Assembly (NCBI RefSeq): GCF_035917275.1
Contig: NZ_CP108509.1
Span: 1,364,001 to 1,428,000 of the forward strand
Direction of reading: 5' to 3'
DNA: 64,000 nucleotides
From: Streptomyces sp. NBC_01237
GTDB taxonomy: Bacteria; Actinomycetota; Actinomycetes; Streptomycetales; Streptomycetaceae
Both the position numbers and the translations under genes were made by a program. Numbering within the stretch: the first letter of the stretch is position 1; the number at the start of each line of letters is the position of its first letter. The notes under the pieces were generated by a model. That model saw only the letters and a program-made list of their open reading frames with translations, was not told the DNA's origin and did no database searches. Positions 1 through 64,000 of the stretch are shown piece by piece.

Positions 1-115
1 AGGGTGTCGAGCATCTCCAGGAACGACATGTCCTGGGAGATCCCGTCGACTTCGTAGGTGGCCATGGCGCCGGGCGTCTCGGCGTTCTGCTGGCGCCAGA
101 CGCGCAGGGTGAGCT

Positions 116-119
<4 letters not shown>
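1..119 (-). CDS. sdhB: Succinate dehydrogenase/fumarate reductase iron-sulfur subunit, N-terminal part only
   Basis: The gene starts with ATG at 119 and runs out of the window, so only about 39 residues are visible ([20 protein letters not shown] and on). The start overlaps the sdhA stop as ATGA, the usual sign of translational coupling. The visible segment matches the beta-grasp start of the ferredoxin-like domain of SdhB/FrdB, whose 2Fe-2S, 4Fe-4S and 3Fe-4S clusters pass electrons from the flavoprotein to membrane cytochrome b. The cysteine motifs lie outside the window. The identity rests on this segment plus the order sdhC-sdhA-sdhB. Confidence 0.85.
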
Positions 120-2065
<1,946 letters not shown>

Positions 2066-2066
2066 G

Positions 2067-2774
2067 TCAGCTCACCAATCCGGCCATGACGGCGACGGGT
2101 ACGGAGATGAAGCCCAGCGTCAGCACCGCGGCGAGGAGGTTGGCGAGGGTCTTCAGGATGCGGTCGCGGGTGGCACTGCCCACGCCGAGGGTCTGGGCGG
2201 CGCTCCAGAAGCCGTGCTGCACGTGCAGTCCCATGGCGAGCATGGCCACGATGTAGATCGTGTTCCCGTACCAGGTCGAGAAGGTGTCGACGACGTTCTG
2301 GTAGGGGCGCCCGGACTGGAAGCCGCCCGGGTGCACGGTGCCGGTCGTCAGGTCGAGGATGTGCCAGACGATGAACAGCGCGAGGATGATGCCGCCCCAG
2401 CGCATGGTCCGGGTGGCGTAGCTCGCCCGCGGCTTCTTGTGGACGTACTTGGCGGGGCGCGCCCTGATGTCGCGGCGGCTCAGCTGATACGCGGAGACGG
2501 CGTGCAGCACGACGGCGACGACGAGCACCACGCGGACGATCCACAGGGCCCACTCGTAGTGCAGGAAGGGCTCGCCCAGCGTCCGCAGCCAGTGGGCGTA
2601 GTGATTGAACTCGCCGGACCCGAAGAAGATCTTCAGGTTGCCCACCATGTGGACGACCAGATATCCGAGCATGATCAGGCCGCTCACCGCCATGATCGTC
2701 TTCTTGCCGACGGACGAGTCCCAGAGCGTACGCGTCATGGACGGCCGTCGGTCCGCCCGTGTTGCCAATGCCAT
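2067..2774 (-). CDS. sdhC: Succinate dehydrogenase cytochrome b subunit (single membrane anchor)
   Basis: This is a membrane protein of about 235 residues with roughly five hydrophobic helices, first gene of the leftward sdhCAB operon. The [20 protein letters not shown] start region and the helix histidines ([38 protein letters not shown]) fit the diheme SdhC of single-anchor complexes, which pass electrons to menaquinone. No sdhD is present, as expected for this class. The start is uncertain: ATG at 2774 is chosen, with alternatives at 2804 and 2738, because none has a clear ribosome binding site. The gene is divergent from a LysR regulator at 2872. Confidence 0.9.
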
Positions 2775-2848
2775 GGACACGACGCTAGGGCCGAAAGACC
2801 TCATCAGTCCAAGACATGGTGCGGCTCATGTCCATAGGCATTGGCTAT
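2764..2848. promoter_or_regulatory. Divergent sdhC-lysR control region with LysR-type box and long inverted repeat
   Basis: A perfect dyad ATAG-N7-CTAT at 2834-2848 fits the T-N11-A pattern of LysR-family binding sites and lies 24 bases before the LysR start. A second relation is visible: GCCAATGCCATGGAC at 2764-2778 is inverted, with one extra base, as GTCCATAGGCATTGGC at 2830-2845. One arm covers the predicted sdhC start and the other lies near the lysR promoter. The sequence relation is seen directly; its role as the operator of the neighbouring LysR protein is inferred. Confidence 0.6.
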
Positions 2849-2871
2849 CGTACGGGGCTAGGGTCGGTGTC

Positions 2872-3792
2872 ATGCACTTTCCCCAGCTCAGCTATTTCGT
2901 GGCGGTCGCCGAAACCCTGCACTTCACGCGTGCCGCCGAGGCCGTTCATGTCTCCCAGCCCTCGCTCTCCCAGCAGATCAAGGCGCTGGAGAACGAGCTG
3001 GGCGCCGAGCTGTTCAGCCGGGCCCGGGGCAACATCACCCTCACCGACGCGGGCGAGGCGCTGCTGCCACTGGCCCGCCGGATCCTCGCGGACGCCGACA
3101 CCGCCCGGCACGAGGTGCAGGAGCTGGTACAGCTGCGGCGTGGCCGCGTCCGGCTCGGGGCGACGCCCAGTCTCTGCACGGGGCTGCTGCCGGACGTGCT
3201 GCGCGCGTTCCACGATCTGCATCCGGGCATCCAGCTGCTGCTGGAGGAGGGCGGCTCGCACGACCTCGTACGGGAGCTGGCCCGCGGTGCGCTCGACCTC
3301 GCCCTGGTCGTGCTGCCCCTGCCGGCCGCCTCGCCCGCGCTGACCACGATCGAGCTGCTGCACGAGGACCTGGTGGTGGTGTCGGCGGCGACGGAGCGCG
3401 CGCCGGGGCGCGGCGGCAGTGTCCGGATCGCGGATCTGCGGGGCGCGCCCCTGGTGATGTTCCGGCACGGCTACGACCTGCGGGAACTGACCGTGGCGGC
3501 CTGTCGCGCCGAGGGCTTCGAGCCGGCGTTCACGGTGGAGGGCGGCGAGATGGACGCGGTACTGGGATTCGTACGGGCGGGTCTGGGCATCGCGGTGGTG
3601 CCGAGCATGGTCGCGACCCGCTCGGGCCACGATCTGCGGACCACACCGCTGGCCAGGCCCGGACTGCGCCGGACGATCGCGCTCGCGCACCGCAGCGACG
3701 TGGCCCCGCCGCGGGCGGCGCGGGAGCTCCAGCGCGTACTGCTGTCCTCGATCGACGGACGGACGGGAAGACCGGACCCGTCCGTCGGCTGA
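2872..3792 (+). CDS. LysR-family transcriptional regulator
   Basis: The 306-residue protein begins MHFPQLSYFVAVAETLHFTR, the standard LysR winged helix-turn-helix start, with the recognition helix region AAEAVHVSQPSLSQQIKALE by about residue 40. The rest is a periplasmic-binding-protein-like effector domain (from about residue 90), where the inducer would bind. ATG 2872 is chosen because it places the helix-turn-helix at the normal distance; an in-frame upstream extension would run into the divergent sdhC gene. The arrangement suggests control of sdhCAB and of itself, perhaps in response to a C4-dicarboxylate or redox-linked metabolite. The ligand cannot be read from the sequence. Confidence 0.93.
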   Translation: MHFPQLSYFVAVAETLHFTRAAEAVHVSQPSLSQQIKALENELGAELFSRARGNITLTDAGEALLPLARRILADADTARHEVQELVQLRRGRVRLGATPSLCTGLLPDVLRAFHDLHPGIQLLLEEGGSHDLVRELARGALDLALVVLPLPAASPALTTIELLHEDLVVVSAATERAPGRGGSVRIADLRGAPLVMFRHGYDLRELTVAACRAEGFEPAFTVEGGEMDAVLGFVRAGLGIAVVPSMVATRSGHDLRTTPLARPGLRRTIALAHRSDVAPPRAARELQRVLLSSIDGRTGRPDPSVG

Positions 3793-3840
3793 GGCCGTCT
3801 CCGGGGGCCGGGCGGTCGCGGGACCGCCCGGCAGCACCCG

Positions 3841-6015
3841 TCAGACGGCGTCGGCCAGCAGCAGGGAGTGGATACGGTCCGGGGCACCCGGACGGGCGTA
3901 GTACCAGCCCTGGGCGGTGTCGCAGCCCAGTTCCCGCAGCTGCTGCGCCTGGGCCCCGGTCTCCACACCCTCCACCGTGACGGCCAGTTCCAGGCTGTGC
4001 GCCAGTGACACGATGCCTTCGACGATCTTCAGGTCGACCGGATCGGCCGGGTGCTGCTGCATGCCCTGGGTGAAGGACCGGTCCAGCTTGAGCACACTCA
4101 CCGGCAGCCGGCGCAGATTGGCCAGGTTGGAGTAGCCGGTGCCGAAGTCGTCGAGCGCTATGTCGACGCCCATTTCCGCCAGTTGGCGCAGCGGCTTGAG
4201 CAGATCGTCGTCGGCTCCGATCAACGCGGACTCGGTGACCTCCAGGCAGAGCGCCCCCGGCTCCAGGCCGGAACGTTCCAGCACGTCGACCGTCTCGGCG
4301 ACCAGCCGCGGGTGGTGCAGCTGGGTCGGGGAGAGATTGACGTTGATCCTCAACGGGCCGCCGTCACTGTGCCGTTCCTGCCAGAAGTTGGCCTGCCGGA
4401 CGGACTCCTCCAGCACCCAGCGGCCCAGCGGCACGATCAGTCCGGTGTGCTCGGCGAGCGGGATGAACCGGTCGGGACCGAGCACCCCGTGCTGCGGATG
4501 GCACCAGCGCACCAGCGCCTCCGCGCCGTGCACACTTCCGTCGCCCAGGTGCACGAGCGGCTGGTACTCGATGAAGAACTCACCGCGGTCCAGCGCCGCG
4601 GGGAGCGCGGTGGTCAGCCCGTGCCGGGTGATGGCACGCGCGTCGGCCTCCGGGTCGGCGAGTTCGAAGCGGTTGCCGCCGGCCGACTTGGCCCGGTACA
4701 TCGTGATGTCGGCGCTGCGCAGCACCTCGGCGGCGCTGCGCTCCCCGGAGGGCCCTTCGACGATGCCGATGGAGCCGCGTACGGTCAGCTCCCGGCCGTC
4801 GAGCCGGATGGGTGTGGCGAGCACGCTCAGGATGCGGCAGGCGAGGTCGTCGACCTCCTGCTCGGTGTCCGGTCCGGTGGTCAGCGCGACGAACTCGTCC
4901 CCGCCGAGCCGGGCCACCATCTCGCCGGGAGCCGTGGCGCAGCTCTGCAGCCGGTCGGCGACCTCGACGAGCAGCCGGTCTCCGGCGGCGTGCCCCAGGC
5001 TGTCGTTGATCGCCTTGAAGCCGTCGAGGTCGAGGTAGCAGAGCCCGAAGCGGGTGCCGTTCCTGGCCGCGACGGCCTTCTCCAGCCGTTCGAAGAAGAG
5101 GGTGCGGTTGGGCAGGCCGGTGAGCGCGTCGTGGGTGGCCTCGTAGCGCAGCCGCAGATTGAGGAGCCGTCGCTCGGTGGTGTCCTCCAGGAGCGCGAGC
5201 TGGTACTCCGGACGGCCTTCGGCGTCCCGCAGCAGCGACACCGTCAGATTGGTCCACAGGACCGTTCCGTCGTTGCGGTAGTACGGCTTCTCGACCCGGT
5301 AGTGCTCGCGTTCGCCGCGCACCAGCTCGTTGTAGTACTTCCACACGTGCGGCGAGTCCTCGGGGTGGACCCACTCGTTCAGCTTGTGGCTGCGGACATG
5401 GTGGTCCAGGCCGCCGAACATCCGGGTGAGGGTGTCGTTCACCTCCAGGACGTTGCCGTCCAGATCCGCGATGCCGATGCCGATGGCGGCGTCCCTGAAG
5501 ACGGCACGGAAGCGCGCCTCCGTGGCGTGCAGGACCTGCTCCGCGTGGGAGCGGGCGGCGAGCGCCGAGCGGGCTATGGCCTCCTGCTCGGACAGCGTCC
5601 GATCGCGCAGCGCCTGTGTGTAGCCGCCCGCCATCGCGTGCTGCATCCGTGCGCAACGGGACCTGCCGTCCTCGGTGGACAGCTCCTCCGGCCCGTTTCC
5701 GCCGCAGTAGAGGACCAGGTAGGAGTCGACGACGCCGAGGGTGGAGCTGAGGGCGTCCGGGTCGGTGCAGTGCGCCTCGACCAGCGCGGCGCCCACCCGT
5801 TGGGCGGGACCCGCTTCGAACGGGCGCGCGTGCAGGATCTCGTTCAGCTGCCGCGCCAGCGGCAGGAGATGCTGCTCGAACTCGGGGCGGGTCATGGAGG
5901 TGGCCGTCGAGGGGAAGATGGCCCGGCTCCAGATCGTGGCGAATCTTCGGAGCCGGTCTTCGGGTCCGTCGGGTTCCGCGTCCGGCTCACCGGACGCCTG
6001 GGCGGGAATGCTCAC
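3841..6015 (-). CDS. rmdA: PAS-GGDEF-EAL cyclic-di-GMP turnover enzyme (RmdA-like)
   Basis: This is a 724-residue cytoplasmic protein with no evident membrane helix. It has an unassigned N-terminal region (about 1-150), a PAS/PAC sensor (about 160-285), a GGDEF domain with an intact GGDEF signature near residue 370, and an EAL domain with the EALVRW signature near residue 498. An intact GGDEF implies possible diguanylate cyclase activity or GTP binding, and an intact EAL implies phosphodiesterase activity. Architecture, length and closeness to sdhCAB match RmdA of S. coelicolor/S. venezuelae, a cyclic-di-GMP enzyme affecting development; that match is from memory. The start overlaps the stop of the upstream methyltransferase gene as ATGA. 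Confidence 0.88.
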   Translation of the reverse strand: MSIPAQASGEPDAEPDGPEDRLRRFATIWSRAIFPSTATSMTRPEFEQHLLPLARQLNEILHARPFEAGPAQRVGAALVEAHCTDPDALSSTLGVVDSYLVLYCGGNGPEELSTEDGRSRCARMQHAMAGGYTQALRDRTLSEQEAIARSALAARSHAEQVLHATEARFRAVFRDAAIGIGIADLDGNVLEVNDTLTRMFGGLDHHVRSHKLNEWVHPEDSPHVWKYYNELVRGEREHYRVEKPYYRNDGTVLWTNLTVSLLRDAEGRPEYQLALLEDTTERRLLNLRLRYEATHDALTGLPNRTLFFERLEKAVAARNGTRFGLCYLDLDGFKAINDSLGHAAGDRLLVEVADRLQSCATAPGEMVARLGGDEFVALTTGPDTEQEVDDLACRILSVLATPIRLDGRELTVRGSIGIVEGPSGERSAAEVLRSADITMYRAKSAGGNRFELADPEADARAITRHGLTTALPAALDRGEFFIEYQPLVHLGDGSVHGAEALVRWCHPQHGVLGPDRFIPLAEHTGLIVPLGRWVLEESVRQANFWQERHSDGGPLRINVNLSPTQLHHPRLVAETVDVLERSGLEPGALCLEVTESALIGADDDLLKPLRQLAEMGVDIALDDFGTGYSNLANLRRLPVSVLKLDRSFTQGMQQHPADPVDLKIVEGIVSLAHSLELAVTVEGVETGAQAQQLRELGCDTAQGWYYARPGAPDRIHSLLLADAV

Positions 6016-6830
6016 GCCTTGTGTCCTACCCCTGCGAAGCCCGAGAAGGCGAACGGGTCCTCCTGCTCCGGCACCACCGGGGTGTCCGGACGCCAGTGCG
6101 GCATGGAGACGAGGCCCGGCTCGACCATCTCGTACCCCTCGAAGAACCTGCTGACCTCGGCGCGCGACCGCATGACGAGCGGGCTGCGGATATTGCGGTA
6201 GACGCCGACGGTTCCGCTCGCCTCCGCCTCGGTGAGCGGGACCCCCTCGTACGAGGCGTGGGTCATGACGATCATGCTGCCGGGCGCCAGCGCCTCGCGG
6301 AGCCGGGCGACCGCGGCGTACGGGTCGTCGGCGTCCTCGATGAAGTGGAGCACCGCGACGAGCAGCAGAGCGACCGGCCGGTCGAAGTCGAGCAGCTTGC
6401 CGACCTCGGGGCTGTGCAGGATCTCCTGGGGCCGGCGCAGATCGGCGGCGGCGACGACCGTACGGTCGTTGCCCTCCAGCACCGCCTGGCTGTGCGCGAC
6501 CGCGACCGGGTCGTGGTCGATGTATGCCACCCGGGACTCGGGGTCGGCCGCCTGGGCGACCTCATGCACATTGCCGAAGGTCGGTATGCCGGAACCGATG
6601 TCCAGGAACTGACTGATACCCGCACGTGTGGCGTAGCGCACCGCCCGGCGCATAAACGCCCGGTTCGCCTGCATGATCTTGGGAAGGCCGGGCATGAACT
6701 CCATGGCCTTGCGCGCCGCTTCCCGGTCCACCTCGAAATTGTGCGATCCGCCCAGATAGAAGTCGTACATTCGGGACACGCTCGGCACCGAAATGTCGAT
6801 GCCTTGCGGTGCCCAGGCGGGACGCTCCAT
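6012..6830 (-). CDS. SAM-dependent methyltransferase, DUF574 / Methyltransf_19 family
   Basis: This protein of about 272 residues starts MERPAWAPQGIDISVPSVSR and carries the family hallmark SRMYDFYLGGSHNFEVDRE, then a SAM-binding glycine loop (QFLDIGSGIPTFGNVHE) and an acidic strand (VAYIDHDPVAV). The family is abundant in Streptomyces and mostly uncharacterised; the substrate is unknown. ATG 6830 is preferred over the TTG-initiated extension from 6845 because GGAG lies six bases before it. The 3' end overlaps the PAS-GGDEF-EAL gene by ATGA, so the two are probably translated together. Confidence 0.9.
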   Translation of the reverse strand: MERPAWAPQGIDISVPSVSRMYDFYLGGSHNFEVDREAARKAMEFMPGLPKIMQANRAFMRRAVRYATRAGISQFLDIGSGIPTFGNVHEVAQAADPESRVAYIDHDPVAVAHSQAVLEGNDRTVVAAADLRRPQEILHSPEVGKLLDFDRPVALLLVAVLHFIEDADDPYAAVARLREALAPGSMIVMTHASYEGVPLTEAEASGTVGVYRNIRSPLVMRSRAEVSRFFEGYEMVEPGLVSMPHWRPDTPVVPEQEDPFAFSGFAGVGHKA

Positions 6831-7240
6831 CGATGTCTCCAACAAGTCGCCACGGCGATCCGGCCATGTTCATGGTCAGTGTTGACCAGAGGCTACTGAT
6901 CGACCGCCAGGAGAGCGAGCGGAAACGGAAATTAGCGGTCCGTTATTGGTCACACACCAGTGGCATGTGCGGGACGTCCCGTCGCTGCGTGTGCGCATTC
7001 CGCGACGGACCGGTACGTCGGGCGCCGTTTTTCCGCTGCACGGAAGCGACTTGAGCGAATAGCCTCCGAACCGGCGCGGGACCGTTCAGGTGCACCGGCG
7101 AGTTCGTCATCGATCCGGGCGCGTATCATGTGCCGCCGACTCCTTGGCCGTTGACGCCCCGGCTTCATGTCGCCGAAAAGGTATAGACCGGCGGCGGTCG
7201 ATCGACGCCGTTTGATGTCCGGGACGCGGAACGGCCGAAG
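6831..7240. other. Intergenic region before the methyltransferase, with a short dyad
   Basis: No gene is supported in these roughly 410 bases. The segment nearest the methyltransferase holds the dyad GGTCA-GTGT-TGACC at 6874-6887, a reasonable operator candidate about 45 bases before the start. The rest (about 6920-7200) is less GC-rich than the neighbourhood, consistent with promoter DNA, but no single promoter can be assigned confidently. Confidence 0.35.
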
Positions 7241-7657
7241 ATGACCAACCCCCTGATGCGGTCCACCGAATTCCTCCCCACCGGTACCGCGCTTCTCGAC
7301 GGGAATCCCTCCTACCGCGTTGTCGGTGTGCAGGACGGCCTTCTTCCCACCGGCTGCGGCGGCGAACCAAGTACGGCGGAAAACTTGCCCATTGACCGCC
7401 CCGGAGGGGAGTCCTTCAGCACCCTCGGGGCCGCCGCCATCACCGCGGCCGGGGTGGGCCGGTGCCTTCTATACGCTGCCCCGCGTTCACCCCGGCACAG
7501 GAAACGGCCGCAGCAAACACGAACCGTGAATTGTCCCCACTATCAGGCGAATCCCCGCCCGGAGCCGCGTGTCACCCTCCGGCGGCGACCATGCTGCCCG
7601 TCGTGTACGGATCACGCATCGGGCGGCTCACCGCGGCCGCCGTCCTCATCTGGCTGA
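7241..7657 (+). CDS. Possible hypothetical protein, weakly supported
   Basis: An ATG-initiated frame of 138 codons (MTNPLMRSTEFLPTGTALLD and on) has clearly GC-biased third positions over its first 75 or so codons, which favours coding. The C-terminal part is arginine- and proline-rich and runs 67 bases into the better supported proline-rich protein gene starting at 7591, as an out-of-frame artefact would. No family is recognised and the ribosome binding site is weak. It may be a genuine small protein, a frameshifted remnant or chance. Confidence 0.25.
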   Translation: MTNPLMRSTEFLPTGTALLDGNPSYRVVGVQDGLLPTGCGGEPSTAENLPIDRPGGESFSTLGAAAITAAGVGRCLLYAAPRSPRHRKRPQQTRTVNCPHYQANPRPEPRVTLRRRPCCPSCTDHASGGSPRPPSSSG

Positions 7658-8136
7658 TAGCCGTGCCGCTGCCCACGTCCGCCGACAGTTGCGCGGTGGC
7701 CTCGATCGGGCAGGGCGACGGCACTGCCGCGGTTGCCGTGGCGGGCGGAGCGAAGTGCAAGGCGGTCTCGAAGCCCGAACCACCACCGCCTCCCGAACCA
7801 CCGCCGCCGCCTCCCCCGCCGCCTCCCTCTCCCGACCCCGCACCGACACCGGCACCCGCGCCCGCACCGCCGGAACCGGAACCCAAACCGGCGGAACCGG
7901 AACCGGAGCCCGCACCACCGCCCACACCCTCGCCCGCGCCGCCGAAGCCCTCGCCGACGCCGACGCCCTCACTGCGCCCGACGCCTCCGTCACCACGGCC
8001 CGTGGCGCTCCCCGCGTACCGCAGGGCGACACACAAGGCGCCGCGCAGCGGGCCTTCGCTGGTCTCCCTGACTCTGCTGATCACCGCCCCCGCGGTATTC
8101 GCCGTCGCCGTGCTCCGGCCCCGCTCGTCCCGCTGA
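7591..8136 (+). CDS. Proline-rich membrane-anchored or secreted protein
   Basis: The 181-residue protein begins MLPVVYGSRIGRLTAAAVLI, with a hydrophobic signal segment ending near PTSADSC. A long spacer follows (about residues 60-145), made almost only of proline with alanine, glutamate, lysine, threonine and serine. The C-terminus has a hydrophobic segment (SLVSLTLLITAPAVFAVAVL) and a short basic tail. This signal, wall-spanning Pro-rich stalk and C-terminal membrane segment suits a surface protein, though no sortase motif is obvious. A longer in-frame start at 7462 is disfavoured because it adds a non-signal-like extension. DUF4239 follows after 15 bases, probably in the same transcript. 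Confidence 0.65.
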   Translation: MLPVVYGSRIGRLTAAAVLIWLIAVPLPTSADSCAVASIGQGDGTAAVAVAGGAKCKAVSKPEPPPPPEPPPPPPPPPPSPDPAPTPAPAPAPPEPEPKPAEPEPEPAPPPTPSPAPPKPSPTPTPSLRPTPPSPRPVALPAYRRATHKAPRSGPSLVSLTLLITAPAVFAVAVLRPRSSR

Positions 8137-8151
8137 CCGAGGGAGAATTGC

Positions 8152-8916
8152 ATGTCGGAATGGCTTGTTCTCACCCTTGCCATGGCGTCGGCCTGTGCCG
8201 TCGTCCTCACCATCGCGATACTCAACAATCGCCGCATCGGCGAGGACGACGATCCGTCCGAGACACCTGACGTCATCGAGTACATGACGATGATGATCGG
8301 CGTGGTGTACGCGATCGTGCTCGGCCTGGCCATCGCCGGCGTCTGGGAGGGCCGCAGCGCCGCCCAGGAGTCGGTGCGGCTGGAGGCCCAGGCGCTGCAC
8401 GAGGTGCGGGCCCGCTCCTCCGTCTATCCGGCCGAGGTCCGCGACCGCATCCGTACCGATGTCGACGCCTACGTCAGCCATGTCGTCCACGACGAGTGGC
8501 GGACCATGTCCGCCCACGGCAGCCTCACCGACCGGGGGACCCTCCTGCTGGACCGGGTCCGCGCCGATGTCACCGGGTACGAGCCGAGGACGGACCACGA
8601 GGGGCAGGCGTATCAGCCACTGATCGACCAGGTCGCCGCGGCCGACGACGCCCGCAGCTCCCGGGGGCAGAGCGCCGGAGCGACCATGCCGGGCGTGGTC
8701 TGGTTCGGCCTGATCACCGGGGCGCTGGTGACAGTGGGACTGATCTTCACGCTGCAGATCCGCAGAACGTTCCGCGAACTGCTGCTGGCCGGCCTCTTCA
8801 GCGCCCTCATCGCCTTCCTGCTCTTCCTCATCTGGGACTTCGACTCGCCCTTCGGCCGGGGCATCTCGGCCACCACCGCCCCCTTCGTCGACCTGTTCCC
8901 GCACGCCGCCCGCTGA
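8152..8916 (+). CDS. DUF4239 (bestrophin-like) membrane protein
   Basis: The 254-residue protein has an N-terminal helix (MSEWLVLTLAMASACAVVLT), a second helix near residues 43-62, a soluble central part of about 110 residues, and two more helices near 180-250. This is the usual four-helix layout of DUF4239, a family distantly likened to bestrophin anion channels but without known function. GAGGGAG precedes the ATG. The gene follows the proline-rich protein closely and precedes two surface proteins and a sortase, so a cell-envelope role is likely but unproven. Confidence 0.8.
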   Translation: MSEWLVLTLAMASACAVVLTIAILNNRRIGEDDDPSETPDVIEYMTMMIGVVYAIVLGLAIAGVWEGRSAAQESVRLEAQALHEVRARSSVYPAEVRDRIRTDVDAYVSHVVHDEWRTMSAHGSLTDRGTLLLDRVRADVTGYEPRTDHEGQAYQPLIDQVAAADDARSSRGQSAGATMPGVVWFGLITGALVTVGLIFTLQIRRTFRELLLAGLFSALIAFLLFLIWDFDSPFGRGISATTAPFVDLFPHAAR

Positions 8917-9089
8917 CCGGCGCCGCTCCCCCGGCCGGTGCGCCGGCCGGGGGACAACGCTGCCCCATTCGCCGGACCCCGATCGCGGGTGATATGCACC
9001 GCTCCTACCGTTTCGGACATCGAGGCGCATTTCTCATTCCTTGTGGAAATTCGTTCCGCAGCTGCTCCTCGGGGACCGGAGGATTCACC

Positions 9090-9626
9090 ATGCGCGCGAT
9101 ACGTGTCGCACCCGCAGCCCTGCTCGGCGCCACCGCACTCACCGTGCTGACCCCGGCCACCCACGCCATGGCGGGTGGCACGAACACCTCGTTCAACCCG
9201 ACCGTCGCCCCCTCGGTGATCGCGCCGGGCGGTCAGGTCACGCTCGGCAGCGGGGGGTGCACGGGCGCGACGACCGTCACCTCGGGTGCGTTCAACACGA
9301 CGGTCATCCCGAGCGGCAGCCCGTCCGCCACCGCCACGGTCAACTCGGCCGCCCGGCGGGGTGCCGTCTACCCGGTGACGTTCGCCTGCGGCTCCACGGG
9401 CGCCAGCAGGAGCGTCAACCTCACCATCACCAGCGCTCCCGCCACCACGACGCCCACGGCCAGTTCCACCTCCATCGCGCCACCCGGCGGCGTGACCGGC
9501 GGGCTCGGCGGCAGCATCGGAACGATGGACGCCCCGGAACTCGCCGCCGGTACGGCACTGGTGGCGGCGGCAGGCGCCGGAGCCCTCTACTTCGTACGCC
9601 GGCGTGCCGCCGGCCGCGGGCACTGA
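9090..9626 (+). CDS. Secreted surface protein with sortase-type C-terminus (paralogue A)
   Basis: The 178-residue protein has a signal peptide ending near ATHAMAGG, an extracellular immunoglobulin-like part with two cysteines (SGGCTG and FACGST) that could form one disulfide, a Thr/Pro/Ser linker, and a C-terminus of the motif GGLGGS, nine residues, a hydrophobic helix and the basic tail RRRAAGRGH. The C-terminus has the three-part layout of sortase substrates but no LPXTG. The convergent gene ending at 9722 encodes a paralogue with the same GGLGGS spacing, and a class F sortase lies 1 kb away. The start has a GGAGGA ribosome binding site. Covalent wall attachment is inferred. Confidence 0.8.
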   Translation: MRAIRVAPAALLGATALTVLTPATHAMAGGTNTSFNPTVAPSVIAPGGQVTLGSGGCTGATTVTSGAFNTTVIPSGSPSATATVNSAARRGAVYPVTFACGSTGASRSVNLTITSAPATTTPTASSTSIAPPGGVTGGLGGSIGTMDAPELAAGTALVAAAGAGALYFVRRRAAGRGH

Positions 9627-9653
9627 CCCCGCGGAGCACGCGGCCGCACGACA

Positions 9654-9688
9654 GTCGCCCCGGGTCCTGATCCAGGACTCGGGGCGAC
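9654..9688. terminator. Bidirectional hairpin terminator between convergent surface-protein genes
   Basis: GTCGCCCCG-G-GTCCT, a gatcc loop, then AGGAC-T-CGGGGCGAC forms a strong stem of about 14 base pairs in the 95-base gap between the two convergent stops. It lacks a T run, as is common for Streptomyces terminators, and can serve both genes. Confidence 0.8.
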
Positions 9689-9721
9689 GGGCGTATCGGG
9701 CCGGGCGGGAGGTTCGACGCC

Positions 9722-10273
9722 TCAGAACGCCGCATTGCTCGTCCGTCGACGACGGACGATGAAGACAGCTCCTCCGACGGCCGCCGCGGCCACCAGACCG
9801 CCGCCGATCTGCATCTCCACCGAGCTGGGGCTCATGGAGCCACCGAGGCCGCCCTCCGCGCCCATACCCGCCAGCACGGTGAACTTGTGGGTGGCGATAC
9901 CGCCGTTGCCGCCGTTGCCGCCGTTTCCGCCATTGCCCCCGTCACCGCCCTCCCCGCCGACTCCGTTGTCGTGGCAGCGCACGGACAGGTTGTAGTGCCC
10001 CGGAGTGGTGTGGTGGCGGATGTGCGCCGTGGCGTGCCCGGTGCGCCCCGCCGACAGCTCGGTCGTCGGGAAGGCGTTCGACCACACCCTGCCGCCGTTG
10101 CGGCACCCCTGCGCGCTGACATGCAGGGTGGCGCCCTGGTGGACCGCGGCGGGGTGCACGGTGACATTGGTCGGAGTGTTGCCGGTACTGCCACCGGCGG
10201 CGGCCAGCGGGGCCGCCAGACCGACAGCCGCGAAGGCGGTCGCGGTGACCGCGAGAGCGCGTGAAGCACGCAT
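9722..10273 (-). CDS. Secreted surface protein with Gly-Asn repeats and sortase-type C-terminus (paralogue B)
   Basis: This 183-residue paralogue of the 9090-9626 product has a signal peptide (MRASRALAVTATAFAAVGLA to AAAGG), an Ig-like part with cysteines in AQGCRNGG and VRCHDNG, a glycine-rich repeat (four GGN units near residue 125), then GGLGGS, nine residues, a hydrophobic helix and the tail RRRRTSNAAF. ATG 10273 is chosen because GGAGG lies seven bases before it and because it gives a clean signal peptide; a longer frame to 10450 has no signal. The shared C-terminal pattern suggests recognition by the same envelope enzyme, most plausibly the divergent neighbouring sortase. Confidence 0.8.
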   Translation of the reverse strand: MRASRALAVTATAFAAVGLAAPLAAAGGSTGNTPTNVTVHPAAVHQGATLHVSAQGCRNGGRVWSNAFPTTELSAGRTGHATAHIRHHTTPGHYNLSVRCHDNGVGGEGGDGGNGGNGGNGGNGGIATHKFTVLAGMGAEGGLGGSMSPSSVEMQIGGGLVAAAAVGGAVFIVRRRRTSNAAF

Positions 10274-10596
10274 GGTGTGAACCTCCAGCGGGGCACGCCC
10301 CGGAGTCTTTCCTCCGGGATGGATCGAGGAGAACGCACCCCATGACGAACCCTCACCAGTTCCCCGGCACGTCGCACTTCGGCGCTGCTCCACCCCGGTG
10401 AGCCGACACGCCGTACGAGGACCCGGCGATCTGACGGAGCCGCAGGTCACAGACCGTCAGAACTTTTATCTGCTCATTACTCCGAAGAGCAGTCCCCCAG
10501 GCGGCCCCGTCATCGCCGCCACCCGTTCGCCCCTCCCCGATCGCCGCCCCACCGCACCGCACCTAACGTTCCCATCGTCGCGACGAAGGGAGAACC
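10274..10596. promoter_or_regulatory. Divergent region before surface protein B and sortase, with an attenuator-like hairpin
   Basis: These 323 bases carry no supported gene. TCTGACGG at 10430-10437 is perfectly inverted as CCGTCAGA at 10454-10461 and is followed by ACTTTTAT, so rightward RNA would form a hairpin plus a short U run about 135 bases before the sortase start. A second dyad, CTGCTC-N11-GAGCAG, begins about eight bases further on. The sortase has an AAGGGAG ribosome binding site. The hairpin could be an attenuator or a terminator of an upstream short transcript. Confidence 0.4.
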
Positions 10597-11256
10597 ATGG
10601 GCCGGGACCACTCTGGCGCCGGGCGGACCGGACGCGTGCCCTGGGGGGCTGTCGCCCTGGTGATGCTCACCGGACTCGCCCTCATGCGGAACGGTGCCGA
10701 CACCCCGGCCGGCCCGCCGCAGCCCGCCGCGGCCGCGTCGCTGGACAAGGGCCGGGACGCGGCGGGCCCGCCGGTGGAGGGCGAACCGGTCCAGCCCCTG
10801 CCGTACGCCCCCGCCTCCCGTGTGAAGATCCCGTCCATCGATGTCGACGCACCGATCGTCGATGTGAACCTGGACGCGAACGGCTGGATCGACGCACCGC
10901 CCCCCGAGGACCCGAACCTCGCGGGCTGGTACCAGAACGGCATCGCGCCCGGCCAGCGCGGCACCGCCGTGGTCGTCGGCCATGTCGACAACATGGCGGG
11001 GCCCGCCGTGTTCTACGGGCTGGGCTCGCTCGACAAGGGCCACCACGTCGAAGTGACCCGCTACGACGGCCGGGTCGCGGTGTTCGAGGTGTACGGGGTG
11101 GAGGTGTTCGCCAAGAACGGCTTCCCCGGCGCCCGGGTGTACGGCGACACGGGACACGCCGAACTCCGGGTGATCACCTGCGGAGGCGGCTACTCCAAGG
11201 CCGGCGGGTACGACGGGAACGTGGTCGTGTTCGCCCGGCTCGTCGAGACCCGCTGA
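10597..11256 (+). CDS. Class F sortase
   Basis: The 219-residue protein has an N-terminal membrane anchor (WGAVALVMLTGLALM), a Pro/Ala linker and a sortase beta-barrel with histidine in VVVGHVDN, cysteine in VITCGG and arginine near the end in VVVFARL, the three active-site residues of sortases. The short length and the VKIPSIDVDAPIV start of the barrel match the actinobacterial class F group. Sortases cleave a sorting motif and join the protein to a wall nucleophile on the outer face of the membrane. The two nearby paralogues with GGLGGS-helix-basic tails are candidate substrates, a link inferred from position and architecture. Confidence 0.9.
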   Translation: MGRDHSGAGRTGRVPWGAVALVMLTGLALMRNGADTPAGPPQPAAAASLDKGRDAAGPPVEGEPVQPLPYAPASRVKIPSIDVDAPIVDVNLDANGWIDAPPPEDPNLAGWYQNGIAPGQRGTAVVVGHVDNMAGPAVFYGLGSLDKGHHVEVTRYDGRVAVFEVYGVEVFAKNGFPGARVYGDTGHAELRVITCGGGYSKAGGYDGNVVVFARLVETR

Positions 11257-11386
11257 GCCCGTACCGCCCCGCGCCCGGCCGGAAGGCACAGCCGTACGCA
11301 CCGCAGGAGCGCGGGTCCGCCCGGCCGGGGTGCGGCGGGCGGGTGCCCCGGCACACGCGGGGGCACCGTCCCCCGGGGGCGTGCCG

Positions 11387-12229
11387 TCAGTCGCGGTGCG
11401 GCACCGTGATGCGGTAGCCGTCGTCCAGCAGTTCGGGCAGGTAGCGCCGGAGCGCGGCGACGCTCTGCGAGCGGTTGCCGCCCGCGTCGTGGGAGAGGAC
11501 GACCACACCGGGGGCGGCCCCGTCCAGGACCCGGCGCACGATGGTGCCGGTCCCGGGCGTCGTCCAGTCCAGGGTGTCCACCGTCCAGGCCATCGGCTCC
11601 ATGCCCAGTTCGGCGCCGATCTCGAAGGAGTTTCGGTTCCACGCACCGTAGGGGGCCCGGTACCAGAGCGGCGGGGCGCCGAGCGTGCGGTCGATCACCT
11701 CGGTGGTGCGCCCCAGCTCGTCGTGGATGCCGGCCCGGGAGAGTTTCGGGATCAGCGGGTGCGACCAGGAGTGGTTGCCGACGACATGGCCGTCGTCCGC
11801 CATCTCCCGCAGCAGGTCCCGGTTGTCGACGGCCATCTCGCCGCAGACGAAGAACATCGCGCGGACCCCGTATGCGCGCAGGGTGGCCAGGATGTCCGGG
11901 GTGTACAGCGGGTCCGGCCCGTCGTCGAAGCTGAGCACCATGGAGTGCCCGAGGCCGGGCAGTTCCTCGAACGGCCGGGTGCGTACCGGCGGTGGCGCCG
12001 GTGTGAACCGGGCGGGGGCGTTCCCGGTCATCGGCTGCAGCCGGTAGACGGAGGGTCTCCCCCGCGGTTTCGCGGGCGGGCCGGCGGCCGCGACGGCCCG
12101 GGTGCCCGCCGGACGGGCGGGGGTGGCGGCCGGGTCGGCGGCGATCATGTGCGCGGCGGTGGCGGCCCCGAGGCCCAGGGCGAGCCTCAGCGCGGTGCGG
12201 CGCCCGGGTGAGGTCTGATCACGTCTCAT
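11387..12229 (-). CDS. Polysaccharide deacetylase, NodB-like, Tat-exported
   Basis: The 280-residue protein starts MRRDQTSPGRRTALRLALGL, with a twin-arginine signal. A Pro/Ala linker precedes a NodB homology domain: LSFDDGPD holds the metal-binding aspartates, GNHSWSHP the metal-binding histidines, and YRAPYGAWN the third motif. Such enzymes remove N-acetyl groups from chitin oligomers, peptidoglycan or other surface glycans; the substrate is not evident. The ATG at 12229 gives a proper signal peptide, whereas the in-frame extension to 12787 is antisense to the stress protein gene. It converges with the sortase gene, consistent with an envelope-modifying island. Confidence 0.9.
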   Translation of the reverse strand: MRRDQTSPGRRTALRLALGLGAATAAHMIAADPAATPARPAGTRAVAAAGPPAKPRGRPSVYRLQPMTGNAPARFTPAPPPVRTRPFEELPGLGHSMVLSFDDGPDPLYTPDILATLRAYGVRAMFFVCGEMAVDNRDLLREMADDGHVVGNHSWSHPLIPKLSRAGIHDELGRTTEVIDRTLGAPPLWYRAPYGAWNRNSFEIGAELGMEPMAWTVDTLDWTTPGTGTIVRRVLDGAAPGVVVLSHDAGGNRSQSVAALRRYLPELLDDGYRITVPHRD

Positions 12230-12394
12230 GGCCAACTGCTCGCACGGGCGGGCGCGTGCCCTGCCCCACGACACCGGATGATGGTCATTTTGTACCCATT
12301 CGAAGCAGCACGCCCACGGCATCCGGCGGGTCCCCGCCCAAGCCCCTCGGCACCCGGAGCGAGACCCTCCGCACCAGCCGATAACCTCTGTGCC

Positions 12395-12856
12395 GTGACA
12401 GACCAGCAGCCCCACCAGTTCGAACGTGGCACAGACGGCCCCAAGGTGATCGTCGCGGGCCTCGACGGGTCCGACTCCTCCATGCGGGCCGCGGCCTACG
12501 CCGCCGGTCTGGCCCGGCGCCAGAACGCCATGCTCACCCTTGTGTACGTCCAGCCCGTGATGCCCGCGGGCGCCTCGCTCGGCGCACCGGTCGGCGACAC
12601 GACGGGGGAGGTCGCCGAGGGACTGGTCGGCGAGATCCGGGCGGCGACGGAGCGGCTCAAGGACATATGGGATGTGCGCTGGGAGTTCCACACCTTCCGC
12701 GGCGACCCGTACAACGGGCTCGTGACGGCGGCCGACGAGCTCAAGGCGGACGCCGTGGTGGTCGGCGCGTCGGAGTCGGCGGGGCACCGGTTCATCGGTT
12801 CGGTGGCGATCCGGCTGGTGAAGGCGGGCCGCTGGCCCGTCACCGTGGTGCCGTAG
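12395..12856 (+). CDS. Universal stress protein, UspA family
   Basis: A single UspA domain of 153 residues from GTG 12395 begins a few residues before KVIVAGLDGSDSSMRAA, the conserved first strand and phosphate-side loop. The C-terminal VVVGASESAGHRFIGSVAIR takes the place of the ATP-binding G-2X-G-9X-G-S/T motif but does not match it fully, so ATP binding is uncertain. An ATG at 12278 in the same frame is rejected because it adds a non-family extension rich in proline. The protein is cytoplasmic and stands alone between two leftward genes. Confidence 0.85.
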   Translation: MTDQQPHQFERGTDGPKVIVAGLDGSDSSMRAAAYAAGLARRQNAMLTLVYVQPVMPAGASLGAPVGDTTGEVAEGLVGEIRAATERLKDIWDVRWEFHTFRGDPYNGLVTAADELKADAVVVGASESAGHRFIGSVAIRLVKAGRWPVTVVP

Positions 12857-12976
12857 CCGTCGGCGGGTGGGCCCGTCGCCCGGTGAGGGGCGGCCCCGTA
12901 CCGTCGTGGGCGCCCGGTCGGGACCCGAGCAGGGGTGACCGCCTTCCGCGCGGCCCGCTCCCCCGCGGCCGCGGGC

Positions 12977-14191
12977 CTACTCCCCCATGACGAGGCCGTC
13001 GCGGCCCGCGCCCCGGCCGAGCACCACGGCGCGGATACGGTCACGGATCTCGCGCCTTTCATCGGCCCCGTCGTCGTCGCCGACGGGGTGGAGAGCGATG
13101 ACACGCCCGGCGTCCGTGTCGTACCACTGGGGGATGAACTCGGCCTTCCTCACCGTCCAGCGCTGTCCGGGTCCGCCGGGCGGCGCGAAGGTGAAGCGCC
13201 CCATGGAACCCTGATTGCCGCGCGGATCCCGGCCGCCCTCGTAGTTGATCATCTCTCCGGCGATCTGGTCGCCCATGCCGTAGACGACCCAGGTGCCGTT
13301 GACCTTCTCGTACGCCTGTGGCACATGGGCGTGGGTACCGATGATCAGGTCGATGTCGGGGCGGCCCGCCGACACGGACGCGGTGAGCCGCCGGGCGAGT
13401 CCGAGCTGCTCCTCGTCCGGTTCGTCCTGCCATTCGGTGCCCCAGTGCATGGACAGCACGACCACGTCGGCGCCCGCCCGCCGGGCCGCGCGGGCATCGG
13501 CGACGATCTTCCGCTCGTCGATCAGATCGACCGCCCAGGGCTGCCCGGCGGGCAACGGGATGTCATTGGTGTCGTAGGTGTACGCGAGGTGGGCGACCTT
13601 GGCCGCCCGCTTTCCCGGACCTGCCCTCAGGAGGGTGGGGCGGGCGGCCTCGGCTGCGGATCGGGCGGAGCCCGCGTGCCGGACGCCCGCCCTGTCCAGC
13701 GCGCCGAGGGTGCGGCCGATACCGTCGGCGCCGTCGTCCAGGCTGTGGTTGGAGGCGGTGGAGCAGGAGTCGAAGCCGGTCGAGCGCAGGCCCGCGGCGA
13801 CCTCGGGCGGCGAGGTGAAGTTCGGATAGCCGGTGTACGGGCCACCCTCGGGGCCGTACACCGTCTCCATGTGACAGATGGCCAGGTCCGCCCGGGAGAC
13901 GACCGGGGCAACGCCTGCGAGCATCGGGGCGAAGTCGTAGCCCCGGCCGTCCGCGTCGGCGGCGGCCCGGTCGATGACCGAGGAGTGCGGCAGCACATCG
14001 CCCGAGGCCAGCAGGGTGAAGGCCCGCGGCTTGTCGACGCCCCCGCTTCCCGCCCCGCGCGCCGGGGAGGCTTCGGCGGAGCGTGGCCCGCTCTCCCCCG
14101 CGGGAGGGGACTGTGCGCCCGTGCAGCCGGACGCGGCGGCGAGCAGCGCGGCGATGGCGGCCACCGCGCCCTGTCGGTTGCGCTTCGTCAT
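12977..14191 (-). CDS. CapA-family lipoprotein (poly-gamma-glutamate synthesis type metallophosphoesterase fold)
   Basis: The 404-residue precursor has a lipoprotein signal (MTKRNRQGAVAAIAALLAAA, then lipobox ASGC at about residue 23). The mature part has the CapA pattern: TLLASGDVLPHSSV at the start, NHSLDDG in the middle, and GTHAHVPQAYEKVNGTWVVY near the end, positions that coordinate metals in the metallophosphatase fold. CapA proteins assist poly-gamma-glutamate production or anchoring, but many actinobacterial homologues have no such operon, and none is visible here. The role is likely extracellular and envelope-related. Confidence 0.88.
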   Translation of the reverse strand: MTKRNRQGAVAAIAALLAAASGCTGAQSPPAGESGPRSAEASPARGAGSGGVDKPRAFTLLASGDVLPHSSVIDRAAADADGRGYDFAPMLAGVAPVVSRADLAICHMETVYGPEGGPYTGYPNFTSPPEVAAGLRSTGFDSCSTASNHSLDDGADGIGRTLGALDRAGVRHAGSARSAAEAARPTLLRAGPGKRAAKVAHLAYTYDTNDIPLPAGQPWAVDLIDERKIVADARAARRAGADVVVLSMHWGTEWQDEPDEEQLGLARRLTASVSAGRPDIDLIIGTHAHVPQAYEKVNGTWVVYGMGDQIAGEMINYEGGRDPRGNQGSMGRFTFAPPGGPGQRWTVRKAEFIPQWYDTDAGRVIALHPVGDDDGADERREIRDRIRAVVLGRGAGRDGLVMGE

Positions 14192-14461
14192 CTGCCCGGC
14201 TCCATTTTTCGGATGAGAAGGACCATCCGACTACACATATCTTCATACCGGTCATTCAAGGAGCAAAGCCGCGCAAGTAGCTGAACCGGTCGTATCACTC
14301 GCACCCGACGGCTCCGTGACCGTTCACCGCACCACTCGCCGCACTGTGCGACCGCTCGTCGCACGCCTCGGTGTACCGCCTGTTCCTCCGCTCCCGAATG
14401 CGTTCGGATACGGCAGTCGGCAGCGAGGCGGCAGGGGCCTTCGCGGGAGAGGACGTTCACG

Positions 14462-15046
14462 ATGACCACGACGACGACCGATGAGCGGGCCCTCGCCGCG
14501 TTGCAGCGGGAGCACGGGCCCGCGCTGTTCCACTTCCTGCTCGGCCTCACGTTCGGCGACCGGCAACGTGCCGAGGACCTGCTCCAGGAGACCCTGGTAC
14601 GTGCCTGGCAGCATCCGGAGGCGTTCGACGCTCCCTACGACTCGATGCGCCCCTGGCTCTTCACCGTCGGCCGCCGCCTCGCCATCGACGCCCGCAGGTC
14701 GCGCCGGGCCCGCCCCGTCGAGGTGAGCGACGCCGTCCTGGAGACCGCCCCGGCGCCGCAGAACACCGCGGAATCGGCGGTCCGCACCCTCGATGTGCGC
14801 AAGGCGGTGCGGACGCTGAGCCCCGAGCACCGCGCGGTGCTGGTGCAGATCTACTTCCGGGGGCTGAGCGTCACCGAGACGGCGCGGGTCCTGGGAATCC
14901 CGCCGGGCACCGTCAAGTCCCGTTCGTACTACGCGCTGCGTCTGCTGTCGCGCAATCTGCCCGGCTACGGCGCGGACGGTCAGTCCAGCAGGTCCTCCTC
15001 GCTGAGCAGCGCGAGCAGGGCCGAGGTCTCCGCCACCTCCACATAG
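14462..15046 (+). CDS. ECF-type RNA polymerase sigma factor
   Basis: The 194-residue protein has sigma region 2 (LLQETLVRAWQHPEAF, then MRPWLFTVGRRLAIDARRSR) and region 4 (AVRTLSPEHRAVLVQIYFRG, then SVTETARVLGIPPGTVKSRS), the full set for a group 4 (ECF) sigma factor. ATG 14462 follows GGGAGAGGACGTTCACG. The last 22 or so codons encode a serine-rich tail and lie antisense over the C-terminus of a convergent zinc-finger gene. ECF sigma factors are usually held by a cognate anti-sigma factor, and the overlapping neighbour is the obvious candidate despite the unusual tail-to-tail arrangement. Confidence 0.92.
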   Translation: MTTTTTDERALAALQREHGPALFHFLLGLTFGDRQRAEDLLQETLVRAWQHPEAFDAPYDSMRPWLFTVGRRLAIDARRSRRARPVEVSDAVLETAPAPQNTAESAVRTLDVRKAVRTLSPEHRAVLVQIYFRGLSVTETARVLGIPPGTVKSRSYYALRLLSRNLPGYGADGQSSRSSSLSSASRAEVSATST

Positions 15047-15177
15047 ACCGCGGCGCACCCGTCGCAGAGCTGGAGGTGGCCGGAGACCCGGCACGCCTCG
15101 TCCTCCGCCAGCGCGTCCAGGACGTACGCACCGAGCAGCTGCCGCACATGCGGGTCATCGCCGGGGTCGGCGGCCAT
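14980..15177 (-). CDS. Small zinc-finger anti-sigma factor
   Basis: The 65-residue protein begins MAADPGDDPHVRQLLGAYVL and contains HLQLCDGC, the HxxxCxxC signature of zinc-binding anti-sigma domains, within the helical ASD arrangement. It has no membrane segment and ends a few residues after the sigma-binding helices (SEEDLLD), so it would be a soluble minimal anti-sigma factor. It overlaps the convergent ECF sigma gene by 67 bases (14980-15046). Zinc-cysteine anti-sigma factors often respond to thiol oxidation, which is possible here but not shown. Confidence 0.75.
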   Translation of the reverse strand: MAADPGDDPHVRQLLGAYVLDALAEDEACRVSGHLQLCDGCAAVYVEVAETSALLALLSEEDLLD

Positions 15178-15288
15178 CACAACCTCGTATCTCCTCAACG
15201 ATCCTGCTCTTCTGCCCACGCGGGGCGCCCGCCCCCGGTTCAATGCTCGGTGAAGCCCGGTGCCGAGTGAGGAAAGAGGCGAGGCGGG

Positions 15289-15849
15289 ATGCGTCCCGAA
15301 CGTGACGAGGGGACCGGTGGGGACGGGCTGCTGGTTCCGATGGCCTGGATGTACACGGAGTACATAGCCGACGAGCTGCTGCGGACCGGCGACCTGATGG
15401 AGCCGACGACACTGGAGTTCCGTGCGGGGCGCGATGCCCTCGCACTCACGATCTTCCTCAGCGACGACGAGCCGGTGGCCGGAGCCCTGCCGGAGGCGCG
15501 GGTGAACCAACTCCGGCTGCTCACGGCGTACGGGGCGGCGTGGCGGCAGTGGGTCTGCGAGCGGCTGGACGACGCGGCACGGCGGTACGAACCCGGGGAC
15601 CCCGATCTCGCGCTGGCGCGGGCCGCCTGGCGGTGGCTGGAGGAGACCGAACTGCTCGCCGCGGACCTCGACGCGATCGGCCCGCCGCCCTGGGAGCCGC
15701 CGGGCCGCGGAGCGGACGGGGCCGACGGGGCCGACGGGGTGGAGCTGAGGGGCGGGGTGGAGCCGGAGGACGGGGAGGAGAACCAGGTCTGGACCCCCGC
15801 GTGGCAGCTCGGGCTGCCGCTCGGGCATCTGGCGGTCCATCTCTGCTGA
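15289..15849 (+). CDS. Hypothetical protein, unrecognised
   Basis: This is a 186-residue protein with no family assigned. The first 135 residues look globular and helical (LLVPMAWMYTEYIADELLRT, then a tryptophan-rich stretch WRQWVCERLDDAARRY and AAWRWLEETELL). The last 50 are low-complexity, with GADGADGADG, acidic residues and a hydrophobic end. It has no signal peptide. Coding bias is good and a GAGGCGAGGCGG stretch precedes the ATG. It is divergent from the anti-sigma gene and convergent with the LytS-type kinase, so no operon partner suggests a function. Confidence 0.6.
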   Translation: MRPERDEGTGGDGLLVPMAWMYTEYIADELLRTGDLMEPTTLEFRAGRDALALTIFLSDDEPVAGALPEARVNQLRLLTAYGAAWRQWVCERLDDAARRYEPGDPDLALARAAWRWLEETELLAADLDAIGPPPWEPPGRGADGADGADGVELRGGVEPEDGEENQVWTPAWQLGLPLGHLAVHLC

Positions 15850-15910
15850 AACACTCCGCCGCGCCGCCGTCCGGGACCGCCGTGTCCTCGTACCACCGTC
15901 GTGCGCCCGG

Positions 15911-17101
15911 TCATGAACCGTGCACCCCGGCGCGGTACTTCGGCAGTCGCAGCGTTATCTTCATCCCCGCCCCCACCCCGGTCTCGATGACGAGCCCGTA
16001 CTCGTCCCCGTACACCTGGCGCAGCCGCTCGTCGACGTTGAGCAGTCCGATGCCGGTGGACGTGCCGCCCTCGCCGCGCAGGATCTGCCGCAGCCGCTGC
16101 GGGTCCATCCCGATGCCGTCGTCCTCGATGACGACCTCGGCCTCGGACCCGGCGTCCAGGGCGCTGATGGTGATGCGGCTGGTGGTGACGGCGCCTTCGA
16201 GACCGTGTTTGACGGCGTTCTCGACGAGGGGCTGGAGGCAGAGGAACGGCAGCGAGACCGGCAGGACTTCGGGGGCGACCTGGAGGGTGACCGCGAGGCG
16301 TTCACCGAACCGGGCCCGGACCAGCGCCAGATACTGGTCGATCGAGTGCAGTTCGTCGGCCAGGGTGGTGAAATCTCCGTGGCGCCGGAACGAGTAGCGG
16401 GTGAAGTCGGCGAACTCCAGCAGCAGTTCGCGCGCCTGCTCGGGATCGGTCCGGACGAACGAGGCGATCGCGGCGAGTGAGTTGAAGATGAAGTGCGGGG
16501 AGATCTGGGCACGCAGGGCCTTGATCTCGGCCTCGATGAGCTGGGTGCGGGAGCGGTCGAGCTCGGCGAGTTCCAGCTGTACGCAGACCCAGCGCGCCAC
16601 CTCGCCGGCGGCCCTGGCCAGCACCGCGGACTCCCGCGGCGCGTAGGCGACCAGCGTGCCCAGGACCCGGTGGTCGACGGTCAGCGGGACGGCGACGGCC
16701 CAGCGCAGCGGGCAGTCGATGTCACCGCAGTCACTGGGGAACGCGGTGTCACGGCCACTGTCGAGCAGGCCCTGGACCTGGTCCATCACGTCCTTGCCGT
16801 GATGGTGCCCGTCACCGTCCCAGACCAGGACCCGGTCGCGGTCGGTGAGGCAGAGCGCGTCCGTGCCGAGCAGCGAGCGCAGTCCGCGCGCCGACTTGCG
16901 GGCGCTCTCCTCGGTGAGCCCGGCACGCAGCGGTGGCGCCGCGAGGGACGCGGTGTGCAGGGTCTCGAACGTGGCGTGCTCGACCGGCGTGCCGACATCG
17001 CTGGGGCGTACGCGGCGCGCGGTGCGGCGCCCGAGCAGGAAGCCCGTACCGGACAGCAGCACCGCCAGTACGGCCAGTACGGCGATCCCCGCCCCGGTCA
17101 T
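15911..17101 (-). CDS. LytS-type sensor histidine kinase
   Basis: The 396-residue kinase has one N-terminal membrane helix (IAVLAVLAVLLSGTGFLLG), a GAF-like region (about 65-185) with cysteines in FPSDCGDIDCPL that could hold a metal or sense redox, the His_kinase domain with phosphoacceptor histidine in QISPHFIFNSL (about residue 203), and an ATPase domain with VENAVKHGLEG and DDGIGM. This is the LytS/YpdA class that pairs with LytTR regulators. Its start overlaps the symporter stop as ATGA. With the LytTR regulator 2 kb away it probably forms a two-component system that senses a transported carboxylate. Confidence 0.92.
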   Translation of the reverse strand: MTGAGIAVLAVLAVLLSGTGFLLGRRTARRVRPSDVGTPVEHATFETLHTASLAAPPLRAGLTEESARKSARGLRSLLGTDALCLTDRDRVLVWDGDGHHHGKDVMDQVQGLLDSGRDTAFPSDCGDIDCPLRWAVAVPLTVDHRVLGTLVAYAPRESAVLARAAGEVARWVCVQLELAELDRSRTQLIEAEIKALRAQISPHFIFNSLAAIASFVRTDPEQARELLLEFADFTRYSFRRHGDFTTLADELHSIDQYLALVRARFGERLAVTLQVAPEVLPVSLPFLCLQPLVENAVKHGLEGAVTTSRITISALDAGSEAEVVIEDDGIGMDPQRLRQILRGEGGTSTGIGLLNVDERLRQVYGDEYGLVIETGVGAGMKITLRLPKYRAGVHGS

Positions 17102-18588
17102 CGCTCCCTCCCGGAACTGAGGGCTTCCGGCAGATGGAAGCGGGTCATGGCGGCGTTGGTGCCCGGGGGTATCCGGCCGGGAGTGGCTAGCGACACCAGG
17201 ACCATCGCCAGGAAGCCGACCGGCACGGACCAGACCGCGGGCCAGGCGAGCAGGGCGTGCGGCCAGCCGGGCGGCCGTACGGCACCGCTGACCGTGATGG
17301 TCACCGCGACCAGTGCCGAGCCGCCGCCCAGCAGCAGTCCCGCCATCGCCCCGGGCGGGGTGAGCCGCCGCCACCAGATGCCGAGGACCAGCAACGGGCA
17401 GAAGGACGACGCGGAGACCGCGAAGGCCATGCCCACCGAGTCGGCCACCGGCACCCGGCTGACCATCAGGGAGGCGCCCAGCGGCACGGCGATGGCGAGC
17501 ACGGTCGCCAGCCGGAAGTGGCGTACACCGCGCGAGGGCAGGACGTCCTGGGTGATGACTCCGGCGACGGCCATGGTGAGTCCGGAGGCGGTGGACAGGA
17601 ACGCGGCGAACGCGCCGCCCGCGACGAGGGCGCCGAGCAGATCGCCGCCGAGCCCGCCGATGACCCGGGTGGGCAGCAGCAGCACGGCGGCGTCCGCGTC
17701 CGGTCCGTGCCGGAGTTCGGGGGCGTACAGCCGGCCCAGCGCCCCGTAGACGGGCGGCAGCAGATAGAAGGCGCCGACCAGGGCGAGGACGGCGACCGTG
17801 GTGCGGCGGGCGTCGCGGCCGTTGGGGCTGGTGTAGAAGCGGACGACGACGTGGGGCAGCCCCATGGTGCCGAGGAAGGTCGCCACGATCAGCCCGTAGG
17901 TGGCGTAGAGCGGGTGGTCGGCGCGGAAGACGGAGAGCTCGCCGTCGAAGCTGACGCGGGGCTGCCCGTCGCCGCGCCAGGCCAGCACGAGGAAGATCGC
18001 GGGGACGAGGAGGGCGGTCAGTTTCAGCCAGTACTGGAACACCTGGACGAAGGTGATGGAGCGCATCCCGCCCGCCGCGACCGCGATGACCACGACGGAG
18101 GCGACGAGCACATCGCCGAGCCAGCCGGGTGCGCCGGTGAGGATCTTCAGGGTGAGTCCGGCGCCCTGGAGCTGCGGCACGAGGTACAGCCAGCCCGCGC
18201 CGACCACGAAGACACTGACCAGCCGGCGCACCCGCCGCGATTCGAGCCGCCCTTCGGCGAAGTCGGGCAGGGTGTACGCCCCGGAGCGGCGCAGGGGCGC
18301 GGCGACGAACACGAGGAGCACGAGATATCCCGCGGTGTATCCGACCGGGTACCAGAGCATGTCGGGTCCGTGTACGAGAACCAGGCCCGCGACACCCAGG
18401 AAGGAGGCCGCGGAGAGGTACTCGCCACTGATCGCGGCGGCGTTGAGGCGGGGCCGTACGGTGCGTGACGCGACGTAGAAGTCGGAGGTCGTACGGGAGA
18501 TGCGCAGACCGAATCCGCCGACGAGGACGGTGGCCAGGACGACGAGGGCGACCGCCACCCACGACGCCAGGTGGTCGGGTTCGCTCAC
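17098..18588 (-). CDS. Sodium:solute symporter (SSS family, acetate/pyruvate-type permease)
   Basis: This is a membrane protein of about 496 residues with around 13 predicted helices. AAAISGEYLSAASFLGVAGL (helix 2 region) and GLTMAVAGVITQDVL are typical of the ActP/MctP-like branch of the sodium-solute symporter family that moves short monocarboxylates. GTG at 18588 is chosen because it overlaps the DUF485 stop as GTGA, a common arrangement for this pair. Co-transcription with a LytS kinase resembles carboxylate-sensing systems in which transporter and sensor work together. The exact substrate is not evident. Confidence 0.9.
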   Translation of the reverse strand: MSEPDHLASWVAVALVVLATVLVGGFGLRISRTTSDFYVASRTVRPRLNAAAISGEYLSAASFLGVAGLVLVHGPDMLWYPVGYTAGYLVLLVFVAAPLRRSGAYTLPDFAEGRLESRRVRRLVSVFVVGAGWLYLVPQLQGAGLTLKILTGAPGWLGDVLVASVVVIAVAAGGMRSITFVQVFQYWLKLTALLVPAIFLVLAWRGDGQPRVSFDGELSVFRADHPLYATYGLIVATFLGTMGLPHVVVRFYTSPNGRDARRTTVAVLALVGAFYLLPPVYGALGRLYAPELRHGPDADAAVLLLPTRVIGGLGGDLLGALVAGGAFAAFLSTASGLTMAVAGVITQDVLPSRGVRHFRLATVLAIAVPLGASLMVSRVPVADSVGMAFAVSASSFCPLLVLGIWWRRLTPPGAMAGLLLGGGSALVAVTITVSGAVRPPGWPHALLAWPAVWSVPVGFLAMVLVSLATPGRIPPGTNAAMTRFHLPEALSSGRER

Positions 18589-18947
18589 GGTGCGGGGCGG
18601 CCTTCCACGAGTCTGGCGAAGTCGCTCTCGTTGCGTTCGGCCCGGCGGACGTACCACCAGGCGGTCAGGGTGAGCGGCGGGTAGGCGCCGAAGCCGAGCA
18701 CCGCCCAGACGAGCGCCGAACTGTGCAGCGCGGCGAAGACCAGGGGCAGGGTGCCCGCGACGAGCGCGAGCACGGCGAAGGCGGTGATCCCGGCGCGGAG
18801 CTGGCTGCGCATCAGCGAGCGTACGTAGGCACCGCCCAGGGCGGTCTGCTCGTCGATCTCCGACTGGGTGCGGTAACGGGGCAGCGGACGGACCCGCCGC
18901 GACTCCCCCGTGACCACTTCGCGCCGGGACGTGGGCTCTGCGGACAT
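18585..18947 (-). CDS. DUF485 small membrane protein, partner of the symporter
   Basis: The 120-residue protein has a charged N-terminal 40 residues and two hydrophobic helices (about 55-75 and 80-98), the DUF485/YjcH layout. DUF485 proteins occur almost always next to acetate-type SSS symporters and are presumed accessory subunits. The stop overlaps the symporter GTG start. The N-terminal half has basic residues that would lie in the cytoplasm. It lies 64 bases after the LytTR regulator gene. Confidence 0.85.
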   Translation of the reverse strand: MSAEPTSRREVVTGESRRVRPLPRYRTQSEIDEQTALGGAYVRSLMRSQLRAGITAFAVLALVAGTLPLVFAALHSSALVWAVLGFGAYPPLTLTAWWYVRRAERNESDFARLVEGRPAP

Positions 18948-19011
18948 GAGCCCGGAGTGTAGGCGCGGCCCGGCCCCGCTGGGAAGGTCTCGCCGCCCCG
19001 GTAGCTCCAGG

Positions 19012-19764
19012 TCAGCGGCTGGTCTGGCGCATCAGGAGATCGCGCAGGGAGCGGGTGTGGCGGCGGCTGACGGCCAGTTCCGCGTCGCCGACGCGGACGC
19101 TCATGCTGCCCGCGTCGAGCCGGAGTTCGTCGATGCGGCCGAGCGCCACGAGATGGCGGCGGTGGATGCGGACGAAGCCGCGGGAGCGCCAGCGTTCTTC
19201 CAGGGTGGTGAGCGGGATGCGGACGAGATGGCTGCCGGTGGCGGTGTGCAGCCGGGCGTAGTCACCCTGCGCCTCGGCGTACGCGATGTCGTCCACGGGG
19301 ATGAACCGGATGACGCCGCCGAGTTCGACCGGGATCTGGTCCGCGGCGATGTCGTGGACGGGCGCGGAGCGGTCCTGGACCTGTTCGGCGACGCGGCGCA
19401 CGGCTTCGGCGAGCCGTTCCCTGCGGACGGGTTTGAGGACGTAGTCCACGGCCTTGAGGTCGAAGGCCTGGACGGCGAAGCCTTCGTGGGCGGTGACGAA
19501 GACGATCAGCGGGGGCGCGGCGAATCCGGCCAGCAGCTGGGCGACGTCGAGGCCGGTGAGGCCGGCCATGTGGATGTCGAGGAAGACCACGTCGATGGCG
19601 CTCGGGTCGTCGGGGCCCGCGTCGACGGCGGCGCCGATGCGGCGCAGCGCCTCGGTGGCCCCGCCCGCGCCCTCGGCGCTGCGGATGCGGGGGTCGGCGC
19701 GCAGGAGGTAGAGGAGTTCCTCCAGGGCGGGTTGTTCGTCGTCGACGGCGAGTACGCGCAGCAT
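19012..19764 (-). CDS. LytTR-family response regulator
   Basis: The 250-residue protein has a receiver domain (MLRVLAVDDEQPALEEL, phosphoacceptor aspartate in VVFLDIHMAGLTG, conserved lysine in DYVLKPVRR) and a C-terminal LytTR DNA-binding domain (DDIAYAEAQGDYARLHTATG, then FVRIHRRHLVAL). It is the first gene of a leftward group continuing with DUF485, the SSS symporter and the LytS kinase. It most likely activates this transporter operon when its kinase detects substrate. No LytTR direct repeat could be assigned upstream by eye. Confidence 0.93.
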   Translation of the reverse strand: MLRVLAVDDEQPALEELLYLLRADPRIRSAEGAGGATEALRRIGAAVDAGPDDPSAIDVVFLDIHMAGLTGLDVAQLLAGFAAPPLIVFVTAHEGFAVQAFDLKAVDYVLKPVRRERLAEAVRRVAEQVQDRSAPVHDIAADQIPVELGGVIRFIPVDDIAYAEAQGDYARLHTATGSHLVRIPLTTLEERWRSRGFVRIHRRHLVALGRIDELRLDAGSMSVRVGDAELAVSRRHTRSLRDLLMRQTSR

Positions 19765-19870
19765 GAGGCCGGAGTTTAAGGGCTGTCCCGGAATCCCTGG
19801 CGGGCGGACGGCGTCAGCCCTTGGGTGCTGCGAGGGGGTGGTGGCTCGACTGCTGCCGGGGTTCCTCCCG

Positions 19871-20731
19871 CTATTTGAGGAGCTTGGACAGACGCCTGTC
19901 GGCGAGCGGTTTGCCGCCGGTCTGGCAGGTGGGGCAGTACTGGAGCGAGGAGTCGCTGAACGAGACCTCCAGGATGGTGTCGCCGCAGACCGGGCAGGGC
20001 GCTCCGGCGCGGCCGTGGACCCGCATGCCGCTCTTCTTCTCGGCCTTGAGCCTTCCGGCGGCGAGGCCGCTGGAGCGTGCGACGGCGTCCTCCAGCGTGG
20101 TGCGCAGCGCGGTGTACAGATGGGTGATGTCGTCCTCGCCGAGGCTGTTGGTGCGCTTGAACGGTGACATCTTCGCGACGTGCAGGATCTCGTCGCTGTA
20201 GGCGTTGCCGATGCCCGCGATCAGGGACTGGTCGCGCAGGGCGCCCTTGATCTGGCGGCGTTCCCCGTCGAGGAGGGCGGCGAACGCGTCGCGGTCGAAG
20301 GAGTCGGCGAGCGGATCCGGCCCGAGCCGGGCGACGCCGGGGATCTCCGCGGGGTCACGCACCAGGTGGACGGCGAGGCGTTTGGTGGTGCCCATCTCCG
20401 TCAGGTCGAAGCCGTCGCCGCCGCTCAGTACGGTGCGCAGCGCGAGGGGCCCTTTGCCGGGGCGGGGCGGGGTGGCCGGGAAGCTGTCCTTCCACTGGAG
20501 CCAGCCGGCCCGCGCGAGGTGGGTGACCAGATGCAGCGGGCCCACCTGGATGTCCAGGAATTTGCCGTGCCGGGACACGGAGGTGACGGTGCCGCCCGTC
20601 AGAGCGGAGAGCGGCGGGTCGTACGTCTTGAGGACGCTGATCGCGAGCGGCAGGACGCGGGCGATCTCCTTGCCGACCAGGTGGTCGTCGAGGAAGACCC
20701 GCAGGGCTTCGACTTCCGGCAGTTCGGGCAT
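19871..20731 (-). CDS. Fpg/Nei family DNA glycosylase/AP lyase
   Basis: The 286-residue enzyme begins MPELPEVEALRVFLDDH. Pro2 and Glu3 are the catalytic pair of the Fpg/Nei superfamily, a conserved lysine is seen in SRHGKFLDI, the helix-two-turn-helix region is IKGALRDQSLIAGIGNAYSD, and the C-terminal zinc finger is CPVCGDTI...YCPTCQ. It removes oxidised bases from DNA and nicks the abasic site. The sequence cannot decide between Fpg (8-oxoguanine) and Nei-like specificity. It is a single gene upstream of no obvious partner. Confidence 0.93.
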   Translation of the reverse strand: MPELPEVEALRVFLDDHLVGKEIARVLPLAISVLKTYDPPLSALTGGTVTSVSRHGKFLDIQVGPLHLVTHLARAGWLQWKDSFPATPPRPGKGPLALRTVLSGGDGFDLTEMGTTKRLAVHLVRDPAEIPGVARLGPDPLADSFDRDAFAALLDGERRQIKGALRDQSLIAGIGNAYSDEILHVAKMSPFKRTNSLGEDDITHLYTALRTTLEDAVARSSGLAAGRLKAEKKSGMRVHGRAGAPCPVCGDTILEVSFSDSSLQYCPTCQTGGKPLADRRLSKLLK

Positions 20732-20818
20732 GCACCCAGCCTGCCGCAGGCCGGTGACGGGTGCCTCCCCAACGGCCCCCGGGTGGGTCCGCCGGGTCTC
20801 CCGGGGTCGCGGGGGTCC

Positions 20819-21724
20819 TCAGCCGAGTCCGTAGACGCGGGTGGCGGTGTCCGCGAACACGGCCCGCCGCTCGTCCCCGGTGAGGTGCGCGGTGAGGGTA
20901 CGTGCGGCGTCGGCGACCTCCGCGTAGCTCGCCGCGAGCCGGCACACCGGCCAGTCGGAGCCGAACATCAGCCGGTCCGGCCCGAAGGCGTCCAGGAGCG
21001 TGTCGGTGTACGGGCGCAGGTCCTGGACGGTCCAGGTGCGGGGGTCGGCCTCGGTGACCAGTCCGGAGAGTTTGCCGACCGTGTTGGGGAGGGCGGCCAG
21101 GGCCCTGAGGCCGTCGGCCCAGGGATGGGTGCGCCGCGCCGCGATCGGCGGTTTGCCCGCGTGGTCGAGGACGAAGGTGAGTCCGGGCAGCAGGGCGGCG
21201 GCCTTCGCGGCGGCGGGCAGCTGGTGCGGCAGGACGATGAGGTCGTAGACGAGTCCGGCGTCGGCGACGGCGGCCAGCCCCCGCAGCACATCGGGCCGCA
21301 GCAGCCACTCGGGATCGGGTTCGCCCTGGACCTGGTGGCGCAGGCCCACGAGCCGGTCGCCGCCGGGCAGGGCGCGCAGCGCGGCGAGGGTGTCGGCGAT
21401 GCCGGGATCGGTGAGATCGCTCCAGCCGACGACACCCGCGACCAGGTCGCTGCCTTCGGCGAGCGCGAGGAATTCGGGGGTCTCCTCGGCGACGGTGACC
21501 GTCTGGACCAGGACGGTGGCGTACACCCCCGCGGCGCGGGCCTCGGGCTCCAGATCGGCGAGGGTGAAGGTGCGCCGGATGGGAGCCAGTTCCTCGCCGG
21601 TGATCCATTCCTGGTCGCGTACGGCGAGGTCCCAGACATGGTGATGGGCGTCGACGGCCGGTACAGGAGCCGCCGGGTCCGCGGGAGCCGCCGGGTCCGC
21701 GGGGGAAGCTTCGGGGGGTGTCAT
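20819..21724 (-). CDS. Amidohydrolase-type L-fucono-1,5-lactonase (probable)
   Basis: The 301-residue protein has a Pro/Ala-rich N-terminus followed by VDAHHHVWDLAVRDQEW, the metal-site HxH of the amidohydrolase_2 family, FVLDHAGKPPI in the middle, and LMFGSDWPVC near the end with the conserved aspartate. Family members in sugar oxidation operons hydrolyse L-fuconolactone or related lactones. ATG 21724 lies one base after the mutarotase stop (TGACATG). The preceding genes encode a sugar mutarotase and an L-fucose dehydrogenase-like reductase, so the lactone of L-fucose is the best substrate guess. Specificity is inferred from context. Confidence 0.82.
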   Translation of the reverse strand: MTPPEASPADPAAPADPAAPVPAVDAHHHVWDLAVRDQEWITGEELAPIRRTFTLADLEPEARAAGVYATVLVQTVTVAEETPEFLALAEGSDLVAGVVGWSDLTDPGIADTLAALRALPGGDRLVGLRHQVQGEPDPEWLLRPDVLRGLAAVADAGLVYDLIVLPHQLPAAAKAAALLPGLTFVLDHAGKPPIAARRTHPWADGLRALAALPNTVGKLSGLVTEADPRTWTVQDLRPYTDTLLDAFGPDRLMFGSDWPVCRLAASYAEVADAARTLTAHLTGDERRAVFADTATRVYGLG

Positions 21725-21725
21725 G

Positions 21726-22037
21726 TCACAGCTCCCAGGCGACGGGCAGTCCGGCCTCGGCGCCCTCCGCCGTGTAGTCGTGGGCGACATCGAGCAATTG
21801 GTCCATCCGGGCCTGCCAGGCGACATTGACCGGGAGCTGTTCCAGTTCGGCCAGCAGCCGGGCGTAGTCCGCGCACTCGATGAGGTGGAAGAGGTCGGTG
21901 CCGCTGCGCCAGATCGTCCAGGAGGTGGCGCCCGCGGCGCGGATGGCGCGGGTGAGTTCCTCCGGGACTTCTCGGTGGGCGGCTTCGTACTCCTCGACTC
22001 GGTCGGCGCGGACCTTGGTGTGCAGGGCGACCCTCAT
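21726..22037 (-). CDS. RhaM-type L-rhamnose/L-fucose mutarotase
   Basis: The 103-residue single-domain protein (MRVALHTKVRADRVEEYEAA and on) has the RhaM ferredoxin-like fold signatures: an N-terminal strand with histidine, TSWTIWRSGTDLFHLIEC, and a tryptophan-rich end. Mutarotases of this family interconvert alpha and beta anomers of 6-deoxy sugars, supplying the anomer used by the dehydrogenase. It sits between the aldo/keto reductase and lactonase genes with one-base gaps on both sides (TGACATG each time), showing a tightly packed operon. Confidence 0.88.
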   Translation of the reverse strand: MRVALHTKVRADRVEEYEAAHREVPEELTRAIRAAGATSWTIWRSGTDLFHLIECADYARLLAELEQLPVNVAWQARMDQLLDVAHDYTAEGAEAGLPVAWEL

Positions 22038-22038
22038 G

Positions 22039-23034
22039 TCAGTTCCCGTCCTCGTGTCCGGTGGTGCTCAGCAGCCCTTCGGCGCGCAGATCGTCCCAGA
22101 GCCCGTCCGGGATCTCGCGGCGCGCCTGGGCGGCGGCGTCGCGCACCTCGTCCGGGGAACGCGTCCCGACGAGCACCCCGGCGACGGCCGGGTGGGCGAG
22201 CGGAAAGCGCAGGGCGGCGGCGCGCAACGGAACGCCGTGCCCCTCGGTGACCGCCTTCATGCGCAGGGCCCGGTCGAGCAGCGACAGGGGGGCGGCGGCG
22301 TAGTCGTAGCGTGCGCCGGGGCGCGGGTCGGCGAGCAGCCCGGAGTTGAAGACTCCGCCGACGACGACGCTCTTGCCGCGGGCGGCGGCCTCGGGCAGCA
22401 GGCCGGTCAGCGCGCTCTGGTCCAGGAGGGTGTAGCGGCCCGCGCACAGGACGGTGTCGACGTCGGTGTCGCACAGGAACCGGGTGAGCATCGCCGTCTC
22501 GTTCATCCCGGCGCCGATCGCCCCGACGACGCCTTCGGCGCGCAGCTTCTCCAGCGCCGGGTACGCCTCGCGGAAGGCCGCCTCCCCGTGGTCGTCGGGG
22601 TCGTGCAGATAGACGATGTCGATGCGGTCGAGACCGAGGCGTCCGAGGCTGTCCTCGATGCTGCGCCGGACGCCGTCGGCGCTGAAGTCCCAGCGGCGCC
22701 GATGGGTGGCGGGTACGGCGAATCCTTCGGAGAGCCCGTCGCCGGGCGGCACGTCGCCGGGGGGCAGCGGTTCGAGGAGCCGCCCGACCTTGGTCGACAC
22801 CGTGTAGGTGTCGCGGGGCCTGGTGCGCAGGGCTTCGCCGAGCCGCCGTTCGGAGAGGCCGAGGCCGTAGTGCGGCGCCGTGTCGAAGTAGCGGACGCCC
22901 TCGTCCCAGGCGGCGTCGACGGCGGCCGCGGCCTGTTCCGGAGCGACGGCGGTGAAGAGATTGCCGATGGCCGCTGCCCCGAAGGACAGTTCGGTGATCT
23001 CGACCGCACTGCGTCCGAGCCTGTTGCGCCGCAT
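22039..23034 (-). CDS. Aldo/keto reductase, L-fucose (D-threo-aldose) 1-dehydrogenase type
   Basis: The 331-residue protein has the AKR features: NRLGRSAVEITELSFGAAAI start, catalytic Asp/Tyr in YFDTAPHYGLGLSERRLG, catalytic lysine in VSTKVGRLL and histidine in VYLHDPDD. The long GLSERRLGEAL and downstream spacing resemble D-threo-aldose 1-dehydrogenases, which oxidise L-fucose to L-fucono-1,5-lactone with NAD(P)+. First gene of the fucose operon; a good sigma-70-type promoter precedes it. A GH29 fucosidase 8 kb away could provide the substrate. Later pathway steps (fuconate dehydratase and on) are not in the window. Confidence 0.85.
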   Translation of the reverse strand: MRRNRLGRSAVEITELSFGAAAIGNLFTAVAPEQAAAAVDAAWDEGVRYFDTAPHYGLGLSERRLGEALRTRPRDTYTVSTKVGRLLEPLPPGDVPPGDGLSEGFAVPATHRRRWDFSADGVRRSIEDSLGRLGLDRIDIVYLHDPDDHGEAAFREAYPALEKLRAEGVVGAIGAGMNETAMLTRFLCDTDVDTVLCAGRYTLLDQSALTGLLPEAAARGKSVVVGGVFNSGLLADPRPGARYDYAAAPLSLLDRALRMKAVTEGHGVPLRAAALRFPLAHPAVAGVLVGTRSPDEVRDAAAQARREIPDGLWDDLRAEGLLSTTGHEDGN

Positions 23035-23078
23035 GTCTCTGCCGCCCTCCCCGATGATCGCTTTGCTGTACAGAGCGA

Positions 23079-23107
23079 ATATTCATCGGATCACTTGGGC
23101 GCGTCAA
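23079..23107 (-). promoter_or_regulatory. Promoter of the fucose operon with flanking palindromes
   Basis: Reading leftward, TTGACG (23107-23102), 17 bases, then GAATAT (23084-23079) match housekeeping sigma consensus and spacing. The -10 lies in the palindrome GAATATTC, and CTGTACAG follows within ten bases, between promoter and start. These dyads could be operators for a repressor that is not encoded adjacent. Confidence 0.6.
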
Positions 23108-23165
23108 CACTTCCGGCACCACCCATTGCCGGGAATTGCGGCAGATCCTCAGCGATCTGTCCGAT

Positions 23166-24533
23166 CTATCGCCCGGTCTTACGCTCCGGGGCCGCGATCA
23201 GCGCGCACAGCTCCCGGAACTCCTCGTGCACCGCGGCCGCCAGCCGGTCGAGGTCCCCCAGCGCCTTGCCGTCGGCAACCAGCCCGACCTGCACCCGCCC
23301 GCCGTACGTGGCGAGCGCCACCGCGAGGGACTGCCCGCGGGCCAGCGGGGCCATCGGGTAGACGGCGCGCAGGGGGCAGCCGCCCAGCGAGAGGGCGGAG
23401 CGCGGCAGCGGCACGCTGGTGACCAGCACGTCGAACAGCACCCTGGCCGCGCCGGCTGCCAGCGGCGCCCCGAACCGGTGCGCCAGGGGCGGCAGTTGGT
23501 CGGCGAGTACGGCGACGGCCCCGGCGCCCTTCAGCGGCCCCGCCGCCTTGTTGCGGTCCATCGCGGTGCGGACCGCGCGCAGCCGGCGCCGGGCGTCGGG
23601 TTCGCCGACCGGAAGACCGAGGAGGTACGCGGAGAGCCGGTTGCCGCTCACCGCCGCGCCGCCCGGCCGGCGCCGGGAGACGGGCACCAGGGCGCGGGGG
23701 TCGGCGGCGGGCAGCGGCTCACCGCGTTCCAGCATCCAGCGCCGCAGCGCCCCGGCGACCACGGCGAGCAGGATGTCGTTGGCCGTGCCGCCCTCGGCCC
23801 TGCGGATCCGCTGGACCGCCGCGGCGTCGAGCTCCGCCGTGGCGAGGCGCCGGGTACCGCTGGAGGGTGCGGTGAGCGCGGTCGAGCCGCGCAGGTCGAG
23901 GCGGCCCGCCCGGACGACGGAGGCGCCGACCCCCAGCGCCCGGCCGACCTCCCCGATCCGCCCCAGGGCCATGCCGACCACCTCGCGGGGGTCCGGCAGC
24001 CAGGAGCGCGGCGGCACCGGAGCGCGGCGGCGGGCGGTCCCCGCGCCACCGGTGGCGGCGGCGATCTCGTCGAAGATCCCGGCACCGATCGCGACCGCGC
24101 GCATGCCGTCGGCGAGGGCGTGGTGCAGTTTCACCAGCACGGCGAACGGCCCGTCGTCGGCGCCGCCGATGAGGTACATCTGCCAGGGCGGCAGCCCCCT
24201 GCCGAGCGGCCGCTCCATCAGCTCCCCGGCCAGCCCGGTCGCCTGCTCCATGAAGTCGCCCTCGGCGAGGACCAGGCGCCGGACGTGCCGGTGGACGTCG
24301 AAGTCCTTGTCCAGGGACCACGCCGCGCCGCCGACCGGCAGCAGCACGTCCCGTACACACATCCGCAGCCGGGGAATCGCGGCGGCACGGGCGCCGAGGA
24401 GCTCCAGGATGTCGTGCGGGGCGACGCCGGGGGACGGGGAGAACACGGCGAGCGCACCGAGGTGCATCGGGTGGGTATCGGATTCGAAGTGCCAGAAAGC
24501 CAGATCGAGAGGGGCCAGAAGCTCGGTACCCAA
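23166..24533 (-). CDS. Wax ester synthase/diacylglycerol acyltransferase (WS/DGAT)
   Basis: The 455-residue protein starts LLAPLDLAFWHFESDTHPMH, has the catalytic HHxxxDG motif (KLHHALADGM, about residue 135) and the second family block PLRAVYPMAPLARGQSLAVA. Such enzymes transfer acyl-CoA to diacylglycerol or fatty alcohol, making storage lipid at the membrane face. The start codon appears to be TTG at 24533, supported by GAGGACC just upstream. S. coelicolor SCO0958, a known DGAT, is recalled from the same neighbourhood. It is transcribed away from an SpoIIE-type phosphatase gene that ends 180 bases upstream. Confidence 0.92.
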   Translation of the reverse strand: MGTELLAPLDLAFWHFESDTHPMHLGALAVFSPSPGVAPHDILELLGARAAAIPRLRMCVRDVLLPVGGAAWSLDKDFDVHRHVRRLVLAEGDFMEQATGLAGELMERPLGRGLPPWQMYLIGGADDGPFAVLVKLHHALADGMRAVAIGAGIFDEIAAATGGAGTARRRAPVPPRSWLPDPREVVGMALGRIGEVGRALGVGASVVRAGRLDLRGSTALTAPSSGTRRLATAELDAAAVQRIRRAEGGTANDILLAVVAGALRRWMLERGEPLPAADPRALVPVSRRRPGGAAVSGNRLSAYLLGLPVGEPDARRRLRAVRTAMDRNKAAGPLKGAGAVAVLADQLPPLAHRFGAPLAAGAARVLFDVLVTSVPLPRSALSLGGCPLRAVYPMAPLARGQSLAVALATYGGRVQVGLVADGKALGDLDRLAAAVHEEFRELCALIAAPERKTGR

Positions 24534-24626
24534 CGGGTCCTCATGTCATCGAAGGCAGAACCGCCGTACGTCCGCAGTCAATCCCTCCGGTCGGTTACGG
24601 TCAAGTTCTGACATGTTACGTATTGT

Positions 24627-24638
24627 TACCGTTCGGTA
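24627..24638. promoter_or_regulatory. TACCG-TT-CGGTA dyad upstream of the WS/DGAT gene
   Basis: The inverted repeat TACCGTTCGGTA lies about 95 bases before the TTG start, next to two TGTTAC/TTGTTAC direct repeats (24614-24630). AT content is locally raised. TetR-type lipid regulators use dyads of this size, but the binding protein is unknown. Confidence 0.35.
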
Positions 24639-24712
24639 TGGGGCAGGGTCCGCCGTTCGGCCCGCCATCGCCGCACAGGACGCCCGTCACCCACGTTCCG
24701 GGACGGTGCCGG

Positions 24713-26779
24713 TCATGAACGTTCCGGGATGAGGAACTCGCACCACACGCATTTGCCGGTGCCCCGGGACTCCACGCCCCAGACGTCGGCCAGCCGGTCG
24801 ACGAGCATCAGGCCGCGCCCCGAGACCCCGGACTCGCCCGCGTCCCTGCGGCGCGGCAGCGCGCTGGAACGGTCCTCGACATCGACGCGGAGCCGACGCT
24901 CGGTCGCGGCCATCACCCGGATGGTCACGATCGCCCCGCCGTCGGTGTGCATCAGCGCGTTGGTGATCAGCTCGTCGGCGGCCAGTTCGATCTCGTCGGC
25001 CCGCTCCTTCGCGCCCCAGGCCCGTACCGCCGCCCGGATCATGTGCCGGGAGGAACTCAGCGCCTGCGGGTCGTTCTGGGCGACATGCTGCTGGAGCCGG
25101 CCGCCCGCCTGCGGTGCGTGGGCGGCCCTGCGGCGCAGCAGCAGAACCGCCACGTCGTCCTCTCCCCCGCGCTCGTCGACCGCCTCGCAGAGCTGGTCGG
25201 CCAGCGTCTGCAGGTCGTGCGGACCGTTCGTCACCATGGACGTCAGCAGCTGCATGCCCTCGTCCAGATCGGCGCCCGGCAGCTCCACCAGACCGTCGGT
25301 GTAGAGCACCATCGTCTGTCCGGGGTCCAGCTCGACCGTGCTGACGGGGTACTCCAGCCGGCCGAACTCGGCCGAGAGCCCGAGCGGCAGTCCGCCCTCG
25401 GCCGGCACCCTGCGGCAGCTGCCGTCCACGTCGCGCACCAGCGGATCGACATGACCCGCCCGGACCAGCTGCACCACACCGGTGGTCAGGTCGACCTCGG
25501 CGTAGCTGCAGGTGGCGAAGCGGTCGGTGTCGAGCTCATGGAGGAAGACGGAGGCCCGCGCCATCACCGTGGCGGGGCTGTGCCCCTCGGCCGCGTAGGC
25601 GCGCAGCACGATGCGCAACTGTCCCATGACGGCCGCCGCATGGGTGTCATGACCCTGTACGTCGCCGATGACGGCACCCACCCGGCCGCCGGGCAGCGGG
25701 ATGATGTCGTACCAGTCGCCGCCGATGTCCCGGCCCAGGCGCGCCGAGCGGTAGCGGACGGCGACCTGGGCCCCGGGCACCTCGGGGATGCGGCGCGGCA
25801 GCATCGCCTGCTGGAGCCCCTCGGCGAGATCGTGCTCCTGCTCGTAGAGCATGGCGCGCTGCAGGCTCTGGGCGATCGAACTGCCGAGCGCCACCAGCAG
25901 ATTGCGTTCATCGGCGGTGAAACCCGCCTTGTCCCGGTAGAGCAGCCCGAGCGCGCCGATCGGGCGGGCCTGGGCGATCAGCGGCAGATAGGCGGCGGCG
26001 GTGATGCCGAGATGACTGATGTTCGCCCACAGGCCCGCGTAGGAGGTGGCGAAGTCGTGGGCGGACTCGATGAAGCGCGGCGTCAGGGTGCGGATCACCT
26101 CACTCATCGGGTACGGCTCGTCCGTCCGGGTGTACCGGGTGCCCGGCACGTACGCGCCCTCGGGACCGTCGGCGACGAGATGGATGCGGCCGGCCTCCAG
26201 GAGGCCCATGACGAGGCTGGTCGCACCGAGGTGCGCGAGGCCCTGCGAGTTCTTGAGCACCGCGATGACGTCCTTGACGGTGCGGGCGTGCGCCAGGGCT
26301 GCCGTGGTGCCCTCCACCAGGCTGGTGCGTCGCCGGCGCTCCTGGTCCAGCTCCCGCCGGGCGGTGGAGTCGGCGAGTTCCTGGGTGGCGTCGCGGACGA
26401 TCCCGATGATGCGCCGGGGCCGCCCCGTCGCATCCCGGCGGACGCAGCCCTGGGTGTGGGTCCAGCGCAGGCTTCCGTCGCGCCGCTGGACGCGGAAGTA
26501 GGCACCGTAATTGCTGTTCCCGCTCTTCAGCGCCGACGAGACCATGGCGTCCAGCCGGATGCCCTCGTCCGTCGGCACCCGCACGGCGAGGCTCTCCGGC
26601 CGGTTGTCGTACTCCTCGGGGGTCAGGTCGAACACGTCGAGGGCGGGCCGGTCCATGTGCATGAGGCCGCTGTCCAGATCCCAGTCGAAGCTGCCCATAC
26701 GGTTCAGGGCGAGGCTGAGGTCCGGGTGGGCGGGCCAGTCGTCCGGGAGTGACAGGGCACCCGAAACCCGATCATCCAT
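24713..26779 (-). CDS. PAS-GAF-PP2C (SpoIIE)-HATPase multidomain regulator
   Basis: This protein of about 688 residues has a PAS/PAC sensor (about 20-140, with LRWTHTQGCVRRDATGRPRR), a GAF domain (about 165-310), a SpoIIE-type Ser/Thr phosphatase domain (GRDIGGDWYDIIPLPGGRVG, VIGDVQGHDTHAA, YTDGLVELPG) and a C-terminal anti-sigma-type ATPase (IELAADELITNALMHTDGGA). This fusion typical of Streptomyces combines phosphatase and kinase-like ends of a partner-switching pathway, acting on anti-sigma antagonists. ATG 26779 is used; GTG 26788 is possible and neither has a clear ribosome binding site. No antagonist gene is adjacent. Confidence 0.92.
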   Translation of the reverse strand: MDDRVSGALSLPDDWPAHPDLSLALNRMGSFDWDLDSGLMHMDRPALDVFDLTPEEYDNRPESLAVRVPTDEGIRLDAMVSSALKSGNSNYGAYFRVQRRDGSLRWTHTQGCVRRDATGRPRRIIGIVRDATQELADSTARRELDQERRRRTSLVEGTTAALAHARTVKDVIAVLKNSQGLAHLGATSLVMGLLEAGRIHLVADGPEGAYVPGTRYTRTDEPYPMSEVIRTLTPRFIESAHDFATSYAGLWANISHLGITAAAYLPLIAQARPIGALGLLYRDKAGFTADERNLLVALGSSIAQSLQRAMLYEQEHDLAEGLQQAMLPRRIPEVPGAQVAVRYRSARLGRDIGGDWYDIIPLPGGRVGAVIGDVQGHDTHAAAVMGQLRIVLRAYAAEGHSPATVMARASVFLHELDTDRFATCSYAEVDLTTGVVQLVRAGHVDPLVRDVDGSCRRVPAEGGLPLGLSAEFGRLEYPVSTVELDPGQTMVLYTDGLVELPGADLDEGMQLLTSMVTNGPHDLQTLADQLCEAVDERGGEDDVAVLLLRRRAAHAPQAGGRLQQHVAQNDPQALSSSRHMIRAAVRAWGAKERADEIELAADELITNALMHTDGGAIVTIRVMAATERRLRVDVEDRSSALPRRRDAGESGVSGRGLMLVDRLADVWGVESRGTGKCVWCEFLIPERS

Positions 26780-26866
26780 GTGGGTCACTCTGCCATCAAT
26801 TGTCCGATTCTTCGAGCGTTCCGTGCGGCGAGCGAACGGAACGTTCGAACCGCTCCCGCGCGCCCG

Positions 26867-28096
26867 TCAGCCCCCGAAGGGCTCGGGGGCCGCGGGCTCG
26901 GCGGGCTCGTCCGCAAGCAGCGGGCCACCGCCGTCCGGGGCCTCGCCGTCCGGGGCGGGGCCGTCGCCGGGGGCTGGGGGCTCGGCGGGATCCATGGGCC
27001 CGGCGGGATCCACCGGGCCGGTCGCGGCGTCCGGCGGCAGGTCGGTCGGAGTGTCCGTGGGCACATCGGGGGTCGTGGCACCCCGGCCGGCGTCTCCCCC
27101 ACCCCCGTCGCCGGGCGGCGCGGGGACAGCGGGACCGGCGGGGGACGCAGGGCCGGACGGCTCGCTCCGCTCCGTCGGGCCGGTCCCCCGCGACGGCGGG
27201 AAGATGTCGTCGCCCGGCTCGAACGGCGGCGGGACGTCGGGGACCTTGTCCCGTCCCCCGCCGTCGCCCATCGGCCGCTCGATCCAGGTGTTGTCCGCGA
27301 GGTTCACGAGGGTCAGCTCGGTGAGCACCTGCGCACCGGGGCTGACGATCACGATCCGGGACGGGTCGTAGCCCGCCCAGCGCTCACCCCGGAGGGCGAC
27401 ACGCCCCTTCGCGACGACGGGCCGGTCCAGCGGGTTGCCTCCCGCGCAGCGGACACGCGGAAGGCCCCGGCTGTCGACCATGACGGCGGTGCCCGCCTGG
27501 AGCACGGACTGGAAGCCGGTGACCGTGCCGGCGGCGTAGCCGTGGCTGGTCACCTGGACGTCCGCCCGCAGGTGGACCGGGGTCAGCGCCTTCAGGTAGC
27601 CCGGAATCTGCACCGCCTCGATGCCCGCCACCCCGGCGAAGGCACGGCTCTTGGCCCGGTCGGCGGTCAGGAGGCGGATCTGGCGGCCGACATCGCACCC
27701 GGCGACGGACCGGGTCGCTCCGTAGAGGCCCGGGGCCGCGCCCGACACGGCGCGCACCTTCCGTGGCGCGCCGGCCGCGGGGGCCGCGTTCGGTGCCGCG
27801 GTGTCCGCGGAAGCCGCTACGGGCCTCGCCGTCGACCCGGTGAACGGTCCGGGGCCCGCCGCCGCGACCGGCTGGAGCAGAACCTCCTCGGCGCCCGCCG
27901 CACCCATGGCGCCCTGCGGTGTCCGCTCACCGCCGTCGCCGCAGCCCGCGGCGAACATGACTCCCACGGACAGCGCGCCGAGCAGGGCGCGCCGAAGGCG
28001 TCGGGGGGCGGGCACGGATCGGCCCCGTGCGCTGGCGTCAGCCTGACTGACCACGTCGACCTGCCTGTTCACCTCGTGAATGGATGTTTTCCCCAT
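26867..28096 (-). CDS. Secreted lipoprotein with C-terminal Pro/Gly/Asp-rich tail (DUF6777-like)
   Basis: The 409-residue precursor has a long N-region (MGKTSIHEVNRQVDVVSQAD) before a hydrophobic signal and lipobox FAAGC at about residue 51. The central globular part (about 100-285) holds CDVGRQIRLLTADRAKSRAF and VVMDSRG-type strands resembling the DUF6777 family, and two further cysteines could pair. The last 120 residues are low-complexity proline, glycine, aspartate and alanine. ATG 28096 follows GCGGGAGAG. It is divergent from the DUF1990-LMF operon. Function unknown; it should sit on the outer membrane face. Confidence 0.75.
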   Translation of the reverse strand: MGKTSIHEVNRQVDVVSQADASARGRSVPAPRRLRRALLGALSVGVMFAAGCGDGGERTPQGAMGAAGAEEVLLQPVAAAGPGPFTGSTARPVAASADTAAPNAAPAAGAPRKVRAVSGAAPGLYGATRSVAGCDVGRQIRLLTADRAKSRAFAGVAGIEAVQIPGYLKALTPVHLRADVQVTSHGYAAGTVTGFQSVLQAGTAVMVDSRGLPRVRCAGGNPLDRPVVAKGRVALRGERWAGYDPSRIVIVSPGAQVLTELTLVNLADNTWIERPMGDGGGRDKVPDVPPPFEPGDDIFPPSRGTGPTERSEPSGPASPAGPAVPAPPGDGGGGDAGRGATTPDVPTDTPTDLPPDAATGPVDPAGPMDPAEPPAPGDGPAPDGEAPDGGGPLLADEPAEPAAPEPFGG

Positions 28097-28191
28097 CTCT
28101 CCCGCACCCCGTGGGGCCCCGCAAGCCGGCGTGCGCACACGGCCCACACCGCGTACGCGAGGAACCCGGAGCACCCTGCGGCACACGGCAC

Positions 28192-28246
28192 CTTGAACAC
28201 GTTCAAGAGAAGCTCTACTCTCGACCCGACTGTTGAACGCGTTCAA
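28192..28246. promoter_or_regulatory. Two palindromic operators TTGAAC-RC-GTTCAA before the DUF1990-LMF operon
   Basis: CTTGAAC-AC-GTTCAAG (28192-28207) and TTGAAC-GC-GTTCAA (28233-28246) are near-identical dyads whose centres are exactly 40 bases apart, about four helical turns. The segment between them (with CTACTC as a possible -10) probably holds the promoter. The second site lies just before the ribosome binding site of the DUF1990 gene. Dyads like this are typical of TetR-family repressors binding cooperatively. No TetR gene is in the window. Confidence 0.75.
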
Positions 28247-28259
28247 AGAGGGAGTGGAT

Positions 28260-28769
28260 GTGGACACCTTCACGTACCCGGAGGTCGGGGCCACCCGGCT
28301 GGGCCCGCTCCCCGACGGCTACCACCATCTGCACCACCGCACCCGGGTGGGCCGGGGCCGGTCCGACTTCGCGACGGCGGGCGCCGCGGTCACCGAGTGG
28401 CGCGTGCACCGCGCCGCCGGAGCCCGGGTGAACGCCTCGGCCGCACGGGCGGAGGACGGCGGCGGCGTGCGGGTGTCGCTGGGGCTCGGCCCGGTCCGCT
28501 TCACCGCCCCGTGCGAGGTGGTCTGGACGGCGTACGAGAGGGACCGCACCGGTTTCGGCTACGGGACGCTGGAGCGGCATCCGGAGTGCGGTGAGGAGTG
28601 CTTCGTGGTGGACCTGGCGGACGACGGGACGGTCTGGTTCACGGTCATGGCGTTCTCCCGCCCGGCGAGCTGGTACGCCCGGCTCGCCGGACCGCTCGTG
28701 CCGCCGGTACAGCGGTGGTACGCGCGCCGGCTGGGCCGCTCCCTGCGCCGGATTGTCGCCGCCGGCTGA
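28260..28769 (+). CDS. DUF1990 family protein
   Basis: The 169-residue protein from GTG 28260 (GAGGGA six bases upstream) carries the DUF1990/UPF0548 pattern: TYPEVGATRLGPLPDGYHHL at the start, a central GVRVSLGLGPVRFTAPCEVV strand set and GYGTLERHPECGEECFVV towards the end. An in-frame ATG is absent; GTG 28254 is too close to the ribosome binding site. The family is widespread in plants and actinobacteria and has no established function. It is transcribed just before the lipase maturation factor gene (22-base gap) behind two palindromic operators. Confidence 0.85.
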   Translation: MDTFTYPEVGATRLGPLPDGYHHLHHRTRVGRGRSDFATAGAAVTEWRVHRAAGARVNASAARAEDGGGVRVSLGLGPVRFTAPCEVVWTAYERDRTGFGYGTLERHPECGEECFVVDLADDGTVWFTVMAFSRPASWYARLAGPLVPPVQRWYARRLGRSLRRIVAAG

Positions 28770-28791
28770 ACCGTGGCCGATACTGGGGGTG

Positions 28792-30228
28792 ATGGAGTGG
28801 TTCACCGCAGACAGCTACTGGCTCAGCAGGCTGGTCTTCCAGCGGGCTCTCGCCGGGGTCTATCTGGTCGCCTTCCTCACCGCCGCGCTCCAGTTCCGCG
28901 CGCTGATCGGCGAGCGCGGCATGCTGCCCGTACCGGAACTGCTGCGGCACACCCACTGGCGGGCGGCTCCCGGGCTCTTCCGGCTCCACTACTCCGACCG
29001 GTTCTTCGCCGCCGTCGCGTGGACCGGCTGCGCGGTCTCGGTGGCTCTGATCGCCGGAGTGGACGGATACCTCCCGCTGTGGGGCGGCATGCTGCTCTGG
29101 GCGCTGCCGTGGGTGCTGTACCTGTCGATCGTCCAGGTCGGCCAGGTCTGGTACGGCTTCGGGTGGGAGTCGCTGCTGCTGGAGACCGGCTTCCTCGCCG
29201 TCTTCCTCGGCACCGGGGACACGGCGCCGCCGGTGCTGGTGCTGTGGCTGCTGCGCTGGCTGCTGTTCCGGGTGGAGTTCGGCGCGGGACTCATCAAGAT
29301 CCGGGGCGATGCCTGCTGGCGGCGGCTGACCTGTCTGGACTTCCACCACGAGACCCAGCCGATGCCGGGGCCGCTGAGCTGGTTCTTCCACCGTCTGCCG
29401 CGCCCCGTGCACCGGGCCGAGGCGGCCGCCAACCATCTCACCCAGCTCCTGATCCCGTTCCTCCTGTTCACCCCGCAGCCGGTGGCGAGCGCCGCCGCGG
29501 GTCTGATGGTCATCACTCAGCTGTGGCTGGTCCTCTCCGGGAACTTCGCCTGGCTGAACTGGCTGACGATCGCCCTCGCACTCTCCGCGATCGACTGGTC
29601 CCTGATCGCCGGACCGCCGCCCGCACTGTCGGCTCCACCGCTCTGGTACGAGGTGGCCGTTCTCGCCGTCACCGCTCTGATCCTGGCCCTCAGCTACCGC
29701 CCGGCGCGCAATCTGCTCTCCCGCCGCCAGGTGATGAACCGGTCCTTCGACCCTCTGCATCTGGTCAATACGTACGGGGCGTTCGGCAGCATCAGCAGGC
29801 TGCGGCTCGAAGTCGTCGTGGAGGGGACACGGGACCCGGTCGCCCACGACGGCGCCCACTGGCAGGAGTACGGCTTCCACGGAAAGCCGGGGGATCCGCA
29901 CCGGGCGGCGCGCCAGTTCGCCCCGTACCATCTGCGGCTCGACTGGATGATGTGGTTCGCCGCCCTCTCCCCCGCCTACGCCCGCTCGTGGTTCGGGCCG
30001 TTCGCCGAGCGCCTTCTGACGAACGACCGGGACACGCTCCGGCTGCTGCGGCACAATCCGTTCCCCGGCGAACCTCCCGCGCACGTCCGCGCCAGGGTGT
30101 ACCGCTACCGGTACACCGACTGGCGCGAACTGCGGACCACCGGACGCTGGTGGCACCGCACCTACGTACGGGAGTTCATGCGGCCGATGGCCCGCCCGGT
30201 CCCGCTCAGGCCGACCAGGCGACCTTGA
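28792..30228 (+). CDS. Lipase maturation factor (LMF1-like) membrane protein
   Basis: The 478-residue polytopic protein matches the lipase maturation factor family: WYGFGWESLLLETGFLAVFL, LLFRVEFGAGLIKIRGDACW with its family signature, LTCLDFHHETQPMPGPLSWF, and a soluble C-terminal LMF domain with TYGAFGSISRLRLEVVVEGT and FAPYHLRLDWMMWF. In animals LMF1 helps fold secreted lipases in the ER; bacterial homologues are common in actinobacteria but unstudied. It probably shares a transcript with DUF1990. Its end overlaps the convergent fucosidase end by 23 bases. Confidence 0.93.
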   Translation: MEWFTADSYWLSRLVFQRALAGVYLVAFLTAALQFRALIGERGMLPVPELLRHTHWRAAPGLFRLHYSDRFFAAVAWTGCAVSVALIAGVDGYLPLWGGMLLWALPWVLYLSIVQVGQVWYGFGWESLLLETGFLAVFLGTGDTAPPVLVLWLLRWLLFRVEFGAGLIKIRGDACWRRLTCLDFHHETQPMPGPLSWFFHRLPRPVHRAEAAANHLTQLLIPFLLFTPQPVASAAAGLMVITQLWLVLSGNFAWLNWLTIALALSAIDWSLIAGPPPALSAPPLWYEVAVLAVTALILALSYRPARNLLSRRQVMNRSFDPLHLVNTYGAFGSISRLRLEVVVEGTRDPVAHDGAHWQEYGFHGKPGDPHRAARQFAPYHLRLDWMMWFAALSPAYARSWFGPFAERLLTNDRDTLRLLRHNPFPGEPPAHVRARVYRYRYTDWRELRTTGRWWHRTYVREFMRPMARPVPLRPTRRP

Positions 30229-32560
30229 ACACCCAGGCGTGCTCCCCCGTCCTGCGGGCCGCCGCGGGCACGTCGATCACCAGCGAGCCGCCCGTGGTGC
30301 GCCAGTTGAGCGGCCGGTCGTGGCCCAGGAGCGTCACCCGGTCCCCGGCGCGGATGGGCACCGGTGCCGCGACGGTGAGCTTCGCGCCCGGCCGGACCAG
30401 GGAGTGGATGTAGAACGCCCGGTCCGGCCGGACGGTGAAGCGCAGCTCCTCGCCGAGCTGCGGCATCCGTGACCAGTACGTACTGCCGTACACGGCCTCG
30501 CCGTTGGTCTTCAGCCACGCCCCCGTCTCCCGCAGCCGGCGCTGCATGATCTCGGGAATGGTGCCGTCCGCCCGCGGTCCGATGTCGAGCAGGAAGTTGC
30601 CGTTCTTGGAGACGATGTCGACGAGGGAGTGCACGACGTCCCGCGTCGTCATGTACTTGTCGTCGGGCGTCTGGGAGTTGTAGCCGTAGGAGTACGGATC
30701 GAGGCCCCGGCTCGACTCCCATTTCGCGGTGACGATCTGGTCGTACGTCGTGTACTCGGGCGTCGTGAAGTCGTGCGGGCCGATGCCGGAACGGTTGTTG
30801 ACGGTGACCTCGACGGGCCGCGCCCGGTTCTTCGCCTGGTTGAAGTACTCCGCGAGCACCCGGTGGCTGTCGTTGTCGCCGCCGATGTCGCACCAGAGGA
30901 TCTCGGGGTCGTATCCGTGGACCAGCTCCAGCATCTGCGGGCCCTGGAGCCCGGTGATGTAGTCCTTGCCCGCCGTGTGGCCGGTGTAGGGGACGGGCTC
31001 CAGGGTGTACGGGTTGCGCGGGGCGTGCCCCATCCACGGGTGGTCGGGGTTGAACCATTCGGGCATCGAGAAGTACAGCCCCCGGTGGAGTTCGGGGGTG
31101 TAGCGGCGCGAGGCGTCGAACAGTTCCCTGATCAGGTCGCGTCGGGGGCCCATCTTCACGGAGTTGCGGTCGGAGAGCTCGGTGTCCCAGAGCGCGAAGC
31201 CCTCGTGGTGCTTGGAGGTGAGCACGTGGTACTGCGCGCCCGCGTCCCGGAACAGCTCCACCCAGGCGCGCGGGTCGAACCGCTCGGCCCGGAACCGCGG
31301 GATGAAGTCGTCGTAGGCGAAGTCCTCGCCGTAGGTGTCGCGGTGATGGGCGTACGTGGGGTTGCCCGGGTCCTGCATCTGGTGCCAGTACCACTCGGCG
31401 TACTGCTGCCCGACCGGTGCCCAGGCGGGCACGGAGTAGACGCCCCAGTGGATGAAGATGCCGAACTTCGCCTCCTGGAACCAGTACGGCGCCTGATGGG
31501 TGCCGAGCGAGGCGTCGGTGGGCAGGTAGTCGGGCACGCCGAGGGTCAGGGAGCGGCGGACGGTCGCCGCCTGCGCGCCCCTGCCCCGTGCGACGACGCT
31601 GCCTTCCCGGACCGTGCCCGGTGCCGTGCCCGGCCGGTTGCGGACGCCGATCCGGACGCGGGCCCGGTCGCCGGGGGCGAGCCGGGTGATCCGGGCGGGG
31701 TCGACGGTCCGGGCGCCGGGGACGTCCACCGAGACGGTGAGCGCATCGGCGGCGAGGACGGTGACGGTCCCCGCGTTGACCACCGTGGCCTCGACGCTCT
31801 GGGCGCCGTTCGCCAGGGACGAGGTGGTGGAACGGGCGTCGCGCAGGGTGAGCGCACGCCCGGTGGCGGCAGGCTGGAGGGACAGCGCGAAGACGTGCAG
31901 CGAGGACTGGTTCGCCTCGGCGGGCCGGGTGGTCGGGAGGGTGAGCGCGACGGCCTCCCTGGCCGGGTCGAGGGCGATCTCGGTGACGGCGAGGGCGACC
32001 TGATGCGGGTCCTTGGAGCCGTCGGGGCCGTAGCGGTAGGCGGCGGTCAGGGCACCGCTGCCGGAGTACCAGTCGGGGCCGCCGAGGGCCGGGGCGGACG
32101 TGGTGCCGTCGGCGTAGTGGACGGTGGCCGTGCCGGAGGTGGCGCCGTAGCTGCACGCGGTGAGCAGGAGGCCGCAGAGGTAGCGGCCGCGGGGCAGGTC
32201 GACGCGCTGCCCGAGGGCGACGATGTTGTTCTTGGCACCCGCGGTCGCGGCCGGGAAGAGGAAGGGGGTGCCGTCGATCTCCCGCACCCCGGAAGGGAGT
32301 TCCTCGCCGGGGAAGGTGTAGCCGGAGCCGTCGAAGTCGCCGCCCGGGGCATCGGCGGTGTCGATGCCGTCGTTGTCGAACCAGGGGTCGAGGGGGACGG
32401 GGAGCGCCGCCGGGACGGTGCCCCAGTCGCCGGTGCCCCCGGGGAGGCGGGCGGCCCGGCCGGGCGGGGCCGCTTCGGCGGTGGCGGGGGTGAGCAGAGC
32501 GGCGCCGACTGCCGCTCCTGCCGTCATTCCGAGTACGTGTCGTCTGCGAGGCTCGGTCAT
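30206..32560 (-). CDS. GH29 alpha-L-fucosidase, Tat-exported
   Basis: The 784-residue protein begins MTEPRRRHVLGMTAGAAVGA, a twin-arginine signal. A non-catalytic N-terminal half (about 40-420, including a beta-sandwich part) precedes the GH29 barrel: KFGIFIHWGVYSVPAWAP, VLTSKHHEGFALWDT and the nucleophile aspartate in EILWCDIGGD (about residue 553). It releases terminal L-fucose from glycans outside the cell. The L-fucose dehydrogenase, mutarotase and lactonase operon at 20.8-23.0 kb could oxidise the released sugar. An unusually long N-terminal region distinguishes it from minimal GH29 enzymes. Confidence 0.94.
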   Translation of the reverse strand: MTEPRRRHVLGMTAGAAVGAALLTPATAEAAPPGRAARLPGGTGDWGTVPAALPVPLDPWFDNDGIDTADAPGGDFDGSGYTFPGEELPSGVREIDGTPFLFPAATAGAKNNIVALGQRVDLPRGRYLCGLLLTACSYGATSGTATVHYADGTTSAPALGGPDWYSGSGALTAAYRYGPDGSKDPHQVALAVTEIALDPAREAVALTLPTTRPAEANQSSLHVFALSLQPAATGRALTLRDARSTTSSLANGAQSVEATVVNAGTVTVLAADALTVSVDVPGARTVDPARITRLAPGDRARVRIGVRNRPGTAPGTVREGSVVARGRGAQAATVRRSLTLGVPDYLPTDASLGTHQAPYWFQEAKFGIFIHWGVYSVPAWAPVGQQYAEWYWHQMQDPGNPTYAHHRDTYGEDFAYDDFIPRFRAERFDPRAWVELFRDAGAQYHVLTSKHHEGFALWDTELSDRNSVKMGPRRDLIRELFDASRRYTPELHRGLYFSMPEWFNPDHPWMGHAPRNPYTLEPVPYTGHTAGKDYITGLQGPQMLELVHGYDPEILWCDIGGDNDSHRVLAEYFNQAKNRARPVEVTVNNRSGIGPHDFTTPEYTTYDQIVTAKWESSRGLDPYSYGYNSQTPDDKYMTTRDVVHSLVDIVSKNGNFLLDIGPRADGTIPEIMQRRLRETGAWLKTNGEAVYGSTYWSRMPQLGEELRFTVRPDRAFYIHSLVRPGAKLTVAAPVPIRAGDRVTLLGHDRPLNWRTTGGSLVIDVPAAARRTGEHAWVFKVAWSA

Positions 32561-32746
32561 GAGGTCCGATGATTGAGCCCTGATGCGACCCTGTCAATGG
32601 ACTCTTCCAGACAGAGGGAAACTCCTCTCGCCCATCCATCGGATGACTGGCCCCGTATGCGGCGCTCCGCACTGAGCAGGTCCGGTGCTCCGCCGGGTCC
32701 GGGCCGGGGCGTACGACCGGCCCGGAAACGCGCGGCGGAGCCCCCG

Positions 32747-34096
32747 CTACTTGGCGTTTTCGCGGGCCTTCAGCAACCGGCTGATCTCCTTGACGAGTGC
32801 GGAGTCGTCGGTGACCTCCTTGCCGGAGACCAGCGCGCCCAGGCGCTCGGCGGTCTGGAAGTCGTAGGCGTGCTCCACCTCTTCGTCCGGCACCGCCTCG
32901 TACTCCGCCGCGGCGCGGAATCCGACGGTCAGGTCCACCGCCTTCGCGATGATCCAGGTGAGGATGAAGGAGAACGCGATCACGGCGACGATGGCGACGA
33001 GTTGCCTGCCCAGCAGCCCCCAGCCGCCGCCGTAGAACAGCCCTTCCTTGCCGCTGATGCGCGCGGTGGCGAACAGCCCGACCATGATGAGGCCGATCAG
33101 ACCTCCCACCCCGTGCACGCCGACGACATCCAGGGTGTCGTCCACTCCGAAGCGGTACTTCAGCGTGATGGCGAACGCGCAGACGGCGCCGACGACCAGA
33201 CCCGTGACGACGGCTCCGAGGGTGTTGATCTCTCCACAGGCCGGGGTGATGGCGACCATGCCCGCGACCGCGGAGGAGACGACCCCCATGGTGGTGACGC
33301 GGCCGGTGCGCCATTTCTCCACGAGCGGCCAGGTGACCATGGCGCCCGCGGCGCCGAGCTGGGTGTTCAGGAAGGCGGCCGCCGCGGTGCCCTGGTCGGA
33401 GAGTGCGGAGCCGGAGTTGAAGCCGAACCAGCCGAACCAGAGCAGCGCGACACCGATGACGACGAGCGGGATGTTGTTCGGCCGTTCCCCGCGCCGCGCG
33501 AAGTCACGCGGCGCGCGCAGGACGAGCGCCACCGCGAGGCCCGCGACACCGGAGTTCAGCTCCACCGGCAGCCCGCCGGCGAAGTCGAGTGCCCCGAGGT
33601 GCTTCACGATCCAGCCGTCCGTGTCGAACACCCAGTGCGCGATCGGGATGTAGACGATGAGCAGCCACAGGACGACGAAGACCAGCCAGCCCCTCATCGT
33701 GGCGCGGTCGGCGATCGAGCCGCTGATCAGCGCGACGGTGATGACGGCGAAGCCCATCTGGAACGTGCTGTAGACGTACGTGGGGATGTGACCGGTGAGC
33801 GTGGTCAGCTCGATCCCGCGCATGAACACATGGTCGAGATTGCCGATCACCCCGGCTCCTCCGACATCGGGGCCGAAGGCGAGCGTGTAGCCGATCACCC
33901 ACCAGAGGAGGGTGCCGAAGGCGAGCGCGGCGAAACTCATCTTGATCATCATCAGGACTTGTCTGGTGCGCACCATGCCGCCGTAGAAGAACGCCAGTCC
34001 GGGCGTCATCAGCAGCACCATCGCGGTGGAGGCGAGCAGCCAGGCGGTGTCCCCGGAGTCGTACGCGGGGGGCATCGGCGCGGGAGCGGTGATCAT
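32747..34096 (-). CDS. amt: Ammonium transporter, Amt family
   Basis: The 449-residue membrane protein has the Amt landmarks: DTAWLLASTAMVLLMTPGLA, FFYGGMVRTRQVLMM, the FQMGFAVITVALISGS segment, FAGGLPVELNSGVAGL, LWFGWFGFNSGSAL and VVGVHGVGGLIGLIMVG with pore histidine. It imports NH4+/NH3. ATG 34096 is chosen with GAGG upstream; ATG at residue 8 is possible. It follows ureD by about 110 bases on the same strand, at the end of a urease cluster, so urea-derived or external ammonium could be handled together. No glnK or glnD follows. Confidence 0.95.
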   Translation of the reverse strand: MITAPAPMPPAYDSGDTAWLLASTAMVLLMTPGLAFFYGGMVRTRQVLMMIKMSFAALAFGTLLWWVIGYTLAFGPDVGGAGVIGNLDHVFMRGIELTTLTGHIPTYVYSTFQMGFAVITVALISGSIADRATMRGWLVFVVLWLLIVYIPIAHWVFDTDGWIVKHLGALDFAGGLPVELNSGVAGLAVALVLRAPRDFARRGERPNNIPLVVIGVALLWFGWFGFNSGSALSDQGTAAAAFLNTQLGAAGAMVTWPLVEKWRTGRVTTMGVVSSAVAGMVAITPACGEINTLGAVVTGLVVGAVCAFAITLKYRFGVDDTLDVVGVHGVGGLIGLIMVGLFATARISGKEGLFYGGGWGLLGRQLVAIVAVIAFSFILTWIIAKAVDLTVGFRAAAEYEAVPDEEVEHAYDFQTAERLGALVSGKEVTDDSALVKEISRLLKARENAK

Positions 34097-34205
34097 CGGC
34101 GGATACCTCGTCGGGGGTGAGGGTCTCGGTGGACGGGGGAGGGCCCGGTGGCGCCGGGGACTGGGTGGGGTCCGGGGACCGGTGACATCGCGGGCCGGGT
34201 GACGT

Positions 34206-35195
34206 CTACGGTTTGCGCAGATCGGGAGCCGGATGGCCGGTGAGCAGCCGGCGTACGGCGTCCCAGGCGGTGTTCCTCGCGGCGGCGACCCGGATCGGGC
34301 TGTCGTCCAGGAGGCGCACCCAGGCGCCGCACTCCCCGGGCAGCACACTGACGCCGTACAGCAGGCCGAGGTCCGCCAGGGCGTCGTGCAGCGTGTCGGC
34401 GACCTCGGTGGCGGTACTGCGATCGGTGACGACGAAGAGCGAGGCGACATGGTCGTGCCCGGCGAACACACCGGGTCCGAGGACCTCCGCGCGGCCCCGC
34501 CCGCCGCCGGGCGACAGCCGCAGGGTGTCGATGGCCAGCAGTGTGCCGTCGGGGCGGTCGATGCGCAGGTCGGTGGCGAGCACCCGGTAGTCGTGCCGCT
34601 CACCGCGGGCGAGCCGCCCGGCGGTGAGGGTGTCACCGAGGACGACGGTGGCGCCGGGGGCGACCGTCACCTCGGTGCGCTGGTAGAACCGGGCGTCCTT
34701 GAACGGGATCAGGGGGTCCGGGAGGTACTCGACGTAGGAACCCTCCTCCGCCGTGAGGTGCACGCGCTGGCTGGCGTAGTCGTGCTCCATCCGGAAGACC
34801 TTGCTCGCCGCCTGCGTGGTCAGATGCACCTGGGTGCCGGGTCCGCAGCGGAAGTCCATCCGGTAGCGGTCGGCCTGGGCGATGCCGCCGCCGGTGGCCA
34901 TCAGATACACGTAGCTCATGCCCGGCAGCCCGGCATCGATCCACAGCGGCCGCATGATCTGCAGCGGGGTCTTCTGGTAGCGCTCGACCAGCTCCGTGCG
35001 CCCGCCCCGGACGGCGAAACCCAGGTCCAGGATGCCGACCTTGGCCGGTGATCCGGGGGCGAGCGTATCGGGGACGGACGCCAGCGCCGCCACCTCCGGA
35101 GGGACGCGCTCCGCCGTGTAGTACTCCGGCGCGAGCCGGTCGACGGCGGGGCGCGGCAGGGTGGGCGGCAGGGCGGACTCCGGGGCGGGCGGCAC
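34206..35195 (-). CDS. ureD: Urease accessory protein UreD
   Basis: The 329-residue protein has the UreD pattern: SPAKVGILDLGFAVRGGRTE, ATGGGIAQADRYRMDFRCGP, LTTQAASKVFRMEHDYASQR and EYLPDPLIPFKDARFYQRTE. UreD (UreH) is a scaffold that binds apo-urease with UreF and UreG and helps insert nickel and CO2 at the active site. The start is GTG one base after the ureG stop. A Pro-rich 30-residue N-terminal extension precedes the family core. It is the last of the accessory genes. Confidence 0.93.
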   Translation of the reverse strand: MPPAPESALPPTLPRPAVDRLAPEYYTAERVPPEVAALASVPDTLAPGSPAKVGILDLGFAVRGGRTELVERYQKTPLQIMRPLWIDAGLPGMSYVYLMATGGGIAQADRYRMDFRCGPGTQVHLTTQAASKVFRMEHDYASQRVHLTAEEGSYVEYLPDPLIPFKDARFYQRTEVTVAPGATVVLGDTLTAGRLARGERHDYRVLATDLRIDRPDGTLLAIDTLRLSPGGGRGRAEVLGPGVFAGHDHVASLFVVTDRSTATEVADTLHDALADLGLLYGVSVLPGECGAWVRLLDDSPIRVAAARNTAWDAVRRLLTGHPAPDLRKP

Positions 35196-35196
35196 G

Positions 35197-35817
35197 TCAG
35201 ATCAGCACCTTGCGGCGGGACTCCAGATAGCCGGCGATGTCCTCGATGCCGACGCCGGTGAGACAGTCGGTCAGGACGACGGGGCGGTTGTCGCGGACCC
35301 GGTAGGCATCCGATTCCATGATCCCGACGTCGGTGCGCACGTACTTCGCGATGTCGATCTTGTTGATGACGAGCAGATCGGAGTCGGTGATGCCGGGACC
35401 GCGCTTGCGCGGCATCTTCTCGCCCTCGGCCGTGTCCAGGACGAACAGGAAGAGGTCGACCAGGGCGGGGCTGAACGTCAGCGTGAGGTTGTCGCCGCCG
35501 GACTCGTACAACAGCGTGTCCGTGTCCGGGAACCGCTCCAGCATCTCCGCGCCGGCCGCCAGATTCATCGTCGGGTCGTCGCGTACGGCCGTGTGCGGGC
35601 AGGCGCCGGTCTCGACGCCCACCACCCGCTCCGGTTCCAGGACCCCTTCGAGCGTGCGGCGGACGTGCTGCGCGTCCTCCTGGGTGTAGATGTCGTTGGT
35701 GATGACGGAGGGGCGGTGGCCGCGGGCGATGAGCACCGGCACCAGCGCCTCGATGAGGGCGGTCTTGCCGGAGCCGACCGGTCCGCCGATGCCGACCCGC
35801 AGTACGTTGTCGTCCAT
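35197..35817 (-). CDS. ureG: Urease accessory GTPase UreG
   Basis: The 206-residue GTPase has the P-loop GGPVGSGKT, the switch ESGGDNLTLTFSPALVD, the Cys-Pro-His nickel motif in GACPHTAVRDD, and the guanine motif NKIDIAKYV. It hydrolyses GTP to drive nickel transfer into urease, taking nickel from a metallochaperone, normally UreE. The length is typical. A clear AAGGGAG ribosome binding site precedes ATG 35817. The upstream ureF ends 29 bases before it. Confidence 0.97.
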   Translation of the reverse strand: MDDNVLRVGIGGPVGSGKTALIEALVPVLIARGHRPSVITNDIYTQEDAQHVRRTLEGVLEPERVVGVETGACPHTAVRDDPTMNLAAGAEMLERFPDTDTLLYESGGDNLTLTFSPALVDLFLFVLDTAEGEKMPRKRGPGITDSDLLVINKIDIAKYVRTDVGIMESDAYRVRDNRPVVLTDCLTGVGIEDIAGYLESRRKVLI

Positions 35818-35846
35818 GGTGCTCCCTTGAGGGTGGATGGGTGTGC

Positions 35847-36662
35847 TCAGCTGGCGAAGAGGCGTGCCTCAGCGCGTTCATGACGGCCCGACATGACGTC
35901 GGAGGCGAAGACGGTGGCGCCGACGTCGGCGAGTTCGCGCCGCAGCGCCTCCTCGGCCACGCGCTCGATGACGGGGGCGGCCCCCCGCAACAGGCTCTGG
36001 GCCCTGCGGTGGTCGGTCAGGCGCAGCCGCAGGGCCGCTCCGGCGAAGCTGGCGCAGAACGCGAACAGGTCACAGGCGACGGCCTGCCGGACCGGGACCC
36101 CGGTCGCGGCGTAGATGACCCCGGCGGCGACCGCCTGGGTGCCGGGTGCCCCATGACGCCGGACCCGGTCGAAGTACGCGGTGATCGGCGGGCGGTCGAA
36201 CACCTCCGCCGCCAGGTCGAGGAGCTGTCGCCCGGTCCTGGTGGACGCCTGGCGCATCTCCCGGCCCAGTTTGGTCGCGTACAGGTGCGCGTCCACACCC
36301 GCCACCGCGTCCAGGTCCCCTTCCGCCGTCGCCCGGTGGGCGAGGGCCAGCGCCGTGGCGTCCGCCGGACCGACGCCGTGCAGCAGCAGGTCCCGCAGGA
36401 GCGACGGCAAACTGCCGGAATCGACGGCTCCGGCGTGGGCGAACCCCTCCAGACTGTGCGACAGCGTGTAGAAGCCACTGGGGAACGCCGAGTCGGTCAG
36501 CTGGAGACCGACCAGCAGGGGCCCCAGATCGGGCCCGGTCCGGGCGGTCGGGCCGGTACCGTTCCCGGCACCGTTTCCCCGGCCGTTCCCGCCGCCGGAC
36601 ACGGCCTGGGGCAGGGCGACGGCAGCCTGGATCCCGCGGTGCTCGTCCTCGTTGCGGTACAT
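35847..36662 (-). CDS. ureF: Urease accessory protein UreF
   Basis: The 271-residue protein carries the family core LLVGLQLTDSAFPSGFYTLS HSLEGF and continues through an all-helical domain to a polar C-terminus. UreF forms the UreD-UreF-UreG complex and acts as a fidelity checkpoint or tunnel for nickel delivery. An N-terminal extension of about 45 residues is rich in Gly and Asn (SGGGNGRGNGAGNGTG), longer than usual. It begins two bases after the ureC stop. Confidence 0.93.
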   Translation of the reverse strand: MYRNEDEHRGIQAAVALPQAVSGGGNGRGNGAGNGTGPTARTGPDLGPLLVGLQLTDSAFPSGFYTLSHSLEGFAHAGAVDSGSLPSLLRDLLLHGVGPADATALALAHRATAEGDLDAVAGVDAHLYATKLGREMRQASTRTGRQLLDLAAEVFDRPPITAYFDRVRRHGAPGTQAVAAGVIYAATGVPVRQAVACDLFAFCASFAGAALRLRLTDHRRAQSLLRGAAPVIERVAEEALRRELADVGATVFASDVMSGRHERAEARLFAS

Positions 36663-36664
36663 CG

Positions 36665-38389
36665 CTAGACCAGGAAGAACAGGTGGTTGAGGGGCAGTTC
36701 CTCGGCCGGGTCGATCGTCGCGACCTTGCCGTCGAGGGTGACCTTGAACGTCTCCGGGTCGACCTGGATGTCCGGCAGGGCGCTGTTGCGCACCATGTTG
36801 TGCTTGCCGATCGTGCGGGTGCCGCGCACCGGAAGGATCTTGCGCTCCAGGCCGAGCTCCGACGGCACCCCGGCGGCGATTCCCGCCTGCGACATGAAGG
36901 TGACGTGGGTCGCCGGCAACGCCTTGCCGAACTGCCCGAACATCGGCCGGTAGATGACCGGTTGCGGCGTCGGCAGCGAGGCGTTCGGGTCGCCCATCTG
37001 CGCCCAGGAGATGATCCCGCCCTTGATGACCATCTTCGGCTTGGCCCCGAAGGAATGGATGGGCCAGAGCACGATGTCGGCGATCTTGCCCTTCTCCAGG
37101 GAGCCGATGTGGTCGGCGATGCCCGTCGCGATGGCCGGGTTGATGGTGACCTTCGCGAGGTAGCGCAGTACCCGCTGGTTGTCGTTGCGGGCGGAGTCGC
37201 CCTCCAGGATGCCGAGCTTGTCCTTGCAGTGGTGCGCGGTCTGGAAGGCGCGCGTCACCGACTCGCCGACGCGGCCCATGGCCTGCGAGTCGGAGGAGAA
37301 CATGCTGATCACACCGAGATCGTGGAGGACCGACTCGGCGGCGATCGTCTCGGCGCGGACCCGGCTGTCGGCGAAGGACACGTCCTCGGGGATGTCATGG
37401 CTGAGGTGGTGACAGACCATGACCATGTCGAGGAGTTCGTCGACGGAGTTCTTGGTGTACGGCAGCGTCGGGTTGGTGGAGGACGGCAGGATGTTGGGCT
37501 CGCCCGCCACCCGCATGATGTCCGGGGCGTGACCGCCGCCCGCGCCCTCGCTGTGGAACGTGTGGATCGCACGTCCGTCGATCGCGGAGCGGGTGTCCTC
37601 GAAGAAGCCGCTCTCGTTCAGGCTGTCGGTGTGGATGGAGACCTGGACGTCGTAGCGGTCCGCGACATTGAGCGCGTTGTCGATGACGGCCGGGGTGGCG
37701 CCCCAGTCCTCGTGGACCTTCAGGGCGCAGGCTCCGGCTTCGATCTGCTCGTCCAGGGCCTCGGGCAGACTGCCGTTGCCCTTGCCCATGATGCCCAGGT
37801 TCACCGGCCAGCCCTCGGCCGCCTGGAGGAACCGGGCGATGTTGTAGGGGCCGGGGGTGCAGGTGGTGCCGTTGGTGCCGTCCGAGGGACCGGTGCCGCC
37901 ACCGATGAGCGTGGTGATGCCGTTGGTCAGCGCCTGTTCGGCCTGTTGCGGGGCGATCAGATGGACATGGGAGTCGATGGCCCCGGCGGTGGCGATGAGG
38001 TGTTCACCCGCGATGGCCTCGGTCCCCGGGCCGATGACGAGGTTCGGGTCGACGTTGTTCTGCGTCTGCGGGTTGCCGGACTTGCCGATCCCGGCGATCA
38101 TCCCGTTCTTGATGCCGATGTCACATTTCACGACGCCCACCATCGGGTCGATGACCACGACATTGGTGATGACGGTGTCGAGCGCGCCCTGGGCGCTGGT
38201 GGCCTGCGGGGAGGCGGCCATGCCGTCGCGCATGGTCTTGCCGCCGCCGTAGAGGACTTCGTCGCCGTACTGGCCCTCGCTGAAGTCCTTCTCGACCTCG
38301 ACGACGAGGTTGGTGTCGGCGAGGTGGAAGCGGTCGCCGACCGTCGGGCCGAACATGTCGGTGTACTGCTTGCGGGGCAGGATGGGCAT
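36665..38389 (-). CDS. ureC: Urease alpha subunit UreC
   Basis: The 574-residue catalytic subunit hydrolyses urea to ammonia and carbamate at a nickel pair. Seen are [12 protein letters not shown] (two nickel histidines), [12 protein letters not shown] with the lysine carbamylated in the family, [13 protein letters not shown] and [13 protein letters not shown] (metal histidines), [12 protein letters not shown] with flap cysteine and catalytic histidine, and [11 protein letters not shown] (metal aspartate). The flap [12 protein letters not shown] differs from the common CHHLDPSIPED-type sequence. Start ATG overlaps the ureB stop by one base (TGATG). Confidence 0.97.
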
Positions 38390-39036
38390 CAGCGCGAACC
38401 CTTCTTCTTGGCCTTCGCGCTCTTGGCGCTCGGCGTGCTCTTGGCGCTCTTCGGGCTCGGCGTGCTCTTGGCGCTCTTCGGGCTCGGCGCACCGGCAGCG
38501 CTCTTCGGACCCGGCGCGGGCTTGGCGCTTCGGGGACTCGGAGCGGGCTTGGCTTTCTTCGGACCCGGCGCGGGCTTGGCGCTCCGTCCGCTCGGCGCGC
38601 TCTTCGGGCCCGCCCTGCCGCGCGGACTCTTCGCACGGGGGGAGACCATTGCTTTCGGGGGCTGGTCGGCGCCCTGGAAACCCTGCTCGATCGCCTTGCG
38701 GACGGCCTCGACCTTGGCCGGGTGGGAAGCGAGGCTGCCGTTGAGCAGTCCGCTGAAGCCGACCAGGCGGCCCGTTCCGGCGTACGCGCAGAGTTCGACC
38801 TCGCGCGAACCGCCGGGTTCGATCCGTACGGAGGTGCCCGCCGGGATGTTGAGGTGCATGCCCAGGGCCGCCTGCCGGTCGAACGACAGCGCGGAGTTCA
38901 CCTCGAAGAAGTGGTAGTGGGACCCGACCTGGACCGCGCGGTCGCCGGTGTTGCTGACGGTGAGCGTCACCGTGCGGCGCCCGGCGTTGATCTCGACGGG
39001 GTCCTCGCCGTAGATGTACTTCTGTCGGAACGTCAT
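38389..39036 (-). CDS. ureB: Urease beta subunit UreB with unusual basic Lys/Ala/Pro/Ser tail
   Basis: Residues 1 to about 110 form an ordinary Ure[41 protein letters not shown] and [20 protein letters not shown]. After about residue 130 comes an 85-residue tail of repeated KPAPGPKSA / [13 protein letters not shown] units with no acidic residues, resembling the C-terminal domain of histone H1 or HupS-like proteins. Normal UreB proteins end near residue 100-130. The ATG overlaps the chelatase stop as ATGA. The tail could bind nucleic acid, polyanions or another protein; nothing about it is known. Confidence 0.93.
38400..38640 (-). repeat. Degenerate tandem repeat encoding the UreB tail
   Basis: Repeats of roughly 27 bases around the plus-strand core CTCTTCGGGCTCGGCG run through the 3' third of ureB and encode the KSAKxTPSP / KPAPxP units. 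Copies vary, so this is an older, diverged array, most regular at about 38430-38500. Confidence 0.6.
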
Positions 39037-39896
39037 GCGGAGCTCCTGAGAACGTGGCCCGCGCCGAGGGTCTGCGGGTGCGGGTGCTCGTGAAGGTGGT
39101 CGTGACCGTGGTCGTGCCCGTGGCCTGCGGCGTGACCGTGGCCCGGTGCGTGCTCGTGGCCCGTGCCGGGCGGGTGGGTGTGGTGGTGGCCGTGGTTGTC
39201 GGCCGCGCCCAGTCCGGCGGCGATGCCGTCGTCGCCGCGCTCGTGCCGGCGCCGCAGGGCGTCGGCGGCCCGTTCGGCGAGCACGCGGCGCAGTGCGGAG
39301 CGCGCCAGCGGCGGACCGGCGACGGCGACCTGTGCGTCCGGTACATCGGGGGCCTCGGGCACCACGAAGGCGGCCGGCAGCACCACCACCCGTGCGGCGC
39401 CCAGGGACACACAGCGCCGGACTCCCTGCGCGAGGCCGGGATCACCACCGGTGAGGGCCACTTCGACCAGCGCGTGGTTGCCGTAGCTCCGTACGAGACT
39501 GGCGACGCGGTACAGCTCCGCGTCCTCGAACGGGCCACCGGACGGCGCCGTGACGAGCAGTGCGTCGGCGGTGGGCACCCGGCGCGCGGCGCCCCGCAGC
39601 CAGCCGACGAGGTGCTGTGCGGTACCGAAGGGTTCGGCGAGGACCGTCCCGGCCCGCTCCTCGTCGGGTACCGCCCGCAGGGTGCGCGCCGTCTCGGCGA
39701 CGAGTTCGGGGTCGCGCCCGAGCGTCATCGGTACGACACAGCTCGCCTCGCCCCGGCGGCTCAGCCCGACGACGGTCCGGAACAGCTCCCGCCCGTTCGG
39801 CACCACGATCACGTCCGGGCCGCCCAGCTCCGCCGACGCCCGTCCGTACGCCGCCTCGTGACCGCAGACGGCGATCACCCGGCACCGCTCGGCCAC
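39033..39896 (-). CDS. CbiX-like sirohydrochlorin-type chelatase with His-rich nickel-binding tail, in the urease operon
   Basis: The 287-residue protein has two CbiX-like halves (start [20 protein letters not shown], then [20 protein letters not shown]; second half [20 protein letters not shown]) followed from about residue 230 by a tail with 18 histidines in about 50 residues ([22 protein letters not shown]). The tail resembles that of UreE-type nickel metallochaperones. It lies between ureA and ureB and starts at GTG 39896, ending as ATGA over ureB. No ureE is visible, so it may store or deliver nickel to UreG. A porphyrinoid-chelatase role is also possible. Function is inferred. Confidence 0.85.
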
Positions 39897-39901
39897 CGGG
39901 G

Positions 39902-40207
39902 TCAGCCGCCGATGGGGTCGTGGCAGGAGACGAGCTTCGTACCGTCGACGAAGGACGCCTCGACCTGGAGCAGGCCGAGCATGTCGCGTACGCCGGGCAT
40001 CGTGTCGTCCTCGCCGACGACGTGGCGGCCGAGTTCCATGCAGTCGGCCACGCTCCTTCCGTCGCGGGCGGCTTCGAGGATCGCCTCGGTGATCAGCGCC
40101 ACCGACTCGCTGTAGTTGAGCTTGAGACCGCGGCCCTGGCGTTTGCGGGCCAGGTCGGCCACGACGTACACCAACAGCTTGTCGATCTCGCGGGGAGCGA
40201 GGTTCAT
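39902..40207 (-). CDS. ureA: Urease gamma subunit UreA
   Basis: The 101-residue subunit matches UreA throughout: MNLAPREIDKLLVYVVADLA, GLKLNYSESVALITEAILEA, RDGRSVADCMELGRHVV and a C-terminal VSCHDPIGG. It forms the UreABC heterotrimer, the urease structural core. ATG 40207 is chosen because GAGGAAGG lies seven bases upstream; the longer frame to 40240 is not family-like. It is the first urease gene after the urea transporter gene (52-base gap). Confidence 0.97.
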   Translation of the reverse strand: MNLAPREIDKLLVYVVADLARKRQGRGLKLNYSESVALITEAILEAARDGRSVADCMELGRHVVGEDDTMPGVRDMLGLLQVEASFVDGTKLVSCHDPIGG

Positions 40208-40259
40208 CGTCGGTACCTTCCTCGGGGATGTACGGAACACGCGGGCGGTCGGGCGGGCT

Positions 40260-41228
40260 TCAGTCGTTCGGACGGAAGCGCGGGAGAAGTGGCACGGCGG
40301 CCATGAGGACCCAGGTCGTGAGGATGAACGGCCAGGTGAAGGTGTGGCCGCCGAAGGGTTTGAACAGGGAGGTCAGGGAAGCCGTCAGCCCGGTGGTGGC
40401 CGCCGCTCCGAACAGCGCGTACGCCCCGTTCCAGACGGTGCCCGTCAGGAAGACCGCGCCGACCGCGATGGCCACGAGGACCGCGTTGTAGCCGTAGATT
40501 CCGTTGGCGATCAGATCGGCGGGGGCGCCGAGCGCCCATCCGGTGAAGATGCCGACGACGCTGCCCGCAGCGGCGAACAGGACCACGCGCACCCCGGCGA
40601 TTGCCAGGCCCACGAGCATGATGAGCCCGACGTACCACTCGTCGATCAGGAAGACCTGAGCGACGTTGGTGAAGAACGCGTGCCACAGGTCGTCCCAGGA
40701 CAGTCCGGTATCCCCCGCGGTCGTGCTGGACACCTGCGCCGGGGCGCCGTGCCAGATCCGGCCGAAGGAGGGTGCCCCGAGCACCATGACGCCGGAGACC
40801 AGGCAGAAGGGCGCGGTGAGCGGGGTGAGTCCGCAGGGGGCGAGGAACGTGGTGAGGGCCGCCATGAGGAGCACGCACATGATGGCGCCGACGACGGTGA
40901 GTACATAGGTGGCCGGGTGGTGGCCCAGCGAGGTGACGAGGGCGATGCCGGTGAGAGCTCCGCAGTAGCCCTGGAGGCCCTGGGCGATTCCCGAGCGATC
41001 CACGCCGAGGGCATAGGCGGTCGCGGTGGCGAACAGGGTACCGAGGGTGGCGAAGAGGCCCGCCTCCCAGCCCGCCGCCCACAGCGCGAGAAGGATGACC
41101 GCACCGGTCCACGCTCCGGGCTGGAGGTCCACCTGACCGACTCCGCGCACCGAGGCGAGTAAGTACGACAGGGGCTGCGGCTGCGGCGCCTTCGGCTTGT
41201 GACGCTCTTGCGCTTCGGCGGACGGCAC
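40260..41228 (-). CDS. Urea transporter (UT family channel)
   Basis: This membrane protein of about 322 residues has a short polar N-terminus and about ten helices. It shows the UT family pattern of two repeats: LFATLGTLFATATAYALGVD, GLQGYCGALTGIALV in the first, and GIYGYNAVLVAIAVGAVFL, NGAYALFGAAATTGLTAS in the second. Such channels let urea pass in both directions. GTG at 41228 is chosen because CGGAG lies seven bases before it; the ATG starts upstream up to 41438 have no ribosome binding site and add non-family sequence. It leads directly into ureA, so urea uptake and hydrolysis are co-regulated. Confidence 0.9.
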   Translation of the reverse strand: MPSAEAQERHKPKAPQPQPLSYLLASVRGVGQVDLQPGAWTGAVILLALWAAGWEAGLFATLGTLFATATAYALGVDRSGIAQGLQGYCGALTGIALVTSLGHHPATYVLTVVGAIMCVLLMAALTTFLAPCGLTPLTAPFCLVSGVMVLGAPSFGRIWHGAPAQVSSTTAGDTGLSWDDLWHAFFTNVAQVFLIDEWYVGLIMLVGLAIAGVRVVLFAAAGSVVGIFTGWALGAPADLIANGIYGYNAVLVAIAVGAVFLTGTVWNGAYALFGAAATTGLTASLTSLFKPFGGHTFTWPFILTTWVLMAAVPLLPRFRPND

Positions 41229-41427
41229 GAACAGCTCCGTAACTCGGCAGGGGACCCGGCGGCGCTGCCACCGCCCGACAGCAGGCGAGACAACCGATGC
41301 CAGATATATCCCATATGCATACTTTCGCTCCACCGGGGAGGCGGCCCGGTCCACCGTCGGAGTGAGAGCGCCGGGCGCGGCCGTCCGCCGCACGCACATC
41401 GCGGGCAGGGCCTCATACGGTCCCCGG
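41229..41427. promoter_or_regulatory. Divergent promoter region between urea transporter and crcB genes
   Basis: These 199 bases contain an AT-rich island for this genome at about 41303-41325 with two palindromes, GATATATC and TATGCATA, a plausible promoter/operator for the urease block transcribed leftward. GlnR-type sites could be expected for nitrogen control but no clear GTnAC-N6-GAAAC match is seen. No fluoride riboswitch could be recognised. Confidence 0.4.
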
Positions 41428-41895
41428 ATGTCTCTCAAGTCCCTTTTGCTCGAACACCGTCACCCCGATCACGCCCCCGGGAGACAGGTCCCGGTGGTCG
41501 CCGCCGTCGCCGTCGGCGGGGCCGTCGGCGCCGGGGCGCGTTACTGGGCGGAGCGCCTGTGGCCGAACGGGGAGTCGTCCTTCCCGTGGACCGTCCTGCT
41601 GATCAACGCCGTGGGCTGCCTGCTCATGGGCGTCCTGATGGTGGCCCTCAAGGAACGGTTCACCGGCGCCGCCGCGCTCCTGGGCCCACTGCTGGGCACC
41701 GGCATGCTCGGCGGCTTCACCACGTTCTCCCACTACACGGACGATGTGCGGCAGCTGTTCGAGGAAGGCTCGCCGGGCTACGCGATCGGCTGCCTGGTCC
41801 TCACCGTGGTCGCGGCCCTCGCGGGCGTGACCGTGGGCGCGTTCGCCACACACGCGGCACTGGGCCGCCGGAACACCTCCGGGGGGACGGCGTGA
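41428..41895 (+). CDS. crcB: Fluoride channel Fluc/CrcB, first subunit
   Basis: The 155-residue four-helix membrane protein has the CrcB landmarks GGAVGAGARYWAERLW, NAVGCLLMGVLMV, and GTGMLGGFTTFSHYTDDVRQ with the phenylalanine/threonine filter region. Fluc channels export fluoride as dual-topology dimers; actinobacteria and many Gram-positives use two different subunits. The ATG at 41428 is preferred over the longer frame from 41362. The stop TGA overlaps the start of the second crcB gene. Confidence 0.93.
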   Translation: MSLKSLLLEHRHPDHAPGRQVPVVAAVAVGGAVGAGARYWAERLWPNGESSFPWTVLLINAVGCLLMGVLMVALKERFTGAAALLGPLLGTGMLGGFTTFSHYTDDVRQLFEEGSPGYAIGCLVLTVVAALAGVTVGAFATHAALGRRNTSGGTA

Positions 41896-42269
41896 TGCTC
41901 GACTGGCTCCTCGTCATGGCCGGGGGCCTGGTGGGCGCCCCGGTCCGCTATCTCACCGGTGTCGTGGTCAAGGCGCATACGCACTCGGCCTTCCCCTACG
42001 GCACCCTCGCGGCGAACGCGCCCGCCGCCCTGCTCCTGGGTTTCTTCGCCGAGGCCGCGTCCGACGGCGATCTGGGGTCCCGGGTCCATCTGCTGGTCGC
42101 CACCGGGTTCTGCGGTGCGCTGTCGACCTGGTCGACCTTCTCGTACGAGCTGCTGACCCTGGCCTCCACACGTCGCGTCGCCACGGCCGGCGCCTATCTG
42201 TCCGTCAGCGTCGGGGCGGGTGTGGGGCTGTCCTTCGCCGGGGCCGCCCTGGCCCGCGCGGCCTGGTGA
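41895..42269 (+). CDS. crcB: Fluoride channel Fluc/CrcB, second subunit
   Basis: The 124-residue protein has GGLVGAPVRYLTGVVVKAHT, FPYGTLAANAPAALLLGFF and VATGFCGALSTWSTFSYELL, the Fluc signatures including the GxxxRY and ASTFSYE motifs. It overlaps the first crcB stop by one base (TGATG). The two gene products should form an antiparallel heterodimer in the plasma membrane, giving fluoride resistance. A strong hairpin terminator follows its stop. Confidence 0.93.
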   Translation: MLDWLLVMAGGLVGAPVRYLTGVVVKAHTHSAFPYGTLAANAPAALLLGFFAEAASDGDLGSRVHLLVATGFCGALSTWSTFSYELLTLASTRRVATAGAYLSVSVGAGVGLSFAGAALARAAW

Positions 42270-42292
42270 CACGACCGCGCCGCGGGAAACAC

Positions 42293-42330
42293 GAAGCCCC
42301 GTTCCCCGCGGCTGCGGGGGACGGGGCTTC
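42293..42330. terminator. Strong hairpin terminator between crcB and the 57-residue gene
   Basis: GAAGCCCCGT-TCCCCGC, a GGCT loop, and GCGGGGGA-CGGGGCTTC make a stem of about 17 pairs. It lies 23 bases after the second crcB stop on the plus strand and 25 bases after the minus-strand small gene stop, so it can serve both directions. Confidence 0.85.
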
Positions 42331-42355
42331 GCTCATGCCGTACGGGCTACGCGTG

Positions 42356-42529
42356 TCAGTCGATGCCGGGCAGGATGTGCGGCTCCGCGAGATCGTCCTC
42401 GTAGCCGGCCAGCCGGATCGGTGCGGACCTGGCCCAGACTTCGATGTTCCGGAGCTTCTCGGGCCGCGCGGCCCGCTCTCCGTGTCGTTCGGCAGGCCGC
42501 TTCTCGTGCTTCGTCAGTTCTGGTGTCAC
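42356..42529 (-). CDS. Small 57-residue protein, unrecognised, possible peptide precursor
   Basis: GTG 42529 is preceded by GAGGAG seven bases upstream. The product begins VTPELTKHEKRPAERHGERA and ends with a distinctive segment (residues 30-57) containing IEVWARSAPIRLAG, YEDDLAEPH and ILPGID. The N-terminal half is highly charged and basic; the C-terminal half has one tryptophan, one tyrosine and many acidic residues, with no cysteine. Length, leader-core look and isolation suggest a precursor peptide or small regulator, but no modifying enzyme is adjacent. The function is unknown. Confidence 0.65.
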   Translation of the reverse strand: MTPELTKHEKRPAERHGERAARPEKLRNIEVWARSAPIRLAGYEDDLAEPHILPGID

Positions 42530-42824
42530 CGCGCACTCCTCTGTGTCGCGTAACCCCGGACGGTCGCGGCGCGACCTCTCGGCCGACCGCCCTCGGGGGC
42601 AGGGGCAGGAACAGTTCGGTCGCGGTGGCGCCGGCGTTGGGCGGGACGGCGGCCTGGTTGCAGACCTGTCCCAGGACGGTCGAGGAAGGTTTGTGGATCC
42701 CTCGGTGCCGCCCGTTCACTTCAGAGTAACCAAATGAGCGCCATCGCGCTCGACGGAACGTGTGGCCTGGGTCACTTTCCGCCATCGGCGGGCTGCGGGG
42801 CCCCCGCGCCCGGCCCGCAGGTCA
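42530..42824. other. Leader region upstream of the small gene and downstream of the SDR gene
   Basis: About 295 bases without a supported gene. On the minus strand a TACTCT near 42726 could be a -10 box, giving a leader of about 180 bases before the small GTG gene. A minus-strand frame runs through it but is not convincing. Nothing else is seen. Confidence 0.3.
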
Positions 42825-42858
42825 CCCGGTGAACCCGCCCACGGGCGGGTTCACCGGG
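42825..42858 (-). terminator. Perfect hairpin terminator after the SDR gene
   Basis: CCCGGTGAACCCGCCC and GGGCGGGTTCACCGGG form a 16-pair perfect stem with a two-base centre, 14 bases after the SDR stop in the direction of transcription. Confidence 0.85.
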
Positions 42859-42871
42859 ACGACGGGCGGGA

Positions 42872-44356
42872 TCACCAGCCCGCGGGCGCGTAGTCCTTGA
42901 GGAAGCAGCCGTACAGCTCGTCGCCCTCTTCACCGCGCACGATCGGGTCGTAGACCCGGGCGGCGCCGTCGACCAGGTCGAGAGGAGCGTGGAAGCCCTC
43001 CTCGGCGAGGCGCATCTTGTCGGGGTGCGGACGCTCGTCCGTGATCCATCCGGTGTCGACGGCGGTCATCAGGATGCCGTCCTTCTCGAACATCTCCTGG
43101 GCGCTGGTGCGGGTCAGCATGTTCAGGGCGGCCTTGGCCATGTTGGTGTGCGGGTGCCCCGCGCCCTTGTAGCCGCGGCCGAAGACGCCCTCCATCGCGG
43201 AGACGTTCACCACGTACGCGCGCTTCGCGGCCGTCGCCGCCATCGCCGGGCGGAGCCGGCTGATCAGGATGAAGGGCGCGGTCGAGTTGCAGAGCTGGAC
43301 CTCCAGGAGCTCGATCGGCTCGACCTCCTCGACCGTCTGGATCCAGCTGTTGGTGTCGTGCAGGTCCGGTACGAGGCCGCCCGCGTCGATCGCGGTGCCC
43401 GCGGCGATGCGTTCCAGCGACGCCGAGCCCGTGACCAGGGCCAGCTCGGTGACGTCCTGCGCGGTCAGCCCTTCCTTGCGGGCGGCGGGCAGCGCCGCCA
43501 CCCGGTCCACGCTGCCGCTGCCGAAGGTGCCGATGACCTGGGCGGCGGGCAGCTCGCCCGCGGGCAGCGGCGCCGACTCGGCGCCGACCAGCTCGCTGTA
43601 CGCCTGCGGGGACCGGCGCACGGTCTGCGCGGCGTTGTTGATCAGAATGTCCAGGGGCCCCTCGGCGGCGACCGAGTCCGCGAGGGCCACGACCTGGGCG
43701 GGGTCCCGGAGGTCGATGCCGACGATCTTCAGCCGGTGGATCCACTCGTCGCTGTCCGGCATCGCCTTGAAGCGGCGGATCGCGTCGTTGGGGAAGCGCG
43801 TGGTGATGGTGGTGTGCGCGCCGTCGCGCAGCAGCCTCAGCGCGATGTACATGCCGATCTTCGCCCGGCCGCCGGTGAGCAGCGCACGGCGCCCCGTGAG
43901 GTCGGTCCTGGCATCGCGCCGGGCCCGGTTCTCCTTGGCGCACCGCCGGCAGAGCTGGTGGTAGAACGCGTCGACCTCGACGTACCGGGTCTTGCAGATG
44001 TAGCAGGACCGGGGCCGCTGGAGCACCCCGGCGATCTCGGCGGCGGCCGAGGACGAGGGCAGGACGCCCTGCGTCTCGTCGTCGATGCGCTCGGCGGAGC
44101 CGGTCGCGGTGGCTTCGGTGACGGCCTTGTCGTGCGCGGTCTTCGCGGCCCGGCGCTCCTGGCGGCGGCGCTGCTTCACCGTGCGGTAGATACCGGCGGT
44201 GGCCCGGCGTACGGCGATGGCGTCCGGGTGGTCGACGTCGATGGTGTCGAGTTCGTCGAGCACGCTCAGGCAGACGGCCAGGCGCTCCGGGTCGATTCCG
44301 GCACCGAACTCATCGATTCCGGGAGCGAGCTCCGGACTGTCCTCTGTCACCGTCAT
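42872..44356 (-). CDS. SDR-fold protein with N-terminal zinc ribbon, catalytic Tyr absent
   Basis: The 494-residue protein has an acidic N-terminus, a charged helical region, then a zinc ribbon with CxxC pairs (SCYICKTRY and LCRRCAKEN, about residues 120-145), then an SDR domain from about 160. The nucleotide loop is LLTGGRAKIGMYIALRLL and the conserved ILINNAAQTVRR is present. In the catalytic region VVNVSAMEGVFGRGYKGAG keeps a serine, but the YxxxK site reads TNMAK, so the tyrosine is replaced by threonine. This suggests a regulatory or binding role rather than normal oxidoreductase. ATG 44356 follows AGAGGAACGG. Confidence 0.85.
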   Translation of the reverse strand: MTVTEDSPELAPGIDEFGAGIDPERLAVCLSVLDELDTIDVDHPDAIAVRRATAGIYRTVKQRRRQERRAAKTAHDKAVTEATATGSAERIDDETQGVLPSSSAAAEIAGVLQRPRSCYICKTRYVEVDAFYHQLCRRCAKENRARRDARTDLTGRRALLTGGRAKIGMYIALRLLRDGAHTTITTRFPNDAIRRFKAMPDSDEWIHRLKIVGIDLRDPAQVVALADSVAAEGPLDILINNAAQTVRRSPQAYSELVGAESAPLPAGELPAAQVIGTFGSGSVDRVAALPAARKEGLTAQDVTELALVTGSASLERIAAGTAIDAGGLVPDLHDTNSWIQTVEEVEPIELLEVQLCNSTAPFILISRLRPAMAATAAKRAYVVNVSAMEGVFGRGYKGAGHPHTNMAKAALNMLTRTSAQEMFEKDGILMTAVDTGWITDERPHPDKMRLAEEGFHAPLDLVDGAARVYDPIVRGEEGDELYGCFLKDYAPAGW

Positions 44357-44579
44357 TGCCGTTCCTCTGCCATTTGTCCCTGCGGGCCACATGTCACCGC
44401 AGGCCGAAACACCCCGGTCAAGTCTGCCATGCGCCGGACGCTGCTCCATTCGTGGCTTTCCTGCCTGATTCGGCCGGTGCGTCCGGGCCGGATCGAGAAG
44501 AATCGCGTTCAGGTGGCATGGCCCCCGGATTGCTGGGCAGGCGCGGATCGACACATCCGACGGCAGGGAGGGCGACACC

Positions 44580-45431
44580 ATGGCGGCCATGTCCGTGCGA
44601 ACCACCGGAGCCGACCCGGGCACACTGCCCTGGATCGAGGAGACCGGAAAGGTCGCGCCACAGGACGCCCGCGCGTTGTCGAAGGTCTTCTTCGACCGGC
44701 TCCAGGTCCTTGAGGAGGGCACGCACGAATACCAGTACGCGCGCAACACCCTCATCGAGATGAACCTGTCGCTGGTCCGCTTCGCCGCCTCCCGGTTCCG
44801 CAATCGCGGCGGTGACGACACCGAGGACATCATCCAGGTCGGCACCATCGGGCTGATCAAGGCGATCGACCGCTTCGATCTCTCGCGCGAGGTCGAGTTC
44901 GCGACCTTCGCCGTGCCGTACATCGTCGGCGAGATCAAGCGCTTCTTCCGCGACACGACCTGGTCCGTGCATGTCCCCCGGCGGCTCCAGGAGCTGCGGG
45001 TGGACCTCGCGAAGGCGAAGGAGCAGCTGTCGGCGGAGCTGGACCGCGAGCCCACGGTCAAGGAGCTCGCCGCGCGTCTGGACCTTCCCGAGGAAGAGAT
45101 CATCGAGGGTCTGGTGGCGGCCAACGGCTACTCGGCCGGCTCTCTCGACACACCGTCGGCCGACAGCGACTCCGGGCAGGAGCAGCGGGCGTACGCGGAT
45201 CTGCTCGGCGAGCGTGACCCCGGCATGGAGACCGTCGAGAATCTGCACGCCCTGGCACCGCTCCTGGAGCAGTTGGACGCGCGTGAGCGCAGAATCGTCC
45301 AGATGCGGTTCGGGGACGAGATGACGCAGTCGCAGATCGGTGCGGAGCTGGGGGTCTCCCAGATGCATGTGTCGCGGCTGCTGTCGCGGATCGTGCAGCG
45401 TCTGCGCGAGGGGATGTCCGTGGAGGCCTGA
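44580..45431 (+). CDS. RNA polymerase sigma factor, SigB/SigF/SigG group
   Basis: The 283-residue sigma factor has regions 2 (LIEMNLSLVRFAASRFRNRG, DTEDIIQVGTIGLIKAIDRF, TFAVPYIVGEIKRFFRD), 3 (RRLQELRVDLAKAKEQLSAE) and 4 (ERRIVQMRFGDEMTQSQIGA, VSQMHVSRLLSRIVQRL). This is the Streptomyces SigB-type family that acts in stress and morphological development and is controlled by anti-sigma kinases and PP2C phosphatases. Both a phosphatase and an RsbW-like ATPase gene lie within 2 kb. The start ATG has GGGAGGGCGACACC upstream. Confidence 0.94.
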   Translation: MAAMSVRTTGADPGTLPWIEETGKVAPQDARALSKVFFDRLQVLEEGTHEYQYARNTLIEMNLSLVRFAASRFRNRGGDDTEDIIQVGTIGLIKAIDRFDLSREVEFATFAVPYIVGEIKRFFRDTTWSVHVPRRLQELRVDLAKAKEQLSAELDREPTVKELAARLDLPEEEIIEGLVAANGYSAGSLDTPSADSDSGQEQRAYADLLGERDPGMETVENLHALAPLLEQLDARERRIVQMRFGDEMTQSQIGAELGVSQMHVSRLLSRIVQRLREGMSVEA

Positions 45432-45463
45432 CCCCGGCCCACCACCACCGTTCCGTTCGCCGC

Positions 45464-45522
45464 CCGCCGCCGTCCGCCCCGTCCCTCCGTCCGCCGCCGT
45501 CCGCCCGTCCCTCCGTCCGCCG
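45464..45522. repeat. Short GC-rich tandem repeat downstream of the sigma factor
   Basis: Two copies of about 27 bases (CCGCCGCCGT-CCGCC-C(C)-GTCCCTCCGT) at 45464-45490 and 45491-45516 are followed by a partial third. The second copy lacks one C. The repeat is non-coding, between the sigma factor stop and the phosphatase gene. Confidence 0.6.
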
Positions 45523-45637
45523 CTGTCATGCTCGTCCTCCTCGCCCGCTCTACGCCGGAGCGCGCCGGGTCGCATATGCTGCCCTGCGGTACAGCGCCGG
45601 GTGACCCGCGCCGTCGTGCGAGCGAGGGGGTGGAGGG

Positions 45638-46939
45638 GTGGCCGAGCTCCCTGCGGATGCCGTGGTGCATCCTTCCGGCTCGGTGGCGCTTCCCGGGCAG
45701 TCCGGGGCGCGGCGGGCGGACGGCGGCTCCGTCTGGGACGTCGACGCCGCGATCCTGCTGATCGAGGACGGCTCCGGGGACGCGGTCCTGATCGCGGAGA
45801 TGCTGGCCGACAGCGAACTGGATTCCGGCCTCACCTGGTGCAGGACCCTGGACGAGGCGCGGCGGTTCCTGAGCACCTGCCGGACACCCAGCTGTGTGCT
45901 GCTCGATCTCCACCTTCCGGATGTGCACGGCCAGGACGCCGTCACCCAGCTCCTCGACTCCTCGCCGGACGCCGCGATCGTCGTACTGACCGGCAGGGCC
46001 GAGGCCGACGCCGGTCTCTCCGCGGTGGCGGCCGGTGCCCAGGACTATCTGGTCAAGGCCCGGCTCGATCCGGAATCGCTGGGCCGCGCCGTCCGCTACG
46101 CCCTCCAGCGCAAGCAGGTGGAACGGGCGGCGGCCGCGTTGCGCGCCAACCGGCTGACGGCGCAGGAGAACGCCCGCCTGGAGCGCGGTCTGCTGCCCGT
46201 CCCCCTCCTCCTGGACGACGGTTTCCAGGCGGTGGCACGGTACGAACCGGGCCGGGCCCACGGCCTGTTGAGCGGTGACTTCTACGACGTGGTGCAGACC
46301 GCCGACGGCACGGTGCACGCGGTGATCGGGGATGTGTCGGGGCACGGGGCGGCCGAGGCCGCGCTCGGTGTCTGCCTGCGGGTCGCGTGGCGCACGGCGG
46401 TCCTGTGCGGCACGGACCAGCGGGAACAGATGGGGCTGCTGGAACAGATGCTGGTCGCCGAGCGGGCCGATCCACGGGTCTTCGCCACCGTGAACTCGCT
46501 CGTCTTCTCCCCCGACCGCCGCCAGGTCCAGGTGCTGCGGGCCGGGCACCCCGGGCTGCTGCTGCGCGACGGTCCGGACGTGCGCTGGATCGAACCCGCG
46601 CACGGGATGGCACTGGGCCTGCTGCCGGGCACCTGCCGCTGGACCACCACCGTGGTGCCGCTGCCCGTGGACAGCCATGTCGTGATGTTCACCGACGGGC
46701 TCTTCGAAGGGCACACGGGGCCGGATACGCGGCTCGGCGAGGACGGTCTGCTGGCGATGGCACAGGAGTCCGGGACGCTGCCCGCCCGCGCGTTCGTGGA
46801 CACCCTCGTCGCCGGCGCGGCTCGGGCCGCGTCCCCGTACGGCGGTCTCGCCGACGATGTGGCGGTGCTGCACCTGGGCTGGCCCGGGGGCGGCGCCGGG
46901 GGCGGATCGCCCGCCGGAAGCACGTCGGTGGCCAGGTGA
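45638..46939 (+). CDS. Receiver domain-PP2C (SpoIIE-type) phosphatase, RsbU/RsbP-like
   Basis: The 433-residue protein has an N-terminal receiver domain (AILLIEDGSGDAVLIAEMLA, phosphoacceptor aspartate in CVLLDLHLPDVHG, lysine in DYLVKARLD) and a C-terminal SpoIIE-type phosphatase (GLLSGDFYDVVQTADGTVHA, VIGDVSGHGAAEA, MFTDGLFEGHTG, LADDVAVL). Phosphorylation of the receiver would control dephosphorylation of an anti-anti-sigma factor. GTG 45638 is the start; its ribosome binding site GGAGG is closer than ideal. It is downstream of the SigB-type sigma gene and upstream of an RsbW-like kinase gene. Confidence 0.93.
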   Translation: MAELPADAVVHPSGSVALPGQSGARRADGGSVWDVDAAILLIEDGSGDAVLIAEMLADSELDSGLTWCRTLDEARRFLSTCRTPSCVLLDLHLPDVHGQDAVTQLLDSSPDAAIVVLTGRAEADAGLSAVAAGAQDYLVKARLDPESLGRAVRYALQRKQVERAAAALRANRLTAQENARLERGLLPVPLLLDDGFQAVARYEPGRAHGLLSGDFYDVVQTADGTVHAVIGDVSGHGAAEAALGVCLRVAWRTAVLCGTDQREQMGLLEQMLVAERADPRVFATVNSLVFSPDRRQVQVLRAGHPGLLLRDGPDVRWIEPAHGMALGLLPGTCRWTTTVVPLPVDSHVVMFTDGLFEGHTGPDTRLGEDGLLAMAQESGTLPARAFVDTLVAGAARAASPYGGLADDVAVLHLGWPGGGAGGGSPAGSTSVAR

Positions 46940-47083
46940 GCGTACGGAGCGGGACGGACCCCGTAGGATTTCGCCGTCACGGTCCGAGGCTGCCGGAATC
47001 CGGTCGGAGTGAGATGTCCGGACGCGGGTAGACGACCGGCGAGAAAATGTATTCGACCATCCGCAGCGTCCTGGCTGGAGCCT

Positions 47084-47539
47084 ATGAACGAACAGGTCAC
47101 CTCGCGACCGGCCGGCCGCTCCGAAGAGCCACGGCCCACCGAGGTTCTGCACAGCGCCGAGGTGTTCGGCGGCGAGCCGGGCTGCATCGCGCAGGCCCGC
47201 GCCCTGGCCGACCGGTTTCTGGCGCGGCTCGCCGCCGAGTGGCTGGCGGTGCTGGGAGAGCACACCCGCAACGACCTGATGCTGGCGGTCAGCGAACTGG
47301 TCACCAACGCCGACCGGTACAGCCACGGCCCGTACCTGCTGGAGCTGGAGGGCACCGCCGAGCGCATCAGCGTCACGGTGTACGACAGCAGCACGGCGCT
47401 GCCGGTGATCTACGAGCCCGACCCGACCCGGCCGGGCGGCCACGGCATGGAGATCGTCTTCGCCGTGTGCGACCGGCTGACCGCCGAGCGGGTGCCGGTC
47501 GGCAAGCGCATCCGCGCGGAGTTCGAGCTGAGCAGCTGA
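47084..47539 (+). CDS. RsbW-like anti-sigma ATPase
   Basis: The 151-residue protein has the HATPase_c_2 fold of anti-sigma kinases: CIAQARALADRFLARLA, LMLAVSELVTNADRYSHGPY (N-box), and RPGGHGMEIVFAVCDRL (G-box). Such kinases bind and inhibit a SigB-type sigma factor and phosphorylate the anti-anti-sigma factor. ATG 47084 is favoured with GGAG just upstream; the longer frame from 47009 is out of family. It directly follows the phosphatase gene on the same strand, giving a sigma-phosphatase-kinase group without a visible STAS protein. Confidence 0.9.
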   Translation: MNEQVTSRPAGRSEEPRPTEVLHSAEVFGGEPGCIAQARALADRFLARLAAEWLAVLGEHTRNDLMLAVSELVTNADRYSHGPYLLELEGTAERISVTVYDSSTALPVIYEPDPTRPGGHGMEIVFAVCDRLTAERVPVGKRIRAEFELSS

Positions 47540-47557
47540 ACGCCGTGGCCCCCGGTC

Positions 47558-48250
47558 TCAGCGCGGGGCGGGCGGCGCGTCGAAGACGCAGTCGCCGCAC
47601 AGACCGCCGTCCGGGCAGCGGTAGTACAGGCAGCAGCTGCGCCGTCGGAACGCAGGACCGTGCGGAGCCCCGGTGGCCCGCAGGTCCGGATGGTCGAAGA
47701 GTTCGGCCGCCAGCGCGCGGGCCCGCTCCGCGACGTCCGGACGGGAGTTGGCGCGCGACCAGGTGACGAGTTCGCGCACGGCACCGGCGAGCGCTGAGCC
47801 CGCGTTGCCCCACAGCAGCCGCGGGGAGATGTTCCCGCCGCGGCGCATCGCGTCGGCGAGCGGCACGAGGTGCCCGTACTGGACGGCTTCGCGGAGCCGC
47901 TCGGCGGTGCCCGGCAGCGCGGCGGGGTCCGGCAGCCGGAGGTCGTCGGGCGAGGTGCGTCCCGGGTCCCACCACAGAGCGCCGGGCGCGATGTCAGGGA
48001 AGCGTCCGGACAGCGCGGCCGGTCCCAGCGCGACGGACCAGAGCCGGGCCGCGAGACCCAGGTGGGCGATGGAGGCGGCGACCCGGCGCTCGGGCGCCCG
48101 GAGCCGGGCGGCGACCGTGTCGATACGGGCCGTGAGCGGCGCCGTGTCCCCCGCGTACAGCCGCGCCAGCGGGCGGTGCGCGCCCTCGGGCACCGGGGCG
48201 GTGCTGAGCGCGAAGAATCCGCCCACCGACGCCGCTCGGGTCAGATCCAT
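47558..48250 (-). CDS. FhuF-like ferric-iron reductase family protein with 2Fe-2S site
   Basis: The 230-residue protein ends with RRSCCLYYRCPDGGLCGDCVF, the C-C-x10-C-x2-C cluster motif of FhuF-type siderophore reductases, which hold an unusual 2Fe-2S cluster. The helical N-terminal 170 residues match the FhuF core loosely (SIAHLGLAARLWSVALGPAA, GNISPRLLWGNAGSALAGAV). It may release iron from siderophores in the cytoplasm. No siderophore operon or DmdR-type site is seen close by. It is divergent from the DMT transporter. Confidence 0.85.
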   Translation of the reverse strand: MDLTRAASVGGFFALSTAPVPEGAHRPLARLYAGDTAPLTARIDTVAARLRAPERRVAASIAHLGLAARLWSVALGPAALSGRFPDIAPGALWWDPGRTSPDDLRLPDPAALPGTAERLREAVQYGHLVPLADAMRRGGNISPRLLWGNAGSALAGAVRELVTWSRANSRPDVAERARALAAELFDHPDLRATGAPHGPAFRRRSCCLYYRCPDGGLCGDCVFDAPPAPR

Positions 48251-48384
48251 GCTCGGCTCCCCTCGGACCCCTCACGGCCCGTACGTCCGGTTCCGGCCAC
48301 TCGACGTACCGGATCAGCGGCTCACCGTATCCGCAGGGGGACAACTTCTGAGCCCTGGGGGCAGGAGGACTACCGTCAGGAGGA

Positions 48385-48422
48385 GGACGTAGGACTTACG
48401 TCCGTACTACTAGAGCAGTACG
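48385..48422. promoter_or_regulatory. Overlapping inverted repeats upstream of the DMT transporter
   Basis: GGACGTA-GGACT-TACGTCC (48385-48403) and CGTACT-N8-AGTACG (48403-48422) share one base. The core GGAC-TTAC-GTCC resembles the central part of a DosR/DevR-type box. They lie 60-100 bases before the DMT start and about 135 after the FhuF-like start on the other strand. Binding factor unknown. Confidence 0.45.
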
Positions 48423-48480
48423 CCGAATCGCCGCCTCAAGGACGACGACGCGGCGGCCTTGACGGGACATCGTGGTGTAC

Positions 48481-49758
48481 ATGAGTTCCCTCGCGCTGTC
48501 TGTGCTGCTGTCACTGATCTCCGCGGTCGCCTATGCGGCCGGGGCGATCGTCCAGGAGCGCGTGGCCGCGGCCGGTGACGGCCGCTCGTACGCACCCCTG
48601 CGCAACGCCGCCTGGTGGGCGGCGGTGGCCCTGAACGGGATCGGCGCGCTCCTGCACGTGGTGGCCCTGGCCTACGGGCCGCTGAGCCTCGTCCAGCCGC
48701 TCGGCGCCCTGACGATCGTGTTCGCCCTGCCGATGGCGGCACTCTTCGTACGCCGCAGGGCGGGCGCCACCGCCTGGCGCGGCGCGATCATGGCGACGGT
48801 CGGACTGGCCGGTCTGCTGGCCCTGACCGGGAACGCGGCGTCGCACACGCTGGGCGGCCCGGAGCAGCTGATGCTGGCGACCGTGACGTTCGGTGCGGTG
48901 GTGGCGCTCTTCCTCCTCGCCCAGGGGCTGCACCGGCCGATGCTGCGCAGCGTGGTCCTGGCCACCGGCGCCGGGGTCGCGTTCGGTATGGCGTCGGTGT
49001 TCACCAAGACCGTGGCCATGGAGTGGACGTCCGGCTCGTTGCGCTCGGGTCTGCCGCCGCTGCTGGTGATCGCGGGGCTCGCGGCGGCCGGTCTGCTGCT
49101 GTCCCAGGCCGCGTACCGCGGTGCGGGGCTGACCGCTCCGCTGGCGACGGTGACCGTGGTGAACCCGGTGGTCGCCGCCGCGGTGGGCATCACGCTGTTC
49201 GGCGAGCACTTCCGCTACGGATGGACGGGCACCGTGCTGGCGCTCTCCTGCGGTGCGCTGGCCGCGGGTGGTCTGATCCTGCTGACGACGGAACGTCTCG
49301 GCGCCGAGCGCGCGGGGGCCGCGGAGCGGGCAGGGGCGCACACGGGCCCCGAGGCGCCCGAGGACGCCGGGAGGGCCACGGAGGGCGGGATGAGCACCGG
49401 AGGCGGCGAGAGGGCCCCCGAGGGCCCTGCCGGAGCCGACTCCGTTCCGGCGTCCAGGCCGCCGGTGACGCTGCGAGGTGCCGCGCCGGGGGGCCGGTCG
49501 AGGCTCCGCCTGCCCGAGCCGCCCCGGCCCGCTTCCGCCGACACCGCCGGAACCGGTGGGGCTCGGACCGCTGCTTCCGGTGCCGCCGGGGAGGAGGCCC
49601 CTTCGACGGGGCCGTTTCCGGCGCCGCATTCCCTGCCCCTGTCCGTGACCGTGCCGCTGGGACGCGGCGCGCGGCGCGTGGTGTTCGGCGACGCCCGGCC
49701 CGCTGCGGGGCGGGCACGCCGCGAGGATTTAGCCGCCGCTGTCGGTACGGAGCCATAG
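48481..49758 (+). CDS. DMT (EamA-type) membrane transporter with long low-complexity tail and TTA codon
   Basis: The first 280 residues form ten helices in two EamA-like halves (LSLISAVAYAAGAIVQERVA; PLSLVQPLGALTIVFALPMA; second half FGMASVFTKTVAMEW, PLATVTVVNPVVAAAVGITL FGEHF). The remaining 145 residues are hydrophilic and rich in Ala, Gly, Pro, Glu and Arg. Codon 417 is TTA (49729-49731, in frame), which in Streptomyces is read only by bldA tRNA. The start is uncertain: ATG 48481, or GTG 48475/48472 which lie at a better distance from GACGGGA. The transported substrate is unknown. Confidence 0.85.
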   Translation: MSSLALSVLLSLISAVAYAAGAIVQERVAAAGDGRSYAPLRNAAWWAAVALNGIGALLHVVALAYGPLSLVQPLGALTIVFALPMAALFVRRRAGATAWRGAIMATVGLAGLLALTGNAASHTLGGPEQLMLATVTFGAVVALFLLAQGLHRPMLRSVVLATGAGVAFGMASVFTKTVAMEWTSGSLRSGLPPLLVIAGLAAAGLLLSQAAYRGAGLTAPLATVTVVNPVVAAAVGITLFGEHFRYGWTGTVLALSCGALAAGGLILLTTERLGAERAGAAERAGAHTGPEAPEDAGRATEGGMSTGGGERAPEGPAGADSVPASRPPVTLRGAAPGGRSRLRLPEPPRPASADTAGTGGARTAASGAAGEEAPSTGPFPAPHSLPLSVTVPLGRGARRVVFGDARPAAGRARREDLAAAVGTEP

Positions 49759-49852
49759 GCGCACGACGCGGGTGCGCGCCGGCATCACGAGCGCACCCCC
49801 GCGGACGCGGTCCGCACTGCGGGAACGCACCGCGCGGACGCGGACCGTCGTC

Positions 49853-51220
49853 TCAGACGTTGACGCCGCCCGCCCTGAGGTAGGCCAGCGGGTCGACGTC
49901 CGACCCGTAGCCGGGGCCCAGACGGATCTCGAAGTGCAGGTGCGGGCCCGTGCTGTTGCCCGTGGAGCCCGAGCGGGCGATCCGCTGTCCGCTGGAGACC
50001 TTCTGCCCCTCGCGCACATGGAGCGCGGAGAGATGCGCGTACTGGCTGTACTTGCCGTCACTGTGCCGGATGACGACCTGGTAGCCGTAGGCCCCCGCCC
50101 AGCCTGCCGAGACGACCTTCCCCGAGGCCACGGACTTCACCGACGTGCCGGTGGGGACCGGGAAGTCGACGCCCGTGTGGTAGCCGCTGGACCATGAACC
50201 GGCCTGCCGGTACTGGGTTCCGGTACGGGCGGACACAGGGGCACTGAGACCGGAGTGCTTCTCCGCGCGCTCCGGGGCCCGGTGCTCCTTCTTCGGTTCC
50301 GGTTTCCTCTTCGGTTCGGCCTTGCTCTTCTGCTGGGGCCTGCTCTTCGGTGCGGGCTCGGCGGCCTGCCTGACCGGCGCCTCGGCCACCGGCGCGGCCG
50401 CCCGCTTCGGCTTCGCCTCGGGCGTGGCCGACTGTTCGGGCTTCGCCTGCTCGGCCTTCTCCGCCTGCTTCTTCGGCTTCGGGACGGGCTTCGCCGGCTC
50501 CGTACGGGAGCCGTCGTCCGCCGTCGGCTTCGCCCCGGCCTTCGGTGCGCGGGCCACGTCGAGGCTCAGCCGCTGCCCGGGGAAGATGAGGTCCGGATCG
50601 CCGCCGACCACCGTGCGGTTCGCCGCGTACAGCCGCTGCCAGCCGCCCTGGAGCCGTTCGGCGGCCGCGATCCCGGAGAGCGAGTCGCCGCTCGCCACGG
50701 TGTACGACTCGTGCTTGCCGGGCGCCGTCGTCGGTGAGGTGGACACCTTGCCGGTCCGCGGTGCTCTCGCCGGGGCGGCCTTCTTCGGGGCCTGGGCCGG
50801 CCTGCTGCCCGCGGCCTGGGGGGAGATGTCGGGGGCGTCGCCACCCCGCGTGAGGCCCGCGCTCACCGAGCACGTGGGCCAGGCGCCGGGTCCCTGCCCG
50901 TCCAACACCTTCTCGGCGACGGCGATCTGCTGGTCCTTGGTCGCCAGGTCGGCGCGCTGCGCGAAGGCGGTGCCGCCGTACGCCGCCCAGGTGGAACCGG
51001 TGAACTGGAGGCCGCCGTAGTAGCCGTTGTCGGTGTTGATGTGCCAGTTGCCGGACGACTCGCAAGCGGCGACCTTCTCCCAGACATCGGTGGAAGCGGC
51101 CCCGGCGGAGGCTGCGGTGATGAGCGGAAGCGCAAGGCCCGCACCGCTCGCCGTCACCGTGAGCGAGGCTCGGTTGATCCGACTGGGCTGATACCGGCGG
51201 TGCCGTCCGTTTGCGGCCAT
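49853..51220 (-). CDS. rpfD: Resuscitation-promoting factor with LysM and M23 peptidase domains (RpfD-like)
   Basis: The 455-residue secreted wall hydrolase has a signal peptide to about residue 42, an Rpf transglycosylase-like domain (VWEKVAACESSGNWHINTDN GYYGGLQFTGSTWAAYGG), a LysM (ESYTVASGDSLSGIAAAERL), a long Lys/Pro/Ala/Glu linker, and a C-terminal M23 (LytM) domain with HTGVDFPVPTGTSVKSVASG and STGPHLHFEIRLG zinc ligands. The glycan-cleaving and peptide-cleaving activities in one protein suit spore germination or wall growth. The architecture matches S. coelicolor RpfD from memory. GGGGGAG precedes ATG 51220. Confidence 0.92.
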   Translation of the reverse strand: MAANGRHRRYQPSRINRASLTVTASGAGLALPLITAASAGAASTDVWEKVAACESSGNWHINTDNGYYGGLQFTGSTWAAYGGTAFAQRADLATKDQQIAVAEKVLDGQGPGAWPTCSVSAGLTRGGDAPDISPQAAGSRPAQAPKKAAPARAPRTGKVSTSPTTAPGKHESYTVASGDSLSGIAAAERLQGGWQRLYAANRTVVGGDPDLIFPGQRLSLDVARAPKAGAKPTADDGSRTEPAKPVPKPKKQAEKAEQAKPEQSATPEAKPKRAAAPVAEAPVRQAAEPAPKSRPQQKSKAEPKRKPEPKKEHRAPERAEKHSGLSAPVSARTGTQYRQAGSWSSGYHTGVDFPVPTGTSVKSVASGKVVSAGWAGAYGYQVVIRHSDGKYSQYAHLSALHVREGQKVSSGQRIARSGSTGNSTGPHLHFEIRLGPGYGSDVDPLAYLRAGGVNV

Positions 51221-51461
51221 GACTTGGCTCCCCCACTGACAGGTAGGACACTCGCAAGCGGCCAACTTAGGCCCACCTGAAGGACGGTGACAAGGGACCG
51301 AATTGTCTCGGCCTTCTCCGGCGCGTCCATGGCCGGTTTCCGCCCTCCGCCGGGAGATCGGACACCGGCCGACAGCCCCGCGCGGGAGATCTCCGCACCG
51401 CGCCCGGCCCCCGGACGGACGGGAACCCGCGTCGCCCGACGGCGACGCGGGCCCCGGTGAA
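51221..51461. other. Region between rpfD and protease, without gene
   Basis: These 241 bases hold the rpfD upstream region and the downstream region of the protease gene. A ydaO-type riboswitch, known before some rpf genes, was looked for and not recognised. The 3' end of the protease is followed by a GC-rich segment without a clear hairpin. Confidence 0.3.
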
Positions 51462-52610
51462 TCAGGCGGTGTGCAGCGTGAGTCCGTAGCGATTGAGGAT
51501 CTCGTTGACCGGCTGGTGCCAGGTCTCACCGCCGCCGCTGCAGTTGCCCCAGCCGCCCGAGGTGACGCCCTGCGCCTGGTCCCCGCTGATGAAGGAACCG
51601 CCGGAGTCTCCGGGTTCGGCGCAGACGCTGGTCTTGGTCATCTGATGGACGGCGCCCTGGCTGTAGTTGACGGTCTCGTTCTTGGCCAGCACGTTGCCGC
51701 AGTGCCAGTGCGTGGTGGAGCCCGACCGGCAGATCGAGGCACCGACCGGGGCCTCGGCCGAGCCGCGGACCAGCTGGTCGGAGACGGTGCCCCAGCCGAG
51801 GACCACGGGAACGGTCCACCAGCCGTTGCCCACGCTCACCCAGGCGTAGTCGTCGCCCGGGAAGGACGACCCCTGGAAGTTGCCGATCGCCGAGCCGTCC
51901 CAGCCGCTGACGCCCGCACCCGCCTGACCGCAGTGTCCGGCCGTGACGAAGCCGCCGTGCACCGAGAAGCCTATGGAGCACCGGACGTTGCCCGTGTAGT
52001 ACGGGTCGCCGCCGACCGTTCCCGCGGCGAAGGTCTGCGGGGCCCCGGCCGTCTGCTTCACCGTGACGGGGCCGGCCTTGCGAGCCTGTGCGACGAAGGC
52101 ACGGACATCGTTGTCATCATATGCGGAGGCGACGACGTTCACGACGACGCTGCTCGCCTCGGGGTCGACGTGCCAGCTGCTGACGCCGCGCGGCGCGGAC
52201 AGGGCGTCGATGCGCCGCTTGGTGGCGTCGAGCCGCTGCGCCGTGTGCTCGACCAGCCGCGTCGCGGCGCCGGTCGCCCGTACGGCACGGACCGTCCCGC
52301 TGTCGGTGACGGCGACGGTCAGCTTGCCGCTGTCCGCGTCGAACCAGGAACCGCCGTACGAGGATCCGGCCGCACGCCGCGCCGTCGGCTCCAGCGCCGT
52401 CGCCGTCTTCTCGTCCGCCAGCCTGGCCCTGGCCTGACTTTCCGTCAGCCCGAGGTCCTGCCGCATCGCCGAGAGCAGGCCGGCGGAGGCGGGAGCGGGA
52501 GCAGTGGAGGGGGAATCCGCCGCGGAGGCCGAGGGCAGACCGACGGCCGCCCAGGCACCGAGGAGGAGGAGCGCGGACAGTCCGGTCCGCACAACTGTTG
52601 CGTGTCTCAA
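51462..52610 (-). CDS. Streptogrisin-type secreted serine protease (S1 family, alpha-lytic prodomain)
   Basis: The 382-residue preproenzyme has a signal peptide to ASAADS, a prodomain (about 35-190, with LLSAMRQDLGLTESQARARL) and a chymotrypsin-fold mature part with catalytic histidine in TAGHCGQ, aspartate in GDDYAWVSV and serine in EPGDSGGSF. The prodomain folds and inhibits the protease until it is removed outside the cell. The start is TTG 52610, supported by AGGAAGGG eight bases upstream. A CebR-like operator lies upstream, suggesting carbon-linked control. Confidence 0.92.
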   Translation of the reverse strand: MRHATVVRTGLSALLLLGAWAAVGLPSASAADSPSTAPAPASAGLLSAMRQDLGLTESQARARLADEKTATALEPTARRAAGSSYGGSWFDADSGKLTVAVTDSGTVRAVRATGAATRLVEHTAQRLDATKRRIDALSAPRGVSSWHVDPEASSVVVNVVASAYDDNDVRAFVAQARKAGPVTVKQTAGAPQTFAAGTVGGDPYYTGNVRCSIGFSVHGGFVTAGHCGQAGAGVSGWDGSAIGNFQGSSFPGDDYAWVSVGNGWWTVPVVLGWGTVSDQLVRGSAEAPVGASICRSGSTTHWHCGNVLAKNETVNYSQGAVHQMTKTSVCAEPGDSGGSFISGDQAQGVTSGGWGNCSGGGETWHQPVNEILNRYGLTLHTA

Positions 52611-52686
52611 GGGAATGACCCTTCCTGTTGTCCAGCATCGTGGGGTGGAACAGGAGGCGTCCGGGAGCGCATCCGGAACAGTCGAT

Positions 52687-52700
52687 TGGGAGCGCTCTCA
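52687..52700. promoter_or_regulatory. CebR-like LacI-family operator
   Basis: TGGGAGCGCTCTCA matches the CebR/LacI-type consensus TGGGAGCGCTCCCA at 13 of 14 positions, about 80-90 bases before the protease TTG start. In Streptomyces CebR represses cellulose and cello-oligosaccharide genes. A downstream GGAACAGTC stretch may be promoter sequence. Regulation of this protease is inferred. Confidence 0.6.
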
Positions 52701-52953
52701 GATGTACCGCAACGGACTGTAGCCCAGAACGTTAGGCAGGTCCATGCCAATGGGAGGGGTGCCCGGAATCGCACGGGGGCGCACTCGGAGCGAAGGTTGA
52801 GAGCAGGCAAGAACCCCGCCCGGCCGGTGCCGCCCGCCCCCTGCACCTGTCCCCGTCCCTGTTCCTGCCCCCGTTCCTGCCCCTGCTTCTGTTCGCTTCT
52901 GTTCCTGTGCCACCCGCCACCCGCCACCCGCCCCGCCCCCGCCCCCGCCCCCG
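52701..52953. repeat. Low-complexity CT/CCGCCC-rich region
   Basis: From about 52850 the plus strand is a run of imperfect CCTGTTCCTG / CCCGTTCCTGCC units, then three CACCCGC copies and CGCCCCCGCC repeats up to the esterase stop. No gene is seen; the low-complexity stretch is directly after the esterase gene in its direction. Confidence 0.5.
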
Positions 52954-54468
52954 TCAGGGAGCCAGCAACGGGAAGCCCGACGTGCGCCACAGGTCGCGGA
53001 AGTCCCCGCCCGCCGCGGCGCCCTCGTCCTCCCGGCCCGTGTACCAGAGCCGCACCGGCAGGGAGGAGGTGTCGGCCCGTGGCCAGCCGGGGTCGCCGTG
53101 CGTGGCGAATGAGGTCCAGGCGCTCATCATGCGGCGCGACAGTTCATGGTCGCCCTCCCCCGGCGGGCCGCCGGTCAGGAAGTGGACGCTCTCCTCCTCC
53201 AAGTTGCCGAAGGCGAACGGGATGTCCGCGCAGTGCCAGGCGCGCACCCGTTGCCCCCGGCCACCGCGTCGCCGGGCGAAGCGCGAGCGGAACACGGTGC
53301 CGCCCGCGTCCGCGTGGGTGTCGGCGAGCCTGCTGCTGTACTCGGCGAAGAGCAGGTCCCCGTGGACGGCCAGATAGAGGTCGCGTACGGATGCCTCCGG
53401 CATGCGGAGCCGACAGCCGTCGACAAGCCCGGCGGAGAGCCCGAAGTCCTGGGCGAAGGCGGCCAGTTGTTCCTCGGTGGTGATCTTCGCACTGCTGCCC
53501 ACGGCATCCAGGAGCCAGTACTCCTCGGTGGTGTGGCAGACCAGCAGGTCCACCTCACGGGTGAGTCCGGCCGCCGCGGCGGTGAGCGGATCGGCGGGAA
53601 GGGTGTGCCCGTCGGCGACCGGCCCGTAGATCGCCGGATCGTAGTGGCGCCGCCCGGACGCGGGGTCACGCCGGTACCGGTCGACGACCTGGTCACCGGC
53701 GGCGACGAGGGCCTGCGGCGACGCGGAGAGCAGTCCCTCGCGGGTGGCGGGCACACCCGCCGCGGCGGCGACTTCGGCGGTGGTGCGCGCGGCTTCCGCC
53801 ACGGACGCGCAGGCGTTGACGGCACTGTGGAGGATGGCACGGCGGAACAGCCCGCGTGCCCGGTCCATCGCCGTCAGGCAGGCGACCGAGGTGGCTCCCG
53901 AGGACTGGCCCGCCACCGTGACGTTGCCGGGCGCGCCGCCGAAAGCGGCGATGTTCTCGCGTATCCACTCCAGGGCCGCGATCTGGTCGAGGAGCCCGCG
54001 GTTGTCGGGGCAGGGCATCTCGCCCTCACCGGCCGGTACGTGTCCGAAGCCCTCGAACCCCAGGCGGTAGTTGAGGGTCACGACGACGAGGCCCTCACCG
54101 GCGAGCGCCGTGCCGTCGAAGTCCGGCTGAGCGGAGGAGCCGAAGACGTAGGCGCCGCCGTGGATCCAGACCAGGACGGGCAGCCCGTCACCTTCGGTGC
54201 CGGGCGTCCAGATGTTGACGCTGAGTACGTCCTCGTCCCCGGGCGACCAGGTCGGCGAGCCCGGCAGTTCGGCGGACTGGGGGGCCACCGGGCCGAACGC
54301 CACGCAGTCCCGGACCCCGTCCCAGGGCCGCGCCGGGCGGGGTTCCCTGAACCGGTCGACGCCGAACGGCGGGGCGGCGTACGGGATGCCGAGCACGGCG
54401 ACGACCGCGTGGTCACGCACGGATGCCCGCCCCCGTACCCGTCCGGACTTCGTCGTGTACACGTGCAC
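52954..54468 (-). CDS. Type B carboxylesterase
   Basis: This protein of about 504 residues has the carboxylesterase pattern: VHVYTTKSGRVRGRASVRDH, LPVLVWIHGGAYVFGSS (oxyanion region), and the nucleophile serine in VTVAGQSSGATSVACLTAMD. Charge-relay acid (EYWLLDA region) and a histidine in the C-terminal part complete the fold. It hydrolyses carboxyl esters; the natural substrate is unknown and no signal peptide is seen, so it is likely cytoplasmic. GTG 54468 is preferred because GGAGG precedes it; GTG 54510 is an alternative. Confidence 0.88.
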   Translation of the reverse strand: MHVYTTKSGRVRGRASVRDHAVVAVLGIPYAAPPFGVDRFREPRPARPWDGVRDCVAFGPVAPQSAELPGSPTWSPGDEDVLSVNIWTPGTEGDGLPVLVWIHGGAYVFGSSAQPDFDGTALAGEGLVVVTLNYRLGFEGFGHVPAGEGEMPCPDNRGLLDQIAALEWIRENIAAFGGAPGNVTVAGQSSGATSVACLTAMDRARGLFRRAILHSAVNACASVAEAARTTAEVAAAAGVPATREGLLSASPQALVAAGDQVVDRYRRDPASGRRHYDPAIYGPVADGHTLPADPLTAAAAGLTREVDLLVCHTTEEYWLLDAVGSSAKITTEEQLAAFAQDFGLSAGLVDGCRLRMPEASVRDLYLAVHGDLLFAEYSSRLADTHADAGGTVFRSRFARRRGGRGQRVRAWHCADIPFAFGNLEEESVHFLTGGPPGEGDHELSRRMMSAWTSFATHGDPGWPRADTSSLPVRLWYTGREDEGAAAGGDFRDLWRTSGFPLLAP

Positions 54469-54794
54469 CGTCACCCTCCGCTCCGTGACCGGGGCCGAGT
54501 CTCCGGGCACGGGTTCAGCATGTCAGCGGGCCGGCCGGGCGGGCCAACACCAAGATCACCACGATTGACCCGCCCCTGATGTGAATCGGAGAGCGTCACC
54601 CCGGATGTCCGGATCTGTGGGATGTATGGCCCAGTGGCCATGGCGCCGCACCCGCGGTCCGCCGATGCTGGAGTGGTCCGGTCGCGACGCCGTGACCGGA
54701 AGACCACCCCCGGGGAGACCCCGGCCGGGTCGCCTCCCTTGACGGACCGAGCGGCCGACGACCCGGCCCACGACACGGAAAGCCGGTGAGCACC
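54469..54794. other. Divergent region between esterase and HD-domain gene
   Basis: About 326 bases, no gene supported. TGGCC-CAGT-GGCCA (54627-54640) is a small dyad, and tandem TCCGGA/CCGGAT half-sites lie just before it. Promoters for both divergent genes probably sit here but cannot be assigned. Confidence 0.3.
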
Positions 54795-55442
54795 ATGACG
54801 ATCGACACGCCCCTCGCGGCCGGTGTCCACGTACCCGACACCAAGCTCGCGCGCGAAGCGACCGAGCTGGTACGTGACACCACGAGTGAACTCATCTATC
54901 ACCACTCGCGCCGCGTCTTCTGGTTCGGCGCCCTTCAGGGCCGTAACCGCGACCTCGGTTTCGATCCCGAGCTGCTCTACATCGGTGCGATGTTCCACGA
55001 CCTCGGGCTCGGCGAGCGGTTCCGCTCCAGCGGCAGGCGCTTCGAGGTGGACAGCGCGGACGAGGCGCGCCGGTTCCTCCAGGCGCATCAGGTGCCCGAG
55101 GACAGCATCCGGCGGGTGTGGACGGCCATCGCCCTGCACACGACACCGGGGATTCCGTCCCACATGGAACCCGAGGTGGCCCTGGTGACCGCCGGTGTGG
55201 AGTACGACGTGCTGGGGATCGGCTATGGGGACATCTCCGAGGCCGACCGGGCGGAGATCGTCGCCCTCCATCCGCGTCCGCACTTCAAGCGGGACATTCT
55301 CACCGCGTTCACGGACGGGATCAGGCCCAAGCCGGAGACGACGTTCGGCAATGTGAAGGCCGATGTGCTGGAGCACTTCGTCCCCGGCTTCGAACGCGGT
55401 GACTTCGTACGTACGATCCTCGACTCCCCCTGGCCCGAGTGA
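54795..55442 (+). CDS. HD-domain protein, cyanamide hydratase-like metal-dependent hydrolase
   Basis: The 215-residue protein has the HD-domain metal residues: LIYHHSRRVFWFGALQGRN, AMFHDLGLGERF and WTAIALHTTPGIPSHMEP. The order H...HD...H with a compact length is like cyanamide hydratase/Ddi2-like HD enzymes, but substrate is unknown. ATG 54795 is used; GTG 54786 also has support. Its stop overlaps the start of the GlxA-type regulator as GTGA, showing translational coupling. Confidence 0.85.
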   Translation: MTIDTPLAAGVHVPDTKLAREATELVRDTTSELIYHHSRRVFWFGALQGRNRDLGFDPELLYIGAMFHDLGLGERFRSSGRRFEVDSADEARRFLQAHQVPEDSIRRVWTAIALHTTPGIPSHMEPEVALVTAGVEYDVLGIGYGDISEADRAEIVALHPRPHFKRDILTAFTDGIRPKPETTFGNVKADVLEHFVPGFERGDFVRTILDSPWPE

Positions 55443-56497
55443 CCGCCGCCGTCACCGGCCCGGCCCATGTGGTGGCCGTCGTGGCGTTCGACGGGGTGCA
55501 GCTCCTGGACGTCACCGGGCCCGCGGAGGTGTTCACGACGGCCCGTGCGTTCGGAGCCGGGTACGAGGTCAGGATCGTCTCCGTCACCGGTGCGGACGCC
55601 GTGACGTCAGCCGGGGTCCGGATCGGGGTGGACGGGACCGTGGACGAGCTGCCCGGGAGGCCCGGGACCCTGCTGGTGCCGGGCCGGCGGGAATGGCGCC
55701 GGGCGGTGGCCGACCGCGAACTCGTCGGCCGGGTACGGGAGCTGGCCGGCCGGTCCGGGCGGGTCGCCTCGGTATGCGCGGGCGCGTTCCTGCTCGCCGA
55801 GGCCGGGGTGCTCGACGGCCGCCGCGCGGCCACGCACTGGCGGCTGGCCGGGGAACTGGCGGGGGCCTACCCCGGGGTGACGGTCGAGACGGACCCGCTG
55901 TTCGTACGCGACGGCAACGTCATCACCTCCGCGGGGGTCACCGCGGGCATGGACCTGGCGCTCGCCCTGGTCGAGGAGGACCACGGGGCCGCCCTGGCCC
56001 GCGAGGTCGCGCGTGAACTGGTCGTGTTCATGGCCCGTCCGGGCGGTCAGTCCCAGTTCAGCGCACGGCTGCGGCCCCGGGAGGCACGGCACCCCGTGGT
56101 CCGGTGGGCCATGGACGCCATCGGAGCCGACCCGGGCGCGCCGCACAGCATGAGCGTCCTGGCCCGCCGGGCCGGGGTCTCCGCCCGGCACCTGAGCCGG
56201 CTCTTCCGCACGGACACGGGCATGACGCCCGGCCAGTACGTCGAGTCCGTACGGCTGGAGGCGGCCCGGAATCTGCTCGCCGCGGGCACCGACCCGGTCG
56301 AGGCGGTGGCCGAGCAGGCGGGGTTCGGGTCGGCGGAGACCATGCGGCGGACCTTCCAGCACACGCTGGGCGTCTCGCCGACCGCGTACCGCGCGCGGTT
56401 CCGTACGACGACTACGGCTACGGCTACGGCTACGCGGACGGTCCCGACCACGGTGGCGCAGCCGGCTACAGCTACAGAAAAGGCTGCGGCTGTGTAA
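55439..56497 (+). CDS. GlxA-family AraC regulator (DJ-1/PfpI domain + AraC HTH)
   Basis: The 352-residue protein has an N-terminal DJ-1/PfpI-like amidase-fold domain (VVAFDGVQLLDVTGPAEVFT, SVCAGAFLLAEAGVLDG with the nucleophile cysteine, THWRLAGEL) and a C-terminal AraC double helix-turn-helix (SMSVLARRAGVSARHLSRLF, DPVEAVAEQAGFGSAETMRR). The extreme C-terminus is a Thr/Ala repeat encoded by TACGGC units (56413-56430). GTG 55439 overlaps the HD gene stop. It probably controls the HD gene or senses a related small molecule. Confidence 0.92.
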   Translation: MTAAVTGPAHVVAVVAFDGVQLLDVTGPAEVFTTARAFGAGYEVRIVSVTGADAVTSAGVRIGVDGTVDELPGRPGTLLVPGRREWRRAVADRELVGRVRELAGRSGRVASVCAGAFLLAEAGVLDGRRAATHWRLAGELAGAYPGVTVETDPLFVRDGNVITSAGVTAGMDLALALVEEDHGAALAREVARELVVFMARPGGQSQFSARLRPREARHPVVRWAMDAIGADPGAPHSMSVLARRAGVSARHLSRLFRTDTGMTPGQYVESVRLEAARNLLAAGTDPVEAVAEQAGFGSAETMRRTFQHTLGVSPTAYRARFRTTTTATATATRTVPTTVAQPATATEKAAAV

Positions 56498-56501
56498 GGG
56501 G

Positions 56502-57977
56502 CTACGCCCCCATCAGCTCACGCACCGTCGCCATGTCGCTGAAGGGCACCAGCTCGTCGCCGACGATCTGGTACGGCTCGCTGCCCTTGCCCGCGATGAG
56601 CACGATGTCGTCCGGGCCCGCCTCGGCCAGGGCGAAGGTGATGGCCCGGCGCCGGTCGGCGAAGCGCTCGAAAGGGGTGCCGGTCGCCGTCAGGCCCGGG
56701 GCGATCTGGTCCAGGATGGCCTGCGGGTCCTCGTAGCGCGGGTTGTCCGAGGTGAGGACGCACAGGTCGGAGTGGGTTCCGGCGATGGTCCCCATGTCGG
56801 CCCGCTTCGTGGTGTCGCGGTCCCCGCCGCAGCCGAAGACGGTGATGACCCGGCCACGGGCGAAACCCCGGATCGTGGTCAGGACCTTGTTCAGGGAGTC
56901 CGGCGAGTGGGCGTAGTCCACGATCACCGAGGTGCCCTGCGGGGTGTGGAGGCGCTCGAACCGGCCCGGGATCTGCGGCATCCTTTCGAGCGCCTCGACC
57001 AGCCCGGCCAGGTCGTGCCCCAGGAGATGGCAGGCCGCCACGGTCGCCAGCGCGTTGGACACCGAGAAGCGTCCCGGCGAGGGGATCGCCGCCGGGTACT
57101 TGCGGCCGTCGTGGTGCAGGGTGAAGCGGGTGCCCGCGGCGTCGACGAGGAGGTCGGTGGCCCGGTAGTCCGCCTTGGCGTCCAGGGCGTACGTGGTCAC
57201 CGCACCCGGCATCATCGCCTCGATCCCGGCGCCCACGGCGTCGTCGGCGTTGACCACCGCGCGCCGGCAGAGGCCCTGGAAGAGGCGGAGCTTGGCGTCC
57301 CGGTAGTTCTCCATCGTCCCGTGGTCGTCGAGGTGGTCCTGCGTCAGGTTCGTGAAGACGCCGACGTCGATGAACGTACGGTCCACCCGGTGGTTCAGCA
57401 GGCCCATCGAGGTGGCCTCCAGGACGACCGTGCCGGTCCCCCGGTCCCGCATGCGTCCGAGCAGATACTGCAGGTCCGGCGATTCGGGTGTGGTCAGTAC
57501 CGACGGCGGCATCGGGATCAGCTCGTCCCCGATCCGGCTCCCGGCCGTGCCGATGACGCCGACCTGCGCGCCCTCCGCGATCCGGAGCACCGACTCGACC
57601 ATGTACGACACGGACGTCTTCCCGTTGGTGCCGGTGATCGCCACCAGGTCCATCCCGCGTCCCGGTTCGCCGAAGTACCGTGCGGCGATGACCGCGGCCG
57701 CCTTCCGGGCGTCCGGTACGCGCACGGCGCACACGCCCTCCGCGGCCGCCGGGAGCGGCGGTGCCTGCTCGTCGACCAGGACGGCCACCGCACCGCGGGC
57801 GACCGCCGGTGCCACGGATTCCGGGCCACCGGCGAGGTGGCCCGGCACCGCGACGAACAGCGAGCCCGGAGTGACCCGGTCCGCGTCGAACGTGGTCCCG
57901 GCGGTGATGTCCGTCTTCTCCGGCGCGCCCTGGAGCACGTGGTGTTCCTGACCGGCCAGTAGTTCGCTCAGCTTCAC
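56502..57977 (-). CDS. Mur ligase, MurE-like UDP-MurNAc-tripeptide synthetase (orphan copy)
   Basis: The 491-residue protein has the Mur domains: N-terminal UDP-binding region (MKLSELLAGQ-type start from GTG 57977), ATP-binding ITGTNGKTSVSYMVESVLR, and a C-terminal domain with SDNPRYEDPQAIL, the DNPR motif linked to diaminopimelate recognition, and ADRRRAITFAL. It ligates an amino acid, probably DAP, to UDP-MurNAc-L-Ala-D-Glu in the cytoplasm. The copy is outside a dcw cluster, with no other mur gene nearby, so it may be a duplicate used in special conditions or in secondary metabolism. Confidence 0.88.
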   Translation of the reverse strand: MKLSELLAGQEHHVLQGAPEKTDITAGTTFDADRVTPGSLFVAVPGHLAGGPESVAPAVARGAVAVLVDEQAPPLPAAAEGVCAVRVPDARKAAAVIAARYFGEPGRGMDLVAITGTNGKTSVSYMVESVLRIAEGAQVGVIGTAGSRIGDELIPMPPSVLTTPESPDLQYLLGRMRDRGTGTVVLEATSMGLLNHRVDRTFIDVGVFTNLTQDHLDDHGTMENYRDAKLRLFQGLCRRAVVNADDAVGAGIEAMMPGAVTTYALDAKADYRATDLLVDAAGTRFTLHHDGRKYPAAIPSPGRFSVSNALATVAACHLLGHDLAGLVEALERMPQIPGRFERLHTPQGTSVIVDYAHSPDSLNKVLTTIRGFARGRVITVFGCGGDRDTTKRADMGTIAGTHSDLCVLTSDNPRYEDPQAILDQIAPGLTATGTPFERFADRRRAITFALAEAGPDDIVLIAGKGSEPYQIVGDELVPFSDMATVRELMGA

Positions 57978-59152
57978 GTTGATCCCTTCGAAGTCGGCTC
58001 GGGCCCGGTCGTGCGGCCGTCGCCGGGCAGCAGCACGGGCGGTACGCCGAATGCTGCGGTGATGCTGTGGAGCCGGTGACGTGGATCTCGCGCGCGGCGA
58101 TCGCCGGGCGCGACGGTTCGGCCCGGCGGAGGCGCTGCCGGGGGTGTGGAGGGACAGCGGGTCGGGGCGGTGTCCCGGACAGGAACCGCCGGAGACCGCT
58201 AACCGTGGCCGTGCGGACCGAAGATCGCTAACCGTGGCCGTGCAGAGCGGTGCGGCCCGTTCCGGGGGCACCGTCGGCGGGCGCGATCGCCGCCGCGGGG
58301 GCTGCCTGGGCGGCAGCGGCCGGGCGCAGCACGGAGGTGGCCTCTTGCAGGCACTTCCTCACATCAGCGGTGCGACCCATGGACCGAGTGTACGTCCGGC
58401 CGGGCACGGCCGAGCCCGCGCGGGACATGCGGCGGGGAGGGCGGGCGCGAGTCCGCCGGGGTGTCCCGGTGGGCCGGACCCCGGTCGGGGTCTTCCACGA
58501 CGTCCGCCGCTTCACCCGGTTTCGCAGGAGGCGTTGCCGGAGGCGTTCAGGTGGCGTCGTCATCAGCCGGACCGTGCCGAGGATCTTTCGCCCCGTCGGC
58601 TCGGGCACCTCGTCCCCGACCTCCCGCACCCCCGCACCCCCGCACCCCCACGAAGGTCCAGGAAACGATCTCCCCCTTCGCGTTCCTGAAAGCGAAGGCC
58701 GTCGCCTTTCCGTCGTTGTCGCACCCGCGCCTCGCTCTCCCCCGGAACCCGCGGTGGCCAGGGGGCTTCTCCTCGGTGCCGTTCGTGCCCTCGTCGGACC
58801 GGCACCACTTCTCCTTGAGCATCGCGGGGGCCGAGCAGCCCACCAGCGGGGTTCGGCTGCCCCTGTCGCGGCAGCGGGTCCGACGGATGGTGATCGCCCC
58901 CGGGCGACTCATGTCCTGACCACATGGGTGGCAACCCTGGGGAGTGCCCGCGCCCGGTCGTGGCCGGGGCCCTGAGCTGCGGAGGAAGGGACGGGTGCCC
59001 CGCCGCGGGCGGGGCGGGCCCTGATCTTCCCTTTGCGGCGGCCGCCCGACCGGAGTGGAATTGCGTAGAGGGGACGGTAGAGCTCTCGGGCTGTTCGGCA
59101 TCGAGCTGTCCGCACCGCCGAAGGTGGTGACGGCGGGCAGAAAGGACACACC
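57978..59152. other. Long intergenic region with possible decayed or frameshifted gene
   Basis: No gene is convincing across 1.17 kb. On the minus strand two frames with good third-position GC meet around a triple GGGGGTGC run near 58630: one from ATG 58912 (with KGEIVSWTFVG, ending 58547), one ending at 58228 (with EVPEPTGRKILGTVRL). They could be halves of one frameshifted gene. The 18-base CGCTAACCGTGGCCGTGC occurs at 58197-58214 and 58226-58243, duplicating the stop of the second frame. A DUF5709 promoter should lie near 59050-59140. Confidence 0.4.
58197..58243. repeat. 18-base direct repeat
   Basis: CGCTAACCGTGGCCGTGC occurs twice, 29 bases apart (58197-58214 and 58226-58243), in the non-coding region upstream of the MurE gene. 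Its meaning is unknown. Confidence 0.6.
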
Positions 59153-59668
59153 ATGACCGACACCGACCGGGGGGACGACGTCTACCAGCCCCAGGAGCCG
59201 GAAGCCTCCGACCCCGCCGACCTGCTCGATGCCGAGGACACCCTGGACACCACCGGAGTCACCGATGTCCTGGACGAGGGCTACTCGCCGCCCGACCGTC
59301 CGTGGGCGGTCGAGGGCCAGGGCACGACGGCGGCCGAACAGCACTCCGGAGAATCCCTCGACAGCCGTCTGACCAGGGAGCTCCCCGAGATCTCCGGCTC
59401 CACCGACAACGGTCCCGGTGACCTGCCCGACGGGGACGGCGAGCTCTGGGACACCGAGGTGGGCACCGACCGTGCGGGCCGCCTCACCCAGCAGGCGGAC
59501 GGCAGCGTGCCGTCCACCCTGACCGCGCAGGACGTCGGGATCGACGGTGCGGCGGCATCGGCCGAGGAAGCGGCCATGCATGTGATCCCGGACGACGAGG
59601 ACGACGGCGTGCCCGGCGTGGGGCCCCTCCCCGCCGACGAGGGCACCGCCGCCTCACCGGCACCGTGA
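59153..59668 (+). CDS. DUF5709 family acidic protein
   Basis: The 171-residue protein is very acidic and Gly/Ala/Pro-rich with no membrane segment. The DLLDAEDTLDTTGVTDVLDE start, YSPPDRPWAVEGQGTTAAEQ and ELPEISGSTDNGPG-like segments match the DUF5709 family common in Streptomyces and mycobacteria, function unknown. AAAGGA precedes the ATG. The composition suggests a disordered, possibly stress-linked protein. It is followed by the gnd gene. Confidence 0.82.
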   Translation: MTDTDRGDDVYQPQEPEASDPADLLDAEDTLDTTGVTDVLDEGYSPPDRPWAVEGQGTTAAEQHSGESLDSRLTRELPEISGSTDNGPGDLPDGDGELWDTEVGTDRAGRLTQQADGSVPSTLTAQDVGIDGAAASAEEAAMHVIPDDEDDGVPGVGPLPADEGTAASPAP

Positions 59669-59763
59669 GGGCGGGCGCGGGTACCCGCTGAACGCGCTGT
59701 CCGCCCGGCCCCTGTCCATACTGGATGCATCCCGACATCCCCAAGATTTGCAGGAGCACACAG

Positions 59764-61203
59764 ATGAGCGGCACTGCGCAGATCGGCGTCACAGGGCTCG
59801 CGGTGATGGGCCGCAACCTCGCCCGGAACTTCGCGCGCAACGGCTTCACCGTTGCCGTGCACAATCGCACCACCGCGAAGACGGACGCCCTGGTCGAGGA
59901 GTTCGGCGACGAGGGCGCCTTCGTCGCCGCGCGTACGCCGAAGGAGTTCGTCGCCGCCCTGGAGCGCCCCCGCCGCCTGGTGATCATGGTGAAGGCGGGG
60001 GACCCCACCGACGCGGTGATCCAGGAGTTCGCCCCTCTGCTGGACGAGGGCGACATCGTCATCGACGGCGGCAACGCCCACTTCGAGGACACCCGACGGC
60101 GCGAGAGGGAGCTGCGCGAGCGCGGGATCCACTTCGTCGGAGCGGGCATCTCCGGCGGTGAGGAAGGCGCGCTGAACGGGCCGAGCATCATGCCCGGCGG
60201 CTCCGCCGAGTCGTACGAGTCGCTGGGGCCGATGCTGGAGAAGATCGCCGCGAAGGCCGAGGACGGCACGCCCTGCACCACCCACATCGGACCGGACGGC
60301 GCCGGGCACTTCGTGAAGATGGTCCACAACGGCATCGAGTACGCGGACATGCAGCTGATCGCGGAGGCGTACGACCTGCTGCGGGCCGTCGCGGGCTACT
60401 CCCCCGCACGGATCGCCGAGACGTTCCGCAGCTGGAACACGGGGCGCCTCGACTCGTATCTGATCGAGATCACGGCGGAGGTCCTCGCCCACACCGACGC
60501 GGCCACCGGCAGGCCCTTCGTCGACATCGTGCAGGACCGGGCCGAGCAGAAGGGAACCGGCCGCTGGACCGTACAGATCGCGCTCGACCTCGGCGTACCA
60601 GTCTCCGGGATCGCCGAGGCGGTCTTCGCCCGCTCCGTCTCCGGCCACGCCGCTCTCCGTGAAGCCTCACGCCACCTCGCCGGACCGACCGCCCGCAAAC
60701 TCGGCGAGGACGAGGCGGCGGCATTCGCCGCCCAGGTCGAGCAGGCGCTGTACGCCTCGAAGATCGTCGCCTACACCCAGGGCTTCCACGAGATCGCGGC
60801 CGGCAGCGAGCAGTACGCGTGGAACATCGACCTCGGCAAGGTCGCCGCGATCTGGCGCGGAGGATGCATCATCCGGGCCGCGTTCCTCGACAGAATCACC
60901 ATCGCCTACGAAACCCGGCCGCAGATGCCGAGCCTCCTCTCCGACAAGAGCTTCGCCCAGGAGATCGCCGCCGCACAGAACGACTGGCGCACCGTGATCG
61001 CCACCGCCGTCACCCAGGGCGTCCCCACCCCCGCCTTCGCCGCCACCCTCGCCTACTACGACTCCCTGCGCGCCGAACGCCTCCCCGCCGCCCTCACCCA
61101 AGGCCAGCGCGACTACTTCGGCGCACACACCTACCACCGCGTCGACCGCGACGGCACCTTCCACACCCTCTGGGGCGGCGACAAAACCGAAGTCGACCGC
61201 TGA
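59764..61203 (+). CDS. gnd: 6-phosphogluconate dehydrogenase, decarboxylating
   Basis: The 479-residue enzyme starts MSGTAQIGVTGLAVMGRNLA with the NADP-binding glycine motif, then IDGGNAHFEDTRRRERELRE, the family signature GISGGEEGALNGPSIMPGGS, and catalytic lysine/asparagine in HFVKMVHNGIEYADMQLIAE. It converts 6-phosphogluconate to ribulose 5-phosphate in the pentose phosphate pathway, producing NADPH. ATG 59764 is chosen because AGGAG lies eight bases before it; the frame to 59725 has no ribosome binding site. A strong terminator follows. Confidence 0.97.
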   Translation: MSGTAQIGVTGLAVMGRNLARNFARNGFTVAVHNRTTAKTDALVEEFGDEGAFVAARTPKEFVAALERPRRLVIMVKAGDPTDAVIQEFAPLLDEGDIVIDGGNAHFEDTRRRERELRERGIHFVGAGISGGEEGALNGPSIMPGGSAESYESLGPMLEKIAAKAEDGTPCTTHIGPDGAGHFVKMVHNGIEYADMQLIAEAYDLLRAVAGYSPARIAETFRSWNTGRLDSYLIEITAEVLAHTDAATGRPFVDIVQDRAEQKGTGRWTVQIALDLGVPVSGIAEAVFARSVSGHAALREASRHLAGPTARKLGEDEAAAFAAQVEQALYASKIVAYTQGFHEIAAGSEQYAWNIDLGKVAAIWRGGCIIRAAFLDRITIAYETRPQMPSLLSDKSFAQEIAAAQNDWRTVIATAVTQGVPTPAFAATLAYYDSLRAERLPAALTQGQRDYFGAHTYHRVDRDGTFHTLWGGDKTEVDR

Positions 61204-61265
61204 CCGACACCCACAACAGCTGGTGACGGGGCGGATACGCCCCAGGTGACGGGTGTGGGTGTCGG
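61204..61265 (+). terminator. Nested hairpin terminator after gnd
   Basis: CCGACACCCACA (61204-61215) pairs with TGTGGGTGTCGG (61254-61265), enclosing a second stem GGGGCG-gata-CGCCCC (61228-61243). The outer stem begins immediately after the gnd stop. Confidence 0.85.
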
Positions 61266-61314
61266 GCGTCGGGTGTCGGGTGTCATCGTCCGGCCCCGGC
61301 ACCCGGAAGACGCG

Positions 61315-62439
61315 TCAGTCACCGCGCCAAACCCTGGCGAGAGCCATCGGCTTGATCTGCTCCATCGAGAGGACAGGGGCCTTGCGTGTGACGGGCGTCC
61401 CGAAGGATGAACTGTTCAGCTCCGAAATCAGTACCCTGCGCCCGTCGTCGTAGAGGACGTCGACATCCCACTGCACGATGTCGGGGTGTCCCTGCAGGGG
61501 CGCCGTTCGGGTAACGATCCTCCCGCCGCCCGGAAGGTTCTTCCCGTTACGAAACAAGGGCACCAGCTCCTGCCGTCCGGGTTTCCACTGCTGGACGCTC
61601 ACGGTCAGCAAGGACTCGCCCCGTCCGTCATCAACCGTGACGTCGGCATAACCAGTGCGGCTTCCCTCCTGGTTCGCAATCCGAAGGTTGCCGGGAATCA
61701 GCTTCTCCAGATTGCGCAGGATCTCCCGCTCGGTCATCCTTCCGGTGCTGGGCGGCTCGGGAGGAGACGGCGCCTGAGGCACGGCTGCCATGACGGGTTC
61801 CCAATCCTTTGATGTGGCAATTCTTGAGAGTTCCTCAACCGTCAAGGGCAGTGCGGAGCGAAGGTTCCTGCCCGCCCCTTCGGCGGATACGTCGCTCTGC
61901 ACGACGGACACCAACACCCCGTCCCGGGACAGCAGACGCGCGGACCACTGCTTCGCCCCCTCGGGCTCGAAAGGATCCACATAGCTTTGGTTGACGACCA
62001 GCGCGTGATGCCCGTCGACGGTCTTCTTCACGCAATGGTCATACGGGCTGTACGAGCGCAGAGGACATTCGGCCGAGACGTGCCGGGCAGAACGAGGAAG
62101 GCGTGAGACCGACACTTCGACGAACGATCTGTCGTGACCGTCATCGAACACCAACCGAGCGGACGGTGCGTGTGTTTCCGAAAGACCCGATCCGGATACA
62201 TCTGAAACGCCCCCCTCCGGAAGCAGGGATCGCAGAGTATCCTTCATCAGATCCGCTGACACCGGCCTGCCCGAGGATCCATTCACCGTCATTGCGGAAA
62301 TCATGGCGGCAGACAGCCCCAGCACCAACGCGACAGAAAGCGTGATCACTCGCCTTCCAGAACCCCACGCGGGCTTCTTCGACGTGTGTTCGGAAAGAAC
62401 ACTTCGATCTTCGCGAGTCAAGAGAACCACCGAACTCAT
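61315..62439 (-). CDS. Membrane-anchored hypothetical protein
   Basis: This protein of about 374 residues has a short cytoplasmic N-terminus, one transmembrane helix (VITLSVALVLGLSAAMISAM, about residues 30-50) and a large extracellular part of two similar-looking halves (RLVFDDGHDRSFVEVSVSRL in one, ADVTVDDGRGESLLTVSVQQ in the other). The GC content is lower than that of the surroundings. ATG 62439 is chosen; GTG 62430 and ATG 62505 are possible. No family is recognised. Similar anchored proteins often accompany sigma factors, but none is adjacent. Confidence 0.7.
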   Translation of the reverse strand: MSSVVLLTREDRSVLSEHTSKKPAWGSGRRVITLSVALVLGLSAAMISAMTVNGSSGRPVSADLMKDTLRSLLPEGGVSDVSGSGLSETHAPSARLVFDDGHDRSFVEVSVSRLPRSARHVSAECPLRSYSPYDHCVKKTVDGHHALVVNQSYVDPFEPEGAKQWSARLLSRDGVLVSVVQSDVSAEGAGRNLRSALPLTVEELSRIATSKDWEPVMAAVPQAPSPPEPPSTGRMTEREILRNLEKLIPGNLRIANQEGSRTGYADVTVDDGRGESLLTVSVQQWKPGRQELVPLFRNGKNLPGGGRIVTRTAPLQGHPDIVQWDVDVLYDDGRRVLISELNSSSFGTPVTRKAPVLSMEQIKPMALARVWRGD

Positions 62440-62516
62440 ATAGATGTCGGATGCAGAAATACCATCCCGCGTTTCCTTCGCGGGAGAGCTGATCGGCGCT
62501 CCCACGAAGCATGGGG

Positions 62517-62567
62517 GGCCACCTGGTTACCGTCTCCCAAGCGGAACTACGAGGCAACCAGGTGGCC
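62517..62567 (-). terminator. 12-bp perfect stem-loop downstream of the first I36-like gene
   Basis: GGCCACCTGGTT (62517-62528) and AACCAGGTGGCC (62556-62567) pair perfectly with a 27-base loop, 75 bases after the I36-like gene stop. A smaller stem TCCCGCG-N7-CGCGGGA (62465-62485) is closer to the start of the next gene. The large stem is probably a terminator; it could also be a leader structure. Confidence 0.6.
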
Positions 62568-62641
62568 TTTCACGGCATCTTCGGAGACGTATCAGCCTGC
62601 GCCTTCTGTTACGTCAGTCTGTTACGTCAGTCGCGTTTCTC

Positions 62642-63016
62642 TCAGCAGCCGTTCACATCGGCCCAGTTCACCCACATGAGAGGGCTGGAGGAGCTGAACG
62701 GGCTCCCGACGTAGGACCAGGCACCGCCCTTCCAGAAGCGGTAGTTGACACCATGGTTGCGGTCATTGAAGCCGCACAGGTCCTTGCCCGTGTGGTTGAT
62801 CACGGAGTTGACCGGCGTTCCGGTACTCAGGATGCTGTTGTACTTCGTCCACTTATCCCATTGCTGTCCACCGTAGTTCTGCTGTGAGTAGAGATATGCG
62901 TAGTCGGCGCGTGCCGCGGATTCTGTGGCGTATGCCGGAACCGCCGTCACACCCGTGACAGCCACACCGGACAACGGGAGAACGGCGAGGGCGACAGCGG
63001 AAATCAGACGCTTCAT
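62642..63016 (-). CDS. Secreted peptidase-inhibitor I36-like protein (copy 1)
   Basis: The 124-residue preprotein has a clear signal peptide (MKRLISAVALAVLPLSGVAV to VPAYA) and a mature domain with YLYSQQNYGGQQWDKWTKYN, SVINHTGKDLCGF and a C-terminal tryptophan-rich strand. The pattern resembles peptidase inhibitor I36/beta-gamma crystallin-like folds seen in Streptomyces (SMI type). It would act outside the cell, inhibiting proteases or binding a ligand. AGAGGAA precedes the ATG. The product shares YSQQNYGG and VNSVI with the next gene upstream. Confidence 0.8.
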   Translation of the reverse strand: MKRLISAVALAVLPLSGVAVTGVTAVPAYATESAARADYAYLYSQQNYGGQQWDKWTKYNSILSTGTPVNSVINHTGKDLCGFNDRNHGVNYRFWKGGAWSYVGSPFSSSSPLMWVNWADVNGC

Positions 63017-63063
63017 GAGGTTCCTCTCTGGGTACGACGGAAGATTTGGTACGGACAATTCAC

Positions 63064-63096
63064 CCCGGCGGACAAGGGCTCGCGATGTCCGCCGGG
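63064..63096 (-). promoter_or_regulatory. 11-bp perfect stem-loop in the leader of I36-like copy 1
   Basis: CCCGGCGGACA (63064-63074) pairs with TGTCCGCCGGG (63086-63096) around an 11-base loop, 48-80 bases before the copy 1 start. It may be a transcript leader structure, an operator or a terminator for copy 2, whose stop is about 220 bases upstream. Confidence 0.5.
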
Positions 63097-63314
63097 AGCG
63101 AAGAGGCCGCACCGATGTCAAACTCCTGGGCGGGGTGCGCGAAGTCGTCGCCGACTCAGGGCTGTCCTGTCAACCCTGGTGGATCAGCGCGCGGCGTCGG
63201 ATGCGGTGCATCGCAAGACGGACGTCCGCATAGGGGATGTACGCGGGCGTTCCGATAACGCCGCGAGGTGCCGTAGCTGACGCCGTACGCCCGCCAGGGA
63301 TTTTGGGAAAGCCC

Positions 63315-63743
63315 TCAGCATTCAAGGAAGAGCGGGGTTCCCGTGGGGTCGACTCCGATCCGGATGCCGCTCCAGGCCGACGCCCTCAGTGGGTTACCGT
63401 CCGTGAAAGGCGCCCCGACGTAGCTGTAGGAACCGTTCCGGAAGGCGTACTTCTGCTTTCCGTCCCTACTGATGCCGCAGAGCTTCCCCCCACCGTTGTA
63501 GATGACGGAGTTGACGGCTGTCGGGTAGGCCTGGATCTCCTTCAGGTTGCAGTCGTGGAAGAACTGGGTTCCGCCGTAGTTCTGCTGCGAGTAGAGCCAG
63601 GCGTGCGAACACGCAGCCGTGCCGGCCGAGGCATTCTCCGACCCGGACGCCGCCGAAGCGGGCCCCGCAGAGAGAAGCGGAGCCGCTACGCCGGCCATCG
63701 CGGTCAGGCACACGGCAGCCACGGCCGAAGCGATCTTTTTCAT
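63315..63743 (-). CDS. Secreted peptidase-inhibitor I36-like protein (copy 2)
   Basis: The 142-residue preprotein has a signal peptide (MKKIASAVAAVCLTAMAGVA to GPASAAS), a mature domain with WLYSQQNYGGTQFFHDCNLK, TAVNSVIYNGGGKLCGI and YSYVGAPFTDGNPL, and cysteines that could form two disulfides. It is a paralogue of copy 1 with about 40 percent identity by eye in the core. AAGGAGAAG precedes ATG 63743. The 3' flank is non-coding for about 300 bases. The copies may target different proteases. Confidence 0.82.
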   Translation of the reverse strand: MKKIASAVAAVCLTAMAGVAAPLLSAGPASAASGSENASAGTAACSHAWLYSQQNYGGTQFFHDCNLKEIQAYPTAVNSVIYNGGGKLCGISRDGKQKYAFRNGSYSYVGAPFTDGNPLRASAWSGIRIGVDPTGTPLFLEC

Positions 63744-63901
63744 AGACTCTTCTCCTTCAAAGACGGATGACGATGCAGAACGGATGCGCGGTGCCACCGG
63801 GGCGAACCGGACGAGGAAGAGGGAAGTGCCCTCCGAGTGGGGCGCGGCAGTCGAACAGGCCGCGAGCCGGCAAGCCCCATGCCGTCACTGACGAACCTTC
63901 A

Positions 63902-63920
63902 GTGTGACACGTTGTCACAC
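63902..63920. promoter_or_regulatory. Perfect palindrome GTGTGACA-CGT-TGTCACAC upstream of I36-like copy 2
   Basis: The 19-base dyad has eight-base arms and lies about 160-180 bases before the copy 2 start. On the minus strand, a TTGACA box (about 63957-63952) and an AT-rich TATGTAGAGT before the dyad suggest a promoter, so the dyad would sit at or just after the transcription start. GntR- or TetR-type repressors use such sites. Confidence 0.6.
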
Positions 63921-64000
63921 TCTACATACGGAGGCAGGGCGGCGCTAGTGTCAACAGTGGTTTTGGCGCGTACTCCGCGGAACCGACGCGCGAGGTGTCC

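Follow-up and report, generated by a model that had tools for sequence, protein, structure and literature searches.

A CbiX-related protein with a histidine-rich tail may stand in for UreE in one clade of actinobacterial ureases

The nickel supply of ureases whose operons lack ureE is often an open question, and it is raised again by a urease cluster in the window analysed here, a stretch of 64,000 nucleotides from Streptomyces sp. NBC_01237, in which a gene encoding a chelatase-like protein with a histidine-rich tail, hereafter X, stands between ureA and ureB (Table 1). Its place between these genes, the ATGA overlap with ureB, the two-half CbiX-like domain and the tail with 18 histidines, all of them described in the first-pass annotation, were confirmed. 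The fold of X is that of the class II chelatases (SirB/CbiX/CfbA), with two alpha/beta lobes like those of SirB. Its database homologues are named sirohydrochlorin chelatase or CbiX and a few of them carry the Pfam CbiX label (PF01903), for which X itself scores 16.4 bits, below the curated cut-off of 22; neither of the UreE profiles, UreE_N and UreE_C, matches X at E <= 1. An AGGAGC encoded at the 3' end of the tail, immediately ahead of ureB, might, on inspection by eye, be a ribosome site. Based on the comparisons given below, we consider it probable that X is a nickel-holding accessory protein derived from CbiX-L, itself probably non-catalytic, which stands in for UreE.

Table 1. The urease cluster around X, in positions of the window
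Feature	Positions	Strand	Remarks
UT urea transporter	40260..41438	-	cluster head; start codon uncertain
ureA (gamma subunit)	39902..40207	-	ATG start likely, within a longer ORF reaching 40240
X, class II chelatase fold in two halves, with His-rich tail	39033..39896	-	287 aa
GHE motif of X, residues 12-14	39855..39863	-	His13 is the sole chelatase His left
GR of X, residues 60-61	39714..39719	-	invariant in 240/240 homologues
His-rich tail of X, residues 232-287	39036..39203	-	18 His; low-confidence/disordered from residue 236
ureB (beta subunit)	38389..39036	-	ATGA overlap with X
Lys/Arg-rich C-terminal tail of UreB	38389..38721	-	110 aa; 27 K/R, 3 D/E
ureC (alpha subunit)	36665..38389	-	nickel-ligand motifs intact, at the residues that we take to be the ligands
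ureF	35847..36662	-	
ureG	35197..35817	-	without His stretch; start MDDNVL; CPH motif retained
ureD	34206..35195	-	
Amt ammonium transporter	32747..34096	-	cluster end; start codon uncertain

The proposal that X was adopted as a nickel metallochaperone had first been argued from the absence of ureE from the cluster. This absence was borne out, and it extends to the whole genome, in which neither the UreE_N nor the UreE_C profile found a match, but a cluster without ureE is nothing special, since the 150 genomes sampled from the genus gave no UreE_N match, with a urease alpha subunit present in 143. Likewise, in a sample of 345 genomes of the class UreE_N occurred in 7 (6 above the cut-off) and urease alpha in 156, most of the urease-bearing genomes thus being without ureE, and in the same sample X (4 genomes with a strong match) and UreE (6 or 7) are both too rare for an anti-correlation between them, the check suggested in the first-pass annotation, to be informative. 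The proposal is therefore not carried by the missing ureE, and its support comes instead from the histidines of UreG, as set out below. HypA was considered as another possible nickel donor, but no match to it was found in the window genome. This genome has five urease-alpha matches and holds at least three further ureA-B-C-G clusters (L089, L090 and L091), with neither X nor UreE and with a histidine-bearing UreG.

At E <= 1e-3 a first search for homologues of X returned 264 matches; of the 120 listed, those with names belong to Streptomyces and close kin. A second search, with two divergent members as queries, returned 596 at E <= 1e-6, among the 120 listed of which are Streptosporangium, Nocardioides, Cellulomonas, Actinomadura, Kitasatospora and others, while the remainder may contain other chelatases. 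Strong matches were present in 12 of the 150 genomes of the genus (13 loci), with 8 more showing weak matches only, and in the class sample 50 genomes had weak matches only. These weak matches were set aside: those of the genus comprise five canonical-type CbiX (L018-L021 and L023) and three loci without a CbiX match (L022, L024 and L025), and the 16 loci inspected among the 50 of 54 matched genomes of the class were all canonical-type CbiX. Of the five from the genus, four (L018, L019, L021 and L023) are two-lobe CbiX paralogues in other genomes of the genus which also deviate at the catalytic positions, L018 retaining a His tail. The 13 loci of the genus sample, 5 from a contig search and those of G464 and G452 from the class sample make up 20 distinct strong loci, at all of which ureA adjoins X, and ureB lies on the other flank at all 18 whose sequence continues. 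In G116 and G147 the gene is broken across two contigs, one piece accompanied by ureA and the other by ureB. The linkage to urease was counted at these 20 loci, homologues such as those of Cellulomonas, Nocardioides and Actinomadura being known from the protein database only. A locus on a plasmid of Embleya sp. NBC_00896 (L208) looks like a decaying X-type urease locus, in which UT and ureA fragments are followed by X and ureB and no ureC, ureF, ureG or ureD was found in the 14.5 kb fetched; it was left out of the UreG counts and included among the 20 X loci compared for the UreB tail. The X operon is not constant within the species of the window genome, as another genome of that species (G019) carries urease clusters (L097 and L098) but lacks both a match to X and a UreC of the X type.

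The hhalign alignment of X with CbiX-L spans both lobes (probability 98.9 for the one from residue 34 and 98.6 for that from residue 1), and X has in common with this cobaltochelatase of cobalamin synthesis (e.g. that of Bacillus megaterium), as PMC7689651 describes it, the bilobal class II fold, the first catalytic histidine and a C-terminal His-rich tail. From this likeness we infer descent of X from CbiX-L rather than from another chelatase, the bilobal fold and the tail presumably having been kept. Canonical actinobacterial CbiX-L proteins contain both catalytic histidines, the conserved glutamate, an MNCDSC-type motif and a His tail, and M260, C262 and C265 are nearly invariant in the 14 that were aligned. 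The catalytic pair of the class II sirohydrochlorin chelatases, taken as 10/76 in SirB, 9/75 in CfbA and 14/79 in CbiX-L, is incomplete in X. Among 240 homologues, the 120 top-ranking ones from each search, the first catalytic histidine (His13) is conserved in 228, Glu14 in 238, G60 and R61 in all 240 and His95 in 239, and none has a histidine at the second catalytic position. The corresponding histidine of CbiX-L aligns with residue 64, which is Glu in the X of the window and Glu in 95, Thr in 46, Gly in 33, Val in 26 and other residues in the rest of the homologues; the confidence of hhalign is low near this residue, yet only one of the 240 has any histidine within residues 58-68, and this one is two residues off the second catalytic position. 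All 240 have Ala at residue 117 in the other lobe, and 3 have His at residue 118. Nor does any of the 240 contain a C-x-x-C after residue 180, in contrast to CbiX-L, in which the MxCxxC of the Fe-S motif follows the second lobe; X further differs from CbiX-L in reading GHE instead of GHG and in its location in a urease operon. In SirB and CfbA, the sirohydrochlorin ferro- and nickelochelatases, the metal is bound by the catalytic histidine pair (including His76 and His75, respectively), according to PMC11301274; of these two metal-binding histidines X has one, the canonical glutamate falls in an alignment gap, and X has an additional disordered His tail.

Having lost both its second catalytic histidine and the Fe-S motif, X is probably no longer a chelatase. 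Nevertheless, the loss of the second histidine alone is no proof of inactivity, since the heme ferrochelatase HemH is functional with a glutamate replacing one histidine (PMC7689651). An X still active in producing a nickel or cobalt tetrapyrrole, which would also agree with the class II fold, with the catalytic histidine left in 228 homologues and with the names given by the databases, seems highly improbable, as the second catalytic position is never occupied by histidine and has no fixed glutamate, no tetrapyrrole gene was found in the operon and two further CbiX-type genes, both complete, are present in the window genome. The nickel tetrapyrrole offered as an alternative in the first-pass annotation is weakened by the same missing histidine.

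With regard to the tail, PMC7689651 reports that cobalt insertion by CbiX-L is unaffected by deleting the Fe-S and His-rich region, for which a role in the storage and delivery of metal was proposed. Since X has lost the second catalytic histidine while the CbiX-L tail is proposed to store and deliver, X looks like a chelatase that has retained the storage half of the job. The tails of its homologues hold a median of 17 and 12 histidines in the two lists and fewer than 8 in 7 of the 240; they may be merely inherited, because the parent CbiX-L family has His tails too. A His-rich C-terminal tail is found in many UreE proteins. UreE and X both belong to urease operons and in both cases the adjacent UreG is without a His stretch, but X has a chelatase fold in place of the UreE domains. 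We hypothesize that the tail of X would gather nickel and offer it to UreG.

According to Haas et al. (PMC2770081), UreG bears a His stretch in all but two of the ureE-less genomes that they examined. The UreG of X operons is expected to be without one if its role is taken over by X. In order to compare them, 19 operons with X, 3 operons without X whose UreC falls in the same clade, 6 with UreE and 57 with neither were fetched, the 57 comprising 9 obtained in passing (two from the species of the window) and 48 sampled by taking alternate entries among the first 96 of the UreC list, one per genome, leaving out genomes with a strong X and the six with UreE above the cut-off and keeping G218, whose UreE_N match is below it. 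As ureG is missing from the fetched stretch in 12 of the 57, 45 were counted, and 73 operons with ureG were compared in total. No histidine was found in the N-terminal extension of UreG in any of the 19 X operons, L093 having a single one in the C-terminal part, nor in the extension in any of the 6 UreE operons. In contrast, all 45 UreGs of operons with neither have at least 2 histidines in the N- plus C-terminal extensions (44 have at least 3), which lie in the N-extension in 39 of them and, in the other 6, in a C-terminal stretch containing 6 or more, and the three X-less operons of the X clade have HHH-type UreG N-termini. The UreG start is as predicted throughout except for one of these three (L139), for which the script chose a shorter start and histidines were counted from upstream residues with the start set by hand; in certain UreGs the C-terminal part counted includes some of the core, as the local alignment ended early. 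At a threshold of 2 histidines, chosen after the counts were known, a histidine-bearing UreG accompanies 48 of 48 operons without X or UreE and 0 of 25 with either. A nickel donor would be expected where ureE is absent and UreG carries no His stretch, and it is there that X was found (19/19, against 48/48 His-bearing UreGs where X and UreE are both missing). The fewest histidines (2) belong to L190 of G218, counted as having neither, whose genome has the sub-cut-off UreE_N match elsewhere (22.6 vs 26.9 bits). The same division is seen inside the window genome, where the UreG of the X operon has no stretch and the UreGs of the three other clusters do.

Of 120 UreGs listed as near to the X-less type, 16 fall in the His-extension clade, and 15 of these have at least 4 histidines in the N-extension, the sixteenth being annotated shorter; 101 of the other 104, a minority of them with a known operon context, have one at most. 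The exceptions are P0137 and P0177, with 2 each, and P0215, with 4, which could also start internally at MDDNVL. Eight putative shared contigs of more than 5 kb were found for X and UreG entries (120 listed each), none of them with the 16 UreGs of the His-extension clade. Like the His-stretch UreG of operons without ureE (PMC2770081), X operons appear to answer the same need with a His-rich segment, placed in their case on a separate protein of chelatase fold, and X would accordingly fill the slot taken elsewhere by UreE or by the His stretch of UreG.

A second feature of X operons is a basic C-terminal tail of UreB. In the window it consists of Lys/Ser/Pro repeats, PSPKSAK-like, and its length is very variable among X operons. 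Basic repeat tails of this kind recall those of DNA-binding proteins. The UreB tail is net positive at all 20 X loci, Embleya included (median 57 residues, net charge +9.5, lowest +3), while in the three X-less sisters it has 30-44 residues and a net charge of -1 or -2; its median length is 13 residues in UreE operons and 0 in the 57 others, a minority of whose tails were read individually. The X-less branch hence differs threefold, having no X, no basic UreB tail and a His stretch on UreG, and this joint change points to a functional unit, albeit as one event. It is quite possible, and we put it forward tentatively, that X acts together with the basic UreB tail as a two-part nickel-loading module, in which the catalysis-stripped fold, by now a true metallochaperone, would dock on the urease apoprotein via the UreB tail and pass nickel to UreG, a convergent replacement of UreE on an unrelated fold, confined to one urease clade and exchanged in one branch for the His stretch of UreG.

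In the UreC tree, 17 sequences (14 with X and 3 without) form one clade at 100/100, X apparently belonging to a single deep clade of actinobacterial ureases. The X-less UreCs are nested beside an X-bearing group (96/94; next deeper fork 90/88), and for this reason a single loss of X is the simplest history, which in turn suggests that X is dispensable where UreG bears a His stretch. Mapped on a tree of the 73 operons, the presence of a donor (X or UreE) changes twice and the UreG stretch changes twice, both times in opposite directions; with only two independent changes, significance is out of reach of a sign test (p 0.5). This small number is what might be expected if X, the UreB tail and the short UreG had been co-inherited in one operon clade as functionally unrelated by-standers of a lineage. 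We regard such a history as very unlikely, for the X-less sisters changed X, the UreB tail and the UreG stretch together while their UreG remained 77-79% identical to that of the window, and the state of UreG in UreE operons is the same as in X operons.

The main rival to a nickel donor standing in for UreE is a reservoir or detoxification sink that holds nickel passively for the urease operon and never meets UreG. Hpn of Helicobacter is regarded as a nickel reservoir or sink. A store of this kind would suit a tail that is His-rich, disordered and of variable content (4 to 40 histidines among the best 120 of the first search), His-rich nickel-binding proteins of Helicobacter being on record (PMC4671568), and the complementarity with the UreG stretch is expected as well if both are stores. 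Nevertheless, the strong conservation of the core of X at Glu14, G60-R61 and His95 goes beyond the needs of a bare tail, and the fixed ureA-X-ureB order together with a basic UreB tail absent where X is absent suggests a protein partner, which makes a mere reservoir rather unlikely.

In the portions of text returned by a PMC full-text search, no description of an X-type gene in a urease operon was found. X suggests that another protein fold has been recruited to supply nickel, in a genus, Streptomyces, that can be manipulated, and a family that sources name as a cobalamin or siroheme chelatase is marked out. A simple comparative rule, that an operon has X, UreE or a His stretch on UreG, may be applied across all ureases. 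Beside the head of the window cluster, on the forward strand, two neighbouring small membrane-protein ORFs (41362-42269) resemble, by eye, a CrcB/Fluc fluoride channel pair.
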